From assembly GCF_039535095.1 (NCBI RefSeq), contig NZ_BAAAWN010000001.1, positions 4,278,001 through 4,342,000 on the forward strand: DNA of 64,000 nt, in the 5' to 3' direction. A model generated the notes under the pieces. That model was not told where the DNA came from. It ran no database searches and was given only the letters and a program-made list of their open reading frames with translations. Positions 1-64,000 of the stretch are shown here, one piece after another (position 1 is the stretch's first letter; every line of letters begins with the position of its first letter). A program made the translations under genes and the position numbers. The DNA is from Arthrobacter ramosus (GTDB lineage: Bacteria; Actinomycetota; Actinomycetes; Actinomycetales; Micrococcaceae).

Positions 1-2
1 CC

Positions 3-236
3 ACGGCGAACCGGCCCATCTCGCCCCAGCACTATGCCTTCTTGGTCAGTGAGGACGACTTCGACGGGATCTTCGCCCGGATCCAGGCCGAAGGAATCGC
101 CTATTGGGCGGACCCTGCGCGGTCCCGCCCCCAGCAGATCAACCACAACGACGGCGGACGCGGCGTCTACTTCGCCGATCCGGACGGGCATTTCCTGGAG
201 GCGATCACGCGACCGTATGGATCGGGTGCCGCATGA
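3..236 (+). CDS. VOC (glyoxalase/bleomycin resistance fold) protein, 3' part only
   Basis: Only the last 77 codons are in the window; the start lies upstream of base 1. The visible part is the C-terminal beta-alpha-beta-beta-beta module of the vicinal oxygen chelate fold. It has a metal-ligand-type His in HYAFLVSEDDF and the usual closing strand GVYFADPDGHFLEAITRPYG, whose Glu is the second expected ligand. VOC proteins are metal-dependent lyases, dioxygenases or drug-binding proteins, and the substrate cannot be told from this fragment. Its TGA overlaps the ATG of the acylphosphatase gene by 4 bp, so the two are probably translationally coupled. Confidence 0.85.
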   Translation, partial: TANRPISPQHYAFLVSEDDFDGIFARIQAEGIAYWADPARSRPQQINHNDGGRGVYFADPDGHFLEAITRPYGSGAA

Positions 237-511
237 GTTCCATGGTGCGGGTCACGGCCACAGTGACCGGCCGCGTCCAGGGCGTCGGTTTCCGCTACTC
301 GACAATGCACCAAGCCCGGATGCTGGGACTGTCCGGAGAGGCGGCCAACCAGATGGACGGCTCGGTGCAGGTAATCGCTGAAGGTGATCGCGACGCCGTG
401 GACTCCTTGCTGGAATGGCTGCAATCCCGGGATGCCCCGGGCCGGGTGAAACACGTGGATGCCACGTTCACGCAAGCCACCGGCGAGTTCTCCGGATTCT
501 GGGTGGACTGA
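233..511 (+). CDS. acyP: acylphosphatase
   Basis: A 92-residue protein, the normal size for this family, which hydrolyses acyl phosphates such as 1,3-bisphosphoglycerate and carbamoyl phosphate in the cytoplasm. The phosphate-binding loop GRVQGVGFR with its catalytic Arg is intact near residues 12-20. The catalytic Asn is present in the following segment EAANQMDGSVQV, although the usual GWV.N context is changed. I chose the ATG at 233 because it overlaps the upstream stop as ATGA and begins the domain directly; the open frame reaches further up but that part does not look like the family. Confidence 0.93.
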   Translation: MSSMVRVTATVTGRVQGVGFRYSTMHQARMLGLSGEAANQMDGSVQVIAEGDRDAVDSLLEWLQSRDAPGRVKHVDATFTQATGEFSGFWVD

Positions 512-534
512 GCCTCCCCAGACTGAACCGAGCC

Positions 535-1755
535 CTAGGCGTTTGCGGCGTTCGCCTTGTCCAGGGCTTCGATGCGTTTCTGCCGCGATGCCGGGGAGTC
601 CAGGCTGAACGAGCGGAAATCCCCAAGGTCCTCGCGGATCCAACTCTCCACCTCACTGATCCGCTGAGTGACTGCCGCGCTGGGCTTGTCGAAGGTCCAC
701 GCGGCGATCCGTTCCTTACCCGGATCGTATTGCCACAGTCCGATGATTCTTCCCCGGTCCAGGATCGGGTGGTCGGACAGGTCCGCCTGCAGCGCAAGCG
801 TGGTGTCCAGGACCTTCCGGCCCCGATCCCCTTCAGCCAGCATGTCCGCCGAATTCCTGCGCAACAGCACCAAAGAGTCCGTCCCGGCCAGAAGCTGGAT
901 CTGCTGCTCCTGCGGTGCCCTGAACGCGGAAAGGTGCTCGACGTCGTCGGGCAGCATGCAGAGCGGCTCACCTGTCGCGGTGGCCACTTCGACGGCGCCG
1001 ACGGCCACCAGCGCCGCCTTGCTCTGCGCGACGGTGAAGCCCGTAAGCCATTGACTCTGCTTGAACGTCGCTCCGCCGGTCCAGCGCAGGTACCGTTCGA
1101 TCAAGCGCGCGCGGGCGGCGTCGTCGTCGATGGGGCTCGGCGGCAGCATCCACGACGTGTAGGCGTAGCGCTGCTGGTCGAGACGGCCATTGACGGGGAC
1201 GCGGCGGATGCGTCCGTCGGCTTGCAGGAGGCCCAAGGCCGTGGGGAGGGTGGTGGACGCACCCTTCTTCTTGCCTTCTTCGCCGAGGCTGCGGACGGAC
1301 TCGCCGAGCTCGTCCCTGAGCTGTTTCGGGTCCATGGGGTCGCTGGATTCCATGAGGGTGTGCAGCACTTGCTCTTCGAGAAGGGTGATCTCACCGCGTT
1401 CGACGCCGAGCCGGGCCAGGACCTTGAACGGCGCCACCGCGGCGTCCCGGCCGACTTGGAGGCCCCACGCGAAGTCGTTCCGGCCGAGGACGTAGGTGCA
1501 TCCGCGGGCTGTCGGGAGCTCGTGGATTCTCAGCTCGGCGACGTCCCGGTCCACCTGTTCGCGCCTGATCCCGGCCCGGGCAAAGAGCGTCAGGTAAGGG
1601 TTGGCGCCGCCCACGGAACGGGCCCAACCGGCGCGGTCCAGGACTTCCTCGGACGTCTTGCCGGAGAGGGAACCGTCCAGTCCCTGCCTGTGCCACGCCC
1701 AGGCGCGGAGGAGTTCCGGGGTGAGCGTTTGGGTGGAAAGCACGGCGGACGTCAT
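535..1755 (-). CDS. winged-helix DNA-binding protein of the HTH_42 / AlkZ-like family
   Basis: A 406-residue protein matching the actinobacterial HTH_42 family, which is related to the DNA glycosylases AlkZ and YcaQ. The N-terminal segment LLRAWAWHRQGL, the central winged-helix stretch with the TGFTVAQSK helix, and the C-terminal GLWQYDPGKERIAAWTF segment are all present. I do not see the catalytic Gln-x-Gln or Gln-x-Asp motif of proven glycosylases at its expected place; the equivalent stretch reads SVGGANPYLTLFARAG. It may therefore bind DNA without excising bases. It is the last gene of a minus-strand group, 49 bp after the PTPS-like gene. The ATG at 1755 begins the family-like sequence; upstream codons in this frame do not. 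Confidence 0.8.
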   Translation of the reverse strand: MTSAVLSTQTLTPELLRAWAWHRQGLDGSLSGKTSEEVLDRAGWARSVGGANPYLTLFARAGIRREQVDRDVAELRIHELPTARGCTYVLGRNDFAWGLQVGRDAAVAPFKVLARLGVERGEITLLEEQVLHTLMESSDPMDPKQLRDELGESVRSLGEEGKKKGASTTLPTALGLLQADGRIRRVPVNGRLDQQRYAYTSWMLPPSPIDDDAARARLIERYLRWTGGATFKQSQWLTGFTVAQSKAALVAVGAVEVATATGEPLCMLPDDVEHLSAFRAPQEQQIQLLAGTDSLVLLRRNSADMLAEGDRGRKVLDTTLALQADLSDHPILDRGRIIGLWQYDPGKERIAAWTFDKPSAAVTQRISEVESWIREDLGDFRSFSLDSPASRQKRIEALDKANAANA

Positions 1756-1804
1756 GGCCCCATTCTGCACCGTTTGCCCGCCATCCGGGGCAGTCCCTCG
1801 CGAG

Positions 1805-2200
1805 CTATCGCTCGAAATCCAACGAGAAGCCCGCCCAGGCGTCGGGATGCTCGCGCAACAGCACGTCGACGCCGGCGAGCGCACCGCCGTCGTCGCTCTT
1901 GCGGACTTTCGCCGCGACTGCCTCAGCGATGAAGCGGGCCAGCACTTCCGTCGTCGTGAGCTGTCCGGCGAAGTCCGGGTGCTCGTCGAGGTTCTTGTAG
2001 TTGAGGCCGGCCAGGACCTCGTCCAGGATGGTTCCGGCGACGCCGATGTCCAGCACGATCGCGTCGTCATTCAGCTCCGCCCGGCGGAACGTCATCTCGG
2101 CCACGAAAGTGGCTCCGTGGAGTCCCTGCGCCGGGCCGAACGACTCCCGCGGAAGGCTGTGGGCGATCATGAAGTGCCGGCGGACGGTGAGGGTGAACAT
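1805..2200 (-). CDS. 6-pyruvoyl-tetrahydropterin synthase / QueD-like protein
   Basis: A 131-residue protein with the fold and length of the PTPS/QueD family, enzymes that act on 7,8-dihydroneopterin triphosphate in pterin or deazapurine synthesis. Family landmarks are the first zinc histidine in HFMIAH (His14), the LHG segment (His28), the NLDEHPDF region, the LTTTEVLARFIAEAV helix and the closing EHPDAWAGF. The third zinc histidine of the classical HGH motif is replaced (HGA, Ala30), and no cysteine stands where the PTPS nucleophile would be, so it may catalyse a different reaction. It starts 2 bp after the stop of the dehydrogenase gene, which indicates co-transcription and a shared pathway. 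Confidence 0.82.
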   Translation of the reverse strand: MFTLTVRRHFMIAHSLPRESFGPAQGLHGATFVAEMTFRRAELNDDAIVLDIGVAGTILDEVLAGLNYKNLDEHPDFAGQLTTTEVLARFIAEAVAAKVRKSDDGGALAGVDVLLREHPDAWAGFSLDFER

Positions 2201-2202
2201 CG

Positions 2203-3228
2203 CTACGCTTTCCTCCGTTTTTCGGGGTAATTGATGACGTGGCAGAGATCGTCCAGTTCGCCGTTTTCCAAACCTTGGAAAACCTCCGGCAGCACCTCGA
2301 ACTGCGACTCTCCCGTGAGGAACGCGTCGAACACCGAGTCCCGCAGGAGAGAGACGGCCAGTTGCAGCCGCTCACTTGAGGTGCGGCGGTGCCGGCGCGA
2401 ACGTGCAACCACTCCAACCTGGCTGGCTCGGATGGAGAGGCGCCGGGCATGGAAGTCCTCCCCCAGCGGCAGGGAGACCTTCCGGTCCCCGTACCAAGAC
2501 ATCTCAATGATCTCGCCCTCGTCACCCGCGAGCTGCAGGCTACGGGCCAGTCCTTCGTCCGTGGCCGAGCAATGGAACACGATGTCGCAGTCCTGTTTTG
2601 CATCGTCCGGAAGCACGAACTCCACGCCCAAGGATTCCACGAACCCGCGCTTCCCCGGATCCGTCTCCACCAGTTGCAAGCGCTCCAGCGGGAAGCTGCG
2701 CAGCAGTGCTGCGGTCATGCCGCCCACCAGTCCGGCACCGACGACGGCGATCCTGTCACCGAGGCGGGGGCCGGCCTCCCACAGGGCGTTGAGGGCGATC
2801 TCCGCGATACCCGTGAGCACAGCCCGACGGGCCGGCACGCCTTCCGGAATTCTCGTGAGTGCGGTGAGCGGCACGACGTAGCGGTCCTGATGCGGGTGCA
2901 GGCAGAAGACGTTCTGGCCGATCCAGTCTTCCGGGCCTTCTTCAACAACGCCAACCGACAGATAGCCGAACTTGACCGGCGCGGGAAAATCTCCTGTTTG
3001 ATGGGGTGCCCGCATCTTCTTCGCAATCCGTGGAGGGACGTGCGCTTCATGGACCACGAGCTCGGTTCCCCTACTGATTCCGGAGTACAAGGCACGGACC
3101 AAAGCCTCACCCTGGGCCGGAGCCGGAAGTTCCTCGCTCCGTAGTTCGCCTTGGCAGGGGCCAACGGTCCAGTAGGCCAAGGCCGTTTGAGGGTGCGTGT
3201 TTTGCGGCGCGCGTTGTGGAAGAGTCAT
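2203..3228 (-). CDS. medium-chain (zinc-type) alcohol dehydrogenase-like protein
   Basis: A 341-residue MDR-superfamily oxidoreductase. The N-terminal GroES-like half carries ALYSGISRGTEL and the second half has a Rossmann dinucleotide site around VVGAGLVGG. It would oxidise or reduce an alcohol/carbonyl with NAD(P)H in the cytoplasm; the substrate is unknown. Genes of this subfamily sit beside PTPS-like genes in other actinobacteria, as here. The start was set at the ATG at 3228, where family similarity begins; 32 upstream in-frame codons look unrelated. It is the first gene of a three-gene minus-strand unit. Confidence 0.8.
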   Translation of the reverse strand: MTLPQRAPQNTHPQTALAYWTVGPCQGELRSEELPAPAQGEALVRALYSGISRGTELVVHEAHVPPRIAKKMRAPHQTGDFPAPVKFGYLSVGVVEEGPEDWIGQNVFCLHPHQDRYVVPLTALTRIPEGVPARRAVLTGIAEIALNALWEAGPRLGDRIAVVGAGLVGGMTAALLRSFPLERLQLVETDPGKRGFVESLGVEFVLPDDAKQDCDIVFHCSATDEGLARSLQLAGDEGEIIEMSWYGDRKVSLPLGEDFHARRLSIRASQVGVVARSRRHRRTSSERLQLAVSLLRDSVFDAFLTGESQFEVLPEVFQGLENGELDDLCHVINYPEKRRKA

Positions 3229-3344
3229 CGTGCTTGCGAATCTAGTCCTGCGCCTGCGATTGGGGAAGGGAAGCCTGCTTACTAAGTGGATGCAGCTCGT
3301 CCGTTTTGGGGAACAGGCCTCCACTCCGGTACCCTATTTCAGTT

Positions 3345-3434
3345 GGTGACGTGTCCGAGCGGCCGAAGGTGCAACACTCGAAATGTTGTTTGGTGTAAAA
3401 GCCAACGTGGGTTCAAATCCCACCGTCACCGCCA
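3345..3434 (+). tRNA. tRNA-Ser (anticodon CGA)
   Basis: A class II tRNA folds here. The acceptor stem GGTGACG pairs with CGTCACC. The anticodon stem CAACA/TGTTG holds the loop CTCGAAA, giving anticodon CGA. There is a long variable arm and a T arm with GTGGGTTCAAATCCCAC. The encoded CCA end is at 3432-3434 after a G discriminator. No integrase or duplicated tRNA 3' end follows, so it has not served as an obvious attachment site in this window. Confidence 0.97.
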
Positions 3435-3438
3435 CTTG

Positions 3439-3484
3439 AAAGGCCCCTGGTTCCCTTTGTTTACAAGGGATCGGGGGCCTTTTG
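3439..3484 (+). terminator. intrinsic terminator after tRNA-Ser
   Basis: A 9-bp outer stem (AAAGGCCCC with GGGGCCTTT) encloses a second CCCTT/AAGGG stem and ends in a T run. It begins 5 bases after the tRNA CCA. Confidence 0.8.
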
Positions 3485-3561
3485 CTTTGCGCGGAGAGAC
3501 CCCTGCGGTTACGCAGCAGTAACAAAGTCTTCAGGCTGGGTCCAGGCCGGAAGCAGGCGAA

Positions 3562-3584
3562 GGGCCGGGCGCGATGCCCGGCCC
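3562..3584 (-). terminator. perfect 9-bp GC-rich hairpin, probable terminator of the SnoaL-like gene
   Basis: GGGCCGGGC and GCCCGGCCC flank the 5-nt loop GCGAT. It lies 25 bp beyond the stop of the minus-strand gene ending at 3610. It has only short pyrimidine tails on both sides, so it may also stop read-through from the tRNA side. Confidence 0.5.
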
Positions 3585-3609
3585 TTGCCGTGGTAGACGC
3601 GGACGAGAC

Positions 3610-4062
3610 TTACTTGAAGAGCGGTATGATCCCGAGCTGCTGGAGGACCTTCACGCCATCATCAAGTCCGACCTCTTCGACGATAAGGCCGTCAACGACC
3701 TTGAGTACGGTCGTGCCGGTGAACCTCATGCTCTTGCCGGACGCGGCAGGTACGGAGCCGATGGGCAAGTCATCGAAGGCGATGGGGCCGGTGTGGACGC
3801 CTCCTCCCTCCCATTGGCCAACTACGTAGTCGCCTTCGGCGATGAGGTCGGCGGTGCCCCAGAAGTTGAGGTCTGGGAATGCGCTACGGAAGCGGGTCGC
3901 GAAGTCACGGACTTCGTCACGGCCAGTCATGGGTTTGTGCAGCGAGTAATGGAAGCGGATGTCGGGGGCGGCGAGCTCGTCGATGACGGCGGGGTTGAAG
4001 TCACTGCCCCAGAACTCGGTAAACCAGCGTCCGACGATAGCCTTGTTCTCTTCAACCGACAT
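3610..4062 (-). CDS. SnoaL-like ester cyclase / NTF2-fold protein
   Basis: A 150-residue NTF2-like protein. The N-terminal helix ENKAIVGRWFTEFW, the segment AAPDIRFHYSLHKPMTGRDEV and the later strand motif GDYVVGQWEGGGVHTGPI are typical of the SnoaL/ester cyclase group. These small cone-shaped proteins bind hydrophobic ligands or catalyse cyclisation or hydrolysis; the actual ligand here is unknown. A clear ribosome binding site (AGGAG, 6 nt before the ATG) supports the start. It stands alone, with a hairpin behind it and about 200 bp separating it from the alkylation-type operon. Confidence 0.85.
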   Translation of the reverse strand: MSVEENKAIVGRWFTEFWGSDFNPAVIDELAAPDIRFHYSLHKPMTGRDEVRDFATRFRSAFPDLNFWGTADLIAEGDYVVGQWEGGGVHTGPIAFDDLPIGSVPAASGKSMRFTGTTVLKVVDGLIVEEVGLDDGVKVLQQLGIIPLFK

Positions 4063-4117
4063 GGTGTTCTCCTAGTCTCGTATGAGGGAATCGGCGAGCA
4101 AGGGTGACCGCCGATAT

Positions 4118-4297
4118 CTAGAAGACGTTCGCGGTGGGCAATCCGTGAGATGAAAACAGCCAGGTCCTTGCGCCGGTGGCGATACGGCCGTCGGTGTCGA
4201 GGTGCCAGGGTTCAGCTTCGCGGGTGACCCCGGCGATTCCGGGCAGGTTATGGAGCCCGACTAGGTGGAGGGCCCGGCGGTCGTTGTTTTCTTCCAT
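4118..4297 (-). CDS. possible small ORF overlapping the end of the Ada-domain gene
   Basis: A 59-codon frame with coding-like third-position GC begins inside the 3' end of the Ada-type gene (ATG at 4297) and runs to a TAG at 4118. It includes the stretch LHNLPGIAGVTREAEPWHL and a hydrophobic end. I recognise no family. There is no good ribosome binding site, so it could be a small downstream gene of the operon, the tail of a decayed longer gene, or chance. Confidence 0.25.
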   Translation of the reverse strand: MEENNDRRALHLVGLHNLPGIAGVTREAEPWHLDTDGRIATGARTWLFSSHGLPTANVF

Positions 4298-4542
4298 GCC
4301 TGGTGGCGGTCTTTGCAGCAGGCTCCACATGGCCGATAGCCCGCGGCGAGTGCGGTGGCTTCGTCGGCGAAGAACAGGCGATTCTTGGCGTACCCGCCAC
4401 GTGCGATCGCGCGTAGAGCGGCGGGGCAATCGAGGCGTCCGTAGATTTTCCCACCGCGGTGACCGCCCCACGTGCCCTTGATCGGAGATGTGTAGGGGCG
4501 GCCATCGGCCCCGGTGAGCGTGTAGTTCTTCACTATGCTCAT
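4261..4542 (-). CDS. stand-alone Ada-type metal-binding domain protein
   Basis: A 93-residue protein consisting almost only of the Ada N-terminal zinc domain, the part of E. coli Ada that repairs methylphosphotriesters and senses DNA methylation. The core YGRLDCPAALR ... FFADEATALAAGYRPCGACCKDRHQAW matches that domain. Cys39, Cys72 and Cys75 line up with three of the four Ada zinc cysteines. The methyl-accepting first cysteine of Ada (C-x3-C) is replaced by Gly35, and an extra Cys76 follows. A direct methyl-acceptor role therefore looks unlikely unless Cys76 substitutes (inference). Its ATG overlaps the stop of the oxygenase gene (ATGA), making it the last gene of a three-gene coupled operon. 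Confidence 0.8.
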   Translation of the reverse strand: MSIVKNYTLTGADGRPYTSPIKGTWGGHRGGKIYGRLDCPAALRAIARGGYAKNRLFFADEATALAAGYRPCGACCKDRHQAWKKTTTAGPST

Positions 4543-5273
4543 GCTGCGTCGTGGAATACCAGGGCGAGTGTGTGACGCTCGCCGGAGCGGATGGCGGAGA
4601 CGCCGTGCCGTACTGGCGCGGCGGACCAGCCGCGAGCCGATTTCACAGGCCGGTCGCGGGTGGTGAACACGTAGCCGTGTCCGTGGGGCAGCAGGGTCGC
4701 CGTGCCCCGCGATTGTGCGCGGGGGCGTTGTTCGAGCAGCAGAAACTCGCCGCCGGTGTGGTCCACGCCCGGCTCGTTCAGGTTGATGACCACTTGGAGT
4801 GGGAACACCAGATCACCGTAAAGGTCGCGATGAAGGGCGTTCCAGTCCTTCTCGCCGTACTTCAGCAGGATCGCCGTGGACTTGGTCTGACCGGCGTCGT
4901 GGCACATCTGCAGCCACTCGTCGAGCGTGTCCGGCCACGGAGTTGGTCGACCAAGCTTCGTCCACCAGTCGCGGGCGATAGGCAGCAGCCGGGGGTAGAG
5001 CGCCTGCTTCAGCCGCTCAATGGGTTCGGGGTAGGGAGTCCAGAAGTACCGGTACTGGCCCTCGCCGAAACGGTGACGACCCATGTTGATCGTGCTGCGG
5101 AACAGCTCGTCGCTCTCGTACAGGTCACGAATCTCCGCGGCCTCCCCGGGCGTTAGGAACTGCGGGAGAAGTGCCCCGCCGTACTCGTTTATCTCATCAG
5201 CTACGACCGACCAGTCAGCCGACTCGACTCGATCACGCCACGGGTTGTCCGCCCAAATTTCTCCGCCAGTCAT
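4539..5273 (-). CDS. 2OG-Fe(II) oxygenase (COG3826-like)
   Basis: A 244-residue member of the 2-oxoglutarate/Fe(II) dioxygenase superfamily. The iron triad is visible as His148-x-Asp150 in NALHRDLYGD and His223 in VRHGVSAIRSG, with an Arg a few residues later for 2-oxoglutarate. It belongs to the COG3826-like group (TGGEFLLLEQRPRAQSRG is characteristic) rather than to classical AlkB, and its substrate is unknown. The location between a sigma-Ogt fusion and an Ada-type domain suggests a role in repair of alkylation damage (inference). Both ends overlap neighbours by 4 bp (ATGA), so translation is coupled along the operon. Confidence 0.85.
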   Translation of the reverse strand: MTGGEIWADNPWRDRVESADWSVVADEINEYGGALLPQFLTPGEAAEIRDLYESDELFRSTINMGRHRFGEGQYRYFWTPYPEPIERLKQALYPRLLPIARDWWTKLGRPTPWPDTLDEWLQMCHDAGQTKSTAILLKYGEKDWNALHRDLYGDLVFPLQVVINLNEPGVDHTGGEFLLLEQRPRAQSRGTATLLPHGHGYVFTTRDRPVKSARGWSAAPVRHGVSAIRSGERHTLALVFHDAA

Positions 5274-6391
5274 GCTGCAGCCTCCAGTTCGAGCAGCATC
5301 GTCTTGGCCTCCAGGCCGCCGATGTAGCCACCGAGGGACCCATCGGTGCGCAGCACGCGGTGACACGGAACGACGACCGGGAGGGGGTTGGTCGCGCAAG
5401 CGGTGCCGACGGCACGGACTGCCTTCGGGTTGCCGACCATCTGGGCCATCTCCTTGTAGCTGCGGGTCTGGCCATAGCCGATGTCCGGCAGGTGCCTCTG
5501 GACGAGCTGGCGGAAGCCACCTGACAACGACAGGTCCAGCTGTACATCGAAGCGCTTCCTGCGGTGCTCGAAGTACTCGTCCAGTTCACGTGCCACGACC
5601 TCCAGCTGTTTCGGGGAACGCAGAATGCGCGGGCTGATTTTCTCCGACAGCGATTCGAGGACACGGTCGTGGTCCTCGACCGCGTACGCGACCCGGACAA
5701 GTCCTGTCGGTGTGGCTGCGAGCAGCAGCTTCCCGACAGGACTGTCCACGGTCGTGTAGGCAACGTCGAGGAGGCCCTCCGCTTGTGCCGCGACCTCCAG
5801 TCGGCGATGCAGCACCGCCAACTTCTCGGCGTCGATGGGCGCTGCCAAGCCCGTGAGGGTGTCATCACCCTGGATGTCACTCATGATCTTGCCCCTTTCG
5901 CCAGCTCTGGCTGGCTGGCTCCGCGCGCCCGGATAGTTCCTTCTGAGGTTCTTGAGGCCATCGGCCGAGGCTCTTCGTGCGGCCTCGACTGTACCGCCGA
6001 GAATTGTCGAGATCTCCGCGTACGACATCCCGACGAGATAGCGGAAGGTGATCGCCTGCCGCTGTTTCTCAGGGAGCTTGCCAACGTACATCCACACATC
6101 GGTGTTATCCGCGCCGGGAATTCCCAACGCGGTCGGAGCCTCAGGCAGCTCCGCCACAGGCAAGGGGATTCGCTTCGCAGCACGGTGGACGTCAATGGCT
6201 TTCCGGCGCGCGATCGTGACCAGCCAGGCTTCGACGTTCGCAGTCTCTGGAAGGTCCGGGTAGGCACGCATCGCGGCAAGAAATGTCTCCGACCATGCGT
6301 CATCCGCGTCATGCACCTCCAAAAGCGCGCGACAGACCCGCAGCACGGTAACGCCGTGCTGCACGACCACTGTCTCGAACGGATGCTTCAT
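5270..6391 (-). CDS. ECF sigma factor fused to O6-methylguanine-DNA methyltransferase (Ada-like fusion)
   Basis: One open frame of 373 codons holds two complete modules. Residues about 5-74 are sigma-70 region 2 (DADDAWSETFLAAMRAYPDL, then VEAWLVTIARRKAIDVHR). Residues about 100-152 are region 4 (KLPEKQRQAITFRYLVGMSYAEI with its helix-turn-helix). Residues about 209-373 are an Ogt/AGT domain with active-site PCHRV (Cys343) and the preceding VRAVGTACATNP arginine-finger segment. No stop separates them. Ogt transfers alkyl groups from O6-alkylguanine to its own cysteine, so a fusion to a promoter-recognition module could turn damage into transcription, as Ada does. I chose the ATG at 6391 because it overlaps the stop of a leader ORF. 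An internal ATG at 5884, preceded by AAGGGG, could also yield Ogt alone. Confidence 0.88.
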   Translation of the reverse strand: MKHPFETVVVQHGVTVLRVCRALLEVHDADDAWSETFLAAMRAYPDLPETANVEAWLVTIARRKAIDVHRAAKRIPLPVAELPEAPTALGIPGADNTDVWMYVGKLPEKQRQAITFRYLVGMSYAEISTILGGTVEAARRASADGLKNLRRNYPGARSQPARAGERGKIMSDIQGDDTLTGLAAPIDAEKLAVLHRRLEVAAQAEGLLDVAYTTVDSPVGKLLLAATPTGLVRVAYAVEDHDRVLESLSEKISPRILRSPKQLEVVARELDEYFEHRRKRFDVQLDLSLSGGFRQLVQRHLPDIGYGQTRSYKEMAQMVGNPKAVRAVGTACATNPLPVVVPCHRVLRTDGSLGGYIGGLEAKTMLLELEAAA

Positions 6392-6438
6392 GTTGATCTC
6401 ATTGAATACGGCCAAGGCGAGTCTGTCGTGATGTTCAT
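6388..6438 (-). CDS. 16-codon leader peptide upstream of the sigma-Ogt fusion
   Basis: Upstream of the fusion gene there is a short ORF, MNITTDSPWPYSMRST, with a strong ribosome binding site (GGAAGGAAAG, about 3-5 nt before its ATG). Its TGA overlaps the ATG of the fusion gene as ATGA. The fusion gene itself has only a weak site of its own, so its translation probably depends on ribosomes finishing the leader. A regulatory function is inference. Confidence 0.45.
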   Translation of the reverse strand: MNITTDSPWPYSMRST

Positions 6439-6511
6439 TGCTCTTTCCTTCCGTCTCTGCCGTTCTGTCTGCTGTGAAGACGGGCACCGGGTTGAAAACG
6501 TGAGATGTAAA

Positions 6512-6577
6512 GCGAAAACCTTGACAGTTTTCCCATTTACTCATTGTTTCGCATCAGACATTAAGAACCGGGAGGAA
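6512..6577 (-). repeat. copy A of an imperfect ~60-bp paired intergenic repeat
   Basis: Read on the minus strand it shares TCCCGGTTCT, TGCGA, ATGAG-AAAT and AAACT-TCAAG-TTTTCGC with the segment at 8437-8496, in the same order and orientation. It lies upstream of the alkylation-type operon; the second copy lies upstream of the lipoprotein gene. Confidence 0.55.
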
Positions 6578-6601
6578 AGTGGCAGCCACTTGACCCCTAC
6601 A

Positions 6602-6619
6602 AATCTACTCGTGTAGATT
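6602..6619. promoter_or_regulatory. perfect 7-4-7 dyad in the divergent region
   Basis: AATCTAC-TCGT-GTAGATT is a perfect inverted repeat between the minus-strand sigma-Ogt operon and the plus-strand acyltransferase gene. It has the size of a dimeric regulator site; the regulator is unknown. Confidence 0.4.
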
Positions 6620-6709
6620 CAGAACGAATGTTGCACACATCACACTCGAGAAGGTCACCCGACCAGCCTTTGGGTCCCAAAAAGAGATGACAAGCCCATC
6701 AGGACCCCA

Positions 6710-7882
6710 ATGAGGGCCGGCGACGGTCCGAGCCTGGCCATGCTGGGCGCCCGCACCCTAGGTAACGCACTGGGCTCCGGTCGAAACTCGCTGAACGCCC
6801 TGCGCCTGGTCTTCGCCGCAGCCGTGATCGTCTCCCACTCCTGGTGGCTGGGCGGCTACGGCCCGGAATCCTCGCTTTACGGGATCAAGCTCGGCACTGC
6901 AGGCGTCATGGGCTTCTTCGCCATCTCCGGCTATCTCATCACCGTCAGTGCCGAACGTTCGAACACGGTGCTCGAGTACGCCGCAGCCCGCCTCACCCGC
7001 ATCTACCCGGCTCTCGCGGTCGCTGCGCTTATTGTTGCCTTCGTGGCCGCGCCGGTTGGCGCGCTCCTGACACACGGGACCTACGATCCGCGCGGAGCCC
7101 TGGCCTTCCTCGGCGCGGCCCTGGCGCTCAGCATCGGCGTGATGGACACACCCGCCATCGGGACGTCCCTCTGGGGCAACCATGACCGCTTTGACTGGAA
7201 CGGCCCCTTATGGACTCTCACCTGGGAAGGGCTCTGCTACGTCATCGTCGCCACGATCGTGTTCCTGCTTCGCAGGATTCCGGAGAGCAGGCGAGGCACG
7301 GCCACGGCAATATTCCTGCTCCTTGCCGCATCGACGGGCGCAGTCTTCGGAAAGCTCCTCGCAGGCGGATTCGGACCAAACCGCACCGAATTCGTCCTCC
7401 CGCTGCTCGCGATCTTCATGGCAGGATCCCTCCTTGCCACCCAGAGGCACAGGGTCCGCGTCGGTGCGGCGCCAAGCCTTCTCGCCGCACTGGCAGTCTG
7501 GGGCGCCCTCGCCACCGGGTACGGTACAGCCCTCGCCCCATTGCCGTTTGCCTACCTCGTCCTGTCGATCGGTTCAATCGGAAGCATGTCCGCCATCGGG
7601 TCGCGCTACGACATCTCCTACGGGATCTACATCTACGGGTGGCCAATCCAGCAGCTCCTCGCCGCCGCCCACACGGCATCCCATGTTCCCGTGCTCGGGT
7701 TTGCCGCACTCGCCCTCGTGGCGGCCTGGCCCCTTGGTTTCCTGAGCTGTGTGGCGGTCGAACAGCCAAGCCAGCGGATCCGGCGCGCTCTCATGGGCCG
7801 CCTCGCCATCCGCGCTGCCACGACCACTCCAGGTCCATCGACAACCGCGCGGGACGCCGGTGCTATGACCCCACGAGCATGA
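6710..7882 (+). CDS. acyltransferase family 3 (OafA/YrhL-like) membrane protein
   Basis: A 390-residue integral membrane protein with about ten hydrophobic segments, typical of acyltransferase-3 enzymes. These move acyl groups to sugars or lipids of the envelope from a cytoplasmic acyl donor. Family signs are the N-terminal NALRLVFAAAVIVSHSWW segment with its catalytic-type His, the GFFAISGYLI motif and ARLTRIYPAL. The last 30 residues are polar and rich in Thr/Pro. It is monocistronic and divergent from the alkylation operon. The ATG at 6710 has only a weak ribosome binding site; an ATG 30 bp later is an alternative. Confidence 0.85.
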   Translation: MRAGDGPSLAMLGARTLGNALGSGRNSLNALRLVFAAAVIVSHSWWLGGYGPESSLYGIKLGTAGVMGFFAISGYLITVSAERSNTVLEYAAARLTRIYPALAVAALIVAFVAAPVGALLTHGTYDPRGALAFLGAALALSIGVMDTPAIGTSLWGNHDRFDWNGPLWTLTWEGLCYVIVATIVFLLRRIPESRRGTATAIFLLLAASTGAVFGKLLAGGFGPNRTEFVLPLLAIFMAGSLLATQRHRVRVGAAPSLLAALAVWGALATGYGTALAPLPFAYLVLSIGSIGSMSAIGSRYDISYGIYIYGWPIQQLLAAAHTASHVPVLGFAALALVAAWPLGFLSCVAVEQPSQRIRRALMGRLAIRAATTTPGPSTTARDAGAMTPRA

Positions 7883-7969
7883 TTAGTGCGTTCATCAACG
7901 GATGGAACGATCGCCCCCACCCCTTCGCCTGATTAAATCCCCGCGGAAGTCCTCGGCAAACACACGCCA

Positions 7970-8386
7970 CTAGGGTGTTACGGTGAATGATTTCTCTGGG
8001 ACGGCACAGGAAGCGCGCTGCAAAGTGGCGTTGGCGCTTACGCGGTTGTTGCGTCCAGTGTCATCGCACCAATCGATGTTGTGAGGCATAGCGATTACCG
8101 TAGCCTCTCCTGGGGCGGTTCCTGGGGGGAGAACAAAAGTGAAAGTGAAGCCCCCTTTATCACTCATTGGCGCCGTCTTTTCGACGAGCTTGGTACCAGC
8201 AGCGTCCTTAATGTCGAGGTCGACGAGAGCATTGGCACCGTAGCGCGGATTGCACCGGGCGTCGGGCGCGCTGATCGTTAGCTCGTCACCCACCTTTGCG
8301 ACCTCGGGATTTACGGAAAACTTTGGAGGCAAGCAGGGTGGTTCGCCCTGCGATGATGCGCATCCCGACGTTGCAGCCACAGTCAA
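7970..8386 (-). CDS. secreted lipoprotein of unknown function
   Basis: From the TTG at 8386 the frame gives 138 residues, beginning with the end of a lipoprotein signal peptide (lipobox ATSGC, then SSQGEPPC). The mature part is about 125 residues with an Ig-like beta pattern, VNPEVAKVGDELTISAPDARC, and several cysteines. The same frame continues upstream with an ideal signal peptide start (RRVRTARKFGLGAVCVVL), but it offers no ATG, GTG or TTG until a stop. The true start may be a rare ATT codon at 8461, or the 5' end may be damaged. Function unknown. Confidence 0.6.
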   Translation of the reverse strand: MTVAATSGCASSQGEPPCLPPKFSVNPEVAKVGDELTISAPDARCNPRYGANALVDLDIKDAAGTKLVEKTAPMSDKGGFTFTFVLPPGTAPGEATVIAMPHNIDWCDDTGRNNRVSANATLQRASCAVPEKSFTVTP

Positions 8387-8436
8387 GACAACGCAAACCG
8401 CGCCCAGCCCAAACTTCCGGGCTGTGCGTACCCGAC

Positions 8437-8496
8437 GCGAAAATCTTGATAGTTTGATAATTTGCTCATTTATCTCGCAATAGAACCGGGATGAAT
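8437..8496 (-). repeat. copy B of the imperfect ~60-bp paired intergenic repeat
   Basis: Counterpart of 6512-6577 with the same blocks in the same order; it lacks about 6-9 bp after the TCCCGGTTCT block. It covers the expected 5' end of the lipoprotein gene. Confidence 0.55.
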
Positions 8497-8653
8497 ACTT
8501 CCAACAAGAGTTGTACTCTTTGCAATTTTACTCAAAAACTGACGGGAAGATGAGAACCATTTGGCCACTTCAGCATCAGTTTCACTTCAGGACAACGGGC
8601 CGTTCCGAATGTTAACTATTTTATGCTTTTGACCTCATGCTTGGAAATTTTAG

Positions 8654-8878
8654 TCAGGATTTCGTCATTGACTTCACTGTTTTTATTGGAAAAATTCCGT
8701 CTGGCCCAGCTGTAAAGATTCCAGCGTCTCCCACGGTGACATAGAAATGCTCAGCCGCCCTGCCGGGCAACTCTGACGGGCGAATGAAGATCAAGTAGAC
8801 AGCGCCATCCTGTTTGAAGATCGGCGCCGGAGGCGAATTAGATAACTTCAAGGCTGATCTCGCCGGCACCTTCGACAT
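8654..8878 (-). CDS. short hypothetical protein or gene remnant
   Basis: A 74-codon frame with a fairly normal composition (KQDGAVYLIFIRPSELPGRA, then AEHFYVTVGDAG). It could be an intact small protein or part of a longer lost beta-rich protein; no family is recognised. It has no signal peptide and no clear ribosome binding site, and it lies in an AT-rich gene-poor patch. Confidence 0.3.
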   Translation of the reverse strand: MSKVPARSALKLSNSPPAPIFKQDGAVYLIFIRPSELPGRAAEHFYVTVGDAGIFTAGPDGIFPIKTVKSMTKS

Positions 8879-9211
8879 TTACGATGGCGGCCAGTAAGGC
8901 AATTGCGAGTTCAGAAGATCTTCGTGTCCTGGCTTTTGCAATGCCGGAACTTCGAAAATGCCACAAAGTCACACCTACCCCCCGATAGTAAAGACAAATG
9001 GAGAATATCTAGAATAGATGACGGAGTGAGCATCGACAAGATCTCTTAATAAACAGGTCAAAGGACTTTTTAGGAAAGTCCGCAATGGAATCCGGCGGAC
9101 CACTTCAGAACCGTCGAAACCTTCGCTATCGCGGCATAGCCTCTTGAAGATCCGCGCCAACACAACGAGCGCTCAGCGCCACCCAAAATGACGTCTTTAC
9201 AGGGCGCGTAA

Positions 9212-9304
9212 CACCGGCCGACACCACTACGGAAATTCTCGACGGATCTGAGAGAGGCCGTAGTCGATACGGCCGGCCGCCTCGCCATCCGCGCAGTCAA
9301 CTAA
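9212..9304 (+). pseudogene. C-terminal remnant of an unidentified gene
   Basis: A short open stretch ends in REAVVDTAGRLAIRAVN and a TAA. Twenty bases of it, 9275-9294, are identical to 7796-7815 near the end of the acyltransferase gene and are read in the same frame (GRLAIRA). It appears to be a fragment left by recombination or gene loss. Confidence 0.25.
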
Positions 9305-9312
9305 AGCAATCC

Positions 9313-9328
9313 GCTTAAACGCTTGATC
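9313..9328. promoter_or_regulatory. LacI-family operator O1 upstream of the GH32 gene
   Basis: GCTTAAACGCTTGATC matches the reverse complement of the second site at 9358-9373 (GATTAAACGCTTAATC) in 14 of 16 positions and has the central CG expected for LacI-family regulators. It overlaps the -35 box. Confidence 0.65.
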
Positions 9329-9351
9329 AAAGATTCCTCACCAGCTATTCT
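9323..9351 (+). promoter_or_regulatory. promoter of the GH32 gene
   Basis: TTGATC (9323-9328) and TATTCT (9346-9351) are spaced by 17 bp. Operator O1 covers the -35 box and operator O2 lies at the predicted start of transcription near 9358. Confidence 0.6.
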
Positions 9352-9357
9352 TGCCGT

Positions 9358-9373
9358 GATTAAGCGTTTAATC
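9358..9373. promoter_or_regulatory. LacI-family operator O2 upstream of the GH32 gene
   Basis: GATTAAGCGTTTAATC is a near-perfect 16-bp palindrome centred 45 bp from the centre of O1, so both lie roughly on the same DNA face. No LacI-type gene is in the window next to it, so the regulator is encoded elsewhere. Confidence 0.65.
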
Positions 9374-9484
9374 ACAAGACCGACTCCACCACGAACTCCC
9401 CCGCCTGCTCAACAACGCCGTGTGCAGTGGCTCGACGCAGAGCTATCGGCGGTCGAGTAGTCCTCACCGAGACCCGGAGATTTT

Positions 9485-11977
9485 ATGGCCCACTCAGCAA
9501 GGAGGCTGCCGAAGAGGGCGAGCATGCTCGCCCTCTTCGGCGCGCTCACGATGTTTTTCACGACCACCATGGTTACCGGGGACATCCCCGGCGCGGGAGC
9601 CGTCGGCGGCGCGACCGCACCGCCAATGCGCGCCGTCTACCACATGACTCCCCCGTCGGGATGGCTGAGCGATCCTCAGCGGCCCATCTATCTCAACGGC
9701 AAGTACAACCTGTATTACCTTCACAGCAACCAGGACAACGGCCCCGGCGGGTGGCGACATGCGACGTCGTCGGACACTGTAGTGTTCAACGACCAAGGCG
9801 ATGCCCTTCCGCTCCAGAGCAATTTCCCCGTATGGACCGGATCCTCGGTGATCGATACGAACAACACCGCGGGCTTCGGAGCCGGGGCCGTCGTCGCGCT
9901 CGCCACGCAACCGACCGACGGCGACGCGTTCCAGCAATCGCAATACCTCTGGTATTCGACCGACGGTGGGTCCACCTTCACGCAGTACGGCGCACCGGTC
10001 ATCGCCAACCCGGACGCTTCGGATTGGTTCCGCGACCCGAAGATCGTTTGGGACGCGGCGCACTCGACGTGGGTAGCCGCGATCGGCCGTCAGCAGAAGA
10101 TCACGTTCTACACGTCGCCGGACCTCAAGACCTGGACGCACCAGACGGATTTCAGCTACACCACCCCGAACATCGGCGGCGTCGAGTGCCCGGACATCTT
10201 CCAGATGAAAGCCAACGACGGTTCGTGGCATTGGATCATGGCCGGGAGCATGCAGGGCGACTACAGCGGCAAGCCGGACACGTACGCCTACTGGACCGGC
10301 ACGTGGAACGGCTCGGCCTTCGTCGCGGACCAGACGGACCCGCAGTGGCTCGACTGGGGCAATGACTGGTATGCCTCGGTGACGTGGCCGGACGCCGCGA
10401 ATCCCGACACCTCCCGATACGCGATCGGCTGGATAAACAACTGGCACTACGCGCCGCACACCGTGCCCACTGACTCCACCGACAACTACAACGGCCAGAT
10501 GTCCGTGGTGCGCCAGCTCAGCCTCAAGTCCGAGGGCAGCGGTGTCTACAGCCTTATATCCCAGCCGACGCCGAATCTGGCCAACTACGCCACCAAAACC
10601 GTGAAGCCCGCCAACGCCAGCGTCAATGGACGGACAACCCTCGACTACCACGGCTCGGCCTATGAGCTCGACGCGGACGTCAGCTGGGCCACCTTGAACA
10701 ACGTCGGTATCTCCGTCGGCGAGAACAAGGACGGCAGCCGGCACACTAACATCGGCGTCTACGGGGGCAACCTCTACGTCGATCGCTCCGCGCAAGACCA
10801 AGTGCCCTACTCCTTCGGTACGTACCAGCAGTCCCAGGCGCCGCTCGCCTCGGGTGCGACGTCCGTACACCTTCGGATCCTCGTGGACCACGGCAGCGTG
10901 GAGGTCTTCGCCGACGACGGCCGGATCGCGCTCTCGAACCAGGACTTCTTCACGTCGTCGGACACGGGGATCTCGCTTTTCACGATCGGCGGCAGCGCCA
11001 ACTTCGCCAACCTCTCGATCACGGAATTCGCCAACATCACCGAGCAGGCGAATCCCGCCGCGCCGTACGCCGACTTCGAAGGCAGCACCTATGGCCCATG
11101 GACGACGGCGGGAGCGGCCTTCGGTGCCGGGCCCGCCACCGGGACGCTCCCTAACCAGCAACCCGTCACGGGCTACCTCGGGAACAGGCTCGCCAACAAT
11201 TTCAACGGCGGCGACGCGTCGACCGGAACGCTGACCTCGCCGTCGTTCACCATCGGCCATTCCTACGTCAACTTCCTCGCCGGAGGCGGGAACAACCCGA
11301 GGCCCTCAGACGTCTTCGCCGACTTCGAGGGCGCGACGTGGGGTGCGGGGTGGACGGCGTCGGGCAGCTACGTTGGCCAAGGCCCGACGGCGGAATCCCT
11401 CCCGAATCAGCTCGGCTCCAAGGTCCTCGATACGTACGTCGGAGGAGGTGATGCCGCCACGGGCGCGATCACGTCGCCGACATTCACGATTACGCGGGAC
11501 TATATAGACTTCCTCATCGCGGGAGGAAACCACCCCTGGGGTCAGTCGGGTGCCGCTGCGGTGAACCTCCTCGTCAACGGGCAAGTTGTCCGCACGGCAA
11601 CGGGCCAGAATTCATCGACGATGTCGAACGTGAACTGGGACGTCCACACGCTCGTGGGGCAGAAAGCCCAAATCCAGGTCATCGACCACGCAACCGGATC
11701 CTGGGGCCACGTCATGGTGGACCAGATTGTGTTCAGCAGCGCGCCGAACGCGGTTGGAGGTGAGCCGGACAATCAGACCACGGTGAATCTCGTCGTCAAC
11801 GGTCAAGTCGTTCGCACCGCGACGGGCCAGAACAGCGAGCACCTCGCATGGACGTCGTGGAACGTCTCCGACCTCATCGGTCAGAGCGCCCAGCTCCAGG
11901 TCGTCGACAACGGCACGGGAAGCTGGGGCCATGTCCTGCTGGACCAGGTCACCTTCGAAGACATCCCAGCTGCCTAA
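9485..11977 (+). CDS. secreted GH32 fructan-active enzyme (levanase / levan fructotransferase type)
   Basis: An 830-residue secreted protein with a signal peptide at about 1-40. The GH32 five-blade propeller spans about 48-300, followed by the beta-sandwich to about 518. The catalytic triad is visible: nucleophile Asp63 in WLSDPQRP, stabiliser Asp184 in WFRDPKI and acid/base Glu234 in GGVECPD. The WLSDPQRP variant of the usual WMNDPNG, with the following Y-LYYLH segment, resembles Arthrobacter levan fructotransferases, which form DFA IV from levan; levanase activity cannot be excluded. C-terminal levan-associated sandwich domains occupy 528-826, with one apparently nested in the other. The ATG follows CGGAGA. 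Two LacI-type operators suggest induction by fructan breakdown products. Confidence 0.92.
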   Translation: MAHSARRLPKRASMLALFGALTMFFTTTMVTGDIPGAGAVGGATAPPMRAVYHMTPPSGWLSDPQRPIYLNGKYNLYYLHSNQDNGPGGWRHATSSDTVVFNDQGDALPLQSNFPVWTGSSVIDTNNTAGFGAGAVVALATQPTDGDAFQQSQYLWYSTDGGSTFTQYGAPVIANPDASDWFRDPKIVWDAAHSTWVAAIGRQQKITFYTSPDLKTWTHQTDFSYTTPNIGGVECPDIFQMKANDGSWHWIMAGSMQGDYSGKPDTYAYWTGTWNGSAFVADQTDPQWLDWGNDWYASVTWPDAANPDTSRYAIGWINNWHYAPHTVPTDSTDNYNGQMSVVRQLSLKSEGSGVYSLISQPTPNLANYATKTVKPANASVNGRTTLDYHGSAYELDADVSWATLNNVGISVGENKDGSRHTNIGVYGGNLYVDRSAQDQVPYSFGTYQQSQAPLASGATSVHLRILVDHGSVEVFADDGRIALSNQDFFTSSDTGISLFTIGGSANFANLSITEFANITEQANPAAPYADFEGSTYGPWTTAGAAFGAGPATGTLPNQQPVTGYLGNRLANNFNGGDASTGTLTSPSFTIGHSYVNFLAGGGNNPRPSDVFADFEGATWGAGWTASGSYVGQGPTAESLPNQLGSKVLDTYVGGGDAATGAITSPTFTITRDYIDFLIAGGNHPWGQSGAAAVNLLVNGQVVRTATGQNSSTMSNVNWDVHTLVGQKAQIQVIDHATGSWGHVMVDQIVFSSAPNAVGGEPDNQTTVNLVVNGQVVRTATGQNSEHLAWTSWNVSDLIGQSAQLQVVDNGTGSWGHVLLDQVTFEDIPAA

Positions 11978-11982
11978 CCACG

Positions 11983-12017
11983 CGCTGCCCTCCCGTGAGA
12001 ACCGCGGGAGGGCAGCG
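11983..12017 (+). terminator. 13-bp hairpin after the GH32 gene
   Basis: CGCTGCCCTCCCG pairs perfectly with CGGGAGGGCAGCG across a 9-nt loop, starting 6 bp after the stop codon. No T run follows. Confidence 0.65.
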
Positions 12018-12082
12018 AGCGCGAGGGTATTCTGCCCGGTGGCCGTGTCTGCTAGGCGTCCATTTGTGCCTATGCTGGGCCC

Positions 12083-12622
12083 ATGGGGAGCGACTCATGG
12101 ACGACGCCGGATGCGCGGCGCCTGCTCGCGGCACTTGCGAACGCCCAAGCCCGGAGGGTCTTCGCTGAGATCAGCGTTGGCGAAACCCCGGGCGGCTCGC
12201 TCTCGCCAGTGAAACTCGCACGGGCGCTCACGCTCCTCAACCAAGCGGGGCTGGTCGAAACGGTTGAGACCGAAGGCAGTGTCCGCTACCGCATTCGCGA
12301 GCATGTCTCCCGGGACGCGCTGGCGGCCCTCTCGTCGACGCCCAGCCCGTCCGGCGTCGAGCGCTTCTTGACGACAGACGGTCGCATCGATCGCTACCCC
12401 GCGCGGGAGGCAGACCGACTCGGGCTTCTCGCTTGGGTAGCCGCGCGCATCCTGGACACCGGCGGGCGCGTGGCAGAACGGGAGCTCAACGAACGCCTCG
12501 CCCGGTTCACTGGAGACGTGCCAATGCTCCGGCGGTACCTTGTTGACTCCGGCATCGTGAACCGCACGCCGGATGGCTCGGCCTACTGGCTGGCCGTCGA
12601 AGACGGCGACGGCGGCCCCTAG
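12083..12622 (+). CDS. DUF2087 domain regulator-like protein with N-terminal winged helix
   Basis: A 179-residue protein. The first ~85 residues resemble an ArsR-type winged helix (LSPVKLARALTLLNQAGLVE). The last ~75 match DUF2087, seen in TTDGRIDRYPAREADRL, ELNERLARFTGDVPMLRRYL and VDSGIVNRTPDGSAYW. Such proteins are presumed transcription factors; the target is unknown. TATGCT lies exactly 6 nt before the ATG, so the mRNA is probably leaderless and no Shine-Dalgarno sequence is expected. It faces the nitrilase gene convergently. Confidence 0.82.
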   Translation: MGSDSWTTPDARRLLAALANAQARRVFAEISVGETPGGSLSPVKLARALTLLNQAGLVETVETEGSVRYRIREHVSRDALAALSSTPSPSGVERFLTTDGRIDRYPAREADRLGLLAWVAARILDTGGRVAERELNERLARFTGDVPMLRRYLVDSGIVNRTPDGSAYWLAVEDGDGGP

Positions 12623-12633
12623 TCTCCGCGCGG

Positions 12634-13428
12634 CTATAGATACCGGGCATTCGCCAGGACCGGAAGCTTGCCCCGCACTTCTTCGACGGTTGACGGATCG
12701 ATGTCGACGACGGCGAGTTCCGGCATTTCTCCCAGGGCGGCCACCGCGGCACCCAGTGGCGAGATCACAGCACTGTGCCCTATGCCCGTAGGCGCCGTGC
12801 CGGTGGAGGGCAGACCGACGCTCGCGGGATTGCCTTGGCCGCACGCCACGACGAAGGTGGTGCTGTCCACGGCGCGGGCCCGCACCAGCAGGTCCCACTG
12901 CTCGGCTTTTCCTTCGCCGGCGCCCCATGAGGCGCAGACGATGTTGACCTGCGCTCCTGACCGGGCGTTGACAGTGAAGAGGGCAGGGAAACGCACGTCG
13001 TAACAGGTGGCGAGGCCAAACACGGTGCCGTTGAGTTCGAAGGTTACGGGCGAGGTGCCGGCGTCGACCGAATCAGACTCCGCGAAGCCGAATGCATCAA
13101 AGAGGTGAATCTTGTCGTAGGACGTGTCCACCCCGGGGCCGGTGACCAAAAGCGTGTTCCGGACCCGTCCGCCCTCGCCGGGGGTGAACATCCCCGCGAC
13201 GACGGCGATATCCAGCTCCCGTGCAAGGCTGCGGACCGCTGAGGCCCACGGTCCGTCCAGCGGTTCGGCGATGTCGCCCAGGCTGTTGCCGAAAGCGCGC
13301 ATGGCTGCTTCAGGAAAGACCACGAGTTCGGCTCCAGCGGCCTTGGCACGGGTGGCGTATTCTCGGATCAGTTCCAGGTTGGCAGCCACATCGGCTCCCG
13401 TGATGATTTGTGCCACGGCTAAACGCAT
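12634..13428 (-). CDS. carbon-nitrogen hydrolase (nitrilase superfamily)
   Basis: A 264-residue nitrilase-superfamily amidase. The catalytic Glu is in VVFPEAAM, the Lys in YDKIHLFDAFGF and the Cys in TCYDVRFP, so the triad is complete. It would hydrolyse a C-N bond of a small amide or N-carbamoyl compound in the cytoplasm. The start at 13428 has GGAG 7 nt upstream. It is divergent from the GntR gene, and the GntR-type palindrome at 13448-13464 lies in its promoter. With the MHS transporter and DUF2848 protein it probably forms one catabolic regulon. Confidence 0.9.
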   Translation of the reverse strand: MRLAVAQIITGADVAANLELIREYATRAKAAGAELVVFPEAAMRAFGNSLGDIAEPLDGPWASAVRSLARELDIAVVAGMFTPGEGGRVRNTLLVTGPGVDTSYDKIHLFDAFGFAESDSVDAGTSPVTFELNGTVFGLATCYDVRFPALFTVNARSGAQVNIVCASWGAGEGKAEQWDLLVRARAVDSTTFVVACGQGNPASVGLPSTGTAPTGIGHSAVISPLGAAVAALGEMPELAVVDIDPSTVEEVRGKLPVLANARYL

Positions 13429-13447
13429 GAATTTACTCCAGATTGTT

Positions 13448-13464
13448 GTATACATAATGTATGC
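13448..13464. promoter_or_regulatory. GntR-type operator 1 (nitrilase / gntR divergent promoter)
   Basis: GTATACAT-A-ATGTATGC, a 17-bp palindrome with 7 of 8 matching half-site positions. It overlaps the start codon of the GntR gene, suggesting autoregulation. A close match is at 15639-15655. Confidence 0.65.
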
Positions 13465-14117
13465 GAAAAAGTTCGGGGACTGCGGCGTCCGGCCGCGAGA
13501 AGGCGTACGCGTACCTGCGTGAAAATATCCTGATCGACCCCGAAGTCCAGGGGAAGTTCCTGAATGAGCAGGATCTGGCCGCGGAAATCGGCGTATCGCG
13601 TACGCCGGTGCGTGAGGCGCTCTTGCTGCTCGTCTCGGACGGCTTGGTGGAGCTGATTCCTCAGCGCGGAGCTTACGTTCCTCCGGTGACCGGCCGGGAG
13701 ATGTCTGAATTGATGGAACTGCGCGGGATCCTTGAAAGCCACGCCGCCCGGCTGGTCATCGAGCAAGGCCGGGTTCCCGCCGGGACGATGCAGGAAACCC
13801 TTGACCAGCAGGCAAAGCTTCCCGAGGACCTGAGCCCGGAAGCGGCCCGTGAGTTTATCCGCCTGGACACCCTGTTCCACCAGCAGCTCATTGACGCGGC
13901 GGGCAATGAGCTCATCTCCCGGACGTACAGCAAGCTCCACGTCCGGCAGATTCTGGTAGGCGTCTCCGCGCTGTTCCGTACCGGAGGCCGACGCGAGCAG
14001 GTGTGCGCCGAACACCAGGACATACTCGACGCCCTGATGTCCGGCGACGCGGCGAAGGCGCAGAAAGCCATTGACCATCACCTGGCTGTGACCCGGGATA
14101 TTCTGCTCCGCACCTGA
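13461..14117 (+). CDS. GntR family transcriptional regulator (FCD subfamily)
   Basis: A 218-residue regulator with an N-terminal GntR winged helix (about 10-75; LNEQDLAAEIGVSRTPVREAL is the recognition region) and a C-terminal FCD ligand domain (about 85-210; metal-ligand-type His residues in LDTLFHQQL, EHQDIL and HHLAVTRD). FCD proteins bind carboxylate or amide-like effectors. The chosen ATG lies within the operator palindrome and has no ribosome binding site, so translation may be leaderless or start slightly downstream. It probably controls the nitrilase, itself, the transporter and the DUF2848 gene. Confidence 0.9.
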   Translation: MRKSSGTAASGREKAYAYLRENILIDPEVQGKFLNEQDLAAEIGVSRTPVREALLLLVSDGLVELIPQRGAYVPPVTGREMSELMELRGILESHAARLVIEQGRVPAGTMQETLDQQAKLPEDLSPEAAREFIRLDTLFHQQLIDAAGNELISRTYSKLHVRQILVGVSALFRTGGRREQVCAEHQDILDALMSGDAAKAQKAIDHHLAVTRDILLRT

Positions 14118-14194
14118 GGGACTTTCTGTCCGCCCAAGGCACGTTGTCAGGATTTTCGAAGGCATGACGTGACAACTTCTCCGGACGGTCAGCG

Positions 14195-15586
14195 TCAGCG
14201 GGATTCCGCGACGGCGGACGGTTGGCTTGCTGCCGCCGATCCTTCCAGCAGCAAACGGTAGTCCTCATCCTCCACGGTGTTGGAGTCCCGGCCGAGCGCC
14301 AGCCCCACTAAAGTAACGACGGCGGCCACGGCCACATAGATGGCAACCGGAATCCAGGTGCCGAACTGGGACAGCAACAGCGTGAACATCAAGGGTGCGA
14401 TGGCGCCGCCGATCACGCCTGCGAAGGTATAGGCCAGCGAACTTCCGGTGGACCGCAGCCGCGGTGAGAACTGTTCAACGATGAAGGCGGCCTGCGGCCC
14501 GTACATGAAGGAGTGCGCCATGAGGCCCAGGACGATTCCCGCGATCAGCAGCGGCTCGCTGTGCCCGCCCAGGATGCCGAAGAAGACGAAAGTCCAGACA
14601 GCTCCTACCACTGCCGCAATCCCGTAGACGAGGCGTCGGTTGAAGCGGTCAGAGACGGCACCGGCCAGCGGGATCATGAACAGCTGGAACGCCGAGCCGA
14701 TCAATACGGCAGTGAGGACCTGGCTGCGGTCATAGCCGAGGGCCTGGATCCCGTAGCTCAGGGTGAACACAGTGAACAGTGCGTACAGCACGTCCGGGCC
14801 TACCCGGCACAGGGTGGCAGCGACGAGCGGCCGGAGTTCCTTGCTGAAGACTTCGCGGACCGGAGCGTTGGGCTGTTCACCGTGGGCCTCAATGGCCTTG
14901 AAAATCGGGGTATCTTCAAGCTTCAGCCGAATCCAAAGACCGAACCCCACCAACACGGCCGAGACCAGGAATGCGATGCGCCAGCCGAAGCTGATGAACT
15001 GCGCTTCGGTGAGGGTAACGGTCAGGACGGCCAGCGTGCCGTTGGCCAGGAGGTTGCCGGCCGGCGGACCGACCTGGGCCGCGGAAGCCCAGAAACCGCG
15101 CCGATGGGGATCGCCGTACTCGCTGGAGAGCAGCACTGCGCCGCCCCATTCGCCACCGACGCCCACGCCCTGGGCGAAGCGCAGCAATACCAAAATGATC
15201 GGGGCCGAGATGCCGATGCTGCCGTAGCCAGGTAGCACCCCGATCAGAACGGTGGCGACGCCGATGATCATCAGCGTTGTCACCAGGACCTTCTTGCGGC
15301 CGATGCGGTCACCGAGCCGGCCGAAAATGATGCCGCCCACAGGACGGGAGACATAGCCCACCGCGTAGGTGGAGAACGCCAGGATGGTCCCGGTCAAGGG
15401 ATCCGATGACGGGAAAAAGACGATGGGGAATACGACGGCGGCTGCGGCCGAGTAGACGGCAAAGTCGTACCACTCGAGCGCGGTGCCGGTGAGGCTTGCG
15501 GCGAAGGCCTTGTACAGGCCTTTGGGATGCGTCGGCTTTCCTGGACGCGGCGCTGCGCCGGAAGCCGGAACTGGGACGTTGGCCAT
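14195..15586 (-). CDS. MFS transporter, metabolite:H+ symporter (MHS/ShiA-like)
   Basis: A 463-residue twelve-helix major facilitator. Typical MHS signs are TGTALEWYDFAVYSAAAAVVF in helix 1, the loop 2-3 motif GRLGDRIGRKKVL and RFAQGVGVGGEWGGAVLL in helix 4. These symporters import small carboxylates such as shikimate, alpha-ketoglutarate or proline/betaine. Substrate here is unknown but is likely the compound processed by the neighbouring nitrilase and DUF2848 protein. The ATG at 15586 follows GGAGGAAACCC; the frame remains open for 180 codons upstream, but that part is antisense to the DUF2848 gene. Confidence 0.92.
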   Translation of the reverse strand: MANVPVPASGAAPRPGKPTHPKGLYKAFAASLTGTALEWYDFAVYSAAAAVVFPIVFFPSSDPLTGTILAFSTYAVGYVSRPVGGIIFGRLGDRIGRKKVLVTTLMIIGVATVLIGVLPGYGSIGISAPIILVLLRFAQGVGVGGEWGGAVLLSSEYGDPHRRGFWASAAQVGPPAGNLLANGTLAVLTVTLTEAQFISFGWRIAFLVSAVLVGFGLWIRLKLEDTPIFKAIEAHGEQPNAPVREVFSKELRPLVAATLCRVGPDVLYALFTVFTLSYGIQALGYDRSQVLTAVLIGSAFQLFMIPLAGAVSDRFNRRLVYGIAAVVGAVWTFVFFGILGGHSEPLLIAGIVLGLMAHSFMYGPQAAFIVEQFSPRLRSTGSSLAYTFAGVIGGAIAPLMFTLLLSQFGTWIPVAIYVAVAAVVTLVGLALGRDSNTVEDEDYRLLLEGSAAASQPSAVAESR

Positions 15587-15638
15587 GGGTTTCCTCCACG
15601 AGAAGTTTACGGTGACGCCTGCCACACTGGCGTTAAAT

Positions 15639-15655
15639 GTATACATTACGCATAC
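15639..15655. promoter_or_regulatory. GntR-type operator 2 (transporter / DUF2848 divergent promoter)
   Basis: GTATACAT-T-ACGCATAC, the second copy of the palindrome at 13448-13464 (left half identical). It lies in the 147-bp gap between the divergent MHS transporter and DUF2848 genes. Confidence 0.6.
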
Positions 15656-15733
15656 TGGTTGTACATTGGCGACTGTTTCCGGTTTCCGGTTTGAAAAATT
15701 TCTCCAGCAGGACACGCAAAGGATGGACAGAAA

Positions 15734-16420
15734 ATGACGACTCTGAGCTTTGAACTTCCCGACGGCACCACGAGGAACGTCCAGGTCAAGCACCTCCTCA
15801 ACGCCGGCTACGCGGGGCGCGAGCAGGAAGAAGTGCAGGCCCACATCGCCGAGCTGGCCGAACTTGGCGTTCCCGGCCCCGCAACCACGCCGGCGCTGTA
15901 CCCCGTGTCGCCGTACCTGGCCCAGCAGGTTTCGGAAGTCCGCGTCCAGCACGGCAGGACCTCGGGTGAAGCGGAATGGGCGCTCGTGATCACCGATGAG
16001 GACGTGCTCCTGACAGTGGCGTGCGATCACACGGATCGCGAGCTCGAGGTCCACGGCGTGGCCTGGAGCAAGAACGCCAGCCCGGACGTGTTGGGGCGCA
16101 AGGCCTGGCGCCTGGAAGATGTCCGCGACCATTTGGACAGCATCACGCTCAAGGGCTGGGTGGGCGACGGCGAAACTCCGGACACCCTGATCCAGGACAG
16201 TTCGCTGGAGGCGCTCCTCAGCCCGGACTATTGGCTGGAGGTCCTGGCAGAGCGCGGCCTGGACCAGCCGGGCACCGTCCTCATTTCAGGCACGGTGGCA
16301 ATGAAACATGGGGTTGACCAGTTTGCCCGCAGCTGGAAGGTGGAAATGACCGATCCGGTGACCGGCACGTCGGTGGACGCCCAGTATGTTGTGGAGCAGA
16401 TGGCGGAGCCCATCGGCTGA
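15734..16420 (+). CDS. DUF2848 protein, possible hydrolase
   Basis: A 228-residue protein of the DUF2848 family, distantly similar to the fumarylacetoacetate hydrolase fold. Landmarks are the NAGYAGREQEEVQAHIAELAELG start, TSGEAEWALVITDEDVLLTV in the middle and GTVLISGTVAMKHGV near the end. Family members sit in catabolic clusters next to transporters and amidases, as here. The reaction is unproven; hydrolysis of a keto-acid or amide intermediate is inferred. GGAT and an A-rich spacer precede the ATG. Confidence 0.85.
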   Translation: MTTLSFELPDGTTRNVQVKHLLNAGYAGREQEEVQAHIAELAELGVPGPATTPALYPVSPYLAQQVSEVRVQHGRTSGEAEWALVITDEDVLLTVACDHTDRELEVHGVAWSKNASPDVLGRKAWRLEDVRDHLDSITLKGWVGDGETPDTLIQDSSLEALLSPDYWLEVLAERGLDQPGTVLISGTVAMKHGVDQFARSWKVEMTDPVTGTSVDAQYVVEQMAEPIG

Positions 16421-16529
16421 GTCCGGCTCCGCCGTCGTTCAGCCTCCTCCATTGTGAGCGCGCGGGACCGGGCATACGCTGGGAGAGGCACAAGCGGTTG
16501 GCACTACTACTGCGTTGGGAGGGCGCTGC

Positions 16530-17567
16530 ATGGACGCCAATTCCATCACCGACACCTTCCACCGGCCCTTGAGGGACCTGCGGATTTCCGTCACGGACCG
16601 ATGCAATTTCCGTTGCGTCTACTGCATGCCCAAGGAGATCTTCGGGCGGGATTTCGTTTTCATGCCCCGGGATCAGCTGCTGACGTTTGAGGAAATCACC
16701 AGGCTGGCGTCGATCGCGGTGGGGCACGGGGTGCGGAAGATCCGGCTGACCGGCGGGGAACCCCTGCTGCGGAAGGACATCGAGGAATTGGTCCGGATGC
16801 TGGCCCGGTTGCGCACTCCCGACGGGCTGGCTCCGGACCTGGCCATGACCACGAACGGCTCGGTCCTGGCGCAGAAGGCGCAGGCCCTCAAGGATGCCGG
16901 ACTGAACCGCGTGACGGTCTCGCTGGACTCCCTCCGCGAGGAAACCTTCCAGGCCATGAACGACGTCGGCTATCCCGTGGCGAAGGTCCTTCACGCCGCG
17001 GACGTTGCCCAGGCCGCCGGACTCGGGCCCGTGAAGATCAACATGGTAGTCAAGCGCGGGACGAACGACCAGGACATTCTTCCCATGGCGAGCCACTTCA
17101 AGGGATCCGGCTTTATTCTGCGGTTCATCGAGTACATGGACGTGGGTGCGTCCAACGGCTGGAAAATGGATGAAGTGGTGCCCTCCGCCGAGATCCTGGC
17201 CCGCATCGGCGCGGCGTTCCCGCTGGAGCCCGTGGCGCCCAACTACCCCGGCGAGACCTCGGATCGCTGGCGCTACGCGGACGGCAGCGGCGAAATCGGA
17301 GTCATTTCCAGCGTGACCCAAGCCTTTTGCCGCGGCTGCACCCGTGCCCGGCTCTCCGCCGACGGGAAGCTGTTCACATGCCTCTTCGCCACAACCGGCA
17401 CGGACCTGAGGGCACTCCTGAGAGGCGGCGCGTCCGACGTCGAGCTTTCGACGGCGTTGTCCGCCCTGTGGGGCGGCCGCACGGACCGCTACTCGGAACT
17501 GCGCAGTTCACACACGCCCAAGGACGCCGCGGCTCACAAGATCGAGATGTCGTACATCGGCGGGTAG
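16530..17567 (+). CDS. moaA: GTP 3',8-cyclase MoaA (molybdenum cofactor synthesis)
   Basis: A 345-residue radical SAM enzyme that starts molybdenum cofactor synthesis by converting GTP to 3',8-cyclo-7,8-dihydro-GTP. The first 4Fe-4S cluster is bound by Cys25, Cys29 and Cys32 (RCNFRCVYC). The second uses the C-terminal [19 protein letters not shown] cysteines. TGGEPLLR follows the SAM cluster and the protein ends in the functionally important Gly-Gly. GGGAGG lies 7 nt before the ATG at 16530, which fixes the start. It sits directly upstream of the cox-type molybdenum hydroxylase cluster whose cofactor it would help supply. Confidence 0.96.
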
Positions 17568-17610
17568 CCCAGCCGGACCGCGCCCCCGCCAGTGACCCTA
17601 TGCTGGTGCC

Positions 17611-18507
17611 ATGACGCAGACGTCGATCAGTTCCGCCGCAGCGCTGGCCGAAATGCTAGCCGCCACCGGCTACCTCGCCGACGAAGGCCTGGCCACCATT
17701 GGCTACCTCGCCCTGAGCATGGAACGGCCGCTGCTGCTGGAGGGCGAACCGGGCACCGGCAAAACCTCCCTCGCCGAGGCGCTGGCCGAGGGATTCGGGC
17801 TGCCGCTGATCCGCCTGCAGTGCTACGAGGGAATCGACGCTTCGCAGGCGCTGTATGACTGGGACTTCACCGCCCAGATCCTGCACTTACGCAGCGTTGA
17901 GGCCAGCGGCGGCGCGGGAATGAGCGCGGGATTGAGCGTGGCCGAGCTGGAAAGCTCGCTCTACGACAAACGGTTCCTGCTGGCCCGGCCCATCCTCAAG
18001 GCGCTCCAGCAGAGCCCGGCCGTGCTGCTGATCGACGAAATCGACCGGGCCGACGACGAGTTCGAGGCGTTCCTGCTGGAAGTGCTCTCCACCTACCAGG
18101 TCTCCATTCCCGAGTTCGGCACGGTCAAGGCTGATACCCCGCCGATCGTGGTGCTCACCTCCAACCGGACCCGCGACCTGCACGATGCGCTCAAACGCCG
18201 GTGCCTCTACCACTGGATCGACCACCCCGGGCTGGCCCGCGAAGTGGAAATCGTGCGCACCCGGCTCCCCCAGGTGCCCGCGCTGCTGGCCGAGCAGGTG
18301 GTGCGCGCAGTCCAGCAGATCCGGGTCACCGACGACGTGCTCAAGCCTCCCGGCGTCGCCGAAACCCTGGACTGGGCCCGCGCGCTGCACCAGCTCGGCC
18401 GGGCCGAGCTTGATCTGGCTTCGGCCGCGGCCAGCATCGGCGCGCTGTGCAAGTACCGCGAGGACACCGAGCGCGTCTCGGCGGCCCTGGCCCGGATGCT
18501 CGGCTGA
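17611..18507 (+). CDS. MoxR-type AAA+ ATPase (CoxD-like maturation factor)
   Basis: A 298-residue AAA+ ATPase with Walker A GEPGTGKT (45-52), Walker B LLIDEIDRAD and sensor 1 VLTSNRTRDL. In the cox operon of Oligotropha, the equivalent CoxD helps assemble the CuSMo centre of CO dehydrogenase; MoxR ATPases in general work with VWA proteins, and one follows directly here. TATGCT lies exactly 6 nt upstream of the ATG, so the transcript of this operon is probably leaderless and starts here, separate from moaA. Confidence 0.88.
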   Translation: MTQTSISSAAALAEMLAATGYLADEGLATIGYLALSMERPLLLEGEPGTGKTSLAEALAEGFGLPLIRLQCYEGIDASQALYDWDFTAQILHLRSVEASGGAGMSAGLSVAELESSLYDKRFLLARPILKALQQSPAVLLIDEIDRADDEFEAFLLEVLSTYQVSIPEFGTVKADTPPIVVLTSNRTRDLHDALKRRCLYHWIDHPGLAREVEIVRTRLPQVPALLAEQVVRAVQQIRVTDDVLKPPGVAETLDWARALHQLGRAELDLASAAASIGALCKYREDTERVSAALARMLG

Positions 18508-18511
18508 GCCC

Positions 18512-19645
18512 ATGGCACCGGCAGGACAGAGCCCCCGGGCAGCCCAGAGCACAGGCCACAGCGCCGAAGAGATCCTGTTGGCCTTTGCTGGAGCGGTGCG
18601 TGCGGCTGGAGTGAAAGTGACCGCGGACCGCTCGCGCAGCTTCGTCGACGCCGTTGGCAGGCTCGCCGTGGACGGCCGCTCGGACGTGTTCTGGGCCGGC
18701 CGCGCCACATTGTGTGCCTCGCCGGAGGATCTGCCCGCCTACCAGCGGACGTTCGAGGCCTGGTTCGCCGTGGAACATTCAGCCGCCCAACGCCTGGAAA
18801 ACTCCGCGACGTCCGTCAGCGCTGCCGCTTTGGATAACGACGACGGCGGCCCGGAAGGTCGGCGGGAACAGTTGCGGGCACTCGCCAGCCGCCGGGAGTT
18901 GCTGCGGCACCGCGATGTAGCCGTCCTGGACGACGCGGAACGGGCGCTGCTGCACCGGATGTTCGAAGAGCTCCCGGTGCGCTTGCCCACCCGGCAGACC
19001 CGGCGGAAACACCTCGACCGGCACGGCGACGTCGACCGCGTACGGACCTTGCGCGACCAACTGCGCCGCGGCGGGGAACCGGGGCCGCTGCGCCGCGCCC
19101 GGGCTCCGCGCAAAATCCGCCGGATGGTCTGGTTGATCGACGTCTCGGGCTCGATGGCACCCTACGCGGACAGCCTGCTGCGCTTGGCCCACCGGGTAGT
19201 GGAAGCCGCTCCGCGCCAGATGGAGGTATTCACGATTGGCACCCGCCTGACCCGTGTGACGGGCGCACTGCGGGTGCCGGACCCGGACAATGCCCTGGCC
19301 CTCGCCGGCCGCACCGTCCCCGACTGGTCCGGCGGAACCCGGCTTGGAGAGGTGCTGCGAGCGTTCAACGACCGCTGGGGCCAGCGCGTGATGGTGCGCG
19401 GCGCCGTCGTCGTGATTGCCAGCGATGGCTGGGAGCGGGGAGACCCTGCACTGCTGGGACGCCAGGCCGAGCGGCTGCACCATCTGGCGAGGCGGATCAT
19501 TTGGTCCAATCCGCACCGCGGCAAGGCGGGGTACGAGCCCCTGCAACGGGGAATCAGGGCGGTGCTGCCGCACGTTGACTTCTTTATAGGGGGGCACTCA
19601 ATGCAGAGTTTCGAGGAGTTGTTGGACGTGGTTGCCAATGCGTGA
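18512..19645 (+). CDS. coxE: VWA domain protein CoxE-like
   Basis: A 377-residue cytoplasmic protein. Residues about 200-370 form a von Willebrand A domain with an intact MIDAS motif (DVSGSMAPY), then the Thr-bearing WSGGTRLGE and the Asp of VIASDGWERG. The N-terminal half is helical and basic. CoxE-type proteins partner with the MoxR ATPase in maturation of molybdenum hydroxylases. It begins 4 bp after the ATPase stop and overlaps the next gene, so the three are one unit. The start at 18512 was chosen by this spacing; the frame is open far upstream but overlaps the ATPase. Confidence 0.9.
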   Translation: MAPAGQSPRAAQSTGHSAEEILLAFAGAVRAAGVKVTADRSRSFVDAVGRLAVDGRSDVFWAGRATLCASPEDLPAYQRTFEAWFAVEHSAAQRLENSATSVSAAALDNDDGGPEGRREQLRALASRRELLRHRDVAVLDDAERALLHRMFEELPVRLPTRQTRRKHLDRHGDVDRVRTLRDQLRRGGEPGPLRRARAPRKIRRMVWLIDVSGSMAPYADSLLRLAHRVVEAAPRQMEVFTIGTRLTRVTGALRVPDPDNALALAGRTVPDWSGGTRLGEVLRAFNDRWGQRVMVRGAVVVIASDGWERGDPALLGRQAERLHHLARRIIWSNPHRGKAGYEPLQRGIRAVLPHVDFFIGGHSMQSFEELLDVVANA

Positions 19646-20804
19646 GGTCTTGGACGATCTGGTCGCCGCCATGGCGGCCGGTCACACAGTAGGACTCGGA
19701 ACGGTGGTGCGCACCTTCCGCTCCGCGCCGCGGCCGGCCGGGGCCGCCATGATGGTCGACGCCGACGGCAGCGCGGTCGGCTCGGTGTCCGGCGGGTGCG
19801 TCGAGGGGGCGCTCTACGAACTGGCCACCAAGGTGGTCGAGTCCGGCCGGCCAGTGCTCCAGCGCTACGGCATCAGTGACGACGCCGCGTTCGAGGTCGG
19901 CCTGACCTGCGGCGGGATCCTGGACATTTTTGTGGAGCCGGTCTCCACTGAGATCTTCCCGGAATTGCCGCAGGTGGCGGACGACGTCGGTGCCGGCCGC
20001 CCCGTTGCCATCGTCACCGTGATCGAACACCCCGATCCGGCCTGGCTGGGCCGCCATCTGGTGGTCCGTCCTGATGGGTTCGTAGGCTCCCTGGGCAGCG
20101 AGCGTGCCGATCATGCGGTATCCGACGACGTCCAGGGCCTGCTGGCAGCAGGCCGCAACGCCACGCTCATGTACGGACCGGACGGGCAGCGGCGCGGGGA
20201 GGGCATGCGCGTTTTCGCCCTCAGTTTCGCCCCGCAGCCGCGGATGCTGGTGTTTGGCGCGATTGACTTCGCCGCCGCCGTCGCGAAACAAGGCACCTTC
20301 CTGGGCTATCGGGTCACGGTCTGCGACGCACGCGCGGTTTTCGCAACGGCTGCCCGGTTCCCCCAGGCGGACGAGGTAGTAGTGGAATGGCCCCACCGCT
20401 ACCTGCAGGCGCAGATCAGTGCCGGCCAAGTGGATGAACGCACCGTGATCTGCGTACTGACCCACGATCCGAAATTCGACGTGCCACTGCTGGAGTTGGC
20501 GCTGCGCCACAACGTGGCCTATGTGGGAGCGATGGGATCCCGGCGCACGCACCACGATCGGCTGGAACGGCTGCGCGAAGCGGGCCTGACCGAGGCCGAA
20601 TTGGCCAGGCTCTCCAGCCCGATCGGCCTGGACCTGGGATCCCGCACCCCGGAGGAAACAGCCGTCTCCATCGCCGCCGAAATCATTGCCTTGCACTGGG
20701 GTGGCGGTGGCGGAAGATTGAGCACCATGGAGGCCCGGATCCACCACGAACCCACGGTTGAAGCGGGCCACGAAGATGCGGGGTACGAACTCAAGCCGGG
20801 CTAG
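19638..20804 (+). CDS. xdhC: XdhC/CoxF family molybdenum cofactor maturation protein
   Basis: A 388-residue protein with an N-terminal XdhC/CoxI domain (GLGTVVRTFRSAPRPAGAAMM, then VGSVSGGCVEGALYELA with the conserved Cys) and a C-terminal Rossmann domain (RMLVFGAIDFAAAVAKQG, then VAYVGAMGSRRTHHDR). XdhC proteins bind molybdenum cofactor and insert or sulfurate it in xanthine-dehydrogenase-type enzymes. The ATG at 19638 overlaps the VWA gene by 8 bp. The glycine of the usual nucleotide loop GAGHVA is partly altered (GAIDFA). Confidence 0.92.
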   Translation: MREVLDDLVAAMAAGHTVGLGTVVRTFRSAPRPAGAAMMVDADGSAVGSVSGGCVEGALYELATKVVESGRPVLQRYGISDDAAFEVGLTCGGILDIFVEPVSTEIFPELPQVADDVGAGRPVAIVTVIEHPDPAWLGRHLVVRPDGFVGSLGSERADHAVSDDVQGLLAAGRNATLMYGPDGQRRGEGMRVFALSFAPQPRMLVFGAIDFAAAVAKQGTFLGYRVTVCDARAVFATAARFPQADEVVVEWPHRYLQAQISAGQVDERTVICVLTHDPKFDVPLLELALRHNVAYVGAMGSRRTHHDRLERLREAGLTEAELARLSSPIGLDLGSRTPEETAVSIAAEIIALHWGGGGGRLSTMEARIHHEPTVEAGHEDAGYELKPG

Positions 20805-20894
20805 GGCGCTCGCCTCCTTCGAGGAGTAACCTGTGTCACATCAGGACTGGATGCCGGGCAGTCGTGCTCGTCCTCCAAGCGACAGGAGATCCCA

Positions 20895-21407
20895 ATGGCG
20901 AGTTCCAAGACGATCACCGTCGAAGTCGATGATGTGAGCTACACAGACGATGTCGAGCCACGATTGCTGCTGGTCCAATACCTGCGCGAACGGCTTGGCA
21001 AGACCGGCACATTGATCGGCTGCGACACTACCAACTGCGGCGCCTGCACCGTCCATCTGGACGGGGTCAGCGTCAAATCCTGCACCATGTTCGCGGTTCA
21101 GGCAGACGGCCACAACGTCACCACCATCGAAGGCCTGGCCCGGGACGGCAAGCTCGCCCCGCTGCAGCAAGCCTTCCACCAATGCCATGCGCTGCAATGC
21201 GGCTTCTGCACGCCCGGCATGATCATGCAATCGGCGTCCCTTCTCGCCGAAAACCCACACCCCACCGAGCAGGAAATCCGGGACGGCCTCGAGGGGAACC
21301 TCTGCCGGTGCACCGGGTACCAGAACATCGTTGCCGCGGTGCAGTCCGCCGCTGACGGCACGGTGTCCTCAGACAGCGACGAATCGGAAACGGCAGGTGT
21401 GGCATGA
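20895..21407 (+). CDS. coxS: molybdenum hydroxylase small subunit, 2 x [2Fe-2S] (CoxS-like)
   Basis: A 170-residue iron-sulfur subunit. The plant-ferredoxin-type cluster is held by Cys43, Cys48, Cys51 and Cys63 ([12 protein letters not shown] ... C). The second cluster, in the helical domain, is held by Cys102, Cys105, Cys137 and Cys139 ([19 protein letters not shown]). It carries electrons from the Mo site in CoxL to FAD in CoxM. AGGAGAT precedes the ATG, 90 bp after xdhC. Its stop overlaps the coxL start by 4 bp. The C-terminal 20 residues are Ser/Asp-rich and beyond the family core. Confidence 0.95.
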
Positions 21408-23773
21408 CCATCGCCGAAGTCGGCAGGCCCCGCCTCCGCAAGGAAGATGCCCACCTCATCACGGGGCGCTCCAGGTACACCGACAACATGACGCTGCCCG
21501 GCATGCTGCATCTGGCAATGGTCCGCAGCCCGTTCGCCCATGCGAAGATCACGTCGATCGACGCCTCCGCTGCGAAGTCTTCACCCGGCGTCGTCGCTGT
21601 GCTCACCGGAGCCGATCTGGCCGCGGAACAGGGCAGCCTGCCCAACGTCTGGCCCGTCACCGCCGACCAGAAGGCACCCGCGTTCCCATCGATCGCGGTC
21701 GACGAGGTGGCCTTTGCCGGCGAGGTAGTGGCCTGCATCGTTGCCCGCAGCGCCGCGGCGGCGCGGGACGCCGTCGAACTCGTGGACGTCAGCTACGACC
21801 AACTTCCGGTGGTCCTGGATCTGGAGGAAGCATTCACGGACAAAGTGCTGGCCCACTCGAGCCTGGACTCCAATCTCTCGGCGACGTGGGTGTTTGACTC
21901 GGGCGAAGCCGGCACAGGCAAGCCGATCGCCGAGGCGTTGGCGAACGCCGAGGTCCTCATCGAACGCACTTTTTATCAACAGCGCCTCATCCCGGCTTTC
22001 ATGGAACCGCGCTCGATCGTGGTTGACCCTACGAGTGAGCAAATCACCATGTGGTCGTCCACGCAGATACCGCATATTCTGCGGCTGATTCTGGCATTGA
22101 CGCTGGGAATCCCGGAAAACAAGGTGCGTGTGATCGCCCCCGACGTGGGTGGCGGTTTTGGCGGAAAGCTGACGGTGATCCCGGAGGAATTCATCACCCT
22201 TATGGCAGCCCGGCGGGTCGGCAAGCCCTGCAAATACACCGAAACCCGCAGCGAGTCCCTGCAGTCCGGGCATCACGGCCGGGCACAAGTGCAGAAGGTG
22301 AAGCTCGCGGCCACGAAGGACGGGATCGTCACCGGGCTGGACATCCAGCTGCTGGCGGACATGGGCGCCTACCTGGGCCTGATCGGCTCGGGCATCCCGA
22401 TCCTTGGCGCGTTCATGTACAACGCCATCTACAAGTTCCCGGCATACCGACTGGAATGCAACAACGTCTTCACCAACAAGGCGTGGACTGGCGCCTACCG
22501 CGGCGCAGGCCGGCCGGAGGCCACCTTTGCGATAGAGCGCCTGATGGATGAACTCGCCGTCGAACTGGGCATGGATCCCCTGGAAGTACGGAAAAAGAAC
22601 TGGATCAAACACGAGGAATTCCCCTTCACCACTGTCACCGGACTCGAATACGACAGCGGCAACTACGAGGCGGCCACGGCGAAGGCCCTGGAGCTCTTTG
22701 GCTACGACGAACTCCGGGCAGAGCAGGCCAGGCGCCGCGAGGCCAACGATCCCGTCCAACTCGGCATCGGCATCTCCACGTTCACCGAAATGTGCGGCCT
22801 GGCTCCGTCACGGGTGCTTGGCGCGCTCAGTTACGCCGCCGGCGGCTGGGAGCACGCCCAGGTGCGCGTGCTGCCCACTGGCAACATCGAGGTGGTCACC
22901 GGCACCTCCCCCCACGGCCAGGGCCACGAAACCGCGTGGAGCCAGCTCGTGGCGGACAGGCTCGGCGTGCCGTTCGAAAATGTCGAGGTGCTGCACGGTG
23001 ATACCCAGATCTCCCAGCGGGGCCTGGACACTTACGGCTCCCGCTCGCTGACCGTCGGCGGCATGGCGGTGCTGGCCGCGGCTGACAAGGTGATTGAGAA
23101 GGCCAAGGTTCTGGCAGCGCACATGATGGAGGTCAGCGAGGAGGATATCGAGTTCGCGGACGGCAAGTTCAGCGTCAAGGGCACTGATCAGTCCACGGCG
23201 TTCGGTGAAGTCGCCTTCGCCGCCTTCTCGGCGCACAACCTGCCGGACGGATTCGAGCCCAATCTGGACTCGGATGCCACCTTCGATCCGCAGAGCTTCT
23301 CCTTCCCGCACGGCACCCATCTGGCCGCCATGGAAGTGGACACCGAGACCGGACAGGTCACTATCCGCAAGTACGTTTGCGTGGACGACGTCGGGGTGGT
23401 GGTCAATCCGCTGATTGTGGAGGGCCAGGTCCACGGCGGCCTGGCGCAGGGGATCGCGCAGGCCCTCTATGAGGAGGCCGTGCACGACGACGCCGGGACC
23501 CTGGTCACGGGCTCGTTCGTGGACTACCTCGTGCCCGGCGCGCCGGATCTGCCGCACTTCACGACGGCGCGCACCGAGACCCCTTCGACCACCAACCAGT
23601 TGGGGGCCAAGGGAGTCGGCGAGGCGGGAACCATCGCCTCGACGCCTGCCATTGTCAACGGAGTGCTGGACGCGGTACGGCACCTTGGAGTGAAGGACAT
23701 CAAGATGCCCTGTACGCCGTCGCGCGTGTGGGCCGCCCTTGAAGAAGCCAAGACGACCGGAGGTGTGCAATGA
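21404..23773 (+). CDS. coxL: molybdenum hydroxylase large subunit, form II CoxL-like
   Basis: A 789-residue molybdopterin-binding subunit of the xanthine oxidase family. The N-terminal [15 protein letters not shown] and the FGGK cofactor contacts are in place. The catalytic Glu740 lies in GVGEAG. The active-site loop is AYRGAGR (364-370), the form II signature, instead of AYXCSFR of true CO dehydrogenase. It therefore lacks the Cys that binds Cu in the CuSMo centre. Oxidation of CO is doubtful, and an aldehyde or N-heterocycle substrate is as likely (inference). It overlaps coxS and coxM by 4 bp each (ATGA). Confidence 0.95.
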
Positions 23774-24621
23774 TTCCGAGCGCATTCGATTACGCCGCTC
23801 CGGCTACGGTGGCGGAAGCGCTGAGCGTGCTGGCCGACGCCGGCGACGTGAAGCTGCTGGCCGGGGGCCAAAGCCTGATCCCCGTGATGAAGCTGCGCCT
23901 GGCCGACCCGGCAATGGTGGTCGACTTGGGCCGGATCGTCGAGTTGTCCGGGGTCCGCGACGACGGTGATGCTCTGCTGATCGGAGCCATGACGACCCAC
24001 CACCAGATCGCCACCGACCCGCTTATTGCCGAGCACGTGCCCTTGCTGGCCAAGGCCGCGGCGACGGTCGCGGATCCGCAGGTCCGCCACCGCGGCACGT
24101 TCGGCGGCGCTCTGGTGCACGCAGACCCGGCGGGCGACATGCCCGCGCCGGTGCTGGCCGCGGACGCGACGTTCATCCTGGCAGGTCCGAACGGGGAACG
24201 CCGGGTGGCAGCGGCGGACTTCTTCCAGGGGTACTTCACCACCGCCGTCGACGACGGCGAGATCCTCACCCATATTCGGGTGCCGAAGTACACCGGGTGG
24301 GGCGCGCACTATGAGAAATTCACCCGCGTGGCCCAGCAGTGGTCCATCGTCTCTGTGGCCGCGATGGTCCGGGTGGAAGGCGGCGCCATCGCCGAGGCCA
24401 GGATCGGCCTGACCAACATGGCCAGCACGCCATTGCGGGCGACCGCCGTCGAACAGGCACTCGCGGGGGCCCCGCTGACCCGGGAAGCGATCGCCACCGC
24501 GAGCGCACACGCTGCCGAGGGGACCGATCCCGCCAGCGACCTTAATGGGGACGCGGGCTACCGCCGCCACCTGGCCGAAGTCCTGACCAAGCGGGCCGTC
24601 TTCGCGGCCGCCGGGCTCTAG
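23770..24621 (+). CDS. coxM: molybdenum hydroxylase FAD-binding medium subunit (CoxM-like)
   Basis: A 283-residue FAD subunit. The flavin motifs are LLAGGQSLIPVMKLRLA near residues 34-50 and RHRGTFGGALVHADPAGD near 112-130, followed by the C-terminal CO_deh_flav_C domain. AGGQS and TFGG are the variants commonly seen in form II and related enzymes. It passes electrons from the 2Fe-2S clusters to an external acceptor. The ATG overlaps the coxL stop as ATGA, so the order S-L-M is translationally coupled, unlike the M-S-L order of true cox operons. Confidence 0.95.
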   Translation: MIPSAFDYAAPATVAEALSVLADAGDVKLLAGGQSLIPVMKLRLADPAMVVDLGRIVELSGVRDDGDALLIGAMTTHHQIATDPLIAEHVPLLAKAAATVADPQVRHRGTFGGALVHADPAGDMPAPVLAADATFILAGPNGERRVAAADFFQGYFTTAVDDGEILTHIRVPKYTGWGAHYEKFTRVAQQWSIVSVAAMVRVEGGAIAEARIGLTNMASTPLRATAVEQALAGAPLTREAIATASAHAAEGTDPASDLNGDAGYRRHLAEVLTKRAVFAAAGL

Positions 24622-24642
24622 CGGAAACGGGCGGAGGGAGAC

Positions 24643-25425
24643 GTGGAACTCAAACATCACTTCGTGGTTCCCAGTTCGCTGGAGGACACCTGGCATTCCT
24701 TCAACCAACTGGAAGACATCGCGCCTTGTTTCCCAGGGGCGACCCTCACGTCCGTGAGCGGCGAGCAGTTCACTGGAACGGTCAAGGTCAAGCTCGGGCC
24801 GATCGCCATGATCTACACCGGCACCGGCGAATTCCTCGAGCGCAACCAGGAGACGCATACGGTGGTCATTTCGGCCACGGGCAAGGATAAACGCGGCAAC
24901 GGCACGGCTGGCGCTACCGTGACTGCAGTCCTGACGCGCGACGGCGACGGCACCTCCGTGGACGTGACCACGGATATGAACGTCACCGGCAAACCGGCCC
25001 AATTCGGCCGGGGCGTCATCCAGGACATCTCGGACAAATTGCTGGAGCAGTTTGTCCAGTGCGTGATCGGGAAGGCGGGCGGCGGGGCTCCAAGCGATAT
25101 CGAGCCCGCCGCCGGAGGCTCGGCTGCGTCTGCAGAGTCCGGGGCGGCTGGGGCAGCGGAGCCTGGGGAGGCTGCTGTCGGGCCTGCCGCCGTCGGGCCC
25201 CCCGCCGCGGGTCCTGCAGCGTCGGTGACCGAGCCTCCGGCGGCACCTGTGTCCGCGGCCGCGGCTGCACCTCCACCGCCGTCCGCGCCAATCGCGCCGT
25301 CGTCGGAATTGGATCTTGGCTCGGCCGTGTGGCCGGTGCTGGTGCGCCGTTTCGGCCCCGTGCTTTGCGCCGCCGCTGTCCTGGCCCTGGTGGTTTGGCT
25401 TGTCCGGCGACGCAGGAGGGACTGA
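24643..25425 (+). CDS. coxG: CoxG-like SRPBCC protein with C-terminal membrane anchor
   Basis: A 260-residue protein. Residues 1-145 are the CoxG/SRPBCC fold (HHFVVPSSLEDTWHSFNQLEDIAPCFPGA). A linker of about 80 residues made nearly only of Ala, Pro, Gly and Ser follows. The end is a single membrane helix with a basic stop (VVWLVRRRRRD). CoxG is thought to recruit CO dehydrogenase to the cytoplasmic membrane, and the anchor fits that. GTG start with GGAGGGAG 5 nt upstream, 21 bp after coxM. It is the last gene of the cluster; no clear terminator follows. Confidence 0.9.
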   Translation: MELKHHFVVPSSLEDTWHSFNQLEDIAPCFPGATLTSVSGEQFTGTVKVKLGPIAMIYTGTGEFLERNQETHTVVISATGKDKRGNGTAGATVTAVLTRDGDGTSVDVTTDMNVTGKPAQFGRGVIQDISDKLLEQFVQCVIGKAGGGAPSDIEPAAGGSAASAESGAAGAAEPGEAAVGPAAVGPPAAGPAASVTEPPAAPVSAAAAAPPPPSAPIAPSSELDLGSAVWPVLVRRFGPVLCAAAVLALVVWLVRRRRRD

Positions 25426-25763
25426 ACGCGGGTTATAGGACAAAACGTGTGTAAATCCCGGGCGCGTCATGTCCGTCCCAGGATCGTCTTCGCTCGGATG
25501 TCGGATTCTGCTCAATCATTCGAATGGACAAATTCCGGGCCCGCGGAATCACGGGACCGGCAACTTGGGCGAAGAGAATGATCCAGCAAAATCCGACGGC
25601 GTCCATGGATCGTCGAACTAATTTCGCTCACAGGAAGCCATTGCAAGGCTGCGTGGATGCCGCATTCGGGCGGCGCGGCGCGCTTACCGCGCGCCTCGGC
25701 GTGTCGATATCATCAGGGTGGGTTATGCAGCGGCCCTAGGAACTCATTCCATGGAGTGACCCC
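25426..25763. other. intergenic stretch without a recognised gene
   Basis: About 340 bp downstream of coxG. Frames here are short and show no family. No strong hairpin, tRNA or known RNA motif is visible. Confidence 0.5.
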
Positions 25764-25835
25764 ATGACCCGCCGGACCCACTTCCCTTCCAAGTCCTCTT
25801 ACGTGGCTGCCCCCACGCTTGGAGCCGCGCTGTGA
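25764..25835 (+). CDS. 23-codon upstream ORF overlapping the next start
   Basis: MTRRTHFPSKSSYVAAPTLG... begins 7 nt after GGAGTGACCCC-type spacing from a GGAG. Its TGA overlaps the GTG start of the following gene (GTGA). It may be a leader that couples translation, or a small protein. No homolog is recognised. Confidence 0.35.
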   Translation: MTRRTHFPSKSSYVAAPTLGAAL

Positions 25836-26104
25836 ACGCGCTCCTCATCTCATGCCTGGAAGGCGAACTGGACCCAGTCCAGGGGCTTGCGAAGTTGTCC
25901 GTTGTGGAGCTCAACTTTTTGGCCGACGCTCTCTTCAGGCTGCTCGACGTCGGGAAGCCTGAGTTCGGGGTCAAGTCCTGGTACGACGCGGTCCTGGATG
26001 AGATGGCTGCGCGCGGTGAGCGGTCCGCGCGCGGTGAGCGGTCCGAGCGGGGTGAGGGTCCTACGCCCGGTGGGCGCTCCGCCATCGAGGTTTCCTCGGA
26101 CTAG
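25832..26104 (+). CDS. small hypothetical protein with Arg-Gly-Glu-Arg repeats
   Basis: A 90-residue protein. The first 60 residues look like a compact helical domain (LISCLEGELDPVQGLAKLSVVELNFLADALFRLLDVGKP). The tail contains a tandem repeat of about 6 residues (GERSAR, GERSER, GEGPTP) from an 18-nt DNA repeat. It starts at a GTG coupled to a 23-codon upstream ORF and meets the MarR gene tail to tail with a 4-bp overlap. No known family. Confidence 0.55.
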   Translation: MNALLISCLEGELDPVQGLAKLSVVELNFLADALFRLLDVGKPEFGVKSWYDAVLDEMAARGERSARGERSERGEGPTPGGRSAIEVSSD

Positions 26105-26574
26105 TCTTCCCGTGCCGCGGAGGCTAAAGTGGCGCCGGCGCCGGCTCCCCCTGGTGCTTGTCGGTCTGCCAGTTCGCGCACGACTGTTTTCAATTCCTGC
26201 CTGAACATCGACGTATCGATCGACACCTGGGCAAGAACCTGTTGTTCCGATTCGACCGCCCGCTCAAGCGCTTCCCTGCCGGCGTCGGTCAGCGAAACGA
26301 CGTGTACCCTGCGGTCCTCGGAACTTCGACGGCGGCTTACGTGGCCGTGGGCCTCGAGCCTGCTGAGGGTCTGCCCCATGGTCTGGGCCTGCACGCGGAC
26401 GATCTGCGCGAGCGCGGTCTGGGTGATAGGGCCGGTGGCTGAAAGAACCTCCAGGGCGATGACACCGGCGTGGGTGAGGCCGATCGCCCTGAGATTCTCG
26501 TCCCAAGCGTGTTCCACCAGCCGGGCCGCCGTGGACAGCAACCGTCCGGTGGGCCAACGCTCAATGTCCGGCAT
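26101..26574 (-). CDS. MarR family transcriptional regulator
   Basis: A 157-residue regulator with the MarR fold: THAGVIALEVLSATGPITQTALAQIVRVQAQTMGQTLSRLEAHG is the winged helix-turn-helix, then the wing RRRSSEDRRVHVVSLTDAG. It would bind DNA as a dimer and respond to a small aromatic ligand. TACAAT lies 7 nt before the ATG at 26574, which suggests a leaderless mRNA and favours this start over the ATG 9 bp upstream, which sits on the -10 box. It is divergent from the membrane methyltransferase gene, a likely target. Confidence 0.9.
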   Translation of the reverse strand: MPDIERWPTGRLLSTAARLVEHAWDENLRAIGLTHAGVIALEVLSATGPITQTALAQIVRVQAQTMGQTLSRLEAHGHVSRRRSSEDRRVHVVSLTDAGREALERAVESEQQVLAQVSIDTSMFRQELKTVVRELADRQAPGGAGAGATLASAARED

Positions 26575-26686
26575 ATATCTCATTGTAGCCGTGAGGGGAT
26601 TTTGTGGAGGTTGAGGGGTTTACTACTCCTGCGGCGGTCACCTCTAGACGGACCCAGCGTTCGAATTCGGTAGGCTGAGGCCAAAA

Positions 26687-27667
26687 TTGCCTTCGATGGG
26701 GACTACGGATGTTTGGGTTGAGCCCGTGACGCCCTTGATTCGGCGGGGCGGAGCAGTTTGGTGGGGCAGAGCTTATTTCGCCATGCAGGCGATTGCCGGT
26801 TTTTCGTGGTGGGCCGCAGTTTTCCTGTCGCCGGTTGTGCGCGAGGCGACCCTCGGTAACCTCGGCCCGGTTGCGGTTGCCGTCTTCGACATTCCTTTGT
26901 TTGTTATGGCCTCGGCCATCGCGGCATTTGGCGTTAAGGCCGCCGCGGTGGTGAGTACCGCTTGGACGGGTATTGTCGCCGTCGCGCTGGCGGGATACGC
27001 CACCGTCACAACCGAAGCGGGCTGGGGCGTACTAGGCATGGGCGCTGCGACTGTGGGTTCGCTGATCGCGCTCTGCCTTGTCTTGCTCGGGCGTGTACCG
27101 ACAGCGTGGATCATCCGCGGTCCGTTCGCATTCCGTCCCGCAATCCCCCGACCGACCGCCGCAACCCACGTGGTCTCAACATTCGGGCAAATTGTCCTCT
27201 TCTGGGGGTTCTTCCTGGCGGTGATTCCGTTTACGGTTGCTTTTCTCGAACAGCGCTGGGCCGTGGCACTCCCGTTTCCGTCGTTTGCACCTCCTGTGGG
27301 TGTCACGGTGCTGGTACTCGCCAGCGCCCTTGGCATCTCGGCGGCCGTAGCGATGTCGACATTAGGAGACGGCACGCCTCTGCCATCGGCAATGCCCAAC
27401 CATCTGGTCATCGCAGGTCCGTATCGCTGGATCCGTAATCCAATGGCGGCCGCGGGCATTCTCCAGGGCGCCGCAGTCGGTGTCATCCTGCAGTCATGGC
27501 TGGTGGTGGCCTACGCCGTCGTCGGCTCGCTGGTGTGGAATTACGTTGTCAGGCCGCTCGAGGAATCTGACCTGGAGGAACGGTTCGGCGAAGAATTCCG
27601 GCAATACCGCGACGCCGTGCGCTGCTGGGTACCGCGGGTGTGGAGGACCCGCTCTCACAAACGATGA
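26687..27667 (+). CDS. membrane methyltransferase of the ICMT/PEMT type
   Basis: A 326-residue protein with about eight membrane segments. The C-terminal part carries the isoprenylcysteine/phospholipid methyltransferase signature: HLVIAGPYRWIRNPMAAAG, then PLEESDLEERFGEEFRQYRDAVRCWVPR. These segments bind S-adenosylmethionine at the membrane face. The substrate, a lipid or isoprenoid, is unknown. The TTG at 26687 has GAGG 6 nt upstream; an in-frame ATG at 26696 is possible but badly spaced. It diverges from the MarR gene. Confidence 0.85.
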   Translation: MPSMGTTDVWVEPVTPLIRRGGAVWWGRAYFAMQAIAGFSWWAAVFLSPVVREATLGNLGPVAVAVFDIPLFVMASAIAAFGVKAAAVVSTAWTGIVAVALAGYATVTTEAGWGVLGMGAATVGSLIALCLVLLGRVPTAWIIRGPFAFRPAIPRPTAATHVVSTFGQIVLFWGFFLAVIPFTVAFLEQRWAVALPFPSFAPPVGVTVLVLASALGISAAVAMSTLGDGTPLPSAMPNHLVIAGPYRWIRNPMAAAGILQGAAVGVILQSWLVVAYAVVGSLVWNYVVRPLEESDLEERFGEEFRQYRDAVRCWVPRVWRTRSHKR

Positions 27668-27755
27668 TTTCTCCCGTGAATTCTTCCGTGCCGATGATCT
27701 CACCACCAGTATGGTGATTGCATAACGCAACCACTGATCTGAGGGGACCTTCACC

Positions 27756-28397
27756 ATGGCTGTTCGAGTTGACCTGAATATCTCGCTGGATGGTTTCGCC
27801 ACGACCACCGACGCAACTCCGGAGAATCCGTTCGGGTCGGATTGGGGCCGCCTGGTTGAGGCATATACGTCCACCCGCACGTTCCGTGAGCGGGTCTTGC
27901 ATGACACGAGTGGAGAAGGAACGTCCGGCGTCGACGACAAATACGCAGCGGCCTACTTCGAGGGGGTCGGAGCGGAGATTATGGGGGCCGGCATGTTCGG
28001 GTTCCATAACTTCCCCGATGACCCCGAGTGGAAGGGCTGGTGGGGCGACGAGCCGCCCTTCCGCGTCCCGGTATTCGTCCTCACTCACACGCCCCGCCCT
28101 GACATCACGATGGCCGGCGGAACAACTTTCCACTTCGTAGATACCAGCCCCGAAGAAGTGCTTGAACGAGCGCTCAGTGCCGCGGGTGAAAAGGATGTGC
28201 GTATCGGAGGTGGCCCTACCGTTGTGCGCGACTACCTCAGTGCCGGACTTGTCGATCGGCTACACGTCGCGATCACACCCATCCTGCTCGGTAGCGGAAT
28301 ACGGCTCTGGGACGATCTCCGGGGGCTGGAAAGCGAATACACCGTCACGTCAGAGACCGCCGAAAGCGGCATCATCCACGTCACCTTTCGCCGATAA
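27756..28397 (+). CDS. dihydrofolate reductase-like (RibD C-terminal) protein
   Basis: A 213-residue RibD_C/DHFR-fold protein. Landmarks are the N-terminal strand RVDLNISLDGFATT, the VFVLTHTPRPDITMAGGTTFHFV region and the nucleotide-loop segment DVRIGGGPTVVRDYLSAGLVDRLHVAITPILLGSG. Members reduce pterin-like or other carbonyl substrates with NADPH; the natural substrate of this stand-alone form is unknown. GAGGGGACC precedes the ATG. It is monocistronic. Confidence 0.92.
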   Translation: MAVRVDLNISLDGFATTTDATPENPFGSDWGRLVEAYTSTRTFRERVLHDTSGEGTSGVDDKYAAAYFEGVGAEIMGAGMFGFHNFPDDPEWKGWWGDEPPFRVPVFVLTHTPRPDITMAGGTTFHFVDTSPEEVLERALSAAGEKDVRIGGGPTVVRDYLSAGLVDRLHVAITPILLGSGIRLWDDLRGLESEYTVTSETAESGIIHVTFRR

Positions 28398-28570
28398 CCC
28401 GGTAGCTGGTCACGCGCCCGGATACCAGTTTGACGAGGCAAGCCAGGCGCGGAGGTCAAGGGCATCGGGTACGAGTGCGCGGGTTGCCTCGAAAGGTTGA
28501 TCGCGAACCTCCACACCGACCGCGAGGCACCCACCGAAGAGGAGTGCTCCGGTTCCTGAATGGGCTGCAT

Positions 28571-28876
28571 CTACTCCCGTTTGAGCGTGAGCGCCAGGCT
28601 GGGAACGGCGAAAGACAAGAGAAAGATCGGTAGGGGGCTCTTCCCGCCGCACCGGAATCTCGCGATCTCGCCCTCGGCGACGTCGAAAGACTTGGTCCTG
28701 CTCGAATTTCGGCCATTTCGGACCTGCAGGGTGTGATGTCCAGGTTCGACCGTTATGTCGATTGTCTCGTTCAGTTCGACAGCCCCGGCATGTTTCCCGT
28801 CGACAATGGCCTCGTACGTGCCGCGCCGGACTTCCACCCCGATGGTCCTGTGCGTCAGCTTGAGCGTTGCAGACAT
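28571..28876 (-). CDS. small hypothetical protein with C-terminal membrane segment
   Basis: A 101-residue protein. Residues 1-72 form a beta-rich module (GTYEAIVDGKHAGAVELNETIDITVEPGHHTLQVRNG) resembling PEGA-like or other Ig-type surface modules. Residues 77-95 are hydrophobic (LPIFLLSFAVPSLALTL) and probably span the membrane. An excellent GGAGGAG site lies 6 nt before the ATG at 28876. It is 88 bp downstream of the DUF1254 gene on the same strand and may share its transcript. Function unknown. Confidence 0.65.
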   Translation of the reverse strand: MSATLKLTHRTIGVEVRRGTYEAIVDGKHAGAVELNETIDITVEPGHHTLQVRNGRNSSRTKSFDVAEGEIARFRCGGKSPLPIFLLSFAVPSLALTLKRE

Positions 28877-28964
28877 TCTGATCTCCTCCGGTGTCCTGAA
28901 AAGGGACTTTCGGCAAGTCATCGGCGAGCCGTTCGCCGTCGTACCTTGCCGGTTACGTCGACCG

Positions 28965-29618
28965 CTACTGTTTCAGCGGCGCGAGTTGTATTTTCTTCGC
29001 AAGCGCGTAAGCGGTCGGAAGATCGCTGTCGCTTTCGACGAAGACACGGCCAATGACGAGCGCGGAATGGCTTGGCGAAGAAATCTGCGTCATGCCGTTC
29101 GGTACGGTTCCGTTCCATCCAGGCCCGCTGAGAACATAGTCGCCGGCTTTGGTTCCCGTCGTGCGTTTGCCGACGTAGGCAAAGTTTGTGCTTTCCGACG
29201 GGTCGGTGAACTGCACGCTGAAGTAGCGCCCTGCCATGTCCGGTACGTGTAGGACTTGAGGCCCCTTGCTCACGTCGAGCCAGCCGCCGACGTAGAGCAA
29301 ATCGTCGGCTCCGGTTGCCATAAGACTCCCGCGCGACGTCGACGGCGAAGAGGTGCCGGGCACGGCGTACAGCGTGTTGACGGGGATCGGGCCCTCACCG
29401 AACCCATGCTTGAGAATCGCCCTCTTGTATCCATTGACCGTGAGTCGCGGCCAGAGGTAGATGAACGCGGGTGCGCCGAGCCCCCAGACGATGACTGCCG
29501 CTATGACGAGTGGAATGATCCCGTCCCCGTTGGCGATCCGCCGGTAGATGACCCAAGCGAAGACCGCCAGAATGACGGCCGTAAGTGGACGTCCGTACTT
29601 CAAGATGAGCCGGTTCAT
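28965..29618 (-). CDS. DUF1254 domain membrane protein
   Basis: A 217-residue protein with two N-terminal membrane segments (about 10-50) and an outside DUF1254 domain (LLYVGGWLDVSKGPQVLHVPDMAGRYFSVQFTD, then GPGWNGTVPNGMTQISSPSHSALVIGRVFV). In many bacteria this domain is fused ahead of DUF1214 in one longer protein; here the DUF1214 part is encoded by the preceding gene. I chose the ATG at 29618, 1 bp past the stop of that gene. The biochemical role of the pair is unknown. Confidence 0.85.
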   Translation of the reverse strand: MNRLILKYGRPLTAVILAVFAWVIYRRIANGDGIIPLVIAAVIVWGLGAPAFIYLWPRLTVNGYKRAILKHGFGEGPIPVNTLYAVPGTSSPSTSRGSLMATGADDLLYVGGWLDVSKGPQVLHVPDMAGRYFSVQFTDPSESTNFAYVGKRTTGTKAGDYVLSGPGWNGTVPNGMTQISSPSHSALVIGRVFVESDSDLPTAYALAKKIQLAPLKQ

Positions 29619-29619
29619 C

Positions 29620-30222
29620 TCACTGCGCCCTGACAATGCGCGGCAATTGGTACGTGCCGTCGAGAATCGCCGCGCCAGGCAGATATACGCGGAACATCAG
29701 CTTGAACTTCCCGGATGGAATTGGCAGCCAGTTCTGCTCGTGCCCGTCCGGAGCCTCATGTTGGAGATGGATATCGACAGAACCGTCGGCGTTCTCCGCG
29801 AGAGGTGAACGGTCACCGACGCTGTAGCGGTTTGTTGGATTGTTCACCATATACCCGACGGTATCGGTCGGAGTGAGCGACCAGAAGGCGTCACTCGGGG
29901 GGAGTTTCCCGGCAGGAAAATGCAGGACGTATCCATGCCCGCCGCTTAGCGTTTGCCCTGAGCCATCCACCGTGGTCGTCCAATACGCGGCCTCCTCAAA
30001 CACATTCACGATGGGAAGGGCTTTGGCGCAGGCGGCCCGCACGAGGACTCCGTTGCCGGGCTGGCCGCATTTGCGGATGGCACTCCAACCGTTGACAGTC
30101 GTTGTGACCGCCCTCCCCACGGCATTCATCACGAGGATCGCCGTCAAGAACGCCAGCACGGCCCCGAGAATCAATCCTTGTACGACACCGGACTGTGAGA
30201 ACCACGCGAGGGCATTAGCCAT
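29620..30222 (-). CDS. DUF1214 domain membrane protein
   Basis: A 200-residue protein with an N-terminal membrane helix (about 13-38) and an outside DUF1214 domain (YWTTTVDGSGQTLSGGHGYVLHFPAG, then AFWSLTPTDTVGYMVNNPTNRYSVGDRSPL). Its stop nearly touches the ATG of the DUF1254 gene, so both are made together and probably work as a complex that replaces the usual fused protein (inference). It is preceded by a gene for a tiny membrane protein 72 bp upstream. Confidence 0.87.
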   Translation of the reverse strand: MANALAWFSQSGVVQGLILGAVLAFLTAILVMNAVGRAVTTTVNGWSAIRKCGQPGNGVLVRAACAKALPIVNVFEEAAYWTTTVDGSGQTLSGGHGYVLHFPAGKLPPSDAFWSLTPTDTVGYMVNNPTNRYSVGDRSPLAENADGSVDIHLQHEAPDGHEQNWLPIPSGKFKLMFRVYLPGAAILDGTYQLPRIVRAQ

Positions 30223-30294
30223 AACCGCAAACTACCACTGAGCTAAAGGGCTGAGCGCTTTTCCGCACCGCCAGCCGCCCTGCAATTAAGTGCG

Positions 30295-30471
30295 CTAACG
30301 CCCTTGCCTAAGACGACGCCGGTACCAAGCAACAAAACCCCACAGCGCGACGATCAAACATACGGCAGCGACAATCCCCCGCCACAATACAAAAGGTTGC
30401 CAAAGCCCGAAGATCAGGGCCCAAACAAGGAGAACACCACTCACGTCGAGTCGTGGGGCTCGGTTCTTCAT
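30295..30471 (-). CDS. 58-residue membrane protein, first gene of the DUF1214/DUF1254 operon
   Basis: This small gene has an ideal ribosome binding site (AAGGAG, 7 nt before the ATG at 30471). The protein has a basic N-terminus (MKNRAPRLDV), two hydrophobic segments (about 12-30 and 34-49, many Trp) and a basic end (YRRRLRQGR). Topology would be a hairpin with both ends in the cytoplasm. No homolog is recognised. Position suggests a partner or chaperone for the DUF1214/DUF1254 membrane pair. Confidence 0.65.
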   Translation of the reverse strand: MKNRAPRLDVSGVLLVWALIFGLWQPFVLWRGIVAAVCLIVALWGFVAWYRRRLRQGR

Positions 30472-30704
30472 GGAGGCTCTCCTTCTTAATCTGTCTCAGT
30501 CCAGGAGCGCGAGCGCCAAAGACCAACTCAATGAAGAATACTTTCCCAACAGCCCGACATCGGACGCGGACTCCGGACCGCAGCCCGCAGCGCGCCCACG
30601 TCGCCGAGCGCGCACACGTCCCGAAAGCCCCGCTTCCGAGAGGCGCCTCGTTGCCCAGGGCAAATTCCAGTGACACTACCGTCCCGGGCGCCCATACTGG
30701 GAGC

Positions 30705-31856
30705 ATGAGCGTCAATACCCGCCGCACAGCGGAAGGCGCCGCTGTTGCCACCCCGGCCCCCACCGCCCCCGCTGCTCCGACAGAACCAACCGCACCGGCC
30801 AGCCCAACAACCGGTCCCATCACCCGCGAAGAACTGCAACTGGCTTCGCGCAACCACGCCTTGCCGTTGGAAATGCTCCGATGGCCCGTCACACCGCTGG
30901 GCATGCACTATCTCCTGGTCCATTTCGACGTTCCCCAGATCGATCCCGTTTCGTGGCGGCTGAATATCGGCGGGCTCGTGGACCATCCGCACGAGTACAC
31001 CCTGCCTGACCTACAGCACCGCGAGCGCCGCACCCAGGCAGTCACAATGGAGTGCGCCGGCAACGGCCGCTCGCGGCTGGAACCGCGGCCCGTGAGCCAA
31101 CCATGGGACCAGGGTGGAGTGGGCACCGCCGAGTGGACCGGTACCCCGCTCGCTCCGTTGCTGCTCGACGCCGGCGTGTCACCCGACGCCGTCGAGCTCG
31201 TCTTCACGGGCGCGGACCGCGGGATCCAGGGCGGTGTGGAGCATCAATACGCGCGCAGCCTGACGCTCGCGGAAGCAATGTCCGACGACGTCCTGCTCGC
31301 CTACGAGGTCAACGGCCAGCCACTGCCACCGCAGCATGGCTACCCCGTCCGGCTGCTCGTCCCGGGCTGGTACGGGATGACGAGCGTCAAATGGCTGCAG
31401 TCCATCGAGGCAATAGACCACAGCTTCGACGGTTACCAACAGCTCGACTCCTACCGCTATACCCAAGACGCAGACGACACCGGCGAGCCCGTCCAGCGGA
31501 TCAAAGTCCGTTCCCTCATGGTTCCCCCCGGCGTTCCCGATTTCTTCACGCGGCAACGCACCGTGGACGCTGGACCGGTCCAGCTGAGCGGCCGGGCCTG
31601 GTCCGGGAAAGGAACCGTGGACAGCGTGGAAGTCTGTGTGGACGGGGTCTGGGAGCAGGCCGAACTTCAGGCTCCCACCGGCCGGCATGCGTGGCGCGGA
31701 TGGACGTTCACGTGGATCGCAACGCCCGGTTCCCACGAGTTGGCATGCCGTGCGACGGATTCCACCGGGCAGACCCAGCCAGAGGCGCCGGAGTGGAACT
31801 ATCAAGGCATGGGAAACAATGACATCCAACGGCTGACTGTGACCGTCCGGCAGTAA
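30705..31856 (+). CDS. sulfite oxidase-type molybdopterin enzyme
   Basis: A 383-residue Mo enzyme of the sulfite oxidase family. The Mo-ligating Cys is in TMECAGNGRSRL. The oxidoreductase core spans about 55-240, and a C-terminal Mo-co dimerisation domain with Ig fold spans about 265-380. There is no heme domain and no Tat signal, so it is probably cytoplasmic. The first ~45 residues are Ala/Pro/Thr-rich. CATACT ends 6 nt before the ATG, suggesting leaderless translation. It would oxidise sulfite or a related substrate; the electron acceptor is not encoded nearby. Confidence 0.88.
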   Translation: MSVNTRRTAEGAAVATPAPTAPAAPTEPTAPASPTTGPITREELQLASRNHALPLEMLRWPVTPLGMHYLLVHFDVPQIDPVSWRLNIGGLVDHPHEYTLPDLQHRERRTQAVTMECAGNGRSRLEPRPVSQPWDQGGVGTAEWTGTPLAPLLLDAGVSPDAVELVFTGADRGIQGGVEHQYARSLTLAEAMSDDVLLAYEVNGQPLPPQHGYPVRLLVPGWYGMTSVKWLQSIEAIDHSFDGYQQLDSYRYTQDADDTGEPVQRIKVRSLMVPPGVPDFFTRQRTVDAGPVQLSGRAWSGKGTVDSVEVCVDGVWEQAELQAPTGRHAWRGWTFTWIATPGSHELACRATDSTGQTQPEAPEWNYQGMGNNDIQRLTVTVRQ

Positions 31857-31949
31857 CCTGCCCGCGGGCACGCCGAAGCCGGGCCGTTGACCGGGTGCGA
31901 CGGCATGAGTACTGTGAGTCCACTATCCATCCGCGCCCTGGAGGCAGCA

Positions 31950-32522
31950 ATGGGCGGCACATCCAAGAGCAACGCCGACTACGAGTTCCTCACGGTCTGG
32001 CGCGTCGCGGGGACCCCGCATGAGGTCATGGATATTTTGGGCGACGCCGGAACACTGCCCCGCTGGTGGCCTTCGGTGTATCTGAGGGTTGTTCCGCTGG
32101 ATCCGGGAAATGCGGACGGTACGGGAAAAGCCTTCTCCCTGCACTCCAAAGGTTGGCTGCCTTACACGCTTCGCTGGAGGTTCACGGTCACCGAACCCAT
32201 CACGGAGCGAGGTTTCGCGATCGCGGCGAGCGGTGACCTGCATGGTACCGGGCGCTGGACTTTCGAACAGGACGGCCCGGAAACGGCGGTCACCTATGAC
32301 TGGCGGGTCAGTACATCGAAACCTCTGCTCCGAAGACTAAGCTGGCTGCTCAAGCCCGCTTTTGCCGCGAATCACCATTGGGCGATGGCCCGCGGTCAAG
32401 AAAGCCTCGCCCTTGAATTACGACGACGACGTCCCGGCACGGACCTTTCCAAGGTCCCCCGTCCGGCGCCGCCTAGGTTTGCAAGCCGATACCGCTGGCC
32501 AAGGAGTACAACGCATGCCTGA
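31950..32522 (+). CDS. SRPBCC family protein
   Basis: A 190-residue START/Bet v1-like protein (YEFLTVWRVAGTPHEVMDILGDAGTLPRWWPSVYLRV at the N-terminus, RWRFTVTEPITERGFAIAASGDLHGTGRW in the centre). It has a hydrophobic cavity fold used in lipid or polyketide binding; ligand unknown. GGAGG lies 6 nt before the ATG at 31950, which decides the start over earlier in-frame ATGs. The last 8 bp overlap the next gene, so the two are coupled. Confidence 0.8.
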   Translation: MGGTSKSNADYEFLTVWRVAGTPHEVMDILGDAGTLPRWWPSVYLRVVPLDPGNADGTGKAFSLHSKGWLPYTLRWRFTVTEPITERGFAIAASGDLHGTGRWTFEQDGPETAVTYDWRVSTSKPLLRRLSWLLKPAFAANHHWAMARGQESLALELRRRRPGTDLSKVPRPAPPRFASRYRWPRSTTHA

Positions 32523-32910
32523 CGATAACAAGGGCGAAGTCCGCTGGTTGTTGGAGCCCGAGGACCAGGACTATCCGAGCGCCGCAGACTACCTTTCCCT
32601 GCTGGAATCCGACCACGTGGTGGCCTCGGTGGTCGCCGCCCTCAAGGAGGCGCCCATCCAGCACCGCAAGGCCAAGGACATTCTCCGGGCGGCCCGCTTG
32701 GCGTTGCTCCCGGAAGACAACGCCCACGTGGCCTCGGACCTGAAGAAGATCAAGGAGGGCAAGAAGCTCTCGCCCATCCTGATGGTCCGGGGAGATCTGG
32801 CCACGGGCATGCCTGCGCAGGTGGCCGATGGATATCACCGGGTGTGCGCAAGCTACTACACAAACGAAAACACGGACATTCCCCTGAAACTGGCTGATGC
32901 GCCCCGGTAA
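32515..32910 (+). CDS. hypothetical protein, ParB-nuclease-like
   Basis: A 131-residue protein. HVVASVVAALKEAPIQHRKAKDILRAARL is helical. The end, KLSPILMVRGDLATGMPAQVADGYHRVCASYYTNENTDIPLKLA, resembles the ParB/Srx-type fold (VADGYHR is similar to the G-HR motif). Such proteins are common in actinobacteria and their role is unknown; DNA or nucleotide binding is only a guess. AAGGAG precedes the ATG, and the gene overlaps the SRPBCC gene by 8 bp. Confidence 0.65.
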   Translation: MPDDNKGEVRWLLEPEDQDYPSAADYLSLLESDHVVASVVAALKEAPIQHRKAKDILRAARLALLPEDNAHVASDLKKIKEGKKLSPILMVRGDLATGMPAQVADGYHRVCASYYTNENTDIPLKLADAPR

Positions 32911-32949
32911 CCACCGCAGGCCAACCGCGATGCCCGAAGAAGGAGGAAC

Positions 32950-34149
32950 GTGTCGTTCTTTCAGCTTGCGCTGATCGCCACGGTCGCGCTCCTCGGTCCG
33001 CTCCTGGCGCTGCCCCGGAAATGGCACCTTCCCGTTGTGCTGGGGCAGTTGCTGGCGGGCATCGTGATCGGACGCACGGGTCTGGGACTGGTGGACTCTT
33101 CGGATCCCACCTTCACCTTTGTAGCCGACGTCGGGTTCGCCCTCATCATGTTCGTCGCCGGAACGCATGTCCCCGTGCGGGACAAAGCCATCCGCCCTGC
33201 CCTGGGTAGCGGCGCCCTGCGCGCCGGCGTCGCCGCGGTGCTGGCCGCCGTCGTCGGAGTCGTCATCGCCTTTGCCTTCGGCACCGGACACGCTCCCCTC
33301 TACATCGTTCTGCTCGCGTCCTCCTCCGCAGCGCTGGTCTTGCCGATCGTCGACTCGCTTCGGTTGACAGGGCCGAAGGTCCTGACGACGACGGCGCAAG
33401 TGGCGATCGCCGACATCGCTTGCATTGTGGCGCTTCCGTTAGCCGTTGACCCGCCTAACGCCGGCCGGGCAGCCGTGGGGGCAGCCATCGTCGCGGCTTG
33501 CGCGCTGGTCTTGTTCTTTGTGCTTCGCTGGCTGGAGGACAGCGGCAACCGCGGACGGTTGCATGACATGTCCGAGGACCGGAAGTTCGCACTGGAACTG
33601 CGGATCCAACTGGCCTTACTCTTCGCACTTTCAGGACTCGCAGTCCTGGGCCACGTCTCCATCATGCTGGCCGGGTTCTCGTTCGGCCTGGTGGTCTCCG
33701 CGGTGGGCGAACCCCGTCGCCTGGCGCACCAGCTCTTCGCCGTGAGCGATGGTTTCCTGGGACCGGTGTTCTTCGTTTGGCTGGGCGCATCGCTTGACCT
33801 GCGGACCCTCGCGGGCAGCCCACGGATGATCCTCCTCGGGATCTGCCTTGGCTTCGGCACGCTGGTGGTGCACGGGAGCCTCCGGGCCCTCGGGCAGCCC
33901 CTGCCGCTCGCAGTGCTGGCGTCGTCCCAATTGGGAGTACCGGTTGCAGCCGCCACTATCGGCTCCCAATTGCATTTGCTGGAGCCGGGAGAAGCCGCCG
34001 CCATGATCCTCGGCGCCCTCATCAGCATCGGGGCGAGCACCATCGCGGGCTCGCGGGCGGCTCGCAGCTTTTCGGAGGCCGCGCCGGATCCGGCAGGCAA
34101 AGGCCCGGCAGGCAAGCCGTCGGAAGGCGGTCCGGCAATAACTGCTTGA
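32950..34149 (+). CDS. cation:proton antiporter (CPA2 family)
   Basis: A 399-residue membrane protein with about twelve hydrophobic segments of the Na+/H+ exchanger CPA2 type. KWHLPVVLGQLLAGIVIGRTGLG and ADVGFALIMFVAGTHV are family-like N-terminal helices, and the central ADIACIV carries a buried Asp. There is no KTN/TrkA-N domain behind it. The tail is Ala/Pro/Gly-rich. It would exchange K+ or Na+ for protons. GTG start directly behind AGGAGGAAC. Confidence 0.88.
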   Translation: MSFFQLALIATVALLGPLLALPRKWHLPVVLGQLLAGIVIGRTGLGLVDSSDPTFTFVADVGFALIMFVAGTHVPVRDKAIRPALGSGALRAGVAAVLAAVVGVVIAFAFGTGHAPLYIVLLASSSAALVLPIVDSLRLTGPKVLTTTAQVAIADIACIVALPLAVDPPNAGRAAVGAAIVAACALVLFFVLRWLEDSGNRGRLHDMSEDRKFALELRIQLALLFALSGLAVLGHVSIMLAGFSFGLVVSAVGEPRRLAHQLFAVSDGFLGPVFFVWLGASLDLRTLAGSPRMILLGICLGFGTLVVHGSLRALGQPLPLAVLASSQLGVPVAAATIGSQLHLLEPGEAAAMILGALISIGASTIAGSRAARSFSEAAPDPAGKGPAGKPSEGGPAITA

Positions 34150-34221
34150 TTCCTCAAGCCGCGTATTGGTTCGGGTAACGTCAATGCGGTAGTTATGAGC
34201 CCGGGAACTAAAGGAGTGGCC

Positions 34222-35470
34222 ATGAGCCGGAAAACGAAAAAGCCAAAGGCCCGCGGCGGGCACCTGAAGGCAGTGCCGTCGGCCCCGAAAATGCCTTTGC
34301 AGTTGGTCCTCAACCATCGCGTAGTCGACTCCTTTACCCCGGATTTCGTTCGCTGGTACGAAAGATTTAGTGACGCCGAAGACGCCCTTCAGTGCTTGCA
34401 GATAGTCAAACTCTTCATCACGGCAAACCACGCGATCAGCGAAGAAAGCTCTGCAACCAGCTTTGACCCCGACAGTTTGGACGACGCAGCCCTTGCCCTT
34501 GCCGTCATGCTTGACGAGTCTGACAGCGATGAGGCGCTTGTCGAGATCTTCGATTACTTGCACCTTTACGTTGAATTCCTCTTTGAAACGGGCCTCTGGT
34601 CGGGGACCGAGGAAGATTATTTCGTCGTCCACATGCTCCTCAGCGAAGAAGCTGCCGGGGAAATGGATCTTCCTGGCGACATCCCGGAGCTCTCCGACGA
34701 AGAGCAGGACCGGGCGTTCCAGGAACTCCCGGTTCTCCAGTTGACCAGACGTTTGCTGGAGTGGCTTGGAGCCGGAAAGGATGTCACCAGCACCGGCGTG
34801 CTCCGGCTGAAGGACATTGAAGGTGCTGCCGGAGCAGTAGGAGTGAAGGCCAGAGGGAAAAGGACCGGGAAACGGCCTCTCTCGGAGGGCCAAGGCGACG
34901 GCGACGGCGATCCTGAGTCATTTGAAGTCGGCTCCATGCACGAGGTCCCCGTGCTGCGCGAAATCTGGGCTGCGCTGGTGGACATCGATGTCCTGTCGAT
35001 TGGATCGACGCGTGCCGCGCCCGGCGCAGGCGCAGAATCGTGGCACTCCCCGGACCTGGATTCGAGACTTCAGACTCGGCGTGAGTTCCTCACGGTATTC
35101 CTTGCCAGTGCTGTGATGGATTCGGGCAGCATGTCGGAGGAAGGTCCACGGGACAAATGCAACTCTAGCCAGCGTCCTACTGAAGGGAACCACTGGAGAG
35201 CCCGTCAGTGCGGACGAACTCGAGAGGGCGGCAGAGAACAAATCGGCGGACAGCGCGTTGCCCGCTTTCGAGGCTATGCGGGCGCTCCGCGAACTGGCCA
35301 GCCTCGCCGATCTTGGTCTCGTCAACGTCGACACCCACTACACCGTTTCCCCGGTGGTCATCCAGTGCGTGATCCCGGCGCTCGCCCTGGTTCTTGCCAT
35401 GGAGGACGATTTCGAGCCGGGCCCGTCACACGACCCATCCGACAGCCAACCGGCCACGAACCACCGGTAG
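34222..35470 (+). pseudogene. conserved hypothetical gene with a frameshift near 35137-35155
   Basis: The first ~305 codons read well from the ATG at 34222 (AAGGAG 5 nt upstream). They give an acidic helical protein (PDFVRWYERFSDAEDALQCLQIVKLFI, then EIFDYLHLYVEFLFETGLW). After SMSEEG the frame becomes basic and low in sense. The coding-like text goes on one base further along as TNATLASVLLKGTTGEPVSA, then ALRELASLADLGLVNVDTHY to a TAG at 35470. One extra base in the GAGGAAGG region explains this. With it removed the protein would be 415 residues. No known family. It could be a real pseudogene, a sequencing error or a +1 frameshift. Confidence 0.7.
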
Positions 35471-35539
35471 AATGACCGGGTTGACCAGCCGGTACTGGAC
35501 GGTCAACCACCCGCTTGAAGGCTACCGAGGGAGGATTCC

Positions 35540-36163
35540 GTGCGCGCATCGCATGCCCGGACACCTTTCCATGCCATGCGTTCGGGCGCCCTGGCGGTTG
35601 CGATTGTTGCCCTCGCGGCAGGGGCCCACGTGCTCTCCGGCGGTGCGCTTCCCGTCGCGCCGGTCTTGCTGGCCGTCCTCGCATTGACCGGGCTCGTCAC
35701 CACGCTTGCCACCCGGTTCAGGCTCGGATTGCCGGTCATTGCCGCGCTTCTGGGAGCCGGCCAGCTGGTCCTGCATGAAGCCTTCACGGCATTCGGTCCG
35801 CTCACCGTCCCGGCTCCGGGATCACCGGCACACCATCTGGCGGCCGAGCACCTTTCCCCGCCGCTGGGCGCTGAAACGGTGCATTTTCACGAGGTCGACA
35901 CTCCCCTCAGCTGGTTGATGCTGACGGGACACGCCCTCGCCACCGCCGCTTCGGCATTGCTCCTTGCCAAGGGCGAGCAGACGCTATGGCAGCTCGAGGC
36001 GTGGCTCCGTCCCCTCCTGCAGCTCATCCTCCTGATCTTCAGGCCCGACACCGGCAGCTCAGCTGTTGCGTTCAGCGCACCTGCCGTATTCATCCCCCGA
36101 CCGTGGCGGAACCTCAGGCAAGACAGCAGACGCGGCCCGCCCGCCGTCGTCGTACCCTCCTGA
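35540..36163 (+). CDS. membrane protein upstream of ycnI
   Basis: A 207-residue protein with about five membrane helices (ALAVAIVALAAGAHVLSGGALPVAPVLLAVLALTGLVTTLA is the first pair). A His-containing outside loop around residues 85-120 (PAHHLAAEHL, then ETVHFHEVD) could contact metal. It is 86 bp upstream of the YcnI copper-protein gene on the same strand, which suggests a role in copper handling (inference). GTG start with GGAGG 5 nt upstream. Family not recognised. Confidence 0.65.
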   Translation: MRASHARTPFHAMRSGALAVAIVALAAGAHVLSGGALPVAPVLLAVLALTGLVTTLATRFRLGLPVIAALLGAGQLVLHEAFTAFGPLTVPAPGSPAHHLAAEHLSPPLGAETVHFHEVDTPLSWLMLTGHALATAASALLLAKGEQTLWQLEAWLRPLLQLILLIFRPDTGSSAVAFSAPAVFIPRPWRNLRQDSRRGPPAVVVPS

Positions 36164-36249
36164 CTCCGCCCGGCACCGCCTTCAACTGGTGACGGGCACA
36201 TCCCCCGCACCTCGGCGCGCTTTCGCGCGCCCGTTGAAAGGCAACAACC

Positions 36250-36978
36250 ATGAACAAGTCCTCACTCCGCTGTGCCCTCTCCGCCACCGGAATCGCCGGC
36301 GGCACCGCCGCACTGATGATGGCCGGCCTCGCAGGCGCTTCTGCGCACGTCTCCATCAACCCGGACAAAACCACCGCCAACTCGTACGCGCTGCTGACCT
36401 TCGGCGTCCCGCACGGTTGCGACACCTCGGGCACCACCAAGCTGACCATCAACCTCCCCGAGGAACTGACGGACGCCACGCCCACGGTGAACCCCAACTG
36501 GACGGTCGAGAAGGTGACGCAGACGCTGCCCGAGCCCAAGAAGCTGGCCGACGGCACGTCGATCACCAAACGCACCAGCCAGATCGTCTACACGGCCAAG
36601 GCCCCGCTGGACCCGCACTTGCGCGACGCGCTGGTCCTGTCCGTGAAGCTGCCGGACACCGCTGGCAGGACCCTCTACTTCCCCACGCTCCAGAACTGCG
36701 AGCTGGGGCAGACAAACTGGGCTGAAATCCCGAAGGACGGCCAGGACCCGCACTCGCTGAAGGCTCCGGCTCCGTCGGTGTCCGTCACAGCCGCGGGCGC
36801 GGCCGCGGGTGATGGTCACATGGCTGCTTCAATCTCCACAGAGCAGGCAGCTTCCGTGACCGACGACGGCTCACAGGCGCGCAGCTGGGCCGGCCTGATC
36901 GCCGGCGTAGCAGGGCTGGGGCTGGGTGGCGCGGCCTTCTTCCGCAGCCGTTCCGCCAAGGCTTCAGTGTCCAAGTAA
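36250..36978 (+). CDS. ycnI: YcnI family copper-binding protein (DUF1775)
   Basis: A 242-residue exported, membrane-anchored protein. Signal peptide 1-32 ends in GASA, and the mature protein begins with His33 (HVSINPDKTT). In YcnI this N-terminal His binds Cu(II) through its side chain and amino group. TNWAEIPKDGQDP and the preceding NCELGQ are typical C-terminal family parts. A single helix (SWAGLIAGVAGLGLGGAAFF) and a basic tail anchor it. It is a copper carrier or store outside the membrane. Copper genes copC/copD are not in this window; a membrane protein gene precedes it. Confidence 0.93.
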   Translation: MNKSSLRCALSATGIAGGTAALMMAGLAGASAHVSINPDKTTANSYALLTFGVPHGCDTSGTTKLTINLPEELTDATPTVNPNWTVEKVTQTLPEPKKLADGTSITKRTSQIVYTAKAPLDPHLRDALVLSVKLPDTAGRTLYFPTLQNCELGQTNWAEIPKDGQDPHSLKAPAPSVSVTAAGAAAGDGHMAASISTEQAASVTDDGSQARSWAGLIAGVAGLGLGGAAFFRSRSAKASVSK

Positions 36979-37083
36979 CGGGTCCGCTGGGTCGGCGTCC
37001 GGAACATCACGATCCGGACGCCAATCCGGCGCCGCTGCCGCGCCGCAGTTGACTCCGGCAAATGACGACGAAATGCTGTGCGC

Positions 37084-37722
37084 ATGACGAATATGCGAGT
37101 CAAGAACGGTCTCCTGCTCACGATGGCAGCAGCCTCGGTATTCCTGCTCTCCGGCTGTTTCCAAAGCCAGGCACAGCCCTCGGGCTCAGCCGTACCCAGC
37201 GACACGGCTTCGGCCTCGTCGTCACCGTCGGCCTCGGCCTCGAGTACTCCTACTTCAAGCGGCAGCGCCACACCATCGAGCACCGGGACGACGGCATCCG
37301 GCGTCGCTCTCTGCAAAGCGGGCTCGCTGACAGCTTCTGTCGACTCCACAGGGGGCGGAGCGGCAGGCAGCGTCTACATGAAACTCATACTGACCAACTC
37401 CGGCACGGAACCCTGCGTCCTCAATGGCTTCCCGGGCGTCTCACTCACGTCTGGAGCCACGGGCGATCCGATCGGCGCGGCTGCCGCCCGCGACGACTCC
37501 CAGCCTGTGACACAAGTGGTTCTCGCTCCGGGGAAGGCCGGTTTCGCCCAGCTCCGCTACACCCAGGCCGGCAACTACCCCGAATGCACCCAGGCCCCTG
37601 CCGCCGGCTTCCGGGTCTACCCACCCGAGGACACCGCCTCGCTGTTCATCCCGCAGCAACGCACGGCCTGCAGCAACACCAATATCAACCTCCTGACCGT
37701 CCAGGCATTCCAGGCGGGGTAG
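37084..37722 (+). CDS. DUF4232 lipoprotein
   Basis: A 212-residue lipoprotein with lipobox LSGC near residue 23. A Ser/Thr/Pro linker of about 45 residues follows, then a DUF4232 beta-sandwich (LILTNSGTEPCVLNGFPGVSL, then VVLAPGKAGFAQLRYTQAGNYPEC). Four Cys residues probably form two disulfides. DUF4232 proteins are exported by many actinobacteria and their role is unknown. The ATG at 37084 lacks a ribosome binding site; a GTG 6 bp upstream is possible. It stands alone between ycnI and lhr. Confidence 0.85.
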   Translation: MTNMRVKNGLLLTMAAASVFLLSGCFQSQAQPSGSAVPSDTASASSSPSASASSTPTSSGSATPSSTGTTASGVALCKAGSLTASVDSTGGGAAGSVYMKLILTNSGTEPCVLNGFPGVSLTSGATGDPIGAAAARDDSQPVTQVVLAPGKAGFAQLRYTQAGNYPECTQAPAAGFRVYPPEDTASLFIPQQRTACSNTNINLLTVQAFQAG

Positions 37723-37780
37723 GAGGCGGGGTTTAGCCGCTGTTCCTTATTGTGTCGGTGCCGTGAGGCATGATGGAGGA

Positions 37781-40700
37781 ATGCAGGAGCAGGAGCTACC
37801 CGGCGGTCCTGGCAATACGGCCATGGACCGCTTCAGCCGTGCCACGCGCGAATGGTTCCTCGGTGCTTTCTCCGCGCCCACACCTGCCCAGGACGGTGCG
37901 TGGAAAGCCATTTCTTCCGGATCGCATGCCCTCGTGGTGGCACCCACCGGTTCCGGCAAGACGCTCGCGGCATTCCTGTGGGCGCTGGACCGGCTCTTGT
38001 CGGTGTCCCCTACTGTTTCCGCTGACGCCCTTCCGGTGCTTGAGGAAGCGAGCGGCCGCGCCCGTGCCAAAGCCCCCAAGCGCAAGACCCGCGTCCTGTA
38101 CATCTCACCCCTCAAAGCACTCGGCGTCGACGTCGAACGGAACCTCCGCTCGCCGCTGATCGGCATCACGCAGACCGCCAAACGGCTCGGGTTGCCGGCC
38201 CCGCTTGTGAGCGTCGGCGTCCGCTCAGGGGATACGACGACGGCGGACCGCCGCGCGCTGCTCAGCCACCCGCCGGACATCCTCATCACCACGCCCGAGT
38301 CCTTGTTCCTCATGCTGACGTCCAAAGCCCGGGAAACGCTCAGCGAGGTGGACACCGTCATCGTCGACGAGGTCCACGCAGTTGCAGGTACGAAGCGTGG
38401 CGCGCACCTCGCAGTGTCGTTGGAACGGCTCGATGCGTTGTTGCCGAAACCCGCCCAACGGATCGGTCTCTCGGCCACCGTGGAACCGCGCGAGCTGGTC
38501 GCGCAGTTCCTCGCGGGCTCGGCACCCGTGGAAATCGTCGCACCGCCGTCGCACAAGAACTGGAACCTCAGCGTCAGCGTTCCTGTGGAGGACATGTCGG
38601 ACCTGGCGGGAGCTGCGGGCGCCTTCGACTCCGGGCCAGCCTCCGGACTCCAGCCCCAAGCGTCCATTTGGCCGCATGTTGAGGAGAAGATCGTTGACCT
38701 TGTGCTGTCGAAGCAGTCCACCATTGTGTTTGCCAACTCCCGCCGTCTCGCGGAGCGACTCACAGCCCGGCTGAACGAGATCTACGCGGAGCGCCAACTC
38801 ATGGCGGTGGATGTGTTTTCCGCGGCGGCGGATTCGGGGGCGGATTCGGTGCTGGACCCGGGGCTGCCACCCTCGGGGCTGCCGTCCTCGACGGCGACAC
38901 CCGCCCACATGATGGCCCAGGCCGGAAGCACGAGCGGCGCCGATCCGGTCCTGGCCCGCGCGCACCACGGTTCCGTATCCAAGGACCAGCGGGCACTCAT
39001 CGAGGACGACCTCAAGTCGGGACGGCTGCGGTGTGTTGTAGCCACGTCATCCCTGGAACTCGGCATCGACATGGGCGCGGTGGACCTGGTAGTCCAAGTC
39101 GAGTCGCCGCCGTCGGTGGCCAGCGGACTGCAACGGGTAGGCCGCGCCGGCCACCAGGTGGGTGAGATTTCCGAAGGCGTACTCTTCCCCAAGCACCGGG
39201 CAGATCTGGTCCACACCGCCATCACCGTGGAACGGATGCTAAGCGGAAAGATCGAACGCCTCCATGTTCCCGCCAACCCCTTGGACATTCTCGCCCAACA
39301 AACAGTCGCCGCCACCGCGCTGGGAAGCATCGATGTCGAGGAATGGTTCGCCACTGTGCGCCGGTCCGCTCCGTTCGCGACGCTGCCCCGCTCCGCTTTC
39401 GAAGCGACCTTGGACCTCCTGGCCGGACGGTATCCCTCGGACGAGTTCGCCGAGCTCCGTCCGCGCATCATTTGGGACCGGGACGCCGGGACCATCGAAG
39501 GCCGCCCGGGAGCACAGCGCCTTGCCGTGACCTCGGGCGGAACCATCCCCGACCGCGGGCTCTTCGGCGTGTACATCATCGGCACCGAGACCGAAGGCAC
39601 GGGTTCCGGTTCCGGTTCTGCCTCTGGCTCCGGCCAGAGCGGTGGGGCGTCCGCACAAGAGCCCAGTCCGGCGTCGCGCGCTGCCAAAGGCGGCCGACGC
39701 GTCGGCGAACTCGACGAAGAAATGGTCTACGAATCACGCGTCGGGGACATCTTCGCCTTGGGTGCCACCAGCTGGAAAATCGAGGACATCACGCACGACC
39801 GTGTCCTCGTCTCGCCCGCCTTCGGCCAGCCCGGAAAACTCCCCTTCTGGAAAGGCGATTCCTTGGGCCGGCCGGTGGATCTCGGCCGCGCGCTCGGCGC
39901 ATTCGTGCGTGAGCTCTCCGCTTCGGATCAAGGTCCAGCGCTGGAACGCTGCAAGGCCACCGGGCTGGACGACTTCGCCGCCGGCAACCTGCTCCAGTAT
40001 CTGGGCGAGCAGAAGCAGGCCACGGAAGTCGTGCCCAATGACCGGACGCTCGTGGTCGAACGGTTCCACGACGAACTCGGCGACTGGCGCGTGGTGCTGC
40101 ACAGCCCCTTCGGCATGCCGGTCCACGCACCGTGGGCCCTCGCCGTCGGGCAGCGGCTCCAGCAGCGCTACGGGCTGGACGGTTCCGCCATGGCCGCCGA
40201 CGACGGCATCGTGCTGCGGGTGCCGATGATGGAAGACGAACCCCCTGGGGCTGAGCTGTTCCTGTTCGATCCGGAGGAACTTGAGCAGATCGTGACGGCG
40301 GAGGTTGGCGGCAGTGCCTTGTTCGCCTCCCGCTTCCGCGAGTGTGCCGCGCGTGCGCTGTTGTTGCCGCGGCAGAATCCTGGGAAAAGGCAGCCGCTTT
40401 GGCAGCAACGGCAACGCTCGGCGCAATTGCTGGATGTCGCCAAGAAATACCCTTCGTTCCCCATCGTCCTCGAAACCGTGCGCGAATGCTTGCAGGATGT
40501 CTACGACCTCCCGGCGTTGAAAGACATTGCCGCTTCGATCGAACGCCGGGAACTGCGCTTGGTTCAGACCACCACGCAGCAGCCCTCCCCCTTCGCCAAG
40601 TCGCTGCTCTTTGGGTATGTGGCCCAGTACCTGTACGAGGGCGATTCTCCGCTAGCCGAACGCAGGGCCGCGGCTTTGGCCCTCGACTCCACGCTCCTGA

Positions 40701-42808
40701 ACGAGCTCCTGGGCAGGGTGGAACTGCGCGAGCTCCTGGACGCGAAGGTCATTGAGGCCACTGAGCTCGAGCTCCAGCGGCTGGCACTGGACCGGCGGGT
40801 CCGTGGCATGGAAGGCGTCGCAGACTTGCTGCGCCTGCTGGGCCCCCTGAGCATCGAAGAAGTGGCTGCCCGTTTGCAGCCCGAAGGGGTGGAAGCCTCC
40901 CCGGATAGTTCCCCGGATCTGCCCGCGTTGCATCTAACGGCCACCTCGCACCTGGCCGCGTTGCGCAAGGCCAACCGCGCGCTCACAGTGACGCTCAGCG
41001 GCGTCGAACGATTCGCGGCCATCGAAGATGCGGCCCGGCTCCGGGATGCCATCGGCGTTCCGCTGCCCATGGGAGTGCCGCTCGCCTTCATCGAGCCGGT
41101 CCACGATCCACTCGGGGACCTGGTCTCCCGTTACGCACGAACCCACGGACCATTCACGGCCGAGGAAGCTGCCGCGAGACTGGGACTGGGTGTTGCCGTC
41201 GTGAGCACCGCGCTGAAACGCTTGGCGGCGGACGGCCGTGTAGTTGAGGGCGAGTTCCGCCCGCACCCGAGTGCGCCGGACACGGTTCCCGATGCGGGGG
41301 CCGAGTTGTTGGATGCGCCGGAACTCCCGGCTGTCCCTCTCCGGGGAGTCCCATTTGGTAGCGAGTGGTGCGATTCCGAAGTGCTGCGCAAGCTCCGGCG
41401 TCGTTCGCTGGCCGCGTTGCGCGCCGAAGTGGAGCCGGTGGACGCTGCTGCGTATGGCCGGTTCCTGCCAGCCTGGCAAAACGTGTCCGTGCCTTCTGGC
41501 GGCCGTTCCCGGGGTGCCCCGGCACTGCGCGGGCTCGACGGCATCATGACCGCCGTCGATCAGCTCTCCGGCGTCCCCGTTCCGGCGTCGGCCTGGGAGC
41601 CCTTAGTGCTGTCCAGCCGGATCTCCGACTATCAGCCAGCCATGTTGGACGAGCTCATGGCCGCAGGCGAAGTCTTGTGGTCCGGAGCCGGGTCCTTGCC
41701 CGGGAACGACGGCTGGATCAGCCTCCACGTGGCCGAAGCCGCGGAATTGACGCTCAACCCGGACCCTGATTTCGAGCCCGGCGATGCCCAGCTCCGCCTT
41801 CTGGAATACTTGCAGACCGGTGGCGGCGCCTATTTCTTCCGGCAACTCACCGAGGTTGCGGGCGGCATGGATGCTGTCCTCAGCGACGACGCCGTGGTCG
41901 CCGCCCTGTGGGATCTCGTCTGGGCCGGCCGCATCACAGGCGACACCTTCGCCCCCGTCCGCGCGATGATTGCGGGCGGCCGCACCGCACACAAGCAGCC
42001 CGCGCGGCCGCCGCGGTCCAGGTCCCTGCGCATGAGCAGGCTCGGCCGCTCGCACGGCACGGGGCTTTTGGGATCGCCAGGACTCACGGGCGGACGCTAC
42101 GGCTCGGTCACCGGAACAGCTCCGACTCCCCCGCTCGCCGTTGGACGCTGGTCGGCATTGCCCGCTCGTGAGCTCGACCCCACGATCCATGCACGCGGGA
42201 CCGCCGAACTCCTCCTCGACAGGTACGGCGTCGTAACCCGCGGCTCCGTCATGGTGGAGAACATCGTGGGCGGATTCGGGTTGATGTACAAGGTCCTCGC
42301 GCGCCTCGAAGAAGCCGGGCGGTGCCGCCGCGGCTACTTCATCGAACACCTCGGAGCAGCCCAGTTTGCCGTACCGGCGACGGTGGACCGATTGCGCTCC
42401 TTCACTGAAGATGCCCAACTCGCCAAGGCCGAGCCTGTCGCCTTGGCCCTCGCCGCAACCGATCCCGCAAACCCGTACGGCGCGGCCCTCCCGTGGCCCG
42501 CGTTGGCCGTCGACGCCGGATCGGGTCACCGTCCGGGACGGAAGGCAGGGGCCTTGGTGGTGATAGTCGACGGCGCCTTGGTTTTGTACGTCGAACGCGG
42601 TGGGAAGACCCTGCTTACTTTCAGCCACGACGACGCCGTCCTGGCGGCTGCCGCTGCGGCGCTCGTAGGCGTGGTCCGCCGGGGAGCAGTGGACAAATTG
42701 ATCATGGAGAAGGTTAATGGCCATGACCTCCTGGACACGCCCGCGGCTTTTGCCCTTGCGGCTGCCGGGGCGTACTCCACGCCGAAGGGTTTGAGGATCC
42801 GTGCCTGA
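37781..42808 (+). CDS. lhr: ATP-dependent helicase Lhr (large actinobacterial form)
   Basis: A 1675-residue superfamily 2 helicase. RecA domain 1 has Walker A PTGSGKT and DEVH box VDEVHAVAG, and RecA domain 2 has SLELGIDMGAVDLVVQVESP and QRVGRAGH. The winged-helix and beta-barrel Lhr core and the long Lhr C-terminal domain follow. Lhr unwinds RNA:DNA hybrids 3' to 5' and is induced by DNA damage in mycobacteria. CATGAT lies 6 nt before the ATG at 37781, in line with leaderless starts elsewhere here; GTG 37763 and ATG 37823 are alternatives. The Nei gene starts 11 bp after it, so the two form a repair operon. Confidence 0.95.
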   Translation: MQEQELPGGPGNTAMDRFSRATREWFLGAFSAPTPAQDGAWKAISSGSHALVVAPTGSGKTLAAFLWALDRLLSVSPTVSADALPVLEEASGRARAKAPKRKTRVLYISPLKALGVDVERNLRSPLIGITQTAKRLGLPAPLVSVGVRSGDTTTADRRALLSHPPDILITTPESLFLMLTSKARETLSEVDTVIVDEVHAVAGTKRGAHLAVSLERLDALLPKPAQRIGLSATVEPRELVAQFLAGSAPVEIVAPPSHKNWNLSVSVPVEDMSDLAGAAGAFDSGPASGLQPQASIWPHVEEKIVDLVLSKQSTIVFANSRRLAERLTARLNEIYAERQLMAVDVFSAAADSGADSVLDPGLPPSGLPSSTATPAHMMAQAGSTSGADPVLARAHHGSVSKDQRALIEDDLKSGRLRCVVATSSLELGIDMGAVDLVVQVESPPSVASGLQRVGRAGHQVGEISEGVLFPKHRADLVHTAITVERMLSGKIERLHVPANPLDILAQQTVAATALGSIDVEEWFATVRRSAPFATLPRSAFEATLDLLAGRYPSDEFAELRPRIIWDRDAGTIEGRPGAQRLAVTSGGTIPDRGLFGVYIIGTETEGTGSGSGSASGSGQSGGASAQEPSPASRAAKGGRRVGELDEEMVYESRVGDIFALGATSWKIEDITHDRVLVSPAFGQPGKLPFWKGDSLGRPVDLGRALGAFVRELSASDQGPALERCKATGLDDFAAGNLLQYLGEQKQATEVVPNDRTLVVERFHDELGDWRVVLHSPFGMPVHAPWALAVGQRLQQRYGLDGSAMAADDGIVLRVPMMEDEPPGAELFLFDPEELEQIVTAEVGGSALFASRFRECAARALLLPRQNPGKRQPLWQQRQRSAQLLDVAKKYPSFPIVLETVRECLQDVYDLPALKDIAASIERRELRLVQTTTQQPSPFAKSLLFGYVAQYLYEGDSPLAERRAAALALDSTLLNELLGRVELRELLDAKVIEATELELQRLALDRRVRGMEGVADLLRLLGPLSIEEVAARLQPEGVEASPDSSPDLPALHLTATSHLAALRKANRALTVTLSGVERFAAIEDAARLRDAIGVPLPMGVPLAFIEPVHDPLGDLVSRYARTHGPFTAEEAAARLGLGVAVVSTALKRLAADGRVVEGEFRPHPSAPDTVPDAGAELLDAPELPAVPLRGVPFGSEWCDSEVLRKLRRRSLAALRAEVEPVDAAAYGRFLPAWQNVSVPSGGRSRGAPALRGLDGIMTAVDQLSGVPVPASAWEPLVLSSRISDYQPAMLDELMAAGEVLWSGAGSLPGNDGWISLHVAEAAELTLNPDPDFEPGDAQLRLLEYLQTGGGAYFFRQLTEVAGGMDAVLSDDAVVAALWDLVWAGRITGDTFAPVRAMIAGGRTAHKQPARPPRSRSLRMSRLGRSHGTGLLGSPGLTGGRYGSVTGTAPTPPLAVGRWSALPARELDPTIHARGTAELLLDRYGVVTRGSVMVENIVGGFGLMYKVLARLEEAGRCRRGYFIEHLGAAQFAVPATVDRLRSFTEDAQLAKAEPVALALAATDPANPYGAALPWPALAVDAGSGHRPGRKAGALVVIVDGALVLYVERGGKTLLTFSHDDAVLAAAAAALVGVVRRGAVDKLIMEKVNGHDLLDTPAAFALAAAGAYSTPKGLRIRA

Positions 42809-42819
42809 AGTGGGGATCC

Positions 42820-43746
42820 GTGCCTGAGGGCGACTCGATCTGGCGGGCCGCCGCGGAGCTGCACAAGGCCCTTGCCGGGCAGACACTTGTCTCCTCGGAC
42901 TTCCGGGTACCCAGGTTTGCCACGCTGAACCTGGCCGGATGGACCGTGTCCGAGGTGGTGCCACGCGGAAAGCACTTGCTCATGCGCTTGCTGGAGCCGG
43001 CGGCGGCTTCGCCGGACGGGCCCGGTTCGGCGGCGGCTTCGCCGGGTGAGGCCGGTTCGGCGGCAGCTTCGCCGGGTGAGGCCGGTTCGGTGGCGGCCGG
43101 ACGGCCCCGGCGCGCCCTGACCATCCATTCGCACTTGAAAATGGAGGGTAGCTGGCAGGTCTATGCCCCCGGCGGCCGCTGGAGGAAACCGGGCCACACG
43201 GCCAGGTGCGTCCTCCGCACGGCGACGGCCGACGTCGTCGGCTTCTCCCTCGGAATCCTGGAAGTAATCCCGACCCCGGACGAAAAGCGCGTAGTAGGGC
43301 ACCTTGGCCCCGATCTGCTCGGGCCGGGCTGGGACCCTGAAGAGGCGGTCCGTCGCCTGCGGGCCGCACCGGACACACCGATCGGCGTCGCACTGTTGGA
43401 CCAGCGGAACCTCGCCGGCATCGGCAATATCTACCGTTGCGAGGCGTGTTTCCTGGCTGGGGTGCATCCGGCCGCGCCGGTATCGGCTGTGCCGGACCTG
43501 ACACGGATGCTCGGGGAAGCCAAGGACCTGCTCGAGGCCAACTTAGGACCGGGTCGAAGGATGACGCGTGGCACCGCGTTCCCTGGAGTCCGGGGGATTC
43601 CCCGCTCTGGCTTTTGGGTGTACGGCCGCGAGCACCAGCCGTGCCTTCGCTGCGGTACGCCCATTCGCCGCGGGTTGCTGGGACCGGCGTCGGGGTTGGA
43701 AGACCGGACCATCTACTTCTGCCCGGAATGCCAGCCCGCTCCTTGA
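42820..43746 (+). CDS. nei: Fpg/Nei family DNA glycosylase (endonuclease VIII type)
   Basis: A 308-residue glycosylase/AP lyase that removes oxidised pyrimidines. Pro2-Glu3 (MPEGDSIWRAA) are the catalytic pair. The helix-two-turn-helix is RNLAGIGNIYRCEACFLAG. The C-terminal zinc finger is CLRCGTPIRRGLLG ... FCPECQ. Residues 61-90 hold three decapeptide repeats (AAASPDGPGS, AAASPGEAGS, AAASPGEAGS) inside the N-terminal beta-sandwich, which is unusual. GTG start. It is coupled to lhr, a pairing also seen in mycobacteria. Confidence 0.93.
   Translation: MPEGDSIWRAAAELHKALAGQTLVSSDFRVPRFATLNLAGWTVSEVVPRGKHLLMRLLEPAAASPDGPGSAAASPGEAGSAAASPGEAGSVAAGRPRRALTIHSHLKMEGSWQVYAPGGRWRKPGHTARCVLRTATADVVGFSLGILEVIPTPDEKRVVGHLGPDLLGPGWDPEEAVRRLRAAPDTPIGVALLDQRNLAGIGNIYRCEACFLAGVHPAAPVSAVPDLTRMLGEAKDLLEANLGPGRRMTRGTAFPGVRGIPRSGFWVYGREHQPCLRCGTPIRRGLLGPASGLEDRTIYFCPECQPAP
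43000..43089 (+). repeat. three 30-bp tandem repeats inside nei
   Basis: Units at 43000-43029, 43030-43059 and 43060-43089 keep the reading frame and add 10 residues each. Units 2 and 3 differ by one base. They fall at a surface loop of the beta-sandwich in other Nei proteins. Confidence 0.85.
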
Positions 43747-43845
43747 CGCTGGAGGATTCGCGCGGCTGACGCTGCGGAGATTCCCTGGCGACACCCGAAT
43801 TCCGGGGGCGTCAGGAAATCGGCGCGTCGCCAGGACGAATCCGCG

Positions 43846-44466
43846 TCACGAAGCGGCGGGCACAGCTTCCGGGGCAGCCTGGGGAGCCTTCACCGGAACC
43901 GTGAACAGCGGCAGCAACAGCTGAACCACAGGCCCAATCGCAAGCGCGTAGACCACAGTTCCCACGCCGACGGACCCACCCAGCAGCCAGCCGACACCGA
44001 GAACGACAACCTCGATCAAAGTCCGGGACAAGCGCACGGACCAGCCCGTGCGGCGGGCAAGTCCCGTCATGAGTCCGTCGCGGGCACCCGGGCCAAGGCG
44101 TGCGCCGATGTAGCAAGCGGAGGCGATGCCGTTGAGGACCACGGCACCGGCGAGCATGGCGATCTGGCCACCCAGGTGGGAGAACGCGGGGATCAGGGCC
44201 AGGCCGATGTCCGCGAAGACACCCACCAGCACGGCGTTGGCGAGGGTTCCGAAACCGGGCATCTGCCGCAGCGGGATCCAGAGGAGAAGGACAAGGAAGC
44301 TGACAACCACCACGACGGTGCCGATGCTCCATCCAATCTTCCCCGCGACGCCCTGGTGGAACACATCCCAGGGATCCAGGCCAAGGCCGGCCCGGATGAA
44401 CATGGCCAGGGAGATCCCGTACATTGCGAGGCCGATCAGGAGCTGGGTGATTCTGCGGGTCATCAT
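43846..44466 (-). CDS. yczE: YczE-type membrane protein
   Basis: A 206-residue integral membrane protein with five helices of the YczE/YyaS family (LLIGLAMYGISLAMFIRAGLGLDPWDVFHQGVA is the family N-terminus, GARLGPGARDGLMTGLARRTG a conserved loop). The transported or bound molecule is unknown; a link to vitamin B6 has been discussed for the paired regulator. It is divergent from a MocR-type gene, the same arrangement as yczE/yczR in other bacteria. I use the ATG at 44466, 9 nt after GGGAG. Confidence 0.88.
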   Translation of the reverse strand: MMTRRITQLLIGLAMYGISLAMFIRAGLGLDPWDVFHQGVAGKIGWSIGTVVVVVSFLVLLLWIPLRQMPGFGTLANAVLVGVFADIGLALIPAFSHLGGQIAMLAGAVVLNGIASACYIGARLGPGARDGLMTGLARRTGWSVRLSRTLIEVVVLGVGWLLGGSVGVGTVVYALAIGPVVQLLLPLFTVPVKAPQAAPEAVPAAS

Positions 44467-44484
44467 GAAACCATGCTCCCGAAA

Positions 44485-44521
44485 ACTGGCATTGCTTTCC
44501 ATAGCCAGTTTGCGATACTGG
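44485..44521. promoter_or_regulatory. CTGG/CCAG motif cluster between yczE and the MocR gene
   Basis: ACTGGC, GCCAGT and ACTGG occur within 37 bp in the divergent promoter; CCAGT-N7-ACTGG and CTGGC-N13-GCCAG are inverted pairs. They are candidate sites for the MocR protein. GATACT here ends 6 nt before its ATG. Confidence 0.45.
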
Positions 44522-44525
44522 TCTT

Positions 44526-46010
44526 ATGCCCGGATCCCTGAACCCCACAGCCATGGCGCGTCTCCTCGGCCCGTGGAACAGTGGGGCCGCTCCCGCCTAT
44601 CGCGAGCTTGCCGACGTCGTACGCCTTTTGGTGATGGACGGGCGCATCCCGCTTGACGTCGCACTGCCCAGCGAGCGCGCACTTGCCGTCATGTTGGGCG
44701 TCAGCCGGACCACCGTCACTGCCGCCTACGCCAGCCTGCGCGAGCAAGGGTTCCTCAGCGGCGGCCAGGGCAGCAGGGGTCGGACGGGCATTCCGCACCG
44801 GACGGTTCCAGTCAGCGGACCAGGACTGGCCGTTCCGGATGGGATTCTTGACCTCGCCTATGCTTCACTGCCGGCCACGGGCGAGGTGGTGCACCGGGCT
44901 TTCGCGGATGCGTTGATTGACCTCCCGGCGCTGTTGCCCGGGTTTGGCTACGACGCCGTCGGCCTCCCGCCCCTCCGGGAAGCCATCGCAGACCGCTACA
45001 CGGCAGCCGGCATCCCCACCGCGGCCGCGCAGATACTGGTGACTTCGGGGGCCCAGCACGCGCTGAACATCATCTTGAAGACCCTCGCCGGGCGGCAACA
45101 GAAGGTCCTCGTGGAGCATCCCAGCTACCCCAACGCTCTCGACGCAATCCGCGCTTCGGGCTCCCGCACGGTTCCGGTGCCGATGCCGCCTGCCGCGGAG
45201 CCGACGTCGGGCGGTGGCGGGGAGCCGACGTCCGGCGGCTGGGATATCGACGGCATGGTGGCCGCGATGCGCCACCAACGCCCGGCCATGGCCTACCTCG
45301 TGCCGGACTTCCACAACCCCACCGGGCGGATCATGTCCAACCTTCAACGCCGCCGCCTGGTCCGCGAGGCGGCAGGAACGGGCACTGTTCTGGTGGTGGA
45401 TGAAACACTGCGGGAGCTGAACCTCGACGACGTCAGCACCTCGCCGCTCGCGGCGTTCAGTCCGGCCGTGGTGACCATCGGTTCGCTCAGCAAATCGCAT
45501 TGGGCCGGGCTCCGGACAGGGTGGATCCGGGCTGATGAGGACCTGATCAGCCGCTTCGTGCAGACCCGGACCACCATGGATCTGGGCGGGCCCATCGTCG
45601 AGCAATTGGCTGGGGTTCGGCTGCTCCGGGCCTTCACCGAACCGCTGGACGCCAGGCTAGCGGAGCTGCGGCGGAACCGCGAAGCGCTCCTCGGACTACT
45701 GGCCGAGCACCTGCCCGAATGGCACGTGGAACGTCCGCGCGGCGGGCTGACGGCATGGTGCAGATTGCCCACGCCGTCGAGTACCGCTCTGACCGTCGTC
45801 GCTCCGGACTTCGGCGTGCGGCTGGCGGCAGGGCCGCGCTTCGGCGTCGGCGGCGCTTTCGAGCACTTCATGCGTGTTCCGTACACCCTCGCGCCGACCC
45901 GACTTGGGACGGCGGTGCTGGCACTGCGCGATGCCCAAGCCAGGATCGACGCATCGCCGCAGCTTCGGAGGACTTTGAAGGCACCCAAGGAAGCCGCCGC
46001 CGTCGCGTAG
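44526..46010 (+). CDS. yczR: MocR family regulator (GntR-aminotransferase fusion, YczR-like)
   Basis: A 494-residue regulator. Residues about 20-85 are a GntR winged helix (LPSERALAVMLGVSRTTVTAAYASLREQGFL). Residues about 110-480 are a fold-type I aminotransferase domain that should bind PLP; the lysine is in SLSKSHWAGLRTGW and the Asp-Phe-His-Asn-Pro-Thr segment before it is conserved. MocR proteins sense PLP or amino compounds. GATACT-N6-ATG indicates a leaderless mRNA. A gly-rich duplication (EPTSGGGGEPTSGG) interrupts the aminotransferase part. It likely controls divergent yczE. Confidence 0.92.
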   Translation: MPGSLNPTAMARLLGPWNSGAAPAYRELADVVRLLVMDGRIPLDVALPSERALAVMLGVSRTTVTAAYASLREQGFLSGGQGSRGRTGIPHRTVPVSGPGLAVPDGILDLAYASLPATGEVVHRAFADALIDLPALLPGFGYDAVGLPPLREAIADRYTAAGIPTAAAQILVTSGAQHALNIILKTLAGRQQKVLVEHPSYPNALDAIRASGSRTVPVPMPPAAEPTSGGGGEPTSGGWDIDGMVAAMRHQRPAMAYLVPDFHNPTGRIMSNLQRRRLVREAAGTGTVLVVDETLRELNLDDVSTSPLAAFSPAVVTIGSLSKSHWAGLRTGWIRADEDLISRFVQTRTTMDLGGPIVEQLAGVRLLRAFTEPLDARLAELRRNREALLGLLAEHLPEWHVERPRGGLTAWCRLPTPSSTALTVVAPDFGVRLAAGPRFGVGGAFEHFMRVPYTLAPTRLGTAVLALRDAQARIDASPQLRRTLKAPKEAAAVA

Positions 46011-46034
46011 CCCGCCTAAACCGCCGCTCCCCCA

Positions 46035-46100
46035 CCCAACTAGCTCGCATTTGTTGTCGTTTTGAGGGCTCAGAACGACATTAACTGCGAGTCAGTTGGG
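46035..46100. repeat. 66-bp palindromic intergenic repeat, copy 1
   Basis: Arms CCCAAC...CTCGCA and TGCGAGTCAGTTGGG enclose an inner TGTCGTTTTGAG / CTCAGAACGACA inverted repeat. It is the same length as copies at 47299-47364 and 56977-57042. It lies between the MocR gene and the DUF4188 gene (convergent). Confidence 0.9.
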
Positions 46101-46115
46101 TTGCACGGGGCCACG

Positions 46116-46610
46116 TTACTCGTGCGGTGCCGAGGAGGAGCCCATGCGCTGCTTTGCGGTGTTGGTGCCCGGACCGACCGGGACATGCGAGGTGGCTTTG
46201 GCCAGGCCAAACTGCGGCATGCCGTTGTAGACCACCTCAATTCCCGACGCCGGCACCTGATAGGTTTCGTGCCACACGCCAATGTCACCGCTTCCCGCGA
46301 CTTCCTTCATGAATCGTCGCCACGGCGCCAAGTGCGGCGAATCCCTGTCCGCCGCGAAGCGCCTCAGATGCTCGGGACTCTCCCAATAGCTGAGCAGCAT
46401 GGTGGTGCGCCCGAACCACTGTTCGCAGCCGAGCATTCCGGACTCTGGATGTGTTGCGAGATGGCGGAGCATGGTGGGCATTGCCGATGCCACGCGCGCC
46501 ACTTTGCCGATCTTCCACCAACGGTTGGCCCGCATTCCGATGAGGAATACGGTCACCGACTCGCGCCCTGTGTCCGCCGTGAAGCGTCCGGGGAAGATTT
46601 CCTGTGCCAT
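46116..46610 (-). CDS. DUF4188 protein
   Basis: A 164-residue protein of the DUF4188 family, related to the dimeric alpha/beta-barrel (monooxygenase-like) fold. Landmarks are VTVFLIGMRANRWWKIGKV, GCEQWFGRTTMLLSYWESPEHLRRFA and GVWHETYQVPASGIEVVYNGMPQFGL. It may act on small aromatic or aldehyde-type compounds; no reaction is proven. It is divergent from a TetR regulator with a palindrome between them, and probably its target. AAGGA lies 5 nt before the ATG. Confidence 0.9.
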   Translation of the reverse strand: MAQEIFPGRFTADTGRESVTVFLIGMRANRWWKIGKVARVASAMPTMLRHLATHPESGMLGCEQWFGRTTMLLSYWESPEHLRRFAADRDSPHLAPWRRFMKEVAGSGDIGVWHETYQVPASGIEVVYNGMPQFGLAKATSHVPVGPGTNTAKQRMGSSSAPHE

Positions 46611-46662
46611 ATGAATCCTTCGGTCTGGGAACGGTAGCTCAAATTCCGTTCTTCGAGTTTTG

Positions 46663-46673
46663 TAACGTCGTTA
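46663..46673. promoter_or_regulatory. palindrome between DUF4188 and TetR genes
   Basis: TAACGTCGTTA is a perfect 11-bp palindrome within TTTTGTAACGTCGTTATGAA; GTTATGAAAC is then partly repeated. Probable TetR operator for both genes. Confidence 0.5.
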
Positions 46674-46702
46674 TGAAACAATGTTATGAAACACTTGGAA
46701 GC

Positions 46703-47278
46703 ATGGCAAGACCCATCGTTCATGACCAGCTCGTCCGGGGGCGGCTTCTTCAGGTAACGGCCGAACTCGTCGACCGGGATGGCCCCGCGCGAGTCACGCT
46801 CCGGGACGTTGCCGCAGCCGCCCAGACCTCAACCACCGCGATCTACTCGCTTTTCGGCGGCAAGGCCCAGTTGCTGACGGCCGCCGTCGACGACGGATTC
46901 CGCTCCTTCGGCGACTCGCAACGGCTCGCCGAAAGCGGTGGGCTCCGAGGTCTGGGCCTCGCCTACCGTTCCTGGGCACTGGAGCATCCGGCTTTGTACC
47001 GGCTCATGTTTGGCGGCTCACTTGCCAGCTATGTGGACTGCAGCCCGACGCCGGCAGTCGCCTCGGAAGCCATGCTTCCCCTGATGGAAGCCGTGACCGC
47101 CGCGCAGAAAGCGGGGACCGTCCGCGAAGCCGAGGCCACGACGATCGCCATGTCCATCTGGGGACAGGTCCACGGACTCGTGAGCCTGGAATTGGCGAAC
47201 ATGGACGCCCCCGGAACCGAATGGGAAGGGATCTACGCCGCGGCCTTGGATGCCGTGGCACGCGGCTGGGCAGCCTGA
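46703..47278 (+). CDS. TetR/AcrR family regulator
   Basis: A 191-residue TetR-type repressor. The N-terminal helix-turn-helix is VTLRDVAAAAQTSTTAIYSLFGGKAQLL, followed by a TetR_C_33-like ligand domain (AYRSWALEHPALYRLMFGG is typical). The first in-frame ATG of the domain, at 46703, was taken; a GGAAGC lies just before it and 33 upstream codons look unrelated. Divergent from DUF4188. The pair is bracketed by two copies of the 66-bp repeat. Confidence 0.9.
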   Translation: MARPIVHDQLVRGRLLQVTAELVDRDGPARVTLRDVAAAAQTSTTAIYSLFGGKAQLLTAAVDDGFRSFGDSQRLAESGGLRGLGLAYRSWALEHPALYRLMFGGSLASYVDCSPTPAVASEAMLPLMEAVTAAQKAGTVREAEATTIAMSIWGQVHGLVSLELANMDAPGTEWEGIYAAALDAVARGWAA

Positions 47279-47298
47279 GCCGGTTTCACCTCCCCCAG

Positions 47299-47364
47299 CC
47301 CAACTGACTCGCAGTTGTTGTCGCTTAGAGGGCTCAAAACGACAACAAGTGCGAGTCAGTTGGG
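47299..47364. repeat. 66-bp palindromic intergenic repeat, copy 2
   Basis: CCCAACTGACTCGCA and TGCGAGTCAGTTGGG arms are fully complementary, and the inner part is TGTCGCTTAGAG / CTCAAAACGACA. It lies between the convergent TetR and SRPBCC genes. Confidence 0.92.
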
Positions 47365-47376
47365 CGGGCCGCAGGC

Positions 47377-48069
47377 CTAGGCGTACACCTTCTCCAGGAA
47401 CCCGCCCCAGGCCTTGGCGGTCAGTTCGGAATCGCCGCTGCCGCTGAAATCGTGCACCGTCATGCCCACGGGGGCTCCGAAGGAGTTGCGGCCGAAGAAG
47501 CGGTAGAGCGTGTCGGCGGTCCGCAGGCCCAGGAAGTGCTGGTTGGTGAAGTCGAGCTCCCCGCTCAGCCGCCCCACGCCGTCGACGTCCACCTCAACCG
47601 TTGAACCCTGCGCAACACCGTCCACACCGAGGGCCTTCTTCAGTTGCACAAAACCGTCGGGCGTCTGCGAGGCCGCCGGGCCTTGGATGTCCGTGAAGAC
47701 GACGGGCTTACCGTCAAAGTACTGAAGGTACTGGCCCAGAGTGTGCAAGTAAAACTCGGTGTGCTTGCTGGCGCCGTCGTACTGACCCTCCCAGTTGTCC
47801 GCGAAGATGCCGCTGTGGACATAGTGCAGCTTGGCACGGCCGCCGTCGAGCGGTTCGAGTACGTGCTCCAGCTGGTTGAACCAGCCGTCCGGCCCGTCCA
47901 TCCGGGTCACAAGGTGGCTGGGGTATTCGTCCACGGTTTTCACGGCCGGCCACTGATCGGTGGGAAACATCCAGGCCGAGGTGTCCTGTGTGACAGCCTG
48001 CCAGACCCGTTCAGGAGTGCCGGGCAGTTCGGTGTCGGCCACGATTTCGAATTCACGGTTGTCAGTCAT
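47377..48069 (-). CDS. SRPBCC (AHSA1-like) protein
   Basis: A 230-residue START-fold protein (FEIVADTELPGTPERVWQAVTQDTSAWMFPTDQW at the N-terminus, LHYVHSGIFADNWEGQYDGASKHTEFYLHTLGQYLQYF in the middle). Such proteins are commonly made together with an ArsR-type regulator, as here; the ligand is unknown. The ATG at 48069 has AAGGAA 6 nt upstream and overlaps the regulator gene by 8 bp. Confidence 0.88.
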   Translation of the reverse strand: MTDNREFEIVADTELPGTPERVWQAVTQDTSAWMFPTDQWPAVKTVDEYPSHLVTRMDGPDGWFNQLEHVLEPLDGGRAKLHYVHSGIFADNWEGQYDGASKHTEFYLHTLGQYLQYFDGKPVVFTDIQGPAASQTPDGFVQLKKALGVDGVAQGSTVEVDVDGVGRLSGELDFTNQHFLGLRTADTLYRFFGRNSFGAPVGMTVHDFSGSGDSELTAKAWGGFLEKVYA

Positions 48070-48694
48070 TGCCCTGTTCCTTTTCTGGAGAGTGCTGCGT
48101 ATTTGTCTTGAGTGCGGGATGAAGTACGACGACGAGTCGGTGCTTGCGTGCGCCGCTCGCCGCTGCCGAAGCACCGCCGTCGTGGTATTTGTCCACGAGC
48201 CGGGTCACCGCGACGCCGAGTTCCTCGGCAAAGGCGGCGCGGTCCGACGCCGATCGGAAGGTGATTTCGCCGTCGATCGCGAAGCTCGCAAGCTTCTTCT
48301 TGGCCGCGGCCGCGCCCGCTATCAGCTTGCCCATCTCCTGGACCGTCCGGGCCGCGAGGGCCAGGAGCCAGAAGGCGGAAAAGCGGTCCGAGAAGCGTCG
48401 GGGATCCGGCGCCACGGATGCAAGCGCCACCGGCGAGATCAGGTACGACGCCGCCGTCGCGCGCAAAACGCGTTCGGTGACGTTACCCTTCTTCCGTTCT
48501 TCCACAAGCTCGACGAGCCCATGCCGCTCAAGGGCCTTGAGATGGTAGTTGACTTTCTGCCGGGGCAGGCCCACCCTGACCGCCAGCTGGGTGGCGGAAC
48601 CGGGCTCGACAAGCTCCTGCAGAATGCGGGTGCGGATCGGGTCCAGCGACGCTTCCGCCGCGGCGGGATCCTCGATCACTTCGATGTCCAACAT
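48062..48694 (-). CDS. ArsR-type winged-helix regulator
   Basis: A 210-residue regulator. An ArsR-like winged helix is at about 15-85 ([51 protein letters not shown]), with a C-terminal region of unclear fold ([46 protein letters not shown]). No metal-binding Cys is seen, so it senses something other than arsenic. The ATG at 48694 coincides with the predicted +1 of a TTGACA/CACAAT promoter, so the mRNA is leaderless. A perfect palindrome over the -35 box suggests self-repression. It is co-translated with the SRPBCC gene. Confidence 0.87.
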
Positions 48695-48700
48695 GCTTCC

Positions 48701-48733
48701 ATTGTGCCTACCGACAACTTTTCTTGTCAAGAA
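48701..48733 (-). promoter_or_regulatory. promoter and operator of the ArsR/SRPBCC operon
   Basis: On the minus strand, TTGACA (48730-48725) and CACAAT (48706-48701) have an 18-bp spacer; +1 falls at the ATG. TTCTTGTCAAGAA (48721-48733), a perfect 13-bp palindrome, overlaps the -35 box. Confidence 0.65.
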
Positions 48734-48845
48734 CTTTTTTCTCGTCGGATGGTTGCTGGACGCCGTCAGAGGGAGCCGTGCCGGCCTGTACCGCAGCGGT
48801 CAGCCAAGGAGTACCCTGCCGGTATCACTGTCCGCGAGGTGCAAC

Positions 48846-50591
48846 ATGAGGTTTAGTAGTCCGTCCGCTGAGTCTGGAGCCGATCGGCCACTCAGGCGTC
48901 GCAGGGGGCGGATTCGGGACTGGGCGATACGGCGTCCTGCCCTCGCTGCTTTGTCGATCGTCGCGGTCATCGCGCTTGTTGGCGCTGCCGTCTTTTTCGG
49001 CGCCTCCTGGTCCCGGTCATTGGTGGCGGCCGGGGCGGCTGGCGACGCCGGGGCCGGGGCGGGCGCCTCGGCCGTGGGTACCGGGATCTCGAAGATCCAG
49101 CATGTCATCGTCATCATGCAAGAGAACCGCTCGTTCGACAGCTACTTCGGCACGTTCCCCGGAGCGGACGGGATTCCGATGCAGAACGGTTCCCCCGCGG
49201 TATGCGTCCCGGATCCGGCCCACGGCTCGTGCGTGAAACCGTACTACGACCCCTCTGACCGGAACTCCGGTGGCCCGCACAGCCAGGGCAATGCCACTGC
49301 GGACATCGACGGCGGGAAAATGGACGGCTTCATTGCGCAAGCCGAGAAAGCCTCTACCAACTGTGCCCCGAACGCCCCAGGCTGCGCGGGCGGTACCCAA
49401 AGCGACGTGATGGGGTATCACGACGCGCGCGACATCCCCAACTACTGGGCGTATGCCAAAGACTTCACGTTGCAGGACCACATGTTCGAACCCAACGCCT
49501 CCTGGAGCCTGCCCGAGCACCTGTACATGGTCTCGGAATGGTCGGCCAGATGCAGCCGGGCGGGCGACCCGCAATCCTGCGTGAACGCGCTCCAGAATCC
49601 GGGCAGTCCACCGGACTTTACCTCCGCGATCCAGTCCACACTCATCGGCAAATGCCGGACCGGCCTGCAAAACAAGGCCTGCCAGGACGCACTCACGGCG
49701 GCCGGGATCACCCCGGACATCGCCGCGCAATTGCACACCCTCATCACGCAAAACTGCGCCGGCTCGGATTCCTATACGAGTTGCCAAGCTGCGATCGACA
49801 AAGCAACCCTCCCCGAAGCGCTCAAACAAAAGCTGCTGGCCGCCGCCAAACTGCTTGCTCCCCCTGACTACGCCTGGACCGATCTGACATACCTGCTCCA
49901 CAAACAGAACGTGCCCTGGGCCTACTACGTCTTCAACGGCACCGAGCCCGACTGCCAAGACGACGCAGCCATGTCCTGCGCTCCCGTAGCCCAGAACGCG
50001 AAGACACCGGGCATCTGGAATCCGCTGCCCTACTTCGACACCGTGAAGCAGGACGGCCAGTTAGGCAACATCCAGTCCCTCACCAACTTCTACACTGCCG
50101 CCCAAAAGGGCACATTGCCTGCCGTGAGCTGGATCGACCCCACCGGAGCCGTCAGCGAACACCCGCCAGCGCTTGTCAGCACCGGACAGGCCTACGTCAC
50201 CGGCCTGATCAATGCCGTCATGTCGGGCCCGGACTGGAGCAGCACCGCCATCTTCCTCTCGTGGGATGACTGGGGCGGTTTTTATGACCACGTCACCCCG
50301 CCCACCGTCGACCAAAACGGCTACGGCCTCCGGGTCCCGGGCATCGTCATCAGCCCCTACGCCAAACAGGGCAACATCGACCACCAGATCCTCAGCCACG
50401 ACGCCTACGCGAAGTTCATCGAAGACGACTTCCTCCACGGCCAACGCCTCGACCCGGCCACCGACGGACGGCCGGATCCCCGGCCCGGCGTCCGTGAGGC
50501 AAACCCCCAGCTCGGCAATTTGGTGAACGACTTCGACTTCAACCAGCAGCCCATCAAACCCGTCATCTTGCCGGGCGGCACAACGTACTAG
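48846..50591 (+). CDS. phospholipase C / acid phosphatase-like phosphoesterase, membrane-anchored
   Basis: A 581-residue protein with a basic N-terminus and one membrane helix (about 31-53), then an outside phosphoesterase domain. The metal-binding start [26 protein letters not shown] is the hallmark of bacterial phospholipase C/AcpA-type enzymes. [17 protein letters not shown] holds the Asp-Asp-His ligands, and [13 protein letters not shown] another conserved part. It would hydrolyse phospholipids or phosphate monoesters outside the cell, perhaps to gain phosphate. GAGG lies 6 nt before the ATG at 48846. Monocistronic. Confidence 0.9.
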
Positions 50592-50643
50592 GTGTTAGCG
50601 GCCCCCGGGGCGGCCCTTGTTGCAGCCCCGGTAGAATAGACCG

Positions 50644-51594
50644 GTGATGCAATCCCCTCTTCCAGTGCGCGACGGCGTCAACGCCACCCGTCTGCGCCTC
50701 CCGGACGAGGGGCCTTGGGACACCGCGATGGACTACATGATGCACCGCTGGGGCCACATCGACCCCCAAGGCATCGAGGATAGGTTCGACGCCGGCGAAA
50801 TCGTCGGCGAGGGCGGCGCGCCCCTTGACCGCCGCACCCCCCTCGAAGAACACACCTTCATTTGGTACTACCGCACCCTCCCGCCGGAGACCCGGATGCC
50901 CGTAGAGATCAACATCCTGCACCAGGATGAGCACCTCCTAGTGGTCGACAAACCCCATTTCCTGCCCACCACCCCGGGCGGGACCTACATCCAGGAATCG
51001 GCGCTCGTCCGGCTCCGGAACCAGCTGGACCTGCCGGACCTCATCCCGATGCACCGGCTCGACCGCATGACCGCCGGAGTGTTGCTCCTCTCCACCAACC
51101 CGGAGACCCGCGGCAAGTACCAGGTGCTCTTCGAAAAACGGCAGGTGCAAAAGGAGTACGAGTGCGTCTCCGCCGCGGCACCCGCCGCAGGCTTTCCCGC
51201 CGTCGGGTTCCCCGCCGTCGTGCGCAACCGCATGACCAAATCGCGCAGCTACCTTCTCGCGGAAGTCATCGACGGCGAACCCAACGCGGAAACCCGCATT
51301 GAGCTGCTGAGAACGTTCGACGGCGGCACTCACGACGGCGGCACCGCTCGCCGAGCGCTGTACCGGCTCGAGCCCCACACCGGCAAGACCCACCAGCTCC
51401 GCGTGCACATGGCGTCGCTCGGGCTGGGAATCGTGAACGACGCGTTCTACCCCGAACTCCTGGACAAAGCCCCGGACGACTACTCCAAGCCCCTGCAGCT
51501 GCTCGCCCGCGGGATCCGCTTCGTGGACCCCATCAGCAAGCAAGCCGTGGAATACCGGAGCCACCTCGAGTTAAGCGAAGCCCACCCCGCCTGA
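50644..51594 (+). CDS. RluA family pseudouridine synthase
   Basis: A 316-residue RNA pseudouridine synthase. The catalytic Asp is in MHRLDRMTAGVLLLS. VDKPHFLPTTPGGTY is the family motif I, and PHTGKTHQLRVHMASLGLGIVND motif III. The target uridine in rRNA or tRNA cannot be assigned from sequence. TAGAAT lies exactly 6 nt before the GTG at 50644 (ATG at 50647 directly follows), so the mRNA is probably leaderless. A short Ala/Pro repeat (AAGFPAVGFPAV) inserts in the middle. Confidence 0.93.
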   Translation: MMQSPLPVRDGVNATRLRLPDEGPWDTAMDYMMHRWGHIDPQGIEDRFDAGEIVGEGGAPLDRRTPLEEHTFIWYYRTLPPETRMPVEINILHQDEHLLVVDKPHFLPTTPGGTYIQESALVRLRNQLDLPDLIPMHRLDRMTAGVLLLSTNPETRGKYQVLFEKRQVQKEYECVSAAAPAAGFPAVGFPAVVRNRMTKSRSYLLAEVIDGEPNAETRIELLRTFDGGTHDGGTARRALYRLEPHTGKTHQLRVHMASLGLGIVNDAFYPELLDKAPDDYSKPLQLLARGIRFVDPISKQAVEYRSHLELSEAHPA

Positions 51595-51685
51595 CCCTCG
51601 CTCACCTATGGGGCCTTTTTCTAGAACCCTCGCTCACCTAAATCTACGTCAGGCCAAACACCCACATAGGTGAGCGCGAGCGTCG
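51595..51685. repeat. GCTCACC-type intergenic repeat element
   Basis: CGCTCACCTATG and CATAGGTGAGCG form an outer inverted repeat, with a second CCTCGCTCACCTA inside. It is related to the elements at 53838-54001. Confidence 0.75.
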
Positions 51686-51821
51686 GGTGACGAACGCGGG
51701 TGACCAAAGCCCGGCGGCGAAACAATGGCGTTTCCGCGTTGCCAACCGGACTGGGCGTATAGGCTCAGTTTTGCCGGCCCGACAACCGCGGGCGGTGTTC
51801 GGTCTCGCGAAAAGGAACCAC

Positions 51822-52262
51822 ATGGCCCACGCTGAAAACGAAGTCTCGATCAACCGCCCGGCAAACGACGTCTACGCCTTCCTGGCGGACGGGCTGAACA
51901 ATAAGCTGTGGCGTCCGGCCGTCAAGACTGTCGCCCTCGCAAGTGGAGAAGCAGGCAACAAAGGTGCCGTGTACTCCCAGTCGATGGCTGGCCCCGGTGG
52001 CCGCACGATCGCTGGCGACTACGAGATCACCGCAGCCCAGCCGGGCAAGCGACTCGATTTCCAGGTTATTGCCGGCCCCGCCCGCCCAACAGGGTCCTTC
52101 ACTCTGGACGAGAACAACGGCAGCACGATCGTACGCTTTGCCTTGGATCTCCAGCCCAAGGGCTTCATGAAGCTCATGAGCTCGATGATCACCAAGACCA
52201 TGGAGTCGGAAGTCGGACAGCTCGGGCAGTTGAAGTCCGTGCTAGAGGCGCAACCCGCCTGA
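51822..52262 (+). CDS. SRPBCC family protein (polyketide cyclase/dehydrase type)
   Basis: A 146-residue Bet v1-like protein (ENEVSINRPANDVYAFLADGLNNKLWRP at the start, RTIAGDYEITAAQPGKRLDFQVIAGPARPTGSF in the middle, MITKTMESEVGQLGQLKSVLE helix at the end). The fold has a ligand cavity; ligand and role are unknown. AAAGGAACC precedes the ATG at 51822. It stands alone, preceded by a repeat element and convergent with the macrodomain gene. Confidence 0.85.
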   Translation: MAHAENEVSINRPANDVYAFLADGLNNKLWRPAVKTVALASGEAGNKGAVYSQSMAGPGGRTIAGDYEITAAQPGKRLDFQVIAGPARPTGSFTLDENNGSTIVRFALDLQPKGFMKLMSSMITKTMESEVGQLGQLKSVLEAQPA

Positions 52263-52290
52263 CGCCACTCGCGGAAGCCCGAGGCTTCCC

Positions 52291-52818
52291 TCACCCTTCC
52301 GAAGCCGTGAACACGCTCCGGAATACGTCCGTCGTCGCGGCGCTGAACAGCACGAATTCGACGAGTTCCAGCCCTCTGGAGCTTTCGGCGTCGAACCGGC
52401 TGACGGCGTCGAGCGCTACTGTGGCGACCTCGCGCGCGTCCCAACCGTAGACCCCCGCGCTGATTGCGGGAAACGCGACGGAACTCGCCCCGAGGGACGC
52501 TGCCACTTTCAGGCTTTCGCGGAAACAAGACGCCAGCAGTTCCGGATCGTTCTGGCCCGCGTGCCGGTTGGGACCCACAGTGTGGATCACCCATCGGGCA
52601 GGCAATTTGAACCCGGGGGTGGCCACGGCTTGGCCCACCGGCAGTCCGTGCGGGTATCGCTCACGCACCTGCATGCACGCGGCCAGGAGCTCCCTGCCCG
52701 CGGCCCGGTGGATCGCGCCATCCACTCCACCGCCGCCCATCAAAGACGAATTGGCAGCGTTGACGATCGCATCGACGTCGCGCGTGGTGATGTCACCTTG
52801 CAGGATTTCGAGCCGCAT
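52291..52818 (-). CDS. macrodomain protein (O-acetyl-ADP-ribose deacetylase type)
   Basis: A 175-residue macrodomain. The ADP-ribose pocket shows as GDITTRDVDAIVNAANSSLMGGGGVDGAIHRAAG, with catalytic-type Asn and Asp, and later FPAISAGVYGWD. It resembles E. coli YmdB, which removes acetyl from O-acetyl-ADP-ribose and ADP-ribose from proteins. The start at 52818 begins the domain directly. It is divergent from the DedA gene by 57 bp. Confidence 0.93.
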   Translation of the reverse strand: MRLEILQGDITTRDVDAIVNAANSSLMGGGGVDGAIHRAAGRELLAACMQVRERYPHGLPVGQAVATPGFKLPARWVIHTVGPNRHAGQNDPELLASCFRESLKVAASLGASSVAFPAISAGVYGWDAREVATVALDAVSRFDAESSRGLELVEFVLFSAATTDVFRSVFTASEG

Positions 52819-52875
52819 TGCGCCAGTCTTGCACGACACCCCGGCGGATGCACCAAAGTGGGGTAATTTGTGCCC

Positions 52876-53499
52876 ATGGACATCACCACGGCCGAAGGCT
52901 GGGGAGCCGCGATCTATGTGTGGATCATCCCCATGGTGGTGGGCGATGCGATCTTCCCGCCCATCCCGTCCGAGATGCTGGTAATCACGGGTGGCGCGCT
53001 GGCCGCGGAGGGCCGGGTCAATCTGTGGCTGGTGGGTTTGATGGCCGCCGTCGCCTCTTGGCTGGGGGACATGATCGTTTTCCAATTATTCAAGCGCCGA
53101 CTGGGACATGTCCTGGACCGCCGGGCCTGGGGCCGCAAAGTCCATCAAGGCATCCACCGGGCCATCGCCAGGGCCGGGCGCTCCTCCACCTACGGCGCGA
53201 TCATCGGTGCCCGGTTCATCCCCGGTGGGCGGCTTGCTGCGTCGGCCGCTTCCGGGATTGCAGAGGTTTCCTCCCGCGGATTCAGTCTTTGCGCTGGCTT
53301 GGGCGGTCTGTTGTGGGCCACGTGGCAAGCCGGGCTGGGTTACTTTGCGGGCTCGACGACGAAGCTTCCGTTCTGGGCGAGCTCACTGATCGGCGTCGGC
53401 GTGGGGCTGCTGATCGGCGTCGTGGTGGGCGTGATCGTCACGCGTCGCCGGGGCGGCCGCTCGCCGGTGGACGAGCGAGGCGAGCCGCCGCACCTTTAG
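52876..53499 (+). CDS. DedA family membrane protein (VTT domain)
   Basis: A 207-residue DedA/VTT-domain protein with about five membrane segments. Key residues are the Glu of PPIPSEMLVITGG and the Arg of GARFIPGGR. DedA proteins are linked to undecaprenyl-phosphate or lipid flipping and proton-dependent membrane homeostasis. TAATTT lies exactly 6 nt before the ATG at 52876, suggesting leaderless translation; a GTG 6 bp upstream falls in that spacer. The C-terminus is basic and cytoplasmic. Confidence 0.9.
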   Translation: MDITTAEGWGAAIYVWIIPMVVGDAIFPPIPSEMLVITGGALAAEGRVNLWLVGLMAAVASWLGDMIVFQLFKRRLGHVLDRRAWGRKVHQGIHRAIARAGRSSTYGAIIGARFIPGGRLAASAASGIAEVSSRGFSLCAGLGGLLWATWQAGLGYFAGSTTKLPFWASSLIGVGVGLLIGVVVGVIVTRRRGGRSPVDERGEPPHL

Positions 53500-53518
53500 G
53501 CGCGTCCCGACGTCGGGC

Positions 53519-53824
53519 TCAAACCGGCGACCATTTCCCCCGCTTGCGGCGCAGAACGTAAAGGTTCCCTGTGAGCGCTACGCGTTCGACGGCGTCGCGC
53601 ATCATGGCTGCCGACGCGCGGGCCTCGCTGTTCTCGCCCGGATAGTCGCGCGGCTCCACCAGGAAGCGGAGGCTGATCTGGGCGACGCCGCCAACAATGT
53701 CCAGCTGATTGGATTCGACATGGTGACGCGTTTCCAAGGCCTCGAGCGCAGCGGCCATCACCGACTCCGGCGGATTGCCTGGCTTGAGCCCGGTGATCTT
53801 CAATTTGGTCTGGAACGACGGCAT
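53519..53824 (-). CDS. conserved hypothetical protein
   Basis: A 101-residue protein without signal or membrane segment (KLKITGLKPGNPPESVMAAALEALETRHHVESNQLDIV, then FLVEPRDYPGENSEARASAAMMRDAVERV). It has an alternating beta-alpha pattern. I do not recognise the family. The gene is convergent with the DedA gene and lies next to the GCTCAC repeat block. Confidence 0.6.
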   Translation of the reverse strand: MPSFQTKLKITGLKPGNPPESVMAAALEALETRHHVESNQLDIVGGVAQISLRFLVEPRDYPGENSEARASAAMMRDAVERVALTGNLYVLRRKRGKWSPV

Positions 53825-53837
53825 CCCTCAACCCTAA

Positions 53838-54001
53838 TGCTCACCTGATGTGAGCGAGCGTTCCGAAAAACGCCCACATAAGTGAACGAGCGTCTCAAGG
53901 ACCCAACCCTCGCTCACAAACAAGCCCTTCCGGCCGCACCCTCGCTCACATGATGTGAGCGGGCGTTTCTAAAAACACCAACATAAGTGAGCGAGCGTCG
54001 G
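53838..54001. repeat. two tandem GCTCAC-type palindromic elements
   Basis: The block holds two units of about 60 bp with the text GTGAGCGAGCGTT...AAAAACnCCnACATAAGTGA-CGAGCGTC. CGCTCACATGATGTGAGCG (53944-53962) is a perfect 19-bp palindrome in the second unit. Related to 51595-51685. Confidence 0.8.
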
Positions 54002-54018
54002 AAGGAAGGGGGGTGAGG

Positions 54019-56817
54019 TTATCCCGTGTTGCGGAGGCCGGCGGCCACGCCGTTGACGGTGATGAGCATGGCCCGCTGGAGGCGTTCGTCGATCTCGGCG
54101 CCGGAAATGGAAGCTTCGCGGACGCGGCGCAACAACTCCACCTGCAGGTAACTGATGGGGTCGAGGTATTGGTCGCGGATTTCGAGGGAACGCTTGAGCG
54201 TCGGCTGCGCTTCCAGGAGCTCGGTTTCCCCACTCAGGAGTTCCACTTCGGCAACCGTGAGATCGTACTCAGTGCGGATTGCTTTGAACAGGTGGTGCAG
54301 CTCTTCCGGAACCAGCGAAGACACGTAGTGCCCGGCGATGTCCATGTCTGTCTTGGCCAGGGTCATCTCCACGTTGGAAATCACCGACTGGAAGAAGTGC
54401 CAGCGCTTCATCATCTTCGCAAGCTCAGCGGTGTTGCCTGCCTCGCGGGCAGCCTTCAAACCTGAGCCCACGCCGAACCAGCCTGGAACGATCTGCCGCG
54501 ACTGGGTCCATCCGAACACCCACGGGATGGCACGAAGACCGCCCAGTCCGGCGCCGGAATCGGGGCGCTTGGAGGGTCGTGAGCCGATGTTCAGGGATCC
54601 GAGCTGCTCCACCGGAGTCGAGGCCAGGAAGTACGCGGGCAGGTCAGGATCGTCGATCAGGGTGCGGTATTGGGCGAACGCCGCGTCGGAAATGATCTCC
54701 ATGACCTGGCCGTAACGTTCGCGCTCGTCGTCGGAAGTGCGCGGGGCGCGGTGCAGCGCGGAACCCTGCATCACGGCGGCCAGCGAGAGCTCCAGGTTTT
54801 CGCGGGCGAGCTCCGGCAGGGAGTACTTGTCCGAGATGACTTCGCCTTGTTCCGTGAACTTAATGGCGCCTTCGAGCACGCCGTTCGGCTGGGCCATGAT
54901 GGCGTCGTAGGTCGGTCCGCCGCCACGGCCCACAGAACCGCCGCGGCCATGGAACAACCGGACGTTCACGCCGTGCTTGGCGGCGACGTCGCGCAACTTC
55001 CGCTGAGTCTTGTGGATCTCCCACTGGCTGGTCATGACGCCGGACTCCTTGTTCGAATCCGAGTATCCCAGCATGATCTCCTGGACATCCCCACGCAGCC
55101 GAACCAGCGAGCGATAGGACGGATCGGAGAGCAGTAGGTCCACGATTTCGGCCGAGGCACGCAGCTCCTCCACGGTCTCCAGGAGCGGGGCGAAGCCGAT
55201 CTTGGCATACGGAGCCGCGCCGAACAGGTCGATCAGTCCGGCTTCGCGGGCCAGCACCGCGGCGGCCAGGACGTCGTCCGCGCCGCGCGTCATGGAGATG
55301 ATGTAAGTTTCGACGACGTCGGGCCCGTACGTCTGGAGGGCGTGCCGGATGCTGCGGAAGACGTCGTAGGTGCGGTCGCCGTCGCCGTCGAGCTTGATGG
55401 GGTGGCCGGACAGCGGACGGCGCGAAGCCAGCTCCGCGCTCAGCCGCTCGAAGCGCTCGGCGCGGCTCAACTCGCCGTAGGGAGTTCCGACGCCGATCCG
55501 ATCCATCAGCTGCCCGACGGCATCGTGGTGGTAGTCGGCATGCTCGCGGATGTCGAGGGTCGCCAAGTGCAGCCCGAAGGAGGCGATCGCACGGCGGACG
55601 CGGGCCAGCGCGCCGTCGGCCACGAGCACGGCAGAGTGCTTGCGCAGCGAAGTTTCCAACAGCTCGAGCTCTGCCAGGAGTTCCGAGGTGCCAGCGTAGT
55701 CACGGCCGGGTTCGTGGTGGCTGGATGCAGACACGCGGCGGCCCGTGTTGATGAGCTTGGCTTTGATGCAGGTCAGTTTGAGGCGGTAGGGCTCCTGCGC
55801 GTTCAGCTCCAGGATGCGCTTGTCGAGGCCAGGCAGGTTCTTGAGGTCGACGGCGATCGAGTCCAGGAGGTCCTCTTCCGCGTCCACCAGGGCCGTCGAG
55901 TTGGAGAGGATGGAGATCAGTTCGTCGATCATCGAGATACCGATCCGCACGGCGTGCTGGTTCTGCAGTTGCAGGATCTCGCGCGTGACGGAAGCGGTGA
56001 CGTTCGGGTTGCCGTCGCGGTCTCCGCCGATCCAGGAACCGAAGCGGATGGGGGCGTTGTGCGCCGGCAGCACCACGCCGTGCTCGCCCAGCAGCTCGGA
56101 AAGGTCCGTGAGCATTTCCGGCATGGCATCGGTCAGGATGCTGCTCAGGTAGTAGATGGCGTTGCGGGCCTCATCTACCGGTGTAGGGCGGACTTGGCGC
56201 AGTTCGTCGGTCTGCCACATTTGGTCGATGATCTCGGCGAGCTGGCGGTCCTGTCGACGACGGGCGGCCGTGCCCTCAACAGTGGATTCTGCCAGCACGT
56301 CCGAGAGCTTTCGGATCTTGTCCAGCACCGAACGGCGGGAGGCTTCGGTGGGGTGCGCGGTGAAAATAGGACGAACGTCCAGCTCATTGACGACGTCCTG
56401 CAGGGCCTGGGTTCCGGCTTCATCGGCGATCTCGGCCACGGCTTTGGCCAACCAGCCGTCCTTTTCCTGGCGGGTGCGCAGTCCGCGGACGCGGTGCACT
56501 TGCTCGGCGGCGTTGGCGAGGTGGAAATAGAAGGCGAAGGCGCGGACCAGCTCGGTAGCTTCCTCAAGGGGCAATGATGCGAGCAACTCCCGGACCTGGG
56601 CGACGACGTCGTGCGCGCTCCACGGACCTGTGGCGTCGGCGCCGCCGCGGGCGGCTTCCTTGGATTCCTTGGTGAGCAGGCGCACCTGCTCGACGAGCTG
56701 GAGCAGCTCCGGGCCATGCTGGCGGACCAACGACTCCCCGAGAAGCGTGGAGACGCGGCGGACATCGGCCCGCAGTTCCGCGGCAAGGTCGGTGCTGAGA
56801 TGTGCAGTGTCAACCAT
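54019..56817 (-). CDS. ppc: phosphoenolpyruvate carboxylase
   Basis: A 932-residue anaplerotic enzyme that makes oxaloacetate from PEP and bicarbonate. Catalytic His155 is in [19 protein letters not shown] (Lys for bicarbonate) and [14 protein letters not shown] are intact, and the C-terminus ends in the required Asn-Thr-Gly. Length is normal. The GTG-free start is the ATG at 56817. It forms its own transcription unit between two repeat-containing gaps. Regulation by aspartate and acetyl-CoA is typical of bacterial forms. Confidence 0.97.
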
Positions 56818-56976
56818 GAAAAATACCTTCTGGCGTTGGGTGTGGCCCGTACACTGCGCTGGATACTGTGAGCCGGATTACTGATATTTCCAAGGGAATC
56901 CTACCCGCAGCTCTTGAGGGGGTGGCAATCCGTCTCAAATGTTGTCATGCTCACTCTGCACGTCCGCCCTGCCTGC

Positions 56977-57042
56977 CCCAACTGACTCGCATTAGATGTC
57001 GTTTTCAGCGCTCAAAACGGCATCTAATGCGAGTCAGTTGGG
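56977..57042. repeat. 66-bp palindromic intergenic repeat, copy 3
   Basis: CCCAACTGACTCGCATTAGATGTCG... with perfectly complementary arms TGCGAGTCAGTTGGG; the variable inner triplets TTAGA/TCTAA are compensating. It lies between the divergent ppc and DUF1684 genes. Confidence 0.92.
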
Positions 57043-57109
57043 TTCCGGGAATGGTCGGGACCGGTGCATGGTTAAGCCAACGAACACCGCCCAAGCCGCT
57101 GGAGGAACC

Positions 57110-57946
57110 ATGACCGCAACAGGCCCCGCAAGCAACGCCCAGCTGGAACGCTGGCAGCGTTTCCGCAACGGCCGCAACGCCGCCCTCGCAGCGGACCACG
57201 GCTGGCTGACCCTCACCTCCTTCCAGTGGCTCGAATCCGCACCCGCCGCCGTCGAGCTCGTCCCGGGGCTCTGGTCAACGGACGGCACGACGGCGACACT
57301 CACCGCGAGCGCGGCGGACGGACTCACGCTCGCGGAGACGGGAGCTCCCGTGGACGGCACGATTTCGGCTACCCTCCAGGACGAGGAATCGCTCATGTGG
57401 GTGCAGTTCGGCGGCGCAGACGGCACGGAGGTGGTGGTCGAACTGGCCATGCGCGCGGACAAGTACGCCATCCGCACCAGGGACAACTCCTCGCCGGTGT
57501 TGACGGAGTTCGACGCCGTTCCCACCTATGAATACAACCCGGACTGGGTGCTTGGAGGCCGGTTCGAGGAATACCCCGAACCGGTGGATGTTCCGATCGG
57601 GACAGCCAACCCCTTGGTGGACGGGGTGCACCGATCCGTAGGCGAGGTGGTTTTCCGGGCGCCGGGCCTTCCCCACGAGATCCGCCTGCACGCCGAGGCC
57701 GAGAAGCTCGGAGCCCTCACCGTCACCTTCCATGACGAAACGAACGGCAACACCACGGACGAGTGGCGCAAGCTGGCCGTCTCGCGCCCCCGGCACGATG
57801 GCTCAGTCGTGCTGGACTTCAACCGCGCCATCAACTACCCCAGCGCCTTCACCCCGTACGGCACCTGCCCCATGCCCGTGGCGGGAAATTCGATCGACGT
57901 GGCGGTCGAGGCCGGGGAGAAACTGCCGGCAGGCCGGATCGTCTAA
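57110..57946 (+). CDS. DUF1684 protein
   Basis: A 278-residue protein of the DUF1684 family (RWQRFRNGRNAALAADHGWLTLTSFQWL at the start; VLTEFDAVPTYEYNPDWVLGGRFE, then TTDEWRKLAVSRPRHDGSVVLDFNRAINYPSAFTPYGTCPMP near the end). The conserved Arg-Asp-x-Asn-Arg-Ala-Ile-Asn-Pro-type ending suggests an enzyme, but no reaction is known. GGAGGAACC precedes the ATG at 57110. It is monocistronic. Confidence 0.87.
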   Translation: MTATGPASNAQLERWQRFRNGRNAALAADHGWLTLTSFQWLESAPAAVELVPGLWSTDGTTATLTASAADGLTLAETGAPVDGTISATLQDEESLMWVQFGGADGTEVVVELAMRADKYAIRTRDNSSPVLTEFDAVPTYEYNPDWVLGGRFEEYPEPVDVPIGTANPLVDGVHRSVGEVVFRAPGLPHEIRLHAEAEKLGALTVTFHDETNGNTTDEWRKLAVSRPRHDGSVVLDFNRAINYPSAFTPYGTCPMPVAGNSIDVAVEAGEKLPAGRIV

Positions 57947-57955
57947 ACGCAGGGC

Positions 57956-57984
57956 GTTACATCTCCCATAAGGAACGGTACACT
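57956..57984 (+). promoter_or_regulatory. promoter of the Gfo/Idh/MocA gene
   Basis: GTTACA and TACACT with a 17-bp spacer. The LacI-type operator begins 5 bp after the -10 box. Confidence 0.5.
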
Positions 57985-57988
57985 CTTC

Positions 57989-58006
57989 TTGGAAAGCGCT
58001 TACCAA
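57989..58006. promoter_or_regulatory. LacI-family operator
   Basis: TTGGAAAGCGCTTACCAA is a palindrome with 16 of 18 matching positions around a central GCGC, the classical LacI/catabolite operator type. It covers the predicted transcription start of the gene at 58066. Confidence 0.75.
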
Positions 58007-58065
58007 GCGCTCCTGGAACGACACCGACGTCAGCACCCCGCCCCCGGGGATAGATGAGGAGAGCC

Positions 58066-60158
58066 ATGGGCACCCTGTCCACGCCCGTCCCGGCAGAACG
58101 CAAACAGCCCAGCCATGAGGCGAGCAGAGTGGCCCTCGTGGGGGTCCACGGCTTCGGCGCGCACCACCTGCAGAACCTCGAAAGGCTCCAGGCCAACGGC
58201 GTCGTGCGCCTTGTTGCCGTAGCCGACCCGAATCCGCCTGCCCCCGGGCGCTTCCGCCCGGAACTGCTGTCTTCAGCAACTTGGACGATCTTCTGGCGGG
58301 AACCCCCGCGCTGGACCTGGTCATTGTGGCCACACCCATCCAGACGCACGCACAGCTCGCCCTCACAACGCTTCCCCAAGCCGATCTGTACCTCGAGAAG
58401 CCTCCGGTCGCTTCGCTCGCCGACTTCAATCGTTTGCAGGAAGCCGCCACTGCGGCCGGCAGGAGCGTCCAGGTCGGCTTCCAGAGCCTCGGATCCCGCG
58501 GCCTCCAGGCCATTGAGGAACTGCTTGCGGCGGGAGAGATCGGCTCTCTTCTGGGCATCTCGGCCACCGGGCGTTGGGTGCGTGACCGCGCCTATTACAA
58601 GCGCTCCCGCTGGGCGGGCAAACGCAGCCTGGACGGCATCGACGTTGTTGACGGGGTGGCGACCAACCCGCTGGCACACGCCATCGCCACCGCGCTGAGG
58701 ATCGCCGGGGCACGGACCGTGGACGATCTTGCCTCCGTGGAAACAGACCTGTACCGCGCCAATGACATCGAATCCGACGACACCTCCGTGATCCGGATCC
58801 GCACAGCCACGGGCCTGCCCATCACGTGCGCGCTCACGCTCTGCGCCGCCGAATCGTTGGAACCGTACATCACCCTGCAGGGCAGCGACGGCAAGGCGGT
58901 GTTCCACTACACCGAAGACCGCCTCACAATCAGCTCTGCCGCCGGGACGCGCGAAACGGTCTACAGCCGGGTGGACCTCACCGAGGACCTGCTGGAGCAT
59001 CGTCGCCTGGAGCGCTCGACGCCGGGTCCCGCAACCGGCGCGCCGCTCATCAGCCCGCTCGCGGACAGCGGCGCCTTCATGCAGGTCCTGGAGGCCATCC
59101 GCACCGCAGAATCTCCCGCATTGATCCCGGAGAAGTACGTCACCTGGGAGGGCGAGGGTGATGCAGCCCGCGCGGTGATCGACGGAATCGAAGACGCCCT
59201 GGAACGCGCGACGGCGGCGCACGCCACCTTCAGCGAACTTGGCTTGCCGTGGGCGCGGCCAGCCGTCGACGCCGGAAGGCCGCTCTTGAGCCTGCCCGAC
59301 GGCGGTGAGCCCTGCGCCCCTGCGATAAAGACCGGCCAGGCCGCTGTCGTCTTGGCAACCCTGCAGAGCGGTGCCGGCCTGGCCGCCCGGCTCTCCCCGC
59401 GGCCCTATCTGCACCCGGTCCGCACACTCGCCGGAGTCAAGGTCACCGACCATCTGCCCGCCGACCACCCCTGGCATCTTGGCGCGGGATTCGCCTTGCA
59501 GGATGTGAACGGCAGCAATTTCTGGGGCGGCAAGACGTACACCCGCGCTGCCGGCCGTTACGAAGAACGGCAAGACCACGGCCGCATCATCGAACGCTCC
59601 ACAATGTCCGTGGCAGGCCTGCTGGAGCAGAAATTGAGCTGGCAGGCACCGGACGGCGCCGAACTTCTCCGCGAACGCCGCACCACCCGGTCCAGGCTGC
59701 TTGACCACCGCACGTGGCAACTGGAGCTACGAACAGAACTGACCGCCGTCGTCGACTCCTCGCTCGGCAGCCCCGGCTCCAACGGCGCCCGCGGAAGCGG
59801 CTACGGCGGCTTCTTCTGGCGCTTGCCTGCGTACGCCGGGGCAGAAGTCTTCACAGCGGAGAGGGCCGGTGAACCCCAAGTCCACGGCTTGGCGTCGCCG
59901 TGGCTGGCCTGGGCCGCGGACTTTCCAGAAGGCCCCGCCACTCTGGTGTTCGCCGGCCCGGCTGAGGCACAGGATCCATGGTTCGTCCGGATGGCGGATT
60001 ACCCGGCAGTGGGTTCGGCCGTGGCCTGGGACCGGCCAGTGGAGCTCGGCGCAGGTGAATCCTTGCTCCGCTCCTTCACCGTGTGGATCGTCGACGCCAA
60101 GTTGTCTCCGGCCGAGGTCGCCGAGCTGACGGCAGGTAGGGCTTCCGCTGCAGGATAG
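58066..60158 (+). pseudogene. Gfo/Idh/MocA oxidoreductase - DUF6807 (PmoA) fusion, frameshifted at about 58246-58250
   Basis: From the ATG at 58066 (GAGGAG upstream) the first 60 codons give a Rossmann N-terminus (VALVGVHGFGAHHLQNLERL, ADPNPPAPG). After the run CCCCCGGGCG the reading jumps: coding sense continues one frame over as LPPGTAVFSNLDDLLAGTPA. One lost G in the GGG run explains it. The rest holds the Gfo/Idh/MocA C-domain (EKPPVASLADFNRLQEAA) and a C-terminal DUF6807 sandwich (HPVRTLAGVKVTDHLPADHPWHLG). Intact, it would be 697 residues, a sugar or cyclitol dehydrogenase. A sequencing error is possible. A LacI operator covers its promoter. Confidence 0.82.
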
Positions 60159-60170
60159 GCACGCAGAAAG

Positions 60171-60205
60171 GCGGGGGCTCAGTTCAGTTCAAACTGAGCC
60201 CCCGC
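60171..60205 (+). terminator. strong terminator after the Gfo/Idh/MocA gene
   Basis: GCGGGGGCTCAGTT pairs perfectly with AACTGAGCCCCCGC (14 bp, 7-nt loop) and is followed by CGTTT. Confidence 0.8.
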
Positions 60206-60239
60206 CGTTTGCGTAGGGTGTCTAGGCCGAAGTTACGAA

Positions 60240-60280
60240 GGCCTTCTGCCCGGATTTGTTGTGTTTCCGGGCGGAAGGCC
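60240..60280 (+). terminator. hairpin just inside the left IS end
   Basis: GGCCTTCTGCCCGGA pairs with TCCGGGCGGAAGGCC (14 of 15, one G-T) around an 11-nt loop, followed by TCTTTTCT. It probably blocks outside transcription from entering the transposase gene. Confidence 0.7.
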
Positions 60281-60360
60281 TCTTTTCTGCCGGAATGTGT
60301 AGACAGAATATTGGGCGAGTCATACCCGATACTTGAGGAAAATCACGCTATTGTCTTGGT

Positions 60361-62127
60361 ATGACTCAGCGAGACATGCCTGTTCACGTAGTCAGAGTTC
60401 GGAAGTCCCACACGGACAAGCACGGCCAGGTCCGTGACTACCGGTCGGCCTACCTGCGCCGGACCTTCCGCCAGGAAGGCAAGGTCCGCAATGAGACCGT
60501 GGCCAACCTCTCTGCCCTGCCCGAGCACGTGGTCGATCTGATCGAGGCCGGGCTCAAGGGCGAACAGCTCGTTCCGGCCGGCAGCGCTGCCACGGTGACA
60601 CGGTCCCTGCCGCACGGGCACGTCGCCGCGGTGGCCGCGCAGGCCGGGGCGCTGGGGTTCCCGGGACTGCTGGGCCCGGCCTCGAAGCAGCGGGACCTGG
60701 CCCTGGCCCTGATCATCGCCAGGGTGTGCCGTCCTGGTTCGAAGCTGGCCACGACCCGGTGGTGGGCGGACACGACATTGGCCCAGGACCTCGGGGTGGA
60801 CGGTGCCGGCACGGACGAGGTCTACGCGGCGATGGACTGGCTGGCGGCCCGGCAGCAGGGCATCGAAAAGACCCTGGCCACCAGGCACCTGTCCCCGGAG
60901 GCGAACCCGAAGAAGCTGGCGTTGTTCGACCTGTCCTCCTCCTGGGTCACCGGGCACCACTGCGAGCTGGCCGCCCGGGGCTATTCCCGCGACGGGAAGA
61001 AGGGCCTGCCGCAGATCGAATACGGGCTGCTCACCGAGCCGGACGGCCGGCCCGTCGCGGTCCGGGTCGTGGCCGGGAACACCGCGGACCCGGCCGCGTT
61101 CGAAGCTATCGCCCAGGAAATGAAGACGACCTTCGGGCTTCAGGAAATGGTCATGGTCGGGGACCGCGGAATGATCACCTCGGCCCGTATCGCCGCGCTG
61201 AAGGAACTCGGCGGCCTCGGCTGGGTCACGGCGCTGCGGGCCCCGTCTATCAAGGCCCTGGCCGCCGATGACGGGCCCCTGCAGATGTCCCTGTTCGATG
61301 AAACGAACCTGGCCGAGATCACCCACCCGGACTATCCCGGCGAACGGCTCATCGCCTGCCGCAACCCGGCCCTGGCCGCCGAACGAACCCGCAAACGCCG
61401 CGAGCTGCTCGAGGCCACCGACGCCGAGCTGGCGAAAATCGCCGCCGCTGCCGAGGCCGGCCGGATCCGCGGAGCCGGGAAAATCGGGGTCAGGGCGGGC
61501 AAGGTCATCGGCAAGTACAACATGGAAAAGCACTACACCCTCACCATCGAGGACAACGCCTTCGGCTATGCCCGCAACGAGGAGCAGATCAGAGCCGAGG
61601 CCGCCCTGGACGGGATCTACATCATCCGCACGTCCGTCGGCGCTGCCGCAATGGACGCGGCAAGGGTCGTGGCGACCTACAAGTCGCTGGCCGGCGTCGA
61701 ACGCGACTTCCGCTCGATCAAGTCCATCGACCTGTCCCTGCGCCCGATCCACCACTGGACCGAAACCAGGGTCCGCGCCCACGTGTTCATCTGCATGCTC
61801 GCCGCCTACCTCGTCTGGCACCTGCGCCGGGCCTGGGCGCCCCTGACCTTCACCGACGAAGACCGCCCGGCACCGGCTGACCCCGTCGCCCCGGCCAACC
61901 GCTCGGAAGCGGCGGACAAGAAAGCATCCACCCGCACATCCAGCGACGGACACCCTGCCTACAGCTTCCGCGCTCTGCTCGAGCACCTCGGAACACTGAC
62001 CCGAAACGACATCCGCTACGGCACCGCCCAGGACCTCCCGGTCATTCCAACCCTCGCGATCCCGACCCCCATCCAACGCCAAGCCTTCGACCTCATCGGA
62101 GAGCCCATCCCCATCCACATCAAGTAG
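60361..62127 (+). CDS. IS1634-family transposase (IS4 superfamily DDE)
   Basis: A 588-residue DDE transposase that cuts and moves the element. The first catalytic Asp is in ALFDLSSSWVTG, the second in VMVGDRGMITSARI. The Glu lies in YKSLAGVERDFRSIKSIDLSLRPIHHW, the Y-R-E-K type signature of the IS4 group; this is followed by RVRAHVFICMLAAYLVWHL. All motifs are intact and the length is normal. It lies alone between the inverted repeats. No clear ribosome binding site precedes the ATG, consistent with low expression. Confidence 0.95.
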   Translation: MTQRDMPVHVVRVRKSHTDKHGQVRDYRSAYLRRTFRQEGKVRNETVANLSALPEHVVDLIEAGLKGEQLVPAGSAATVTRSLPHGHVAAVAAQAGALGFPGLLGPASKQRDLALALIIARVCRPGSKLATTRWWADTTLAQDLGVDGAGTDEVYAAMDWLAARQQGIEKTLATRHLSPEANPKKLALFDLSSSWVTGHHCELAARGYSRDGKKGLPQIEYGLLTEPDGRPVAVRVVAGNTADPAAFEAIAQEMKTTFGLQEMVMVGDRGMITSARIAALKELGGLGWVTALRAPSIKALAADDGPLQMSLFDETNLAEITHPDYPGERLIACRNPALAAERTRKRRELLEATDAELAKIAAAAEAGRIRGAGKIGVRAGKVIGKYNMEKHYTLTIEDNAFGYARNEEQIRAEAALDGIYIIRTSVGAAAMDAARVVATYKSLAGVERDFRSIKSIDLSLRPIHHWTETRVRAHVFICMLAAYLVWHLRRAWAPLTFTDEDRPAPADPVAPANRSEAADKKASTRTSSDGHPAYSFRALLEHLGTLTRNDIRYGTAQDLPVIPTLAIPTPIQRQAFDLIGEPIPIHIK

Positions 62128-62151
62128 ACAGAACCCCAGCCCCCGAAAACA

Positions 62152-62181
62152 GCGAAATCCCCGCCGAGGCGGGGATTTCGC
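62152..62181 (+). terminator. hairpin just inside the right IS end
   Basis: CGAAATCCCCGCC and GGCGGGGATTTCG form a 13-bp stem with a tiny loop, 25 bp after the transposase stop. It can end the transposase mRNA and also transcripts coming from the opposite side. Confidence 0.65.
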
Positions 62182-62206
62182 ACGTCATCACGGACGTAAC
62201 TTCGGT

Positions 62207-63064
62207 CTAGGCGTACGGCAGCACGAGCTCCGCGTAGCGCTGTTTCATGGCTGCCAGGACCGCGTCGCCGTCGGCGTCCCAGATGTCCTGGTTGAAGATT
62301 TCCACTTCGATGTCGCCAGCGTAGCCGGCGTCGCGCACCCAGCTGCCGATCGTCGCGAAGTCGATCACGCCGTCTCCCATCATGCCGCGCGAGAGCAGCG
62401 CGTCGGCAGCGATGGGGAGGTTGAAGTCGCACACTTGGTAGGACGCGATCCGGTTCTCCCGGCCGGCCCGCTGGATCTGCTGCTTCAGTTCGGGGTCCCA
62501 CCAGACGTGGAAGGTGTCGACGGCGACGCCGACCGCCCTTGCGTCGTAGGGTGCGGCGAGGTCGAGTGCCTGGCCCAGGGTCGAGATGAGGGCTCGGTCC
62601 GCCGCGTACATCGGGTGCAGGGGTTCAAGCACCAGCCGGACCCCGTGCTCGACGGCGAAGGGCACCAGGTCCTCTAGGCGATCGACCACGCGACGGCGGG
62701 CTGCGACGACGTCCTTCTCGCCCGGCGCGAGCCCGCCGACCACCAGGAACAGCTCCCGCGTATCCAGCGCCACGGCTTCCAGGATGGCCGCCCGGTTGTC
62801 GGCCAGGGCGGCCGCCTGCCCTTCGGCGTCGGCCGCTGTGAGGAAACCGCCCCGGCAGAGGGACGAGACGCGAAGTCCGGCGTCCTTGATCAGCTTGGCG
62901 GCCTTGTCCAAGCCGGTGTCGGCGACGATGTCCCGCCACGGTCCGATCGCCGGAATTCCGGCCCGGACGCAGCCGTCCACGGCTTCGGCGAGCGTCCATT
63001 TCTTGGTGGTGGCGCTGTTCAGTGACAATCTTGAAAAGTCCGACAGTCGCGAAAAGTCGCTCAT
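62207..63064 (-). CDS. sugar phosphate isomerase/epimerase (TIM barrel, xylose-isomerase-like)
   Basis: A 285-residue AP-endonuclease-2/IolE-type TIM barrel. Metal-site residues appear in LVLEPLHPMYAADRA (Glu), VAVDTFHVWWDPE (Asp, His) and GDIEVEIFNQDIW (Glu). It would isomerise or epimerise a sugar or inosose. The N-terminus has a small duplication (SDFSRLSDFSRLS). The TAG stop is part of the CTAG duplicated by the IS, so the element lies directly behind the coding region without changing the protein. It overlaps the DUF993 gene by 4 bp. Confidence 0.92.
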   Translation of the reverse strand: MSDFSRLSDFSRLSLNSATTKKWTLAEAVDGCVRAGIPAIGPWRDIVADTGLDKAAKLIKDAGLRVSSLCRGGFLTAADAEGQAAALADNRAAILEAVALDTRELFLVVGGLAPGEKDVVAARRRVVDRLEDLVPFAVEHGVRLVLEPLHPMYAADRALISTLGQALDLAAPYDARAVGVAVDTFHVWWDPELKQQIQRAGRENRIASYQVCDFNLPIAADALLSRGMMGDGVIDFATIGSWVRDAGYAGDIEVEIFNQDIWDADGDAVLAAMKQRYAELVLPYA

Positions 63065-64000
63065 GCGCCCACTCCGTTGATGCGAAGGTAATCGGACATC
63101 CGGAAGGCGGCCAGCGCTGGATCGCGCAGGAGCCCGGCCTGGTCGGCGAGTTCGAAGGTGCGCGCCAGGTGGACCACCGAGCGGCCGGAATGCAGTCCGC
63201 CGACCATCTGGAATCCGGGCTGCTTGCCGTTGAGCCAGGACATGAAGGCGATCCCGGTCTTGTAGTAGAACGTGGGGGCGCTGAAGATGTGTTTGCCCAG
63301 TTCGCGGGTGGAGTCCAGGATGGCGCGTGCGTCCGCAGCGTCGCCGGCGTCGTACTTCTGCAACGCCACCGAAGCGGCAGGGTAGATCGCGGCGAAGATG
63401 CCCAGCAGCGCGTCCGAGTGGTGGGCGCCGTCGCCGTCGATCAGTTCCGGGTAGTTGAAATCGTCGCCGGTGTAGAGGCGGACGCCCGCCGGAAGGGCTG
63501 AGCGCAGGGCAACTTCATGCGAAGCGTCCAGCAGCGAGACCTTCACGCCGTCCACCCTGTCCGCGTGATCGCGGATCAGGCCAAGGAAGGTTTCAGTTGC
63601 TTCGGCGACGTCGTTAGAGCCCCAATAGCCGGCCAATGCGGGGTCGAACATGGTCCCGAGCCAGTGCAGGATGACCGGCTGGTCCACTTCAGTGAGGAGC
63701 GTGGAGTAGACGTGCAGATAGTCCCCGGGGCTTGCAGCCACTTTGGCCAGCGCCCGGGACGTCATGATGATGACCTTCGGCCCGGCTTCGCTCACGACGG
63801 CGATCTGCTCGCGGTACGCGTCCAGCACGGCCTTGATACCGGAGGGACCCTCGGGAACAGAGGCGAGGTCCAGCTGGTCCGTTCCGGCGCCGCAGGACAC
63901 GAGATCCCGGACGGTCTTGCCAGCGGTGGCGGCGTTGCCTGACGCCACCACGGAGGCCGCTTCGACGCCGGTTCGCTTGATGAGCTGCTGCGTCGCGGCC
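63061..64000 (-). CDS. DUF993 (dihydrodipicolinate synthase-like) protein, 5' end outside the window
   Basis: The last 312 codons of a class I aldolase-like protein (DUF993). LASVPEGPSGIKAVLDAYREQIAVV, VIIMTSRALAKVAASPGDYLHVYSTLL and GVKVSLLDASHEVALRSALPAGVRLYTGDDFNYPELI match the family; KVSLLD contains the Schiff-base-type Lys. Members occur with Gfo/Idh/MocA dehydrogenases and TIM-barrel isomerases in sugar or cyclitol degradation, as here. It is upstream of the isomerase gene and coupled to it by an ATGA overlap. Confidence 0.88.
   Translation of the reverse strand, partial: AATQQLIKRTGVEAASVVASGNAATAGKTVRDLVSCGAGTDQLDLASVPEGPSGIKAVLDAYREQIAVVSEAGPKVIIMTSRALAKVAASPGDYLHVYSTLLTEVDQPVILHWLGTMFDPALAGYWGSNDVAEATETFLGLIRDHADRVDGVKVSLLDASHEVALRSALPAGVRLYTGDDFNYPELIDGDGAHHSDALLGIFAAIYPAASVALQKYDAGDAADARAILDSTRELGKHIFSAPTFYYKTGIAFMSWLNGKQPGFQMVGGLHSGRSVVHLARTFELADQAGLLRDPALAAFRMSDYLRINGVGA

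Follow-up and report, generated by a model that had tools for sequence, protein, structure and literature searches.

A private, probably accidental fusion of an ECF sigma factor to an O6-methylguanine-DNA methyltransferase within a conserved, little-studied sigma-led operon of predicted alkylation repair

The adaptive response of Escherichia coli is organized around Ada, in which an alkyl-accepting methyltransferase is coupled to the transcription of alkylation-repair genes (PMC4437013). For Caulobacter, the Cada2 response is described with two co-operonic genes, ccna_00745, which encodes a predicted 2-oxoglutarate, Fe2+-dependent dioxygenase, and ccna_00746, which encodes an Ada-like methyltransferase domain, and both are induced by methylation damage (PMC10957082). 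Among the ECF sigma factors, a review sets out the group ECF122, classified by Casas-Pastor et al. 2021, as one without an anti-sigma factor and with a 6-O-methylguanine DNA methyltransferase as conserved neighbour, and there gives its mechanism as unknown (PMC8999054). The same review describes ECF56, ECF205, ECF294 and ECF295 as whole groups of ECF sigma factors that carry SnoaL-like C-terminal extensions (PMC8999054). A non-exhaustive literature search found neither a fusion of a sigma factor to an O6-methylguanine-DNA methyltransferase (Ogt) nor a tested function for an ECF122 member.

The locus that we compare with these systems lies in Arthrobacter ramosus, within the window, that is, the whole stretch of 64,000 nucleotides that was analysed. 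An original prediction had described a 373-codon frame there in which complete sigma regions 2 and 4 are followed by an intact methyltransferase with a PCHRV motif, leaving the strand unstated. The frame is present and belongs to the minus strand, on which it runs without internal stops from the ATG at 6391 to a stop codon at 5272–5270 (Table 1); reading of the plus strand over the same interval is interrupted by a stop codon. Its domain content is also as described, with Sigma70_r2 (residues 10–74), Sigma70_r4_2 (residues 101–146), Methyltransf_1N (residues 211–287) and DNA_binding_1 (residues 293–371) all matching above the curated Pfam cut-offs. Regions 2 and 4 together with the lack of a Pfam match to sigma region 3 define the first half as an ECF (group IV) sigma factor, and the fused chain scores 53.2 bits with the NCBIfam model sigma70-ECF (cut-off 42.9). 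The second half is an Ogt with an intact active site, the PCHRV cysteine being Cys343 of the fused chain, and TIGR00589 matches at 102.2 bits (cut-off 46.4). The chain has no Pfam match to an AraC-type DNA-binding domain and so does not classify as an Ada regulator; with the NCBIfam Ada model it falls far below the cut-off (100.7 bits versus 345).

Table 1 Features of the sigma–Ogt locus (window positions)
Feature	Positions	Strand	Basis
Fused open reading frame, ECF sigma factor then O6-methylguanine-DNA methyltransferase (Ogt), 373 codons	5270..6391	-	Frame and Pfam
Sigma part, residues 1–153, regions 2 and 4	5933..6391	-	Pfam; match to the separate-sigma profile reaches residue 154
Ogt part; ancestral start ATG 5884 with Shine-Dalgarno-like GAAAGGGG; PCHRV	5270..5884	-	Pfam and relatives
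Junction, AGCCAGCCAGCCAG in the window versus AGCCAGTCAG in same-genus G012, which has one 4-nt unit fewer	5907..5920	-	Alignment
Predicted sigma-dependent operon promoter, CTCACG-N16-CGTCTTC, 84 nt before ATG 6391	6476..6504	-	Motif scan
Second predicted promoter copy, CTCACG-N16-CGTCTTC, 59 nt before the SnoaL-like gene, retained in G012	4121..4149	-	Motif scan
Oxygenase-NA (PF09859) gene, start overlaps ogt stop (GCATGACT)	4539..5273	-	Pfam
Stand-alone Ada-type zinc-binding domain (PF02805), 93 aa, start overlaps oxygenase stop	4261..4542	-	Pfam
SnoaL-like protein gene, putative further sigma target	3610..4062	-	Pfam

Compared with the described systems, the window sigma factor resembles ECF122. 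It has no recognized anti-sigma gene nearby and adjoins a 6-O-methylguanine DNA methyltransferase, as in that group, but here sigma and Ogt form one chain. We word this as a resemblance because the assignment is made by gene neighbourhood and not by profile score: the methyltransferase is a neighbour in the window and in 67 other loci, all of which were retrieved by matches to the sigma–Ogt query, and no anti-sigma gene was recognized with Pfam between 3610 and 7882, an interval that holds the oxygenase, Ada zinc-domain, SnoaL-like and acyltransferase genes. The gene at 7970–8386 has no Pfam match. Like E. coli Ada, the locus appears to couple a methyltransferase with the transcription of alkylation-repair genes; unlike Ada, it has a sigma factor in place of an AraC-type domain, and its relatives are two genes. 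The combination of oxygenase and methyltransferase genes in the operon recalls Cada2, which differs in being placed under a methylation-dependent transcription factor rather than a sigma factor (PMC10957082). The extra C-terminal domain is a likeness to ECF56, ECF205, ECF294 and ECF295, but in the window the extension is Ogt instead of a SnoaL-like tail, and it is present in 1 of the 54 genomes of the genus with a match.

A longer minus-strand frame is also open from 6544 (424 amino acids), and a database sigma factor (P0022, 219 amino acids) retains its N-terminal extension. We prefer the start at 6391 because the predicted promoter (6504–6476) would lie inside this extension and because a one-base gap falls within the same region in G012, a genome of the same genus. 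Separately, a 16-codon leader frame occupies 6388–6438 of the minus strand behind a Shine-Dalgarno-like GGAAGGAAAG, its TGA overlapping the sigma ATG, and a 14-codon counterpart is readable by eye in G012; sigma translation may be coupled through this leader.

The origin of the fusion can be read from the G012 locus (L008), which is 96% identical to the window across 2.8 kb. Its junction is without one 4-base AGCC unit, and sigma (168 amino acids) and ogt are two frames, sigma ending in the TGA of an ATGA and ogt beginning at the overlapping ATG. In the window, the additional AGCC lies close to the 3' end of the sigma gene, shifts the frame and thereby joins sigma in frame to ogt. The separate sigma factor P0022 (25 member sequences), which is 99% identical over the sigma part, ends in SELAKGARS, the same residues as those at the end of the G012 sigma. 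In G012, the ogt frame stays free of stops over the 216 nt that precede its ATG, such that a frameshift of the right sense within the final ~72 codons of sigma would create a fusion; this overlapping layout seems to invite accidental fusion. The ATG at 5884 and the upstream GAAAGGGG are retained in the window. The original prediction had taken this ATG for an internal start that could yield Ogt by itself, and both sequence elements are indeed there; comparison with relatives gives the start a different identity, namely that of the ancestral ogt gene. We regard the fusion as young, private to the window's genome and probably accidental.

Two other accounts of the AGCC unit were weighed. We think it unlikely that the extra unit is a sequencing or assembly error in a strain that has an ordinary two-gene operon. 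In favour of such an error, the difference is a single 4-nt unit in a short repeat that is known from one sequence of the strain; the fused protein itself is absent among the 120 matches listed, in which full-length matches begin at 57% identity, and many other fused database entries appear scrambled or truncated. However, the genome is a single 5.25-Mb contig with 99.98% completeness, errors are usually of the homopolymer type rather than changes of a 4-nt unit, and the junction also differs from that of G012 by base changes adjoining the repeat. A switch in which slippage of the repeat flips the locus back and forth between one chain and two is, in our estimate, highly improbable. The AGCC units are in tandem and a one-unit change toggles the fusion, but there are three units only, and Tandem Repeats Finder reports no tract at this place, so the repeat does not qualify as phase-variable; G012, for its part, has one AGCC and one imperfect AGTC unit rather than a variable tract.

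The two-gene state is the rule across genomes. We compared the junctions of 68 sigma–ogt loci, retrieved by matches to the sigma–Ogt query, of which two are from the window's genome and the rest from genus, order, class and phylum samples and from named genomes. The ogt start codon lies over the sigma stop as a 4-nt overlap, ATGA or GTGA, in 58 loci, the genes are otherwise separate in 9, and the window holds the single fused locus. Among 20 later loci, a sigma match lies beside ogt in 18, none of them a true fusion, and 2 have no sigma beside ogt. One later locus (L154) had been flagged as fused by a script and was rejected on inspection: its sigma gene is split over two frames (~1017–1429), with an intact ogt beside it. 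The genus, phylum and class samples, which partly overlap, contain matches in 54 of 198 genomes (own genome included, E ≤ 1e-30), 66 of 396 (E ≤ 1e-38) and 52 of 393 (E ≤ 1e-45), respectively, and in each sample the only stop-free match to the whole query comes from the window's genome. Matches in G562 and G614 cover both parts, but with a TGA inside. Conservation of the fusion across genera is thus ruled out in these samples. A plasmid-borne locus was also considered and rejected, as one plasmid record matched 17% of the query, in a 2OG-Fe(II) oxygenase gene.

The original prediction of the fused protein as a conserved working form is therefore not upheld: the closest relatives have two genes with a 4-nt overlap, and the fusion amounts to one extra 4-nt unit. 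It had named homologues always encoded as two genes, with a degenerate sigma part, as one finding that would speak against it. Two genes are indeed the state of nearly all homologues, but the sigma part shows no degeneration: relative to G012 it shows five synonymous changes and one non-synonymous change, and ogt shows six and three, respectively. This pattern fits constraint on both halves, which for most of that time were presumably separate genes. For the proposed modulation of the sigma part by alkylation of Cys343, the analysis turned up no evidence.

Fusions of this kind are known as protein entries elsewhere. Among the 120 matches listed for P0003, itself a fused protein, 33 (P0003 included) bear both sigma and Ogt domains, and 28 of these 33 two-domain clusters have a single member. 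When the two-domain clusters were scored against profiles of separate sigma factors and separate Ogt proteins, seven proved near-complete on both (P0002, P0003, P0004, P0006, P0007, P0008 and P0009); in the remainder, one or both halves are incomplete or, in P0140, the order is reversed. The database also contains separate sigma factors with 84–86% identity to the P0003 sigma (P0155, P0158, P0161 and P0162). Because such close separate sigmas exist and the fused clusters are mostly incomplete or single-member, sigma–Ogt fusions appear to arise sporadically, with scattered junctions. P0003 and P0007 are 85% identical and have the end of the linker in common, so the fused form may have persisted in one clade; sequencing errors are possible among entries of this type.

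These entries bear on a further explanation, that the window protein is a selected, working single-chain counterpart of Ada, the C-terminal Ogt sensing damage and modulating the tethered sigma factor. In its favour are the two intact halves, the near-complete database fusions and the linker end common to P0003 and P0007. We nevertheless consider this explanation very unlikely, given the single-member clusters, the close separate sigmas and reversed order noted above, and the ogt start retained in the window. The predicted structure also weighs against it. AlphaFold2, run on the fused chain with an alignment of 60 sequences, gave a best model with a mean pLDDT of 76.1 and a pTM of 0.51 (the four other models had a mean pLDDT of 56.0–62.4), in which linker residues 152–175 have pLDDT < 50 and are predicted to be unstructured. 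The Ogt half is well modelled (residues 211–373, block mean pLDDT 82–96) and sigma region 4 poorly (residues 101–150, pLDDT 52–69). The model output gives no sign of a fixed contact between the halves, which is weak evidence in view of the poor sigma half.

The reading that we favour, an accidental fusion of two overlapping genes, shifts attention to the operon. Directly downstream of ogt are the genes for Oxygenase-NA and the Ada-type zinc domain, and the SnoaL-like gene is next. Oxygenase and zinc-domain genes are also present in the related operons L038, L043 and L066, and the zinc domain in L078. In Leucobacter (L037), ogt is followed by a 2OG-Fe(II) oxygenase of PF13532, which we take to be the family that contains AlkB, and in Tsukamurella (L039) a SnoaL-like match with 83% identity lies downstream of sigma–ogt. 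The window's genome has a second, paralogous locus with the order ogt2–sigma–ogt. The part of the original prediction that tied the sigma factor to alkylation repair gains support from Oxygenase-NA, from the Ada zinc domain and from an upstream motif that links sigma with ogt and ogt2 and, in two further genomes, with oxygenase genes.

Two observations on the neighbourhood stand apart from this argument. By eye, the 93-amino-acid zinc-domain protein seems to have Gly at the place of the methyl acceptor, which we take to be Cys38 of E. coli Ada, and a structure alignment to Ada chains begins after it. A palindrome, AATCTACACGAGTAGATT, at 6602–6619 between the sigma operon and a divergent acyltransferase gene is nearly retained in G012 and is possibly an operator.

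The motif, CTCACN-N16-CGT[CT], precedes sigma in 61 of 67 loci when up to 1 kb of upstream sequence is scanned. A first scan of ~260 nt had found it in 35 of the 67 and was widened because ogt2 precedes sigma in many of the loci that have no motif within that distance. Of 64 matches, 63 have a purine at base 6. In the same 67 loci, the 12 other spacers between 10 and 22 each gave matches in 0–2 loci; no locus has the reversed pattern, and 2 have the motif on the opposite strand. We acknowledge that neither 61 of 67 nor the tally of 68 junctions is an independent count, as these loci were retrieved by the sigma–Ogt query and the motif was first noticed in them. The later loci consequently weigh more: the motif is present in 16 of 17 usable ones (20 minus the 2 without sigma and L143, in which sigma is cut by the contig end), some of them from genera already represented. 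The one usable later locus counted as motif-free is L154. Upstream of its broken sigma gene, at ~909–937, ATCACA-N16-CGTCTAC can be seen by eye, one base off and at the usual spacing. In many loci, a few nucleotides separate the motif from the first gene, whether sigma or ogt2, and the message would therefore be leaderless; the distance to sigma is 84 nt in the window and 83 nt in G012.

The number of matches in the window is not significant by itself (3 relaxed matches against 0.78 expected; at least 3 arise in 4 of 100 shuffles), so the case for the motif is one of conservation. G012 has three matches to the strict pattern, before ogt2, sigma and the SnoaL-like gene. With a spacer of 16 or 17, the window's own genome contains 18 matches (control, 1), of which 3 were kept as putative targets; inspection of translations showed that the other 15 do not precede a recognized alkylation-repair gene, and at least 9 of these lie inside longer reading frames. 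Across 12 other genomes, selected for carrying the locus, 15 of 22 matches precede sigma, ogt2, SnoaL-like or oxygenase genes and the remaining 7 lie elsewhere, compared with a total of 12 matches for the reversed-pattern control. A search for PF09859 in 20 genomes gave 7 positives; two of the seven genes have the motif directly upstream, four follow ogt or ogt2, and one is without a motif. The two are those of G291 and G607, where the motif lies at the start codon of an oxygenase gene far from the sigma locus. The gene without a motif is that of G600 (L135), in which oxygenase and sigma are on different contigs. The distribution of the motif predicts an alkylation-repair regulon that the sigma factor drives itself.

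Overall, we judge it likely that the locus is an actinobacterial alkylation-repair operon led by a sigma factor of the ECF122 kind, ancestrally two overlapping genes that were fused here by an AGCC slip, with a regulon driven by the sigma factor. In the ancestral state, the sigma stop and the ogt start overlap as ATGA, and by virtue of this overlap ogt translation was probably coupled to that of sigma. In the window, the additional AGCC unit has turned coupling into fusion. As the old ogt start and its Shine-Dalgarno-like sequence are retained, free Ogt may still be made beside the sigma–Ogt chain, and the joined protein may itself be functional. Acting at CTCACR-N16-CGTY promoters, the sigma factor probably drives transcription of the SnoaL-like gene, of its own operon and of the paralogous ogt2–sigma–ogt operon. 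Sequence comparison itself establishes that relatives have two genes, that they overlap, that the junctions differ by 4 nt and that the motif is conserved; beyond this, we infer positive autoregulation and induction by alkylation damage.

A more speculative and, on balance, doubtful extension is that the operon works as a split Ada, with Ogt as the damage-sensing partner of the sigma factor. Unmethylated Ogt would restrain sigma, and self-methylated or DNA-engaged Ogt would release it; the freed sigma would then act at CTCACR-N16-CGTY promoters, most of them leaderless, to activate its own gene together with ogt, ogt2 and an alkylation oxygenase gene. If this were true, the recurrent sporadic fusions would represent the tethered pair, with the window as nature's own trial of a single chain.

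Whichever way the sigma factor is controlled, the fusion by itself carries little weight and the operon carries more: around a private, probably accidental fusion lies a conserved, little-studied sigma-led system for alkylation repair. Some actinobacteria seem to run their alkylation response by means of a sigma factor, and the motif is sharp enough for targets to be predicted genome by genome. The predicted targets and the natural fused allele together make the mechanism of ECF122 testable.
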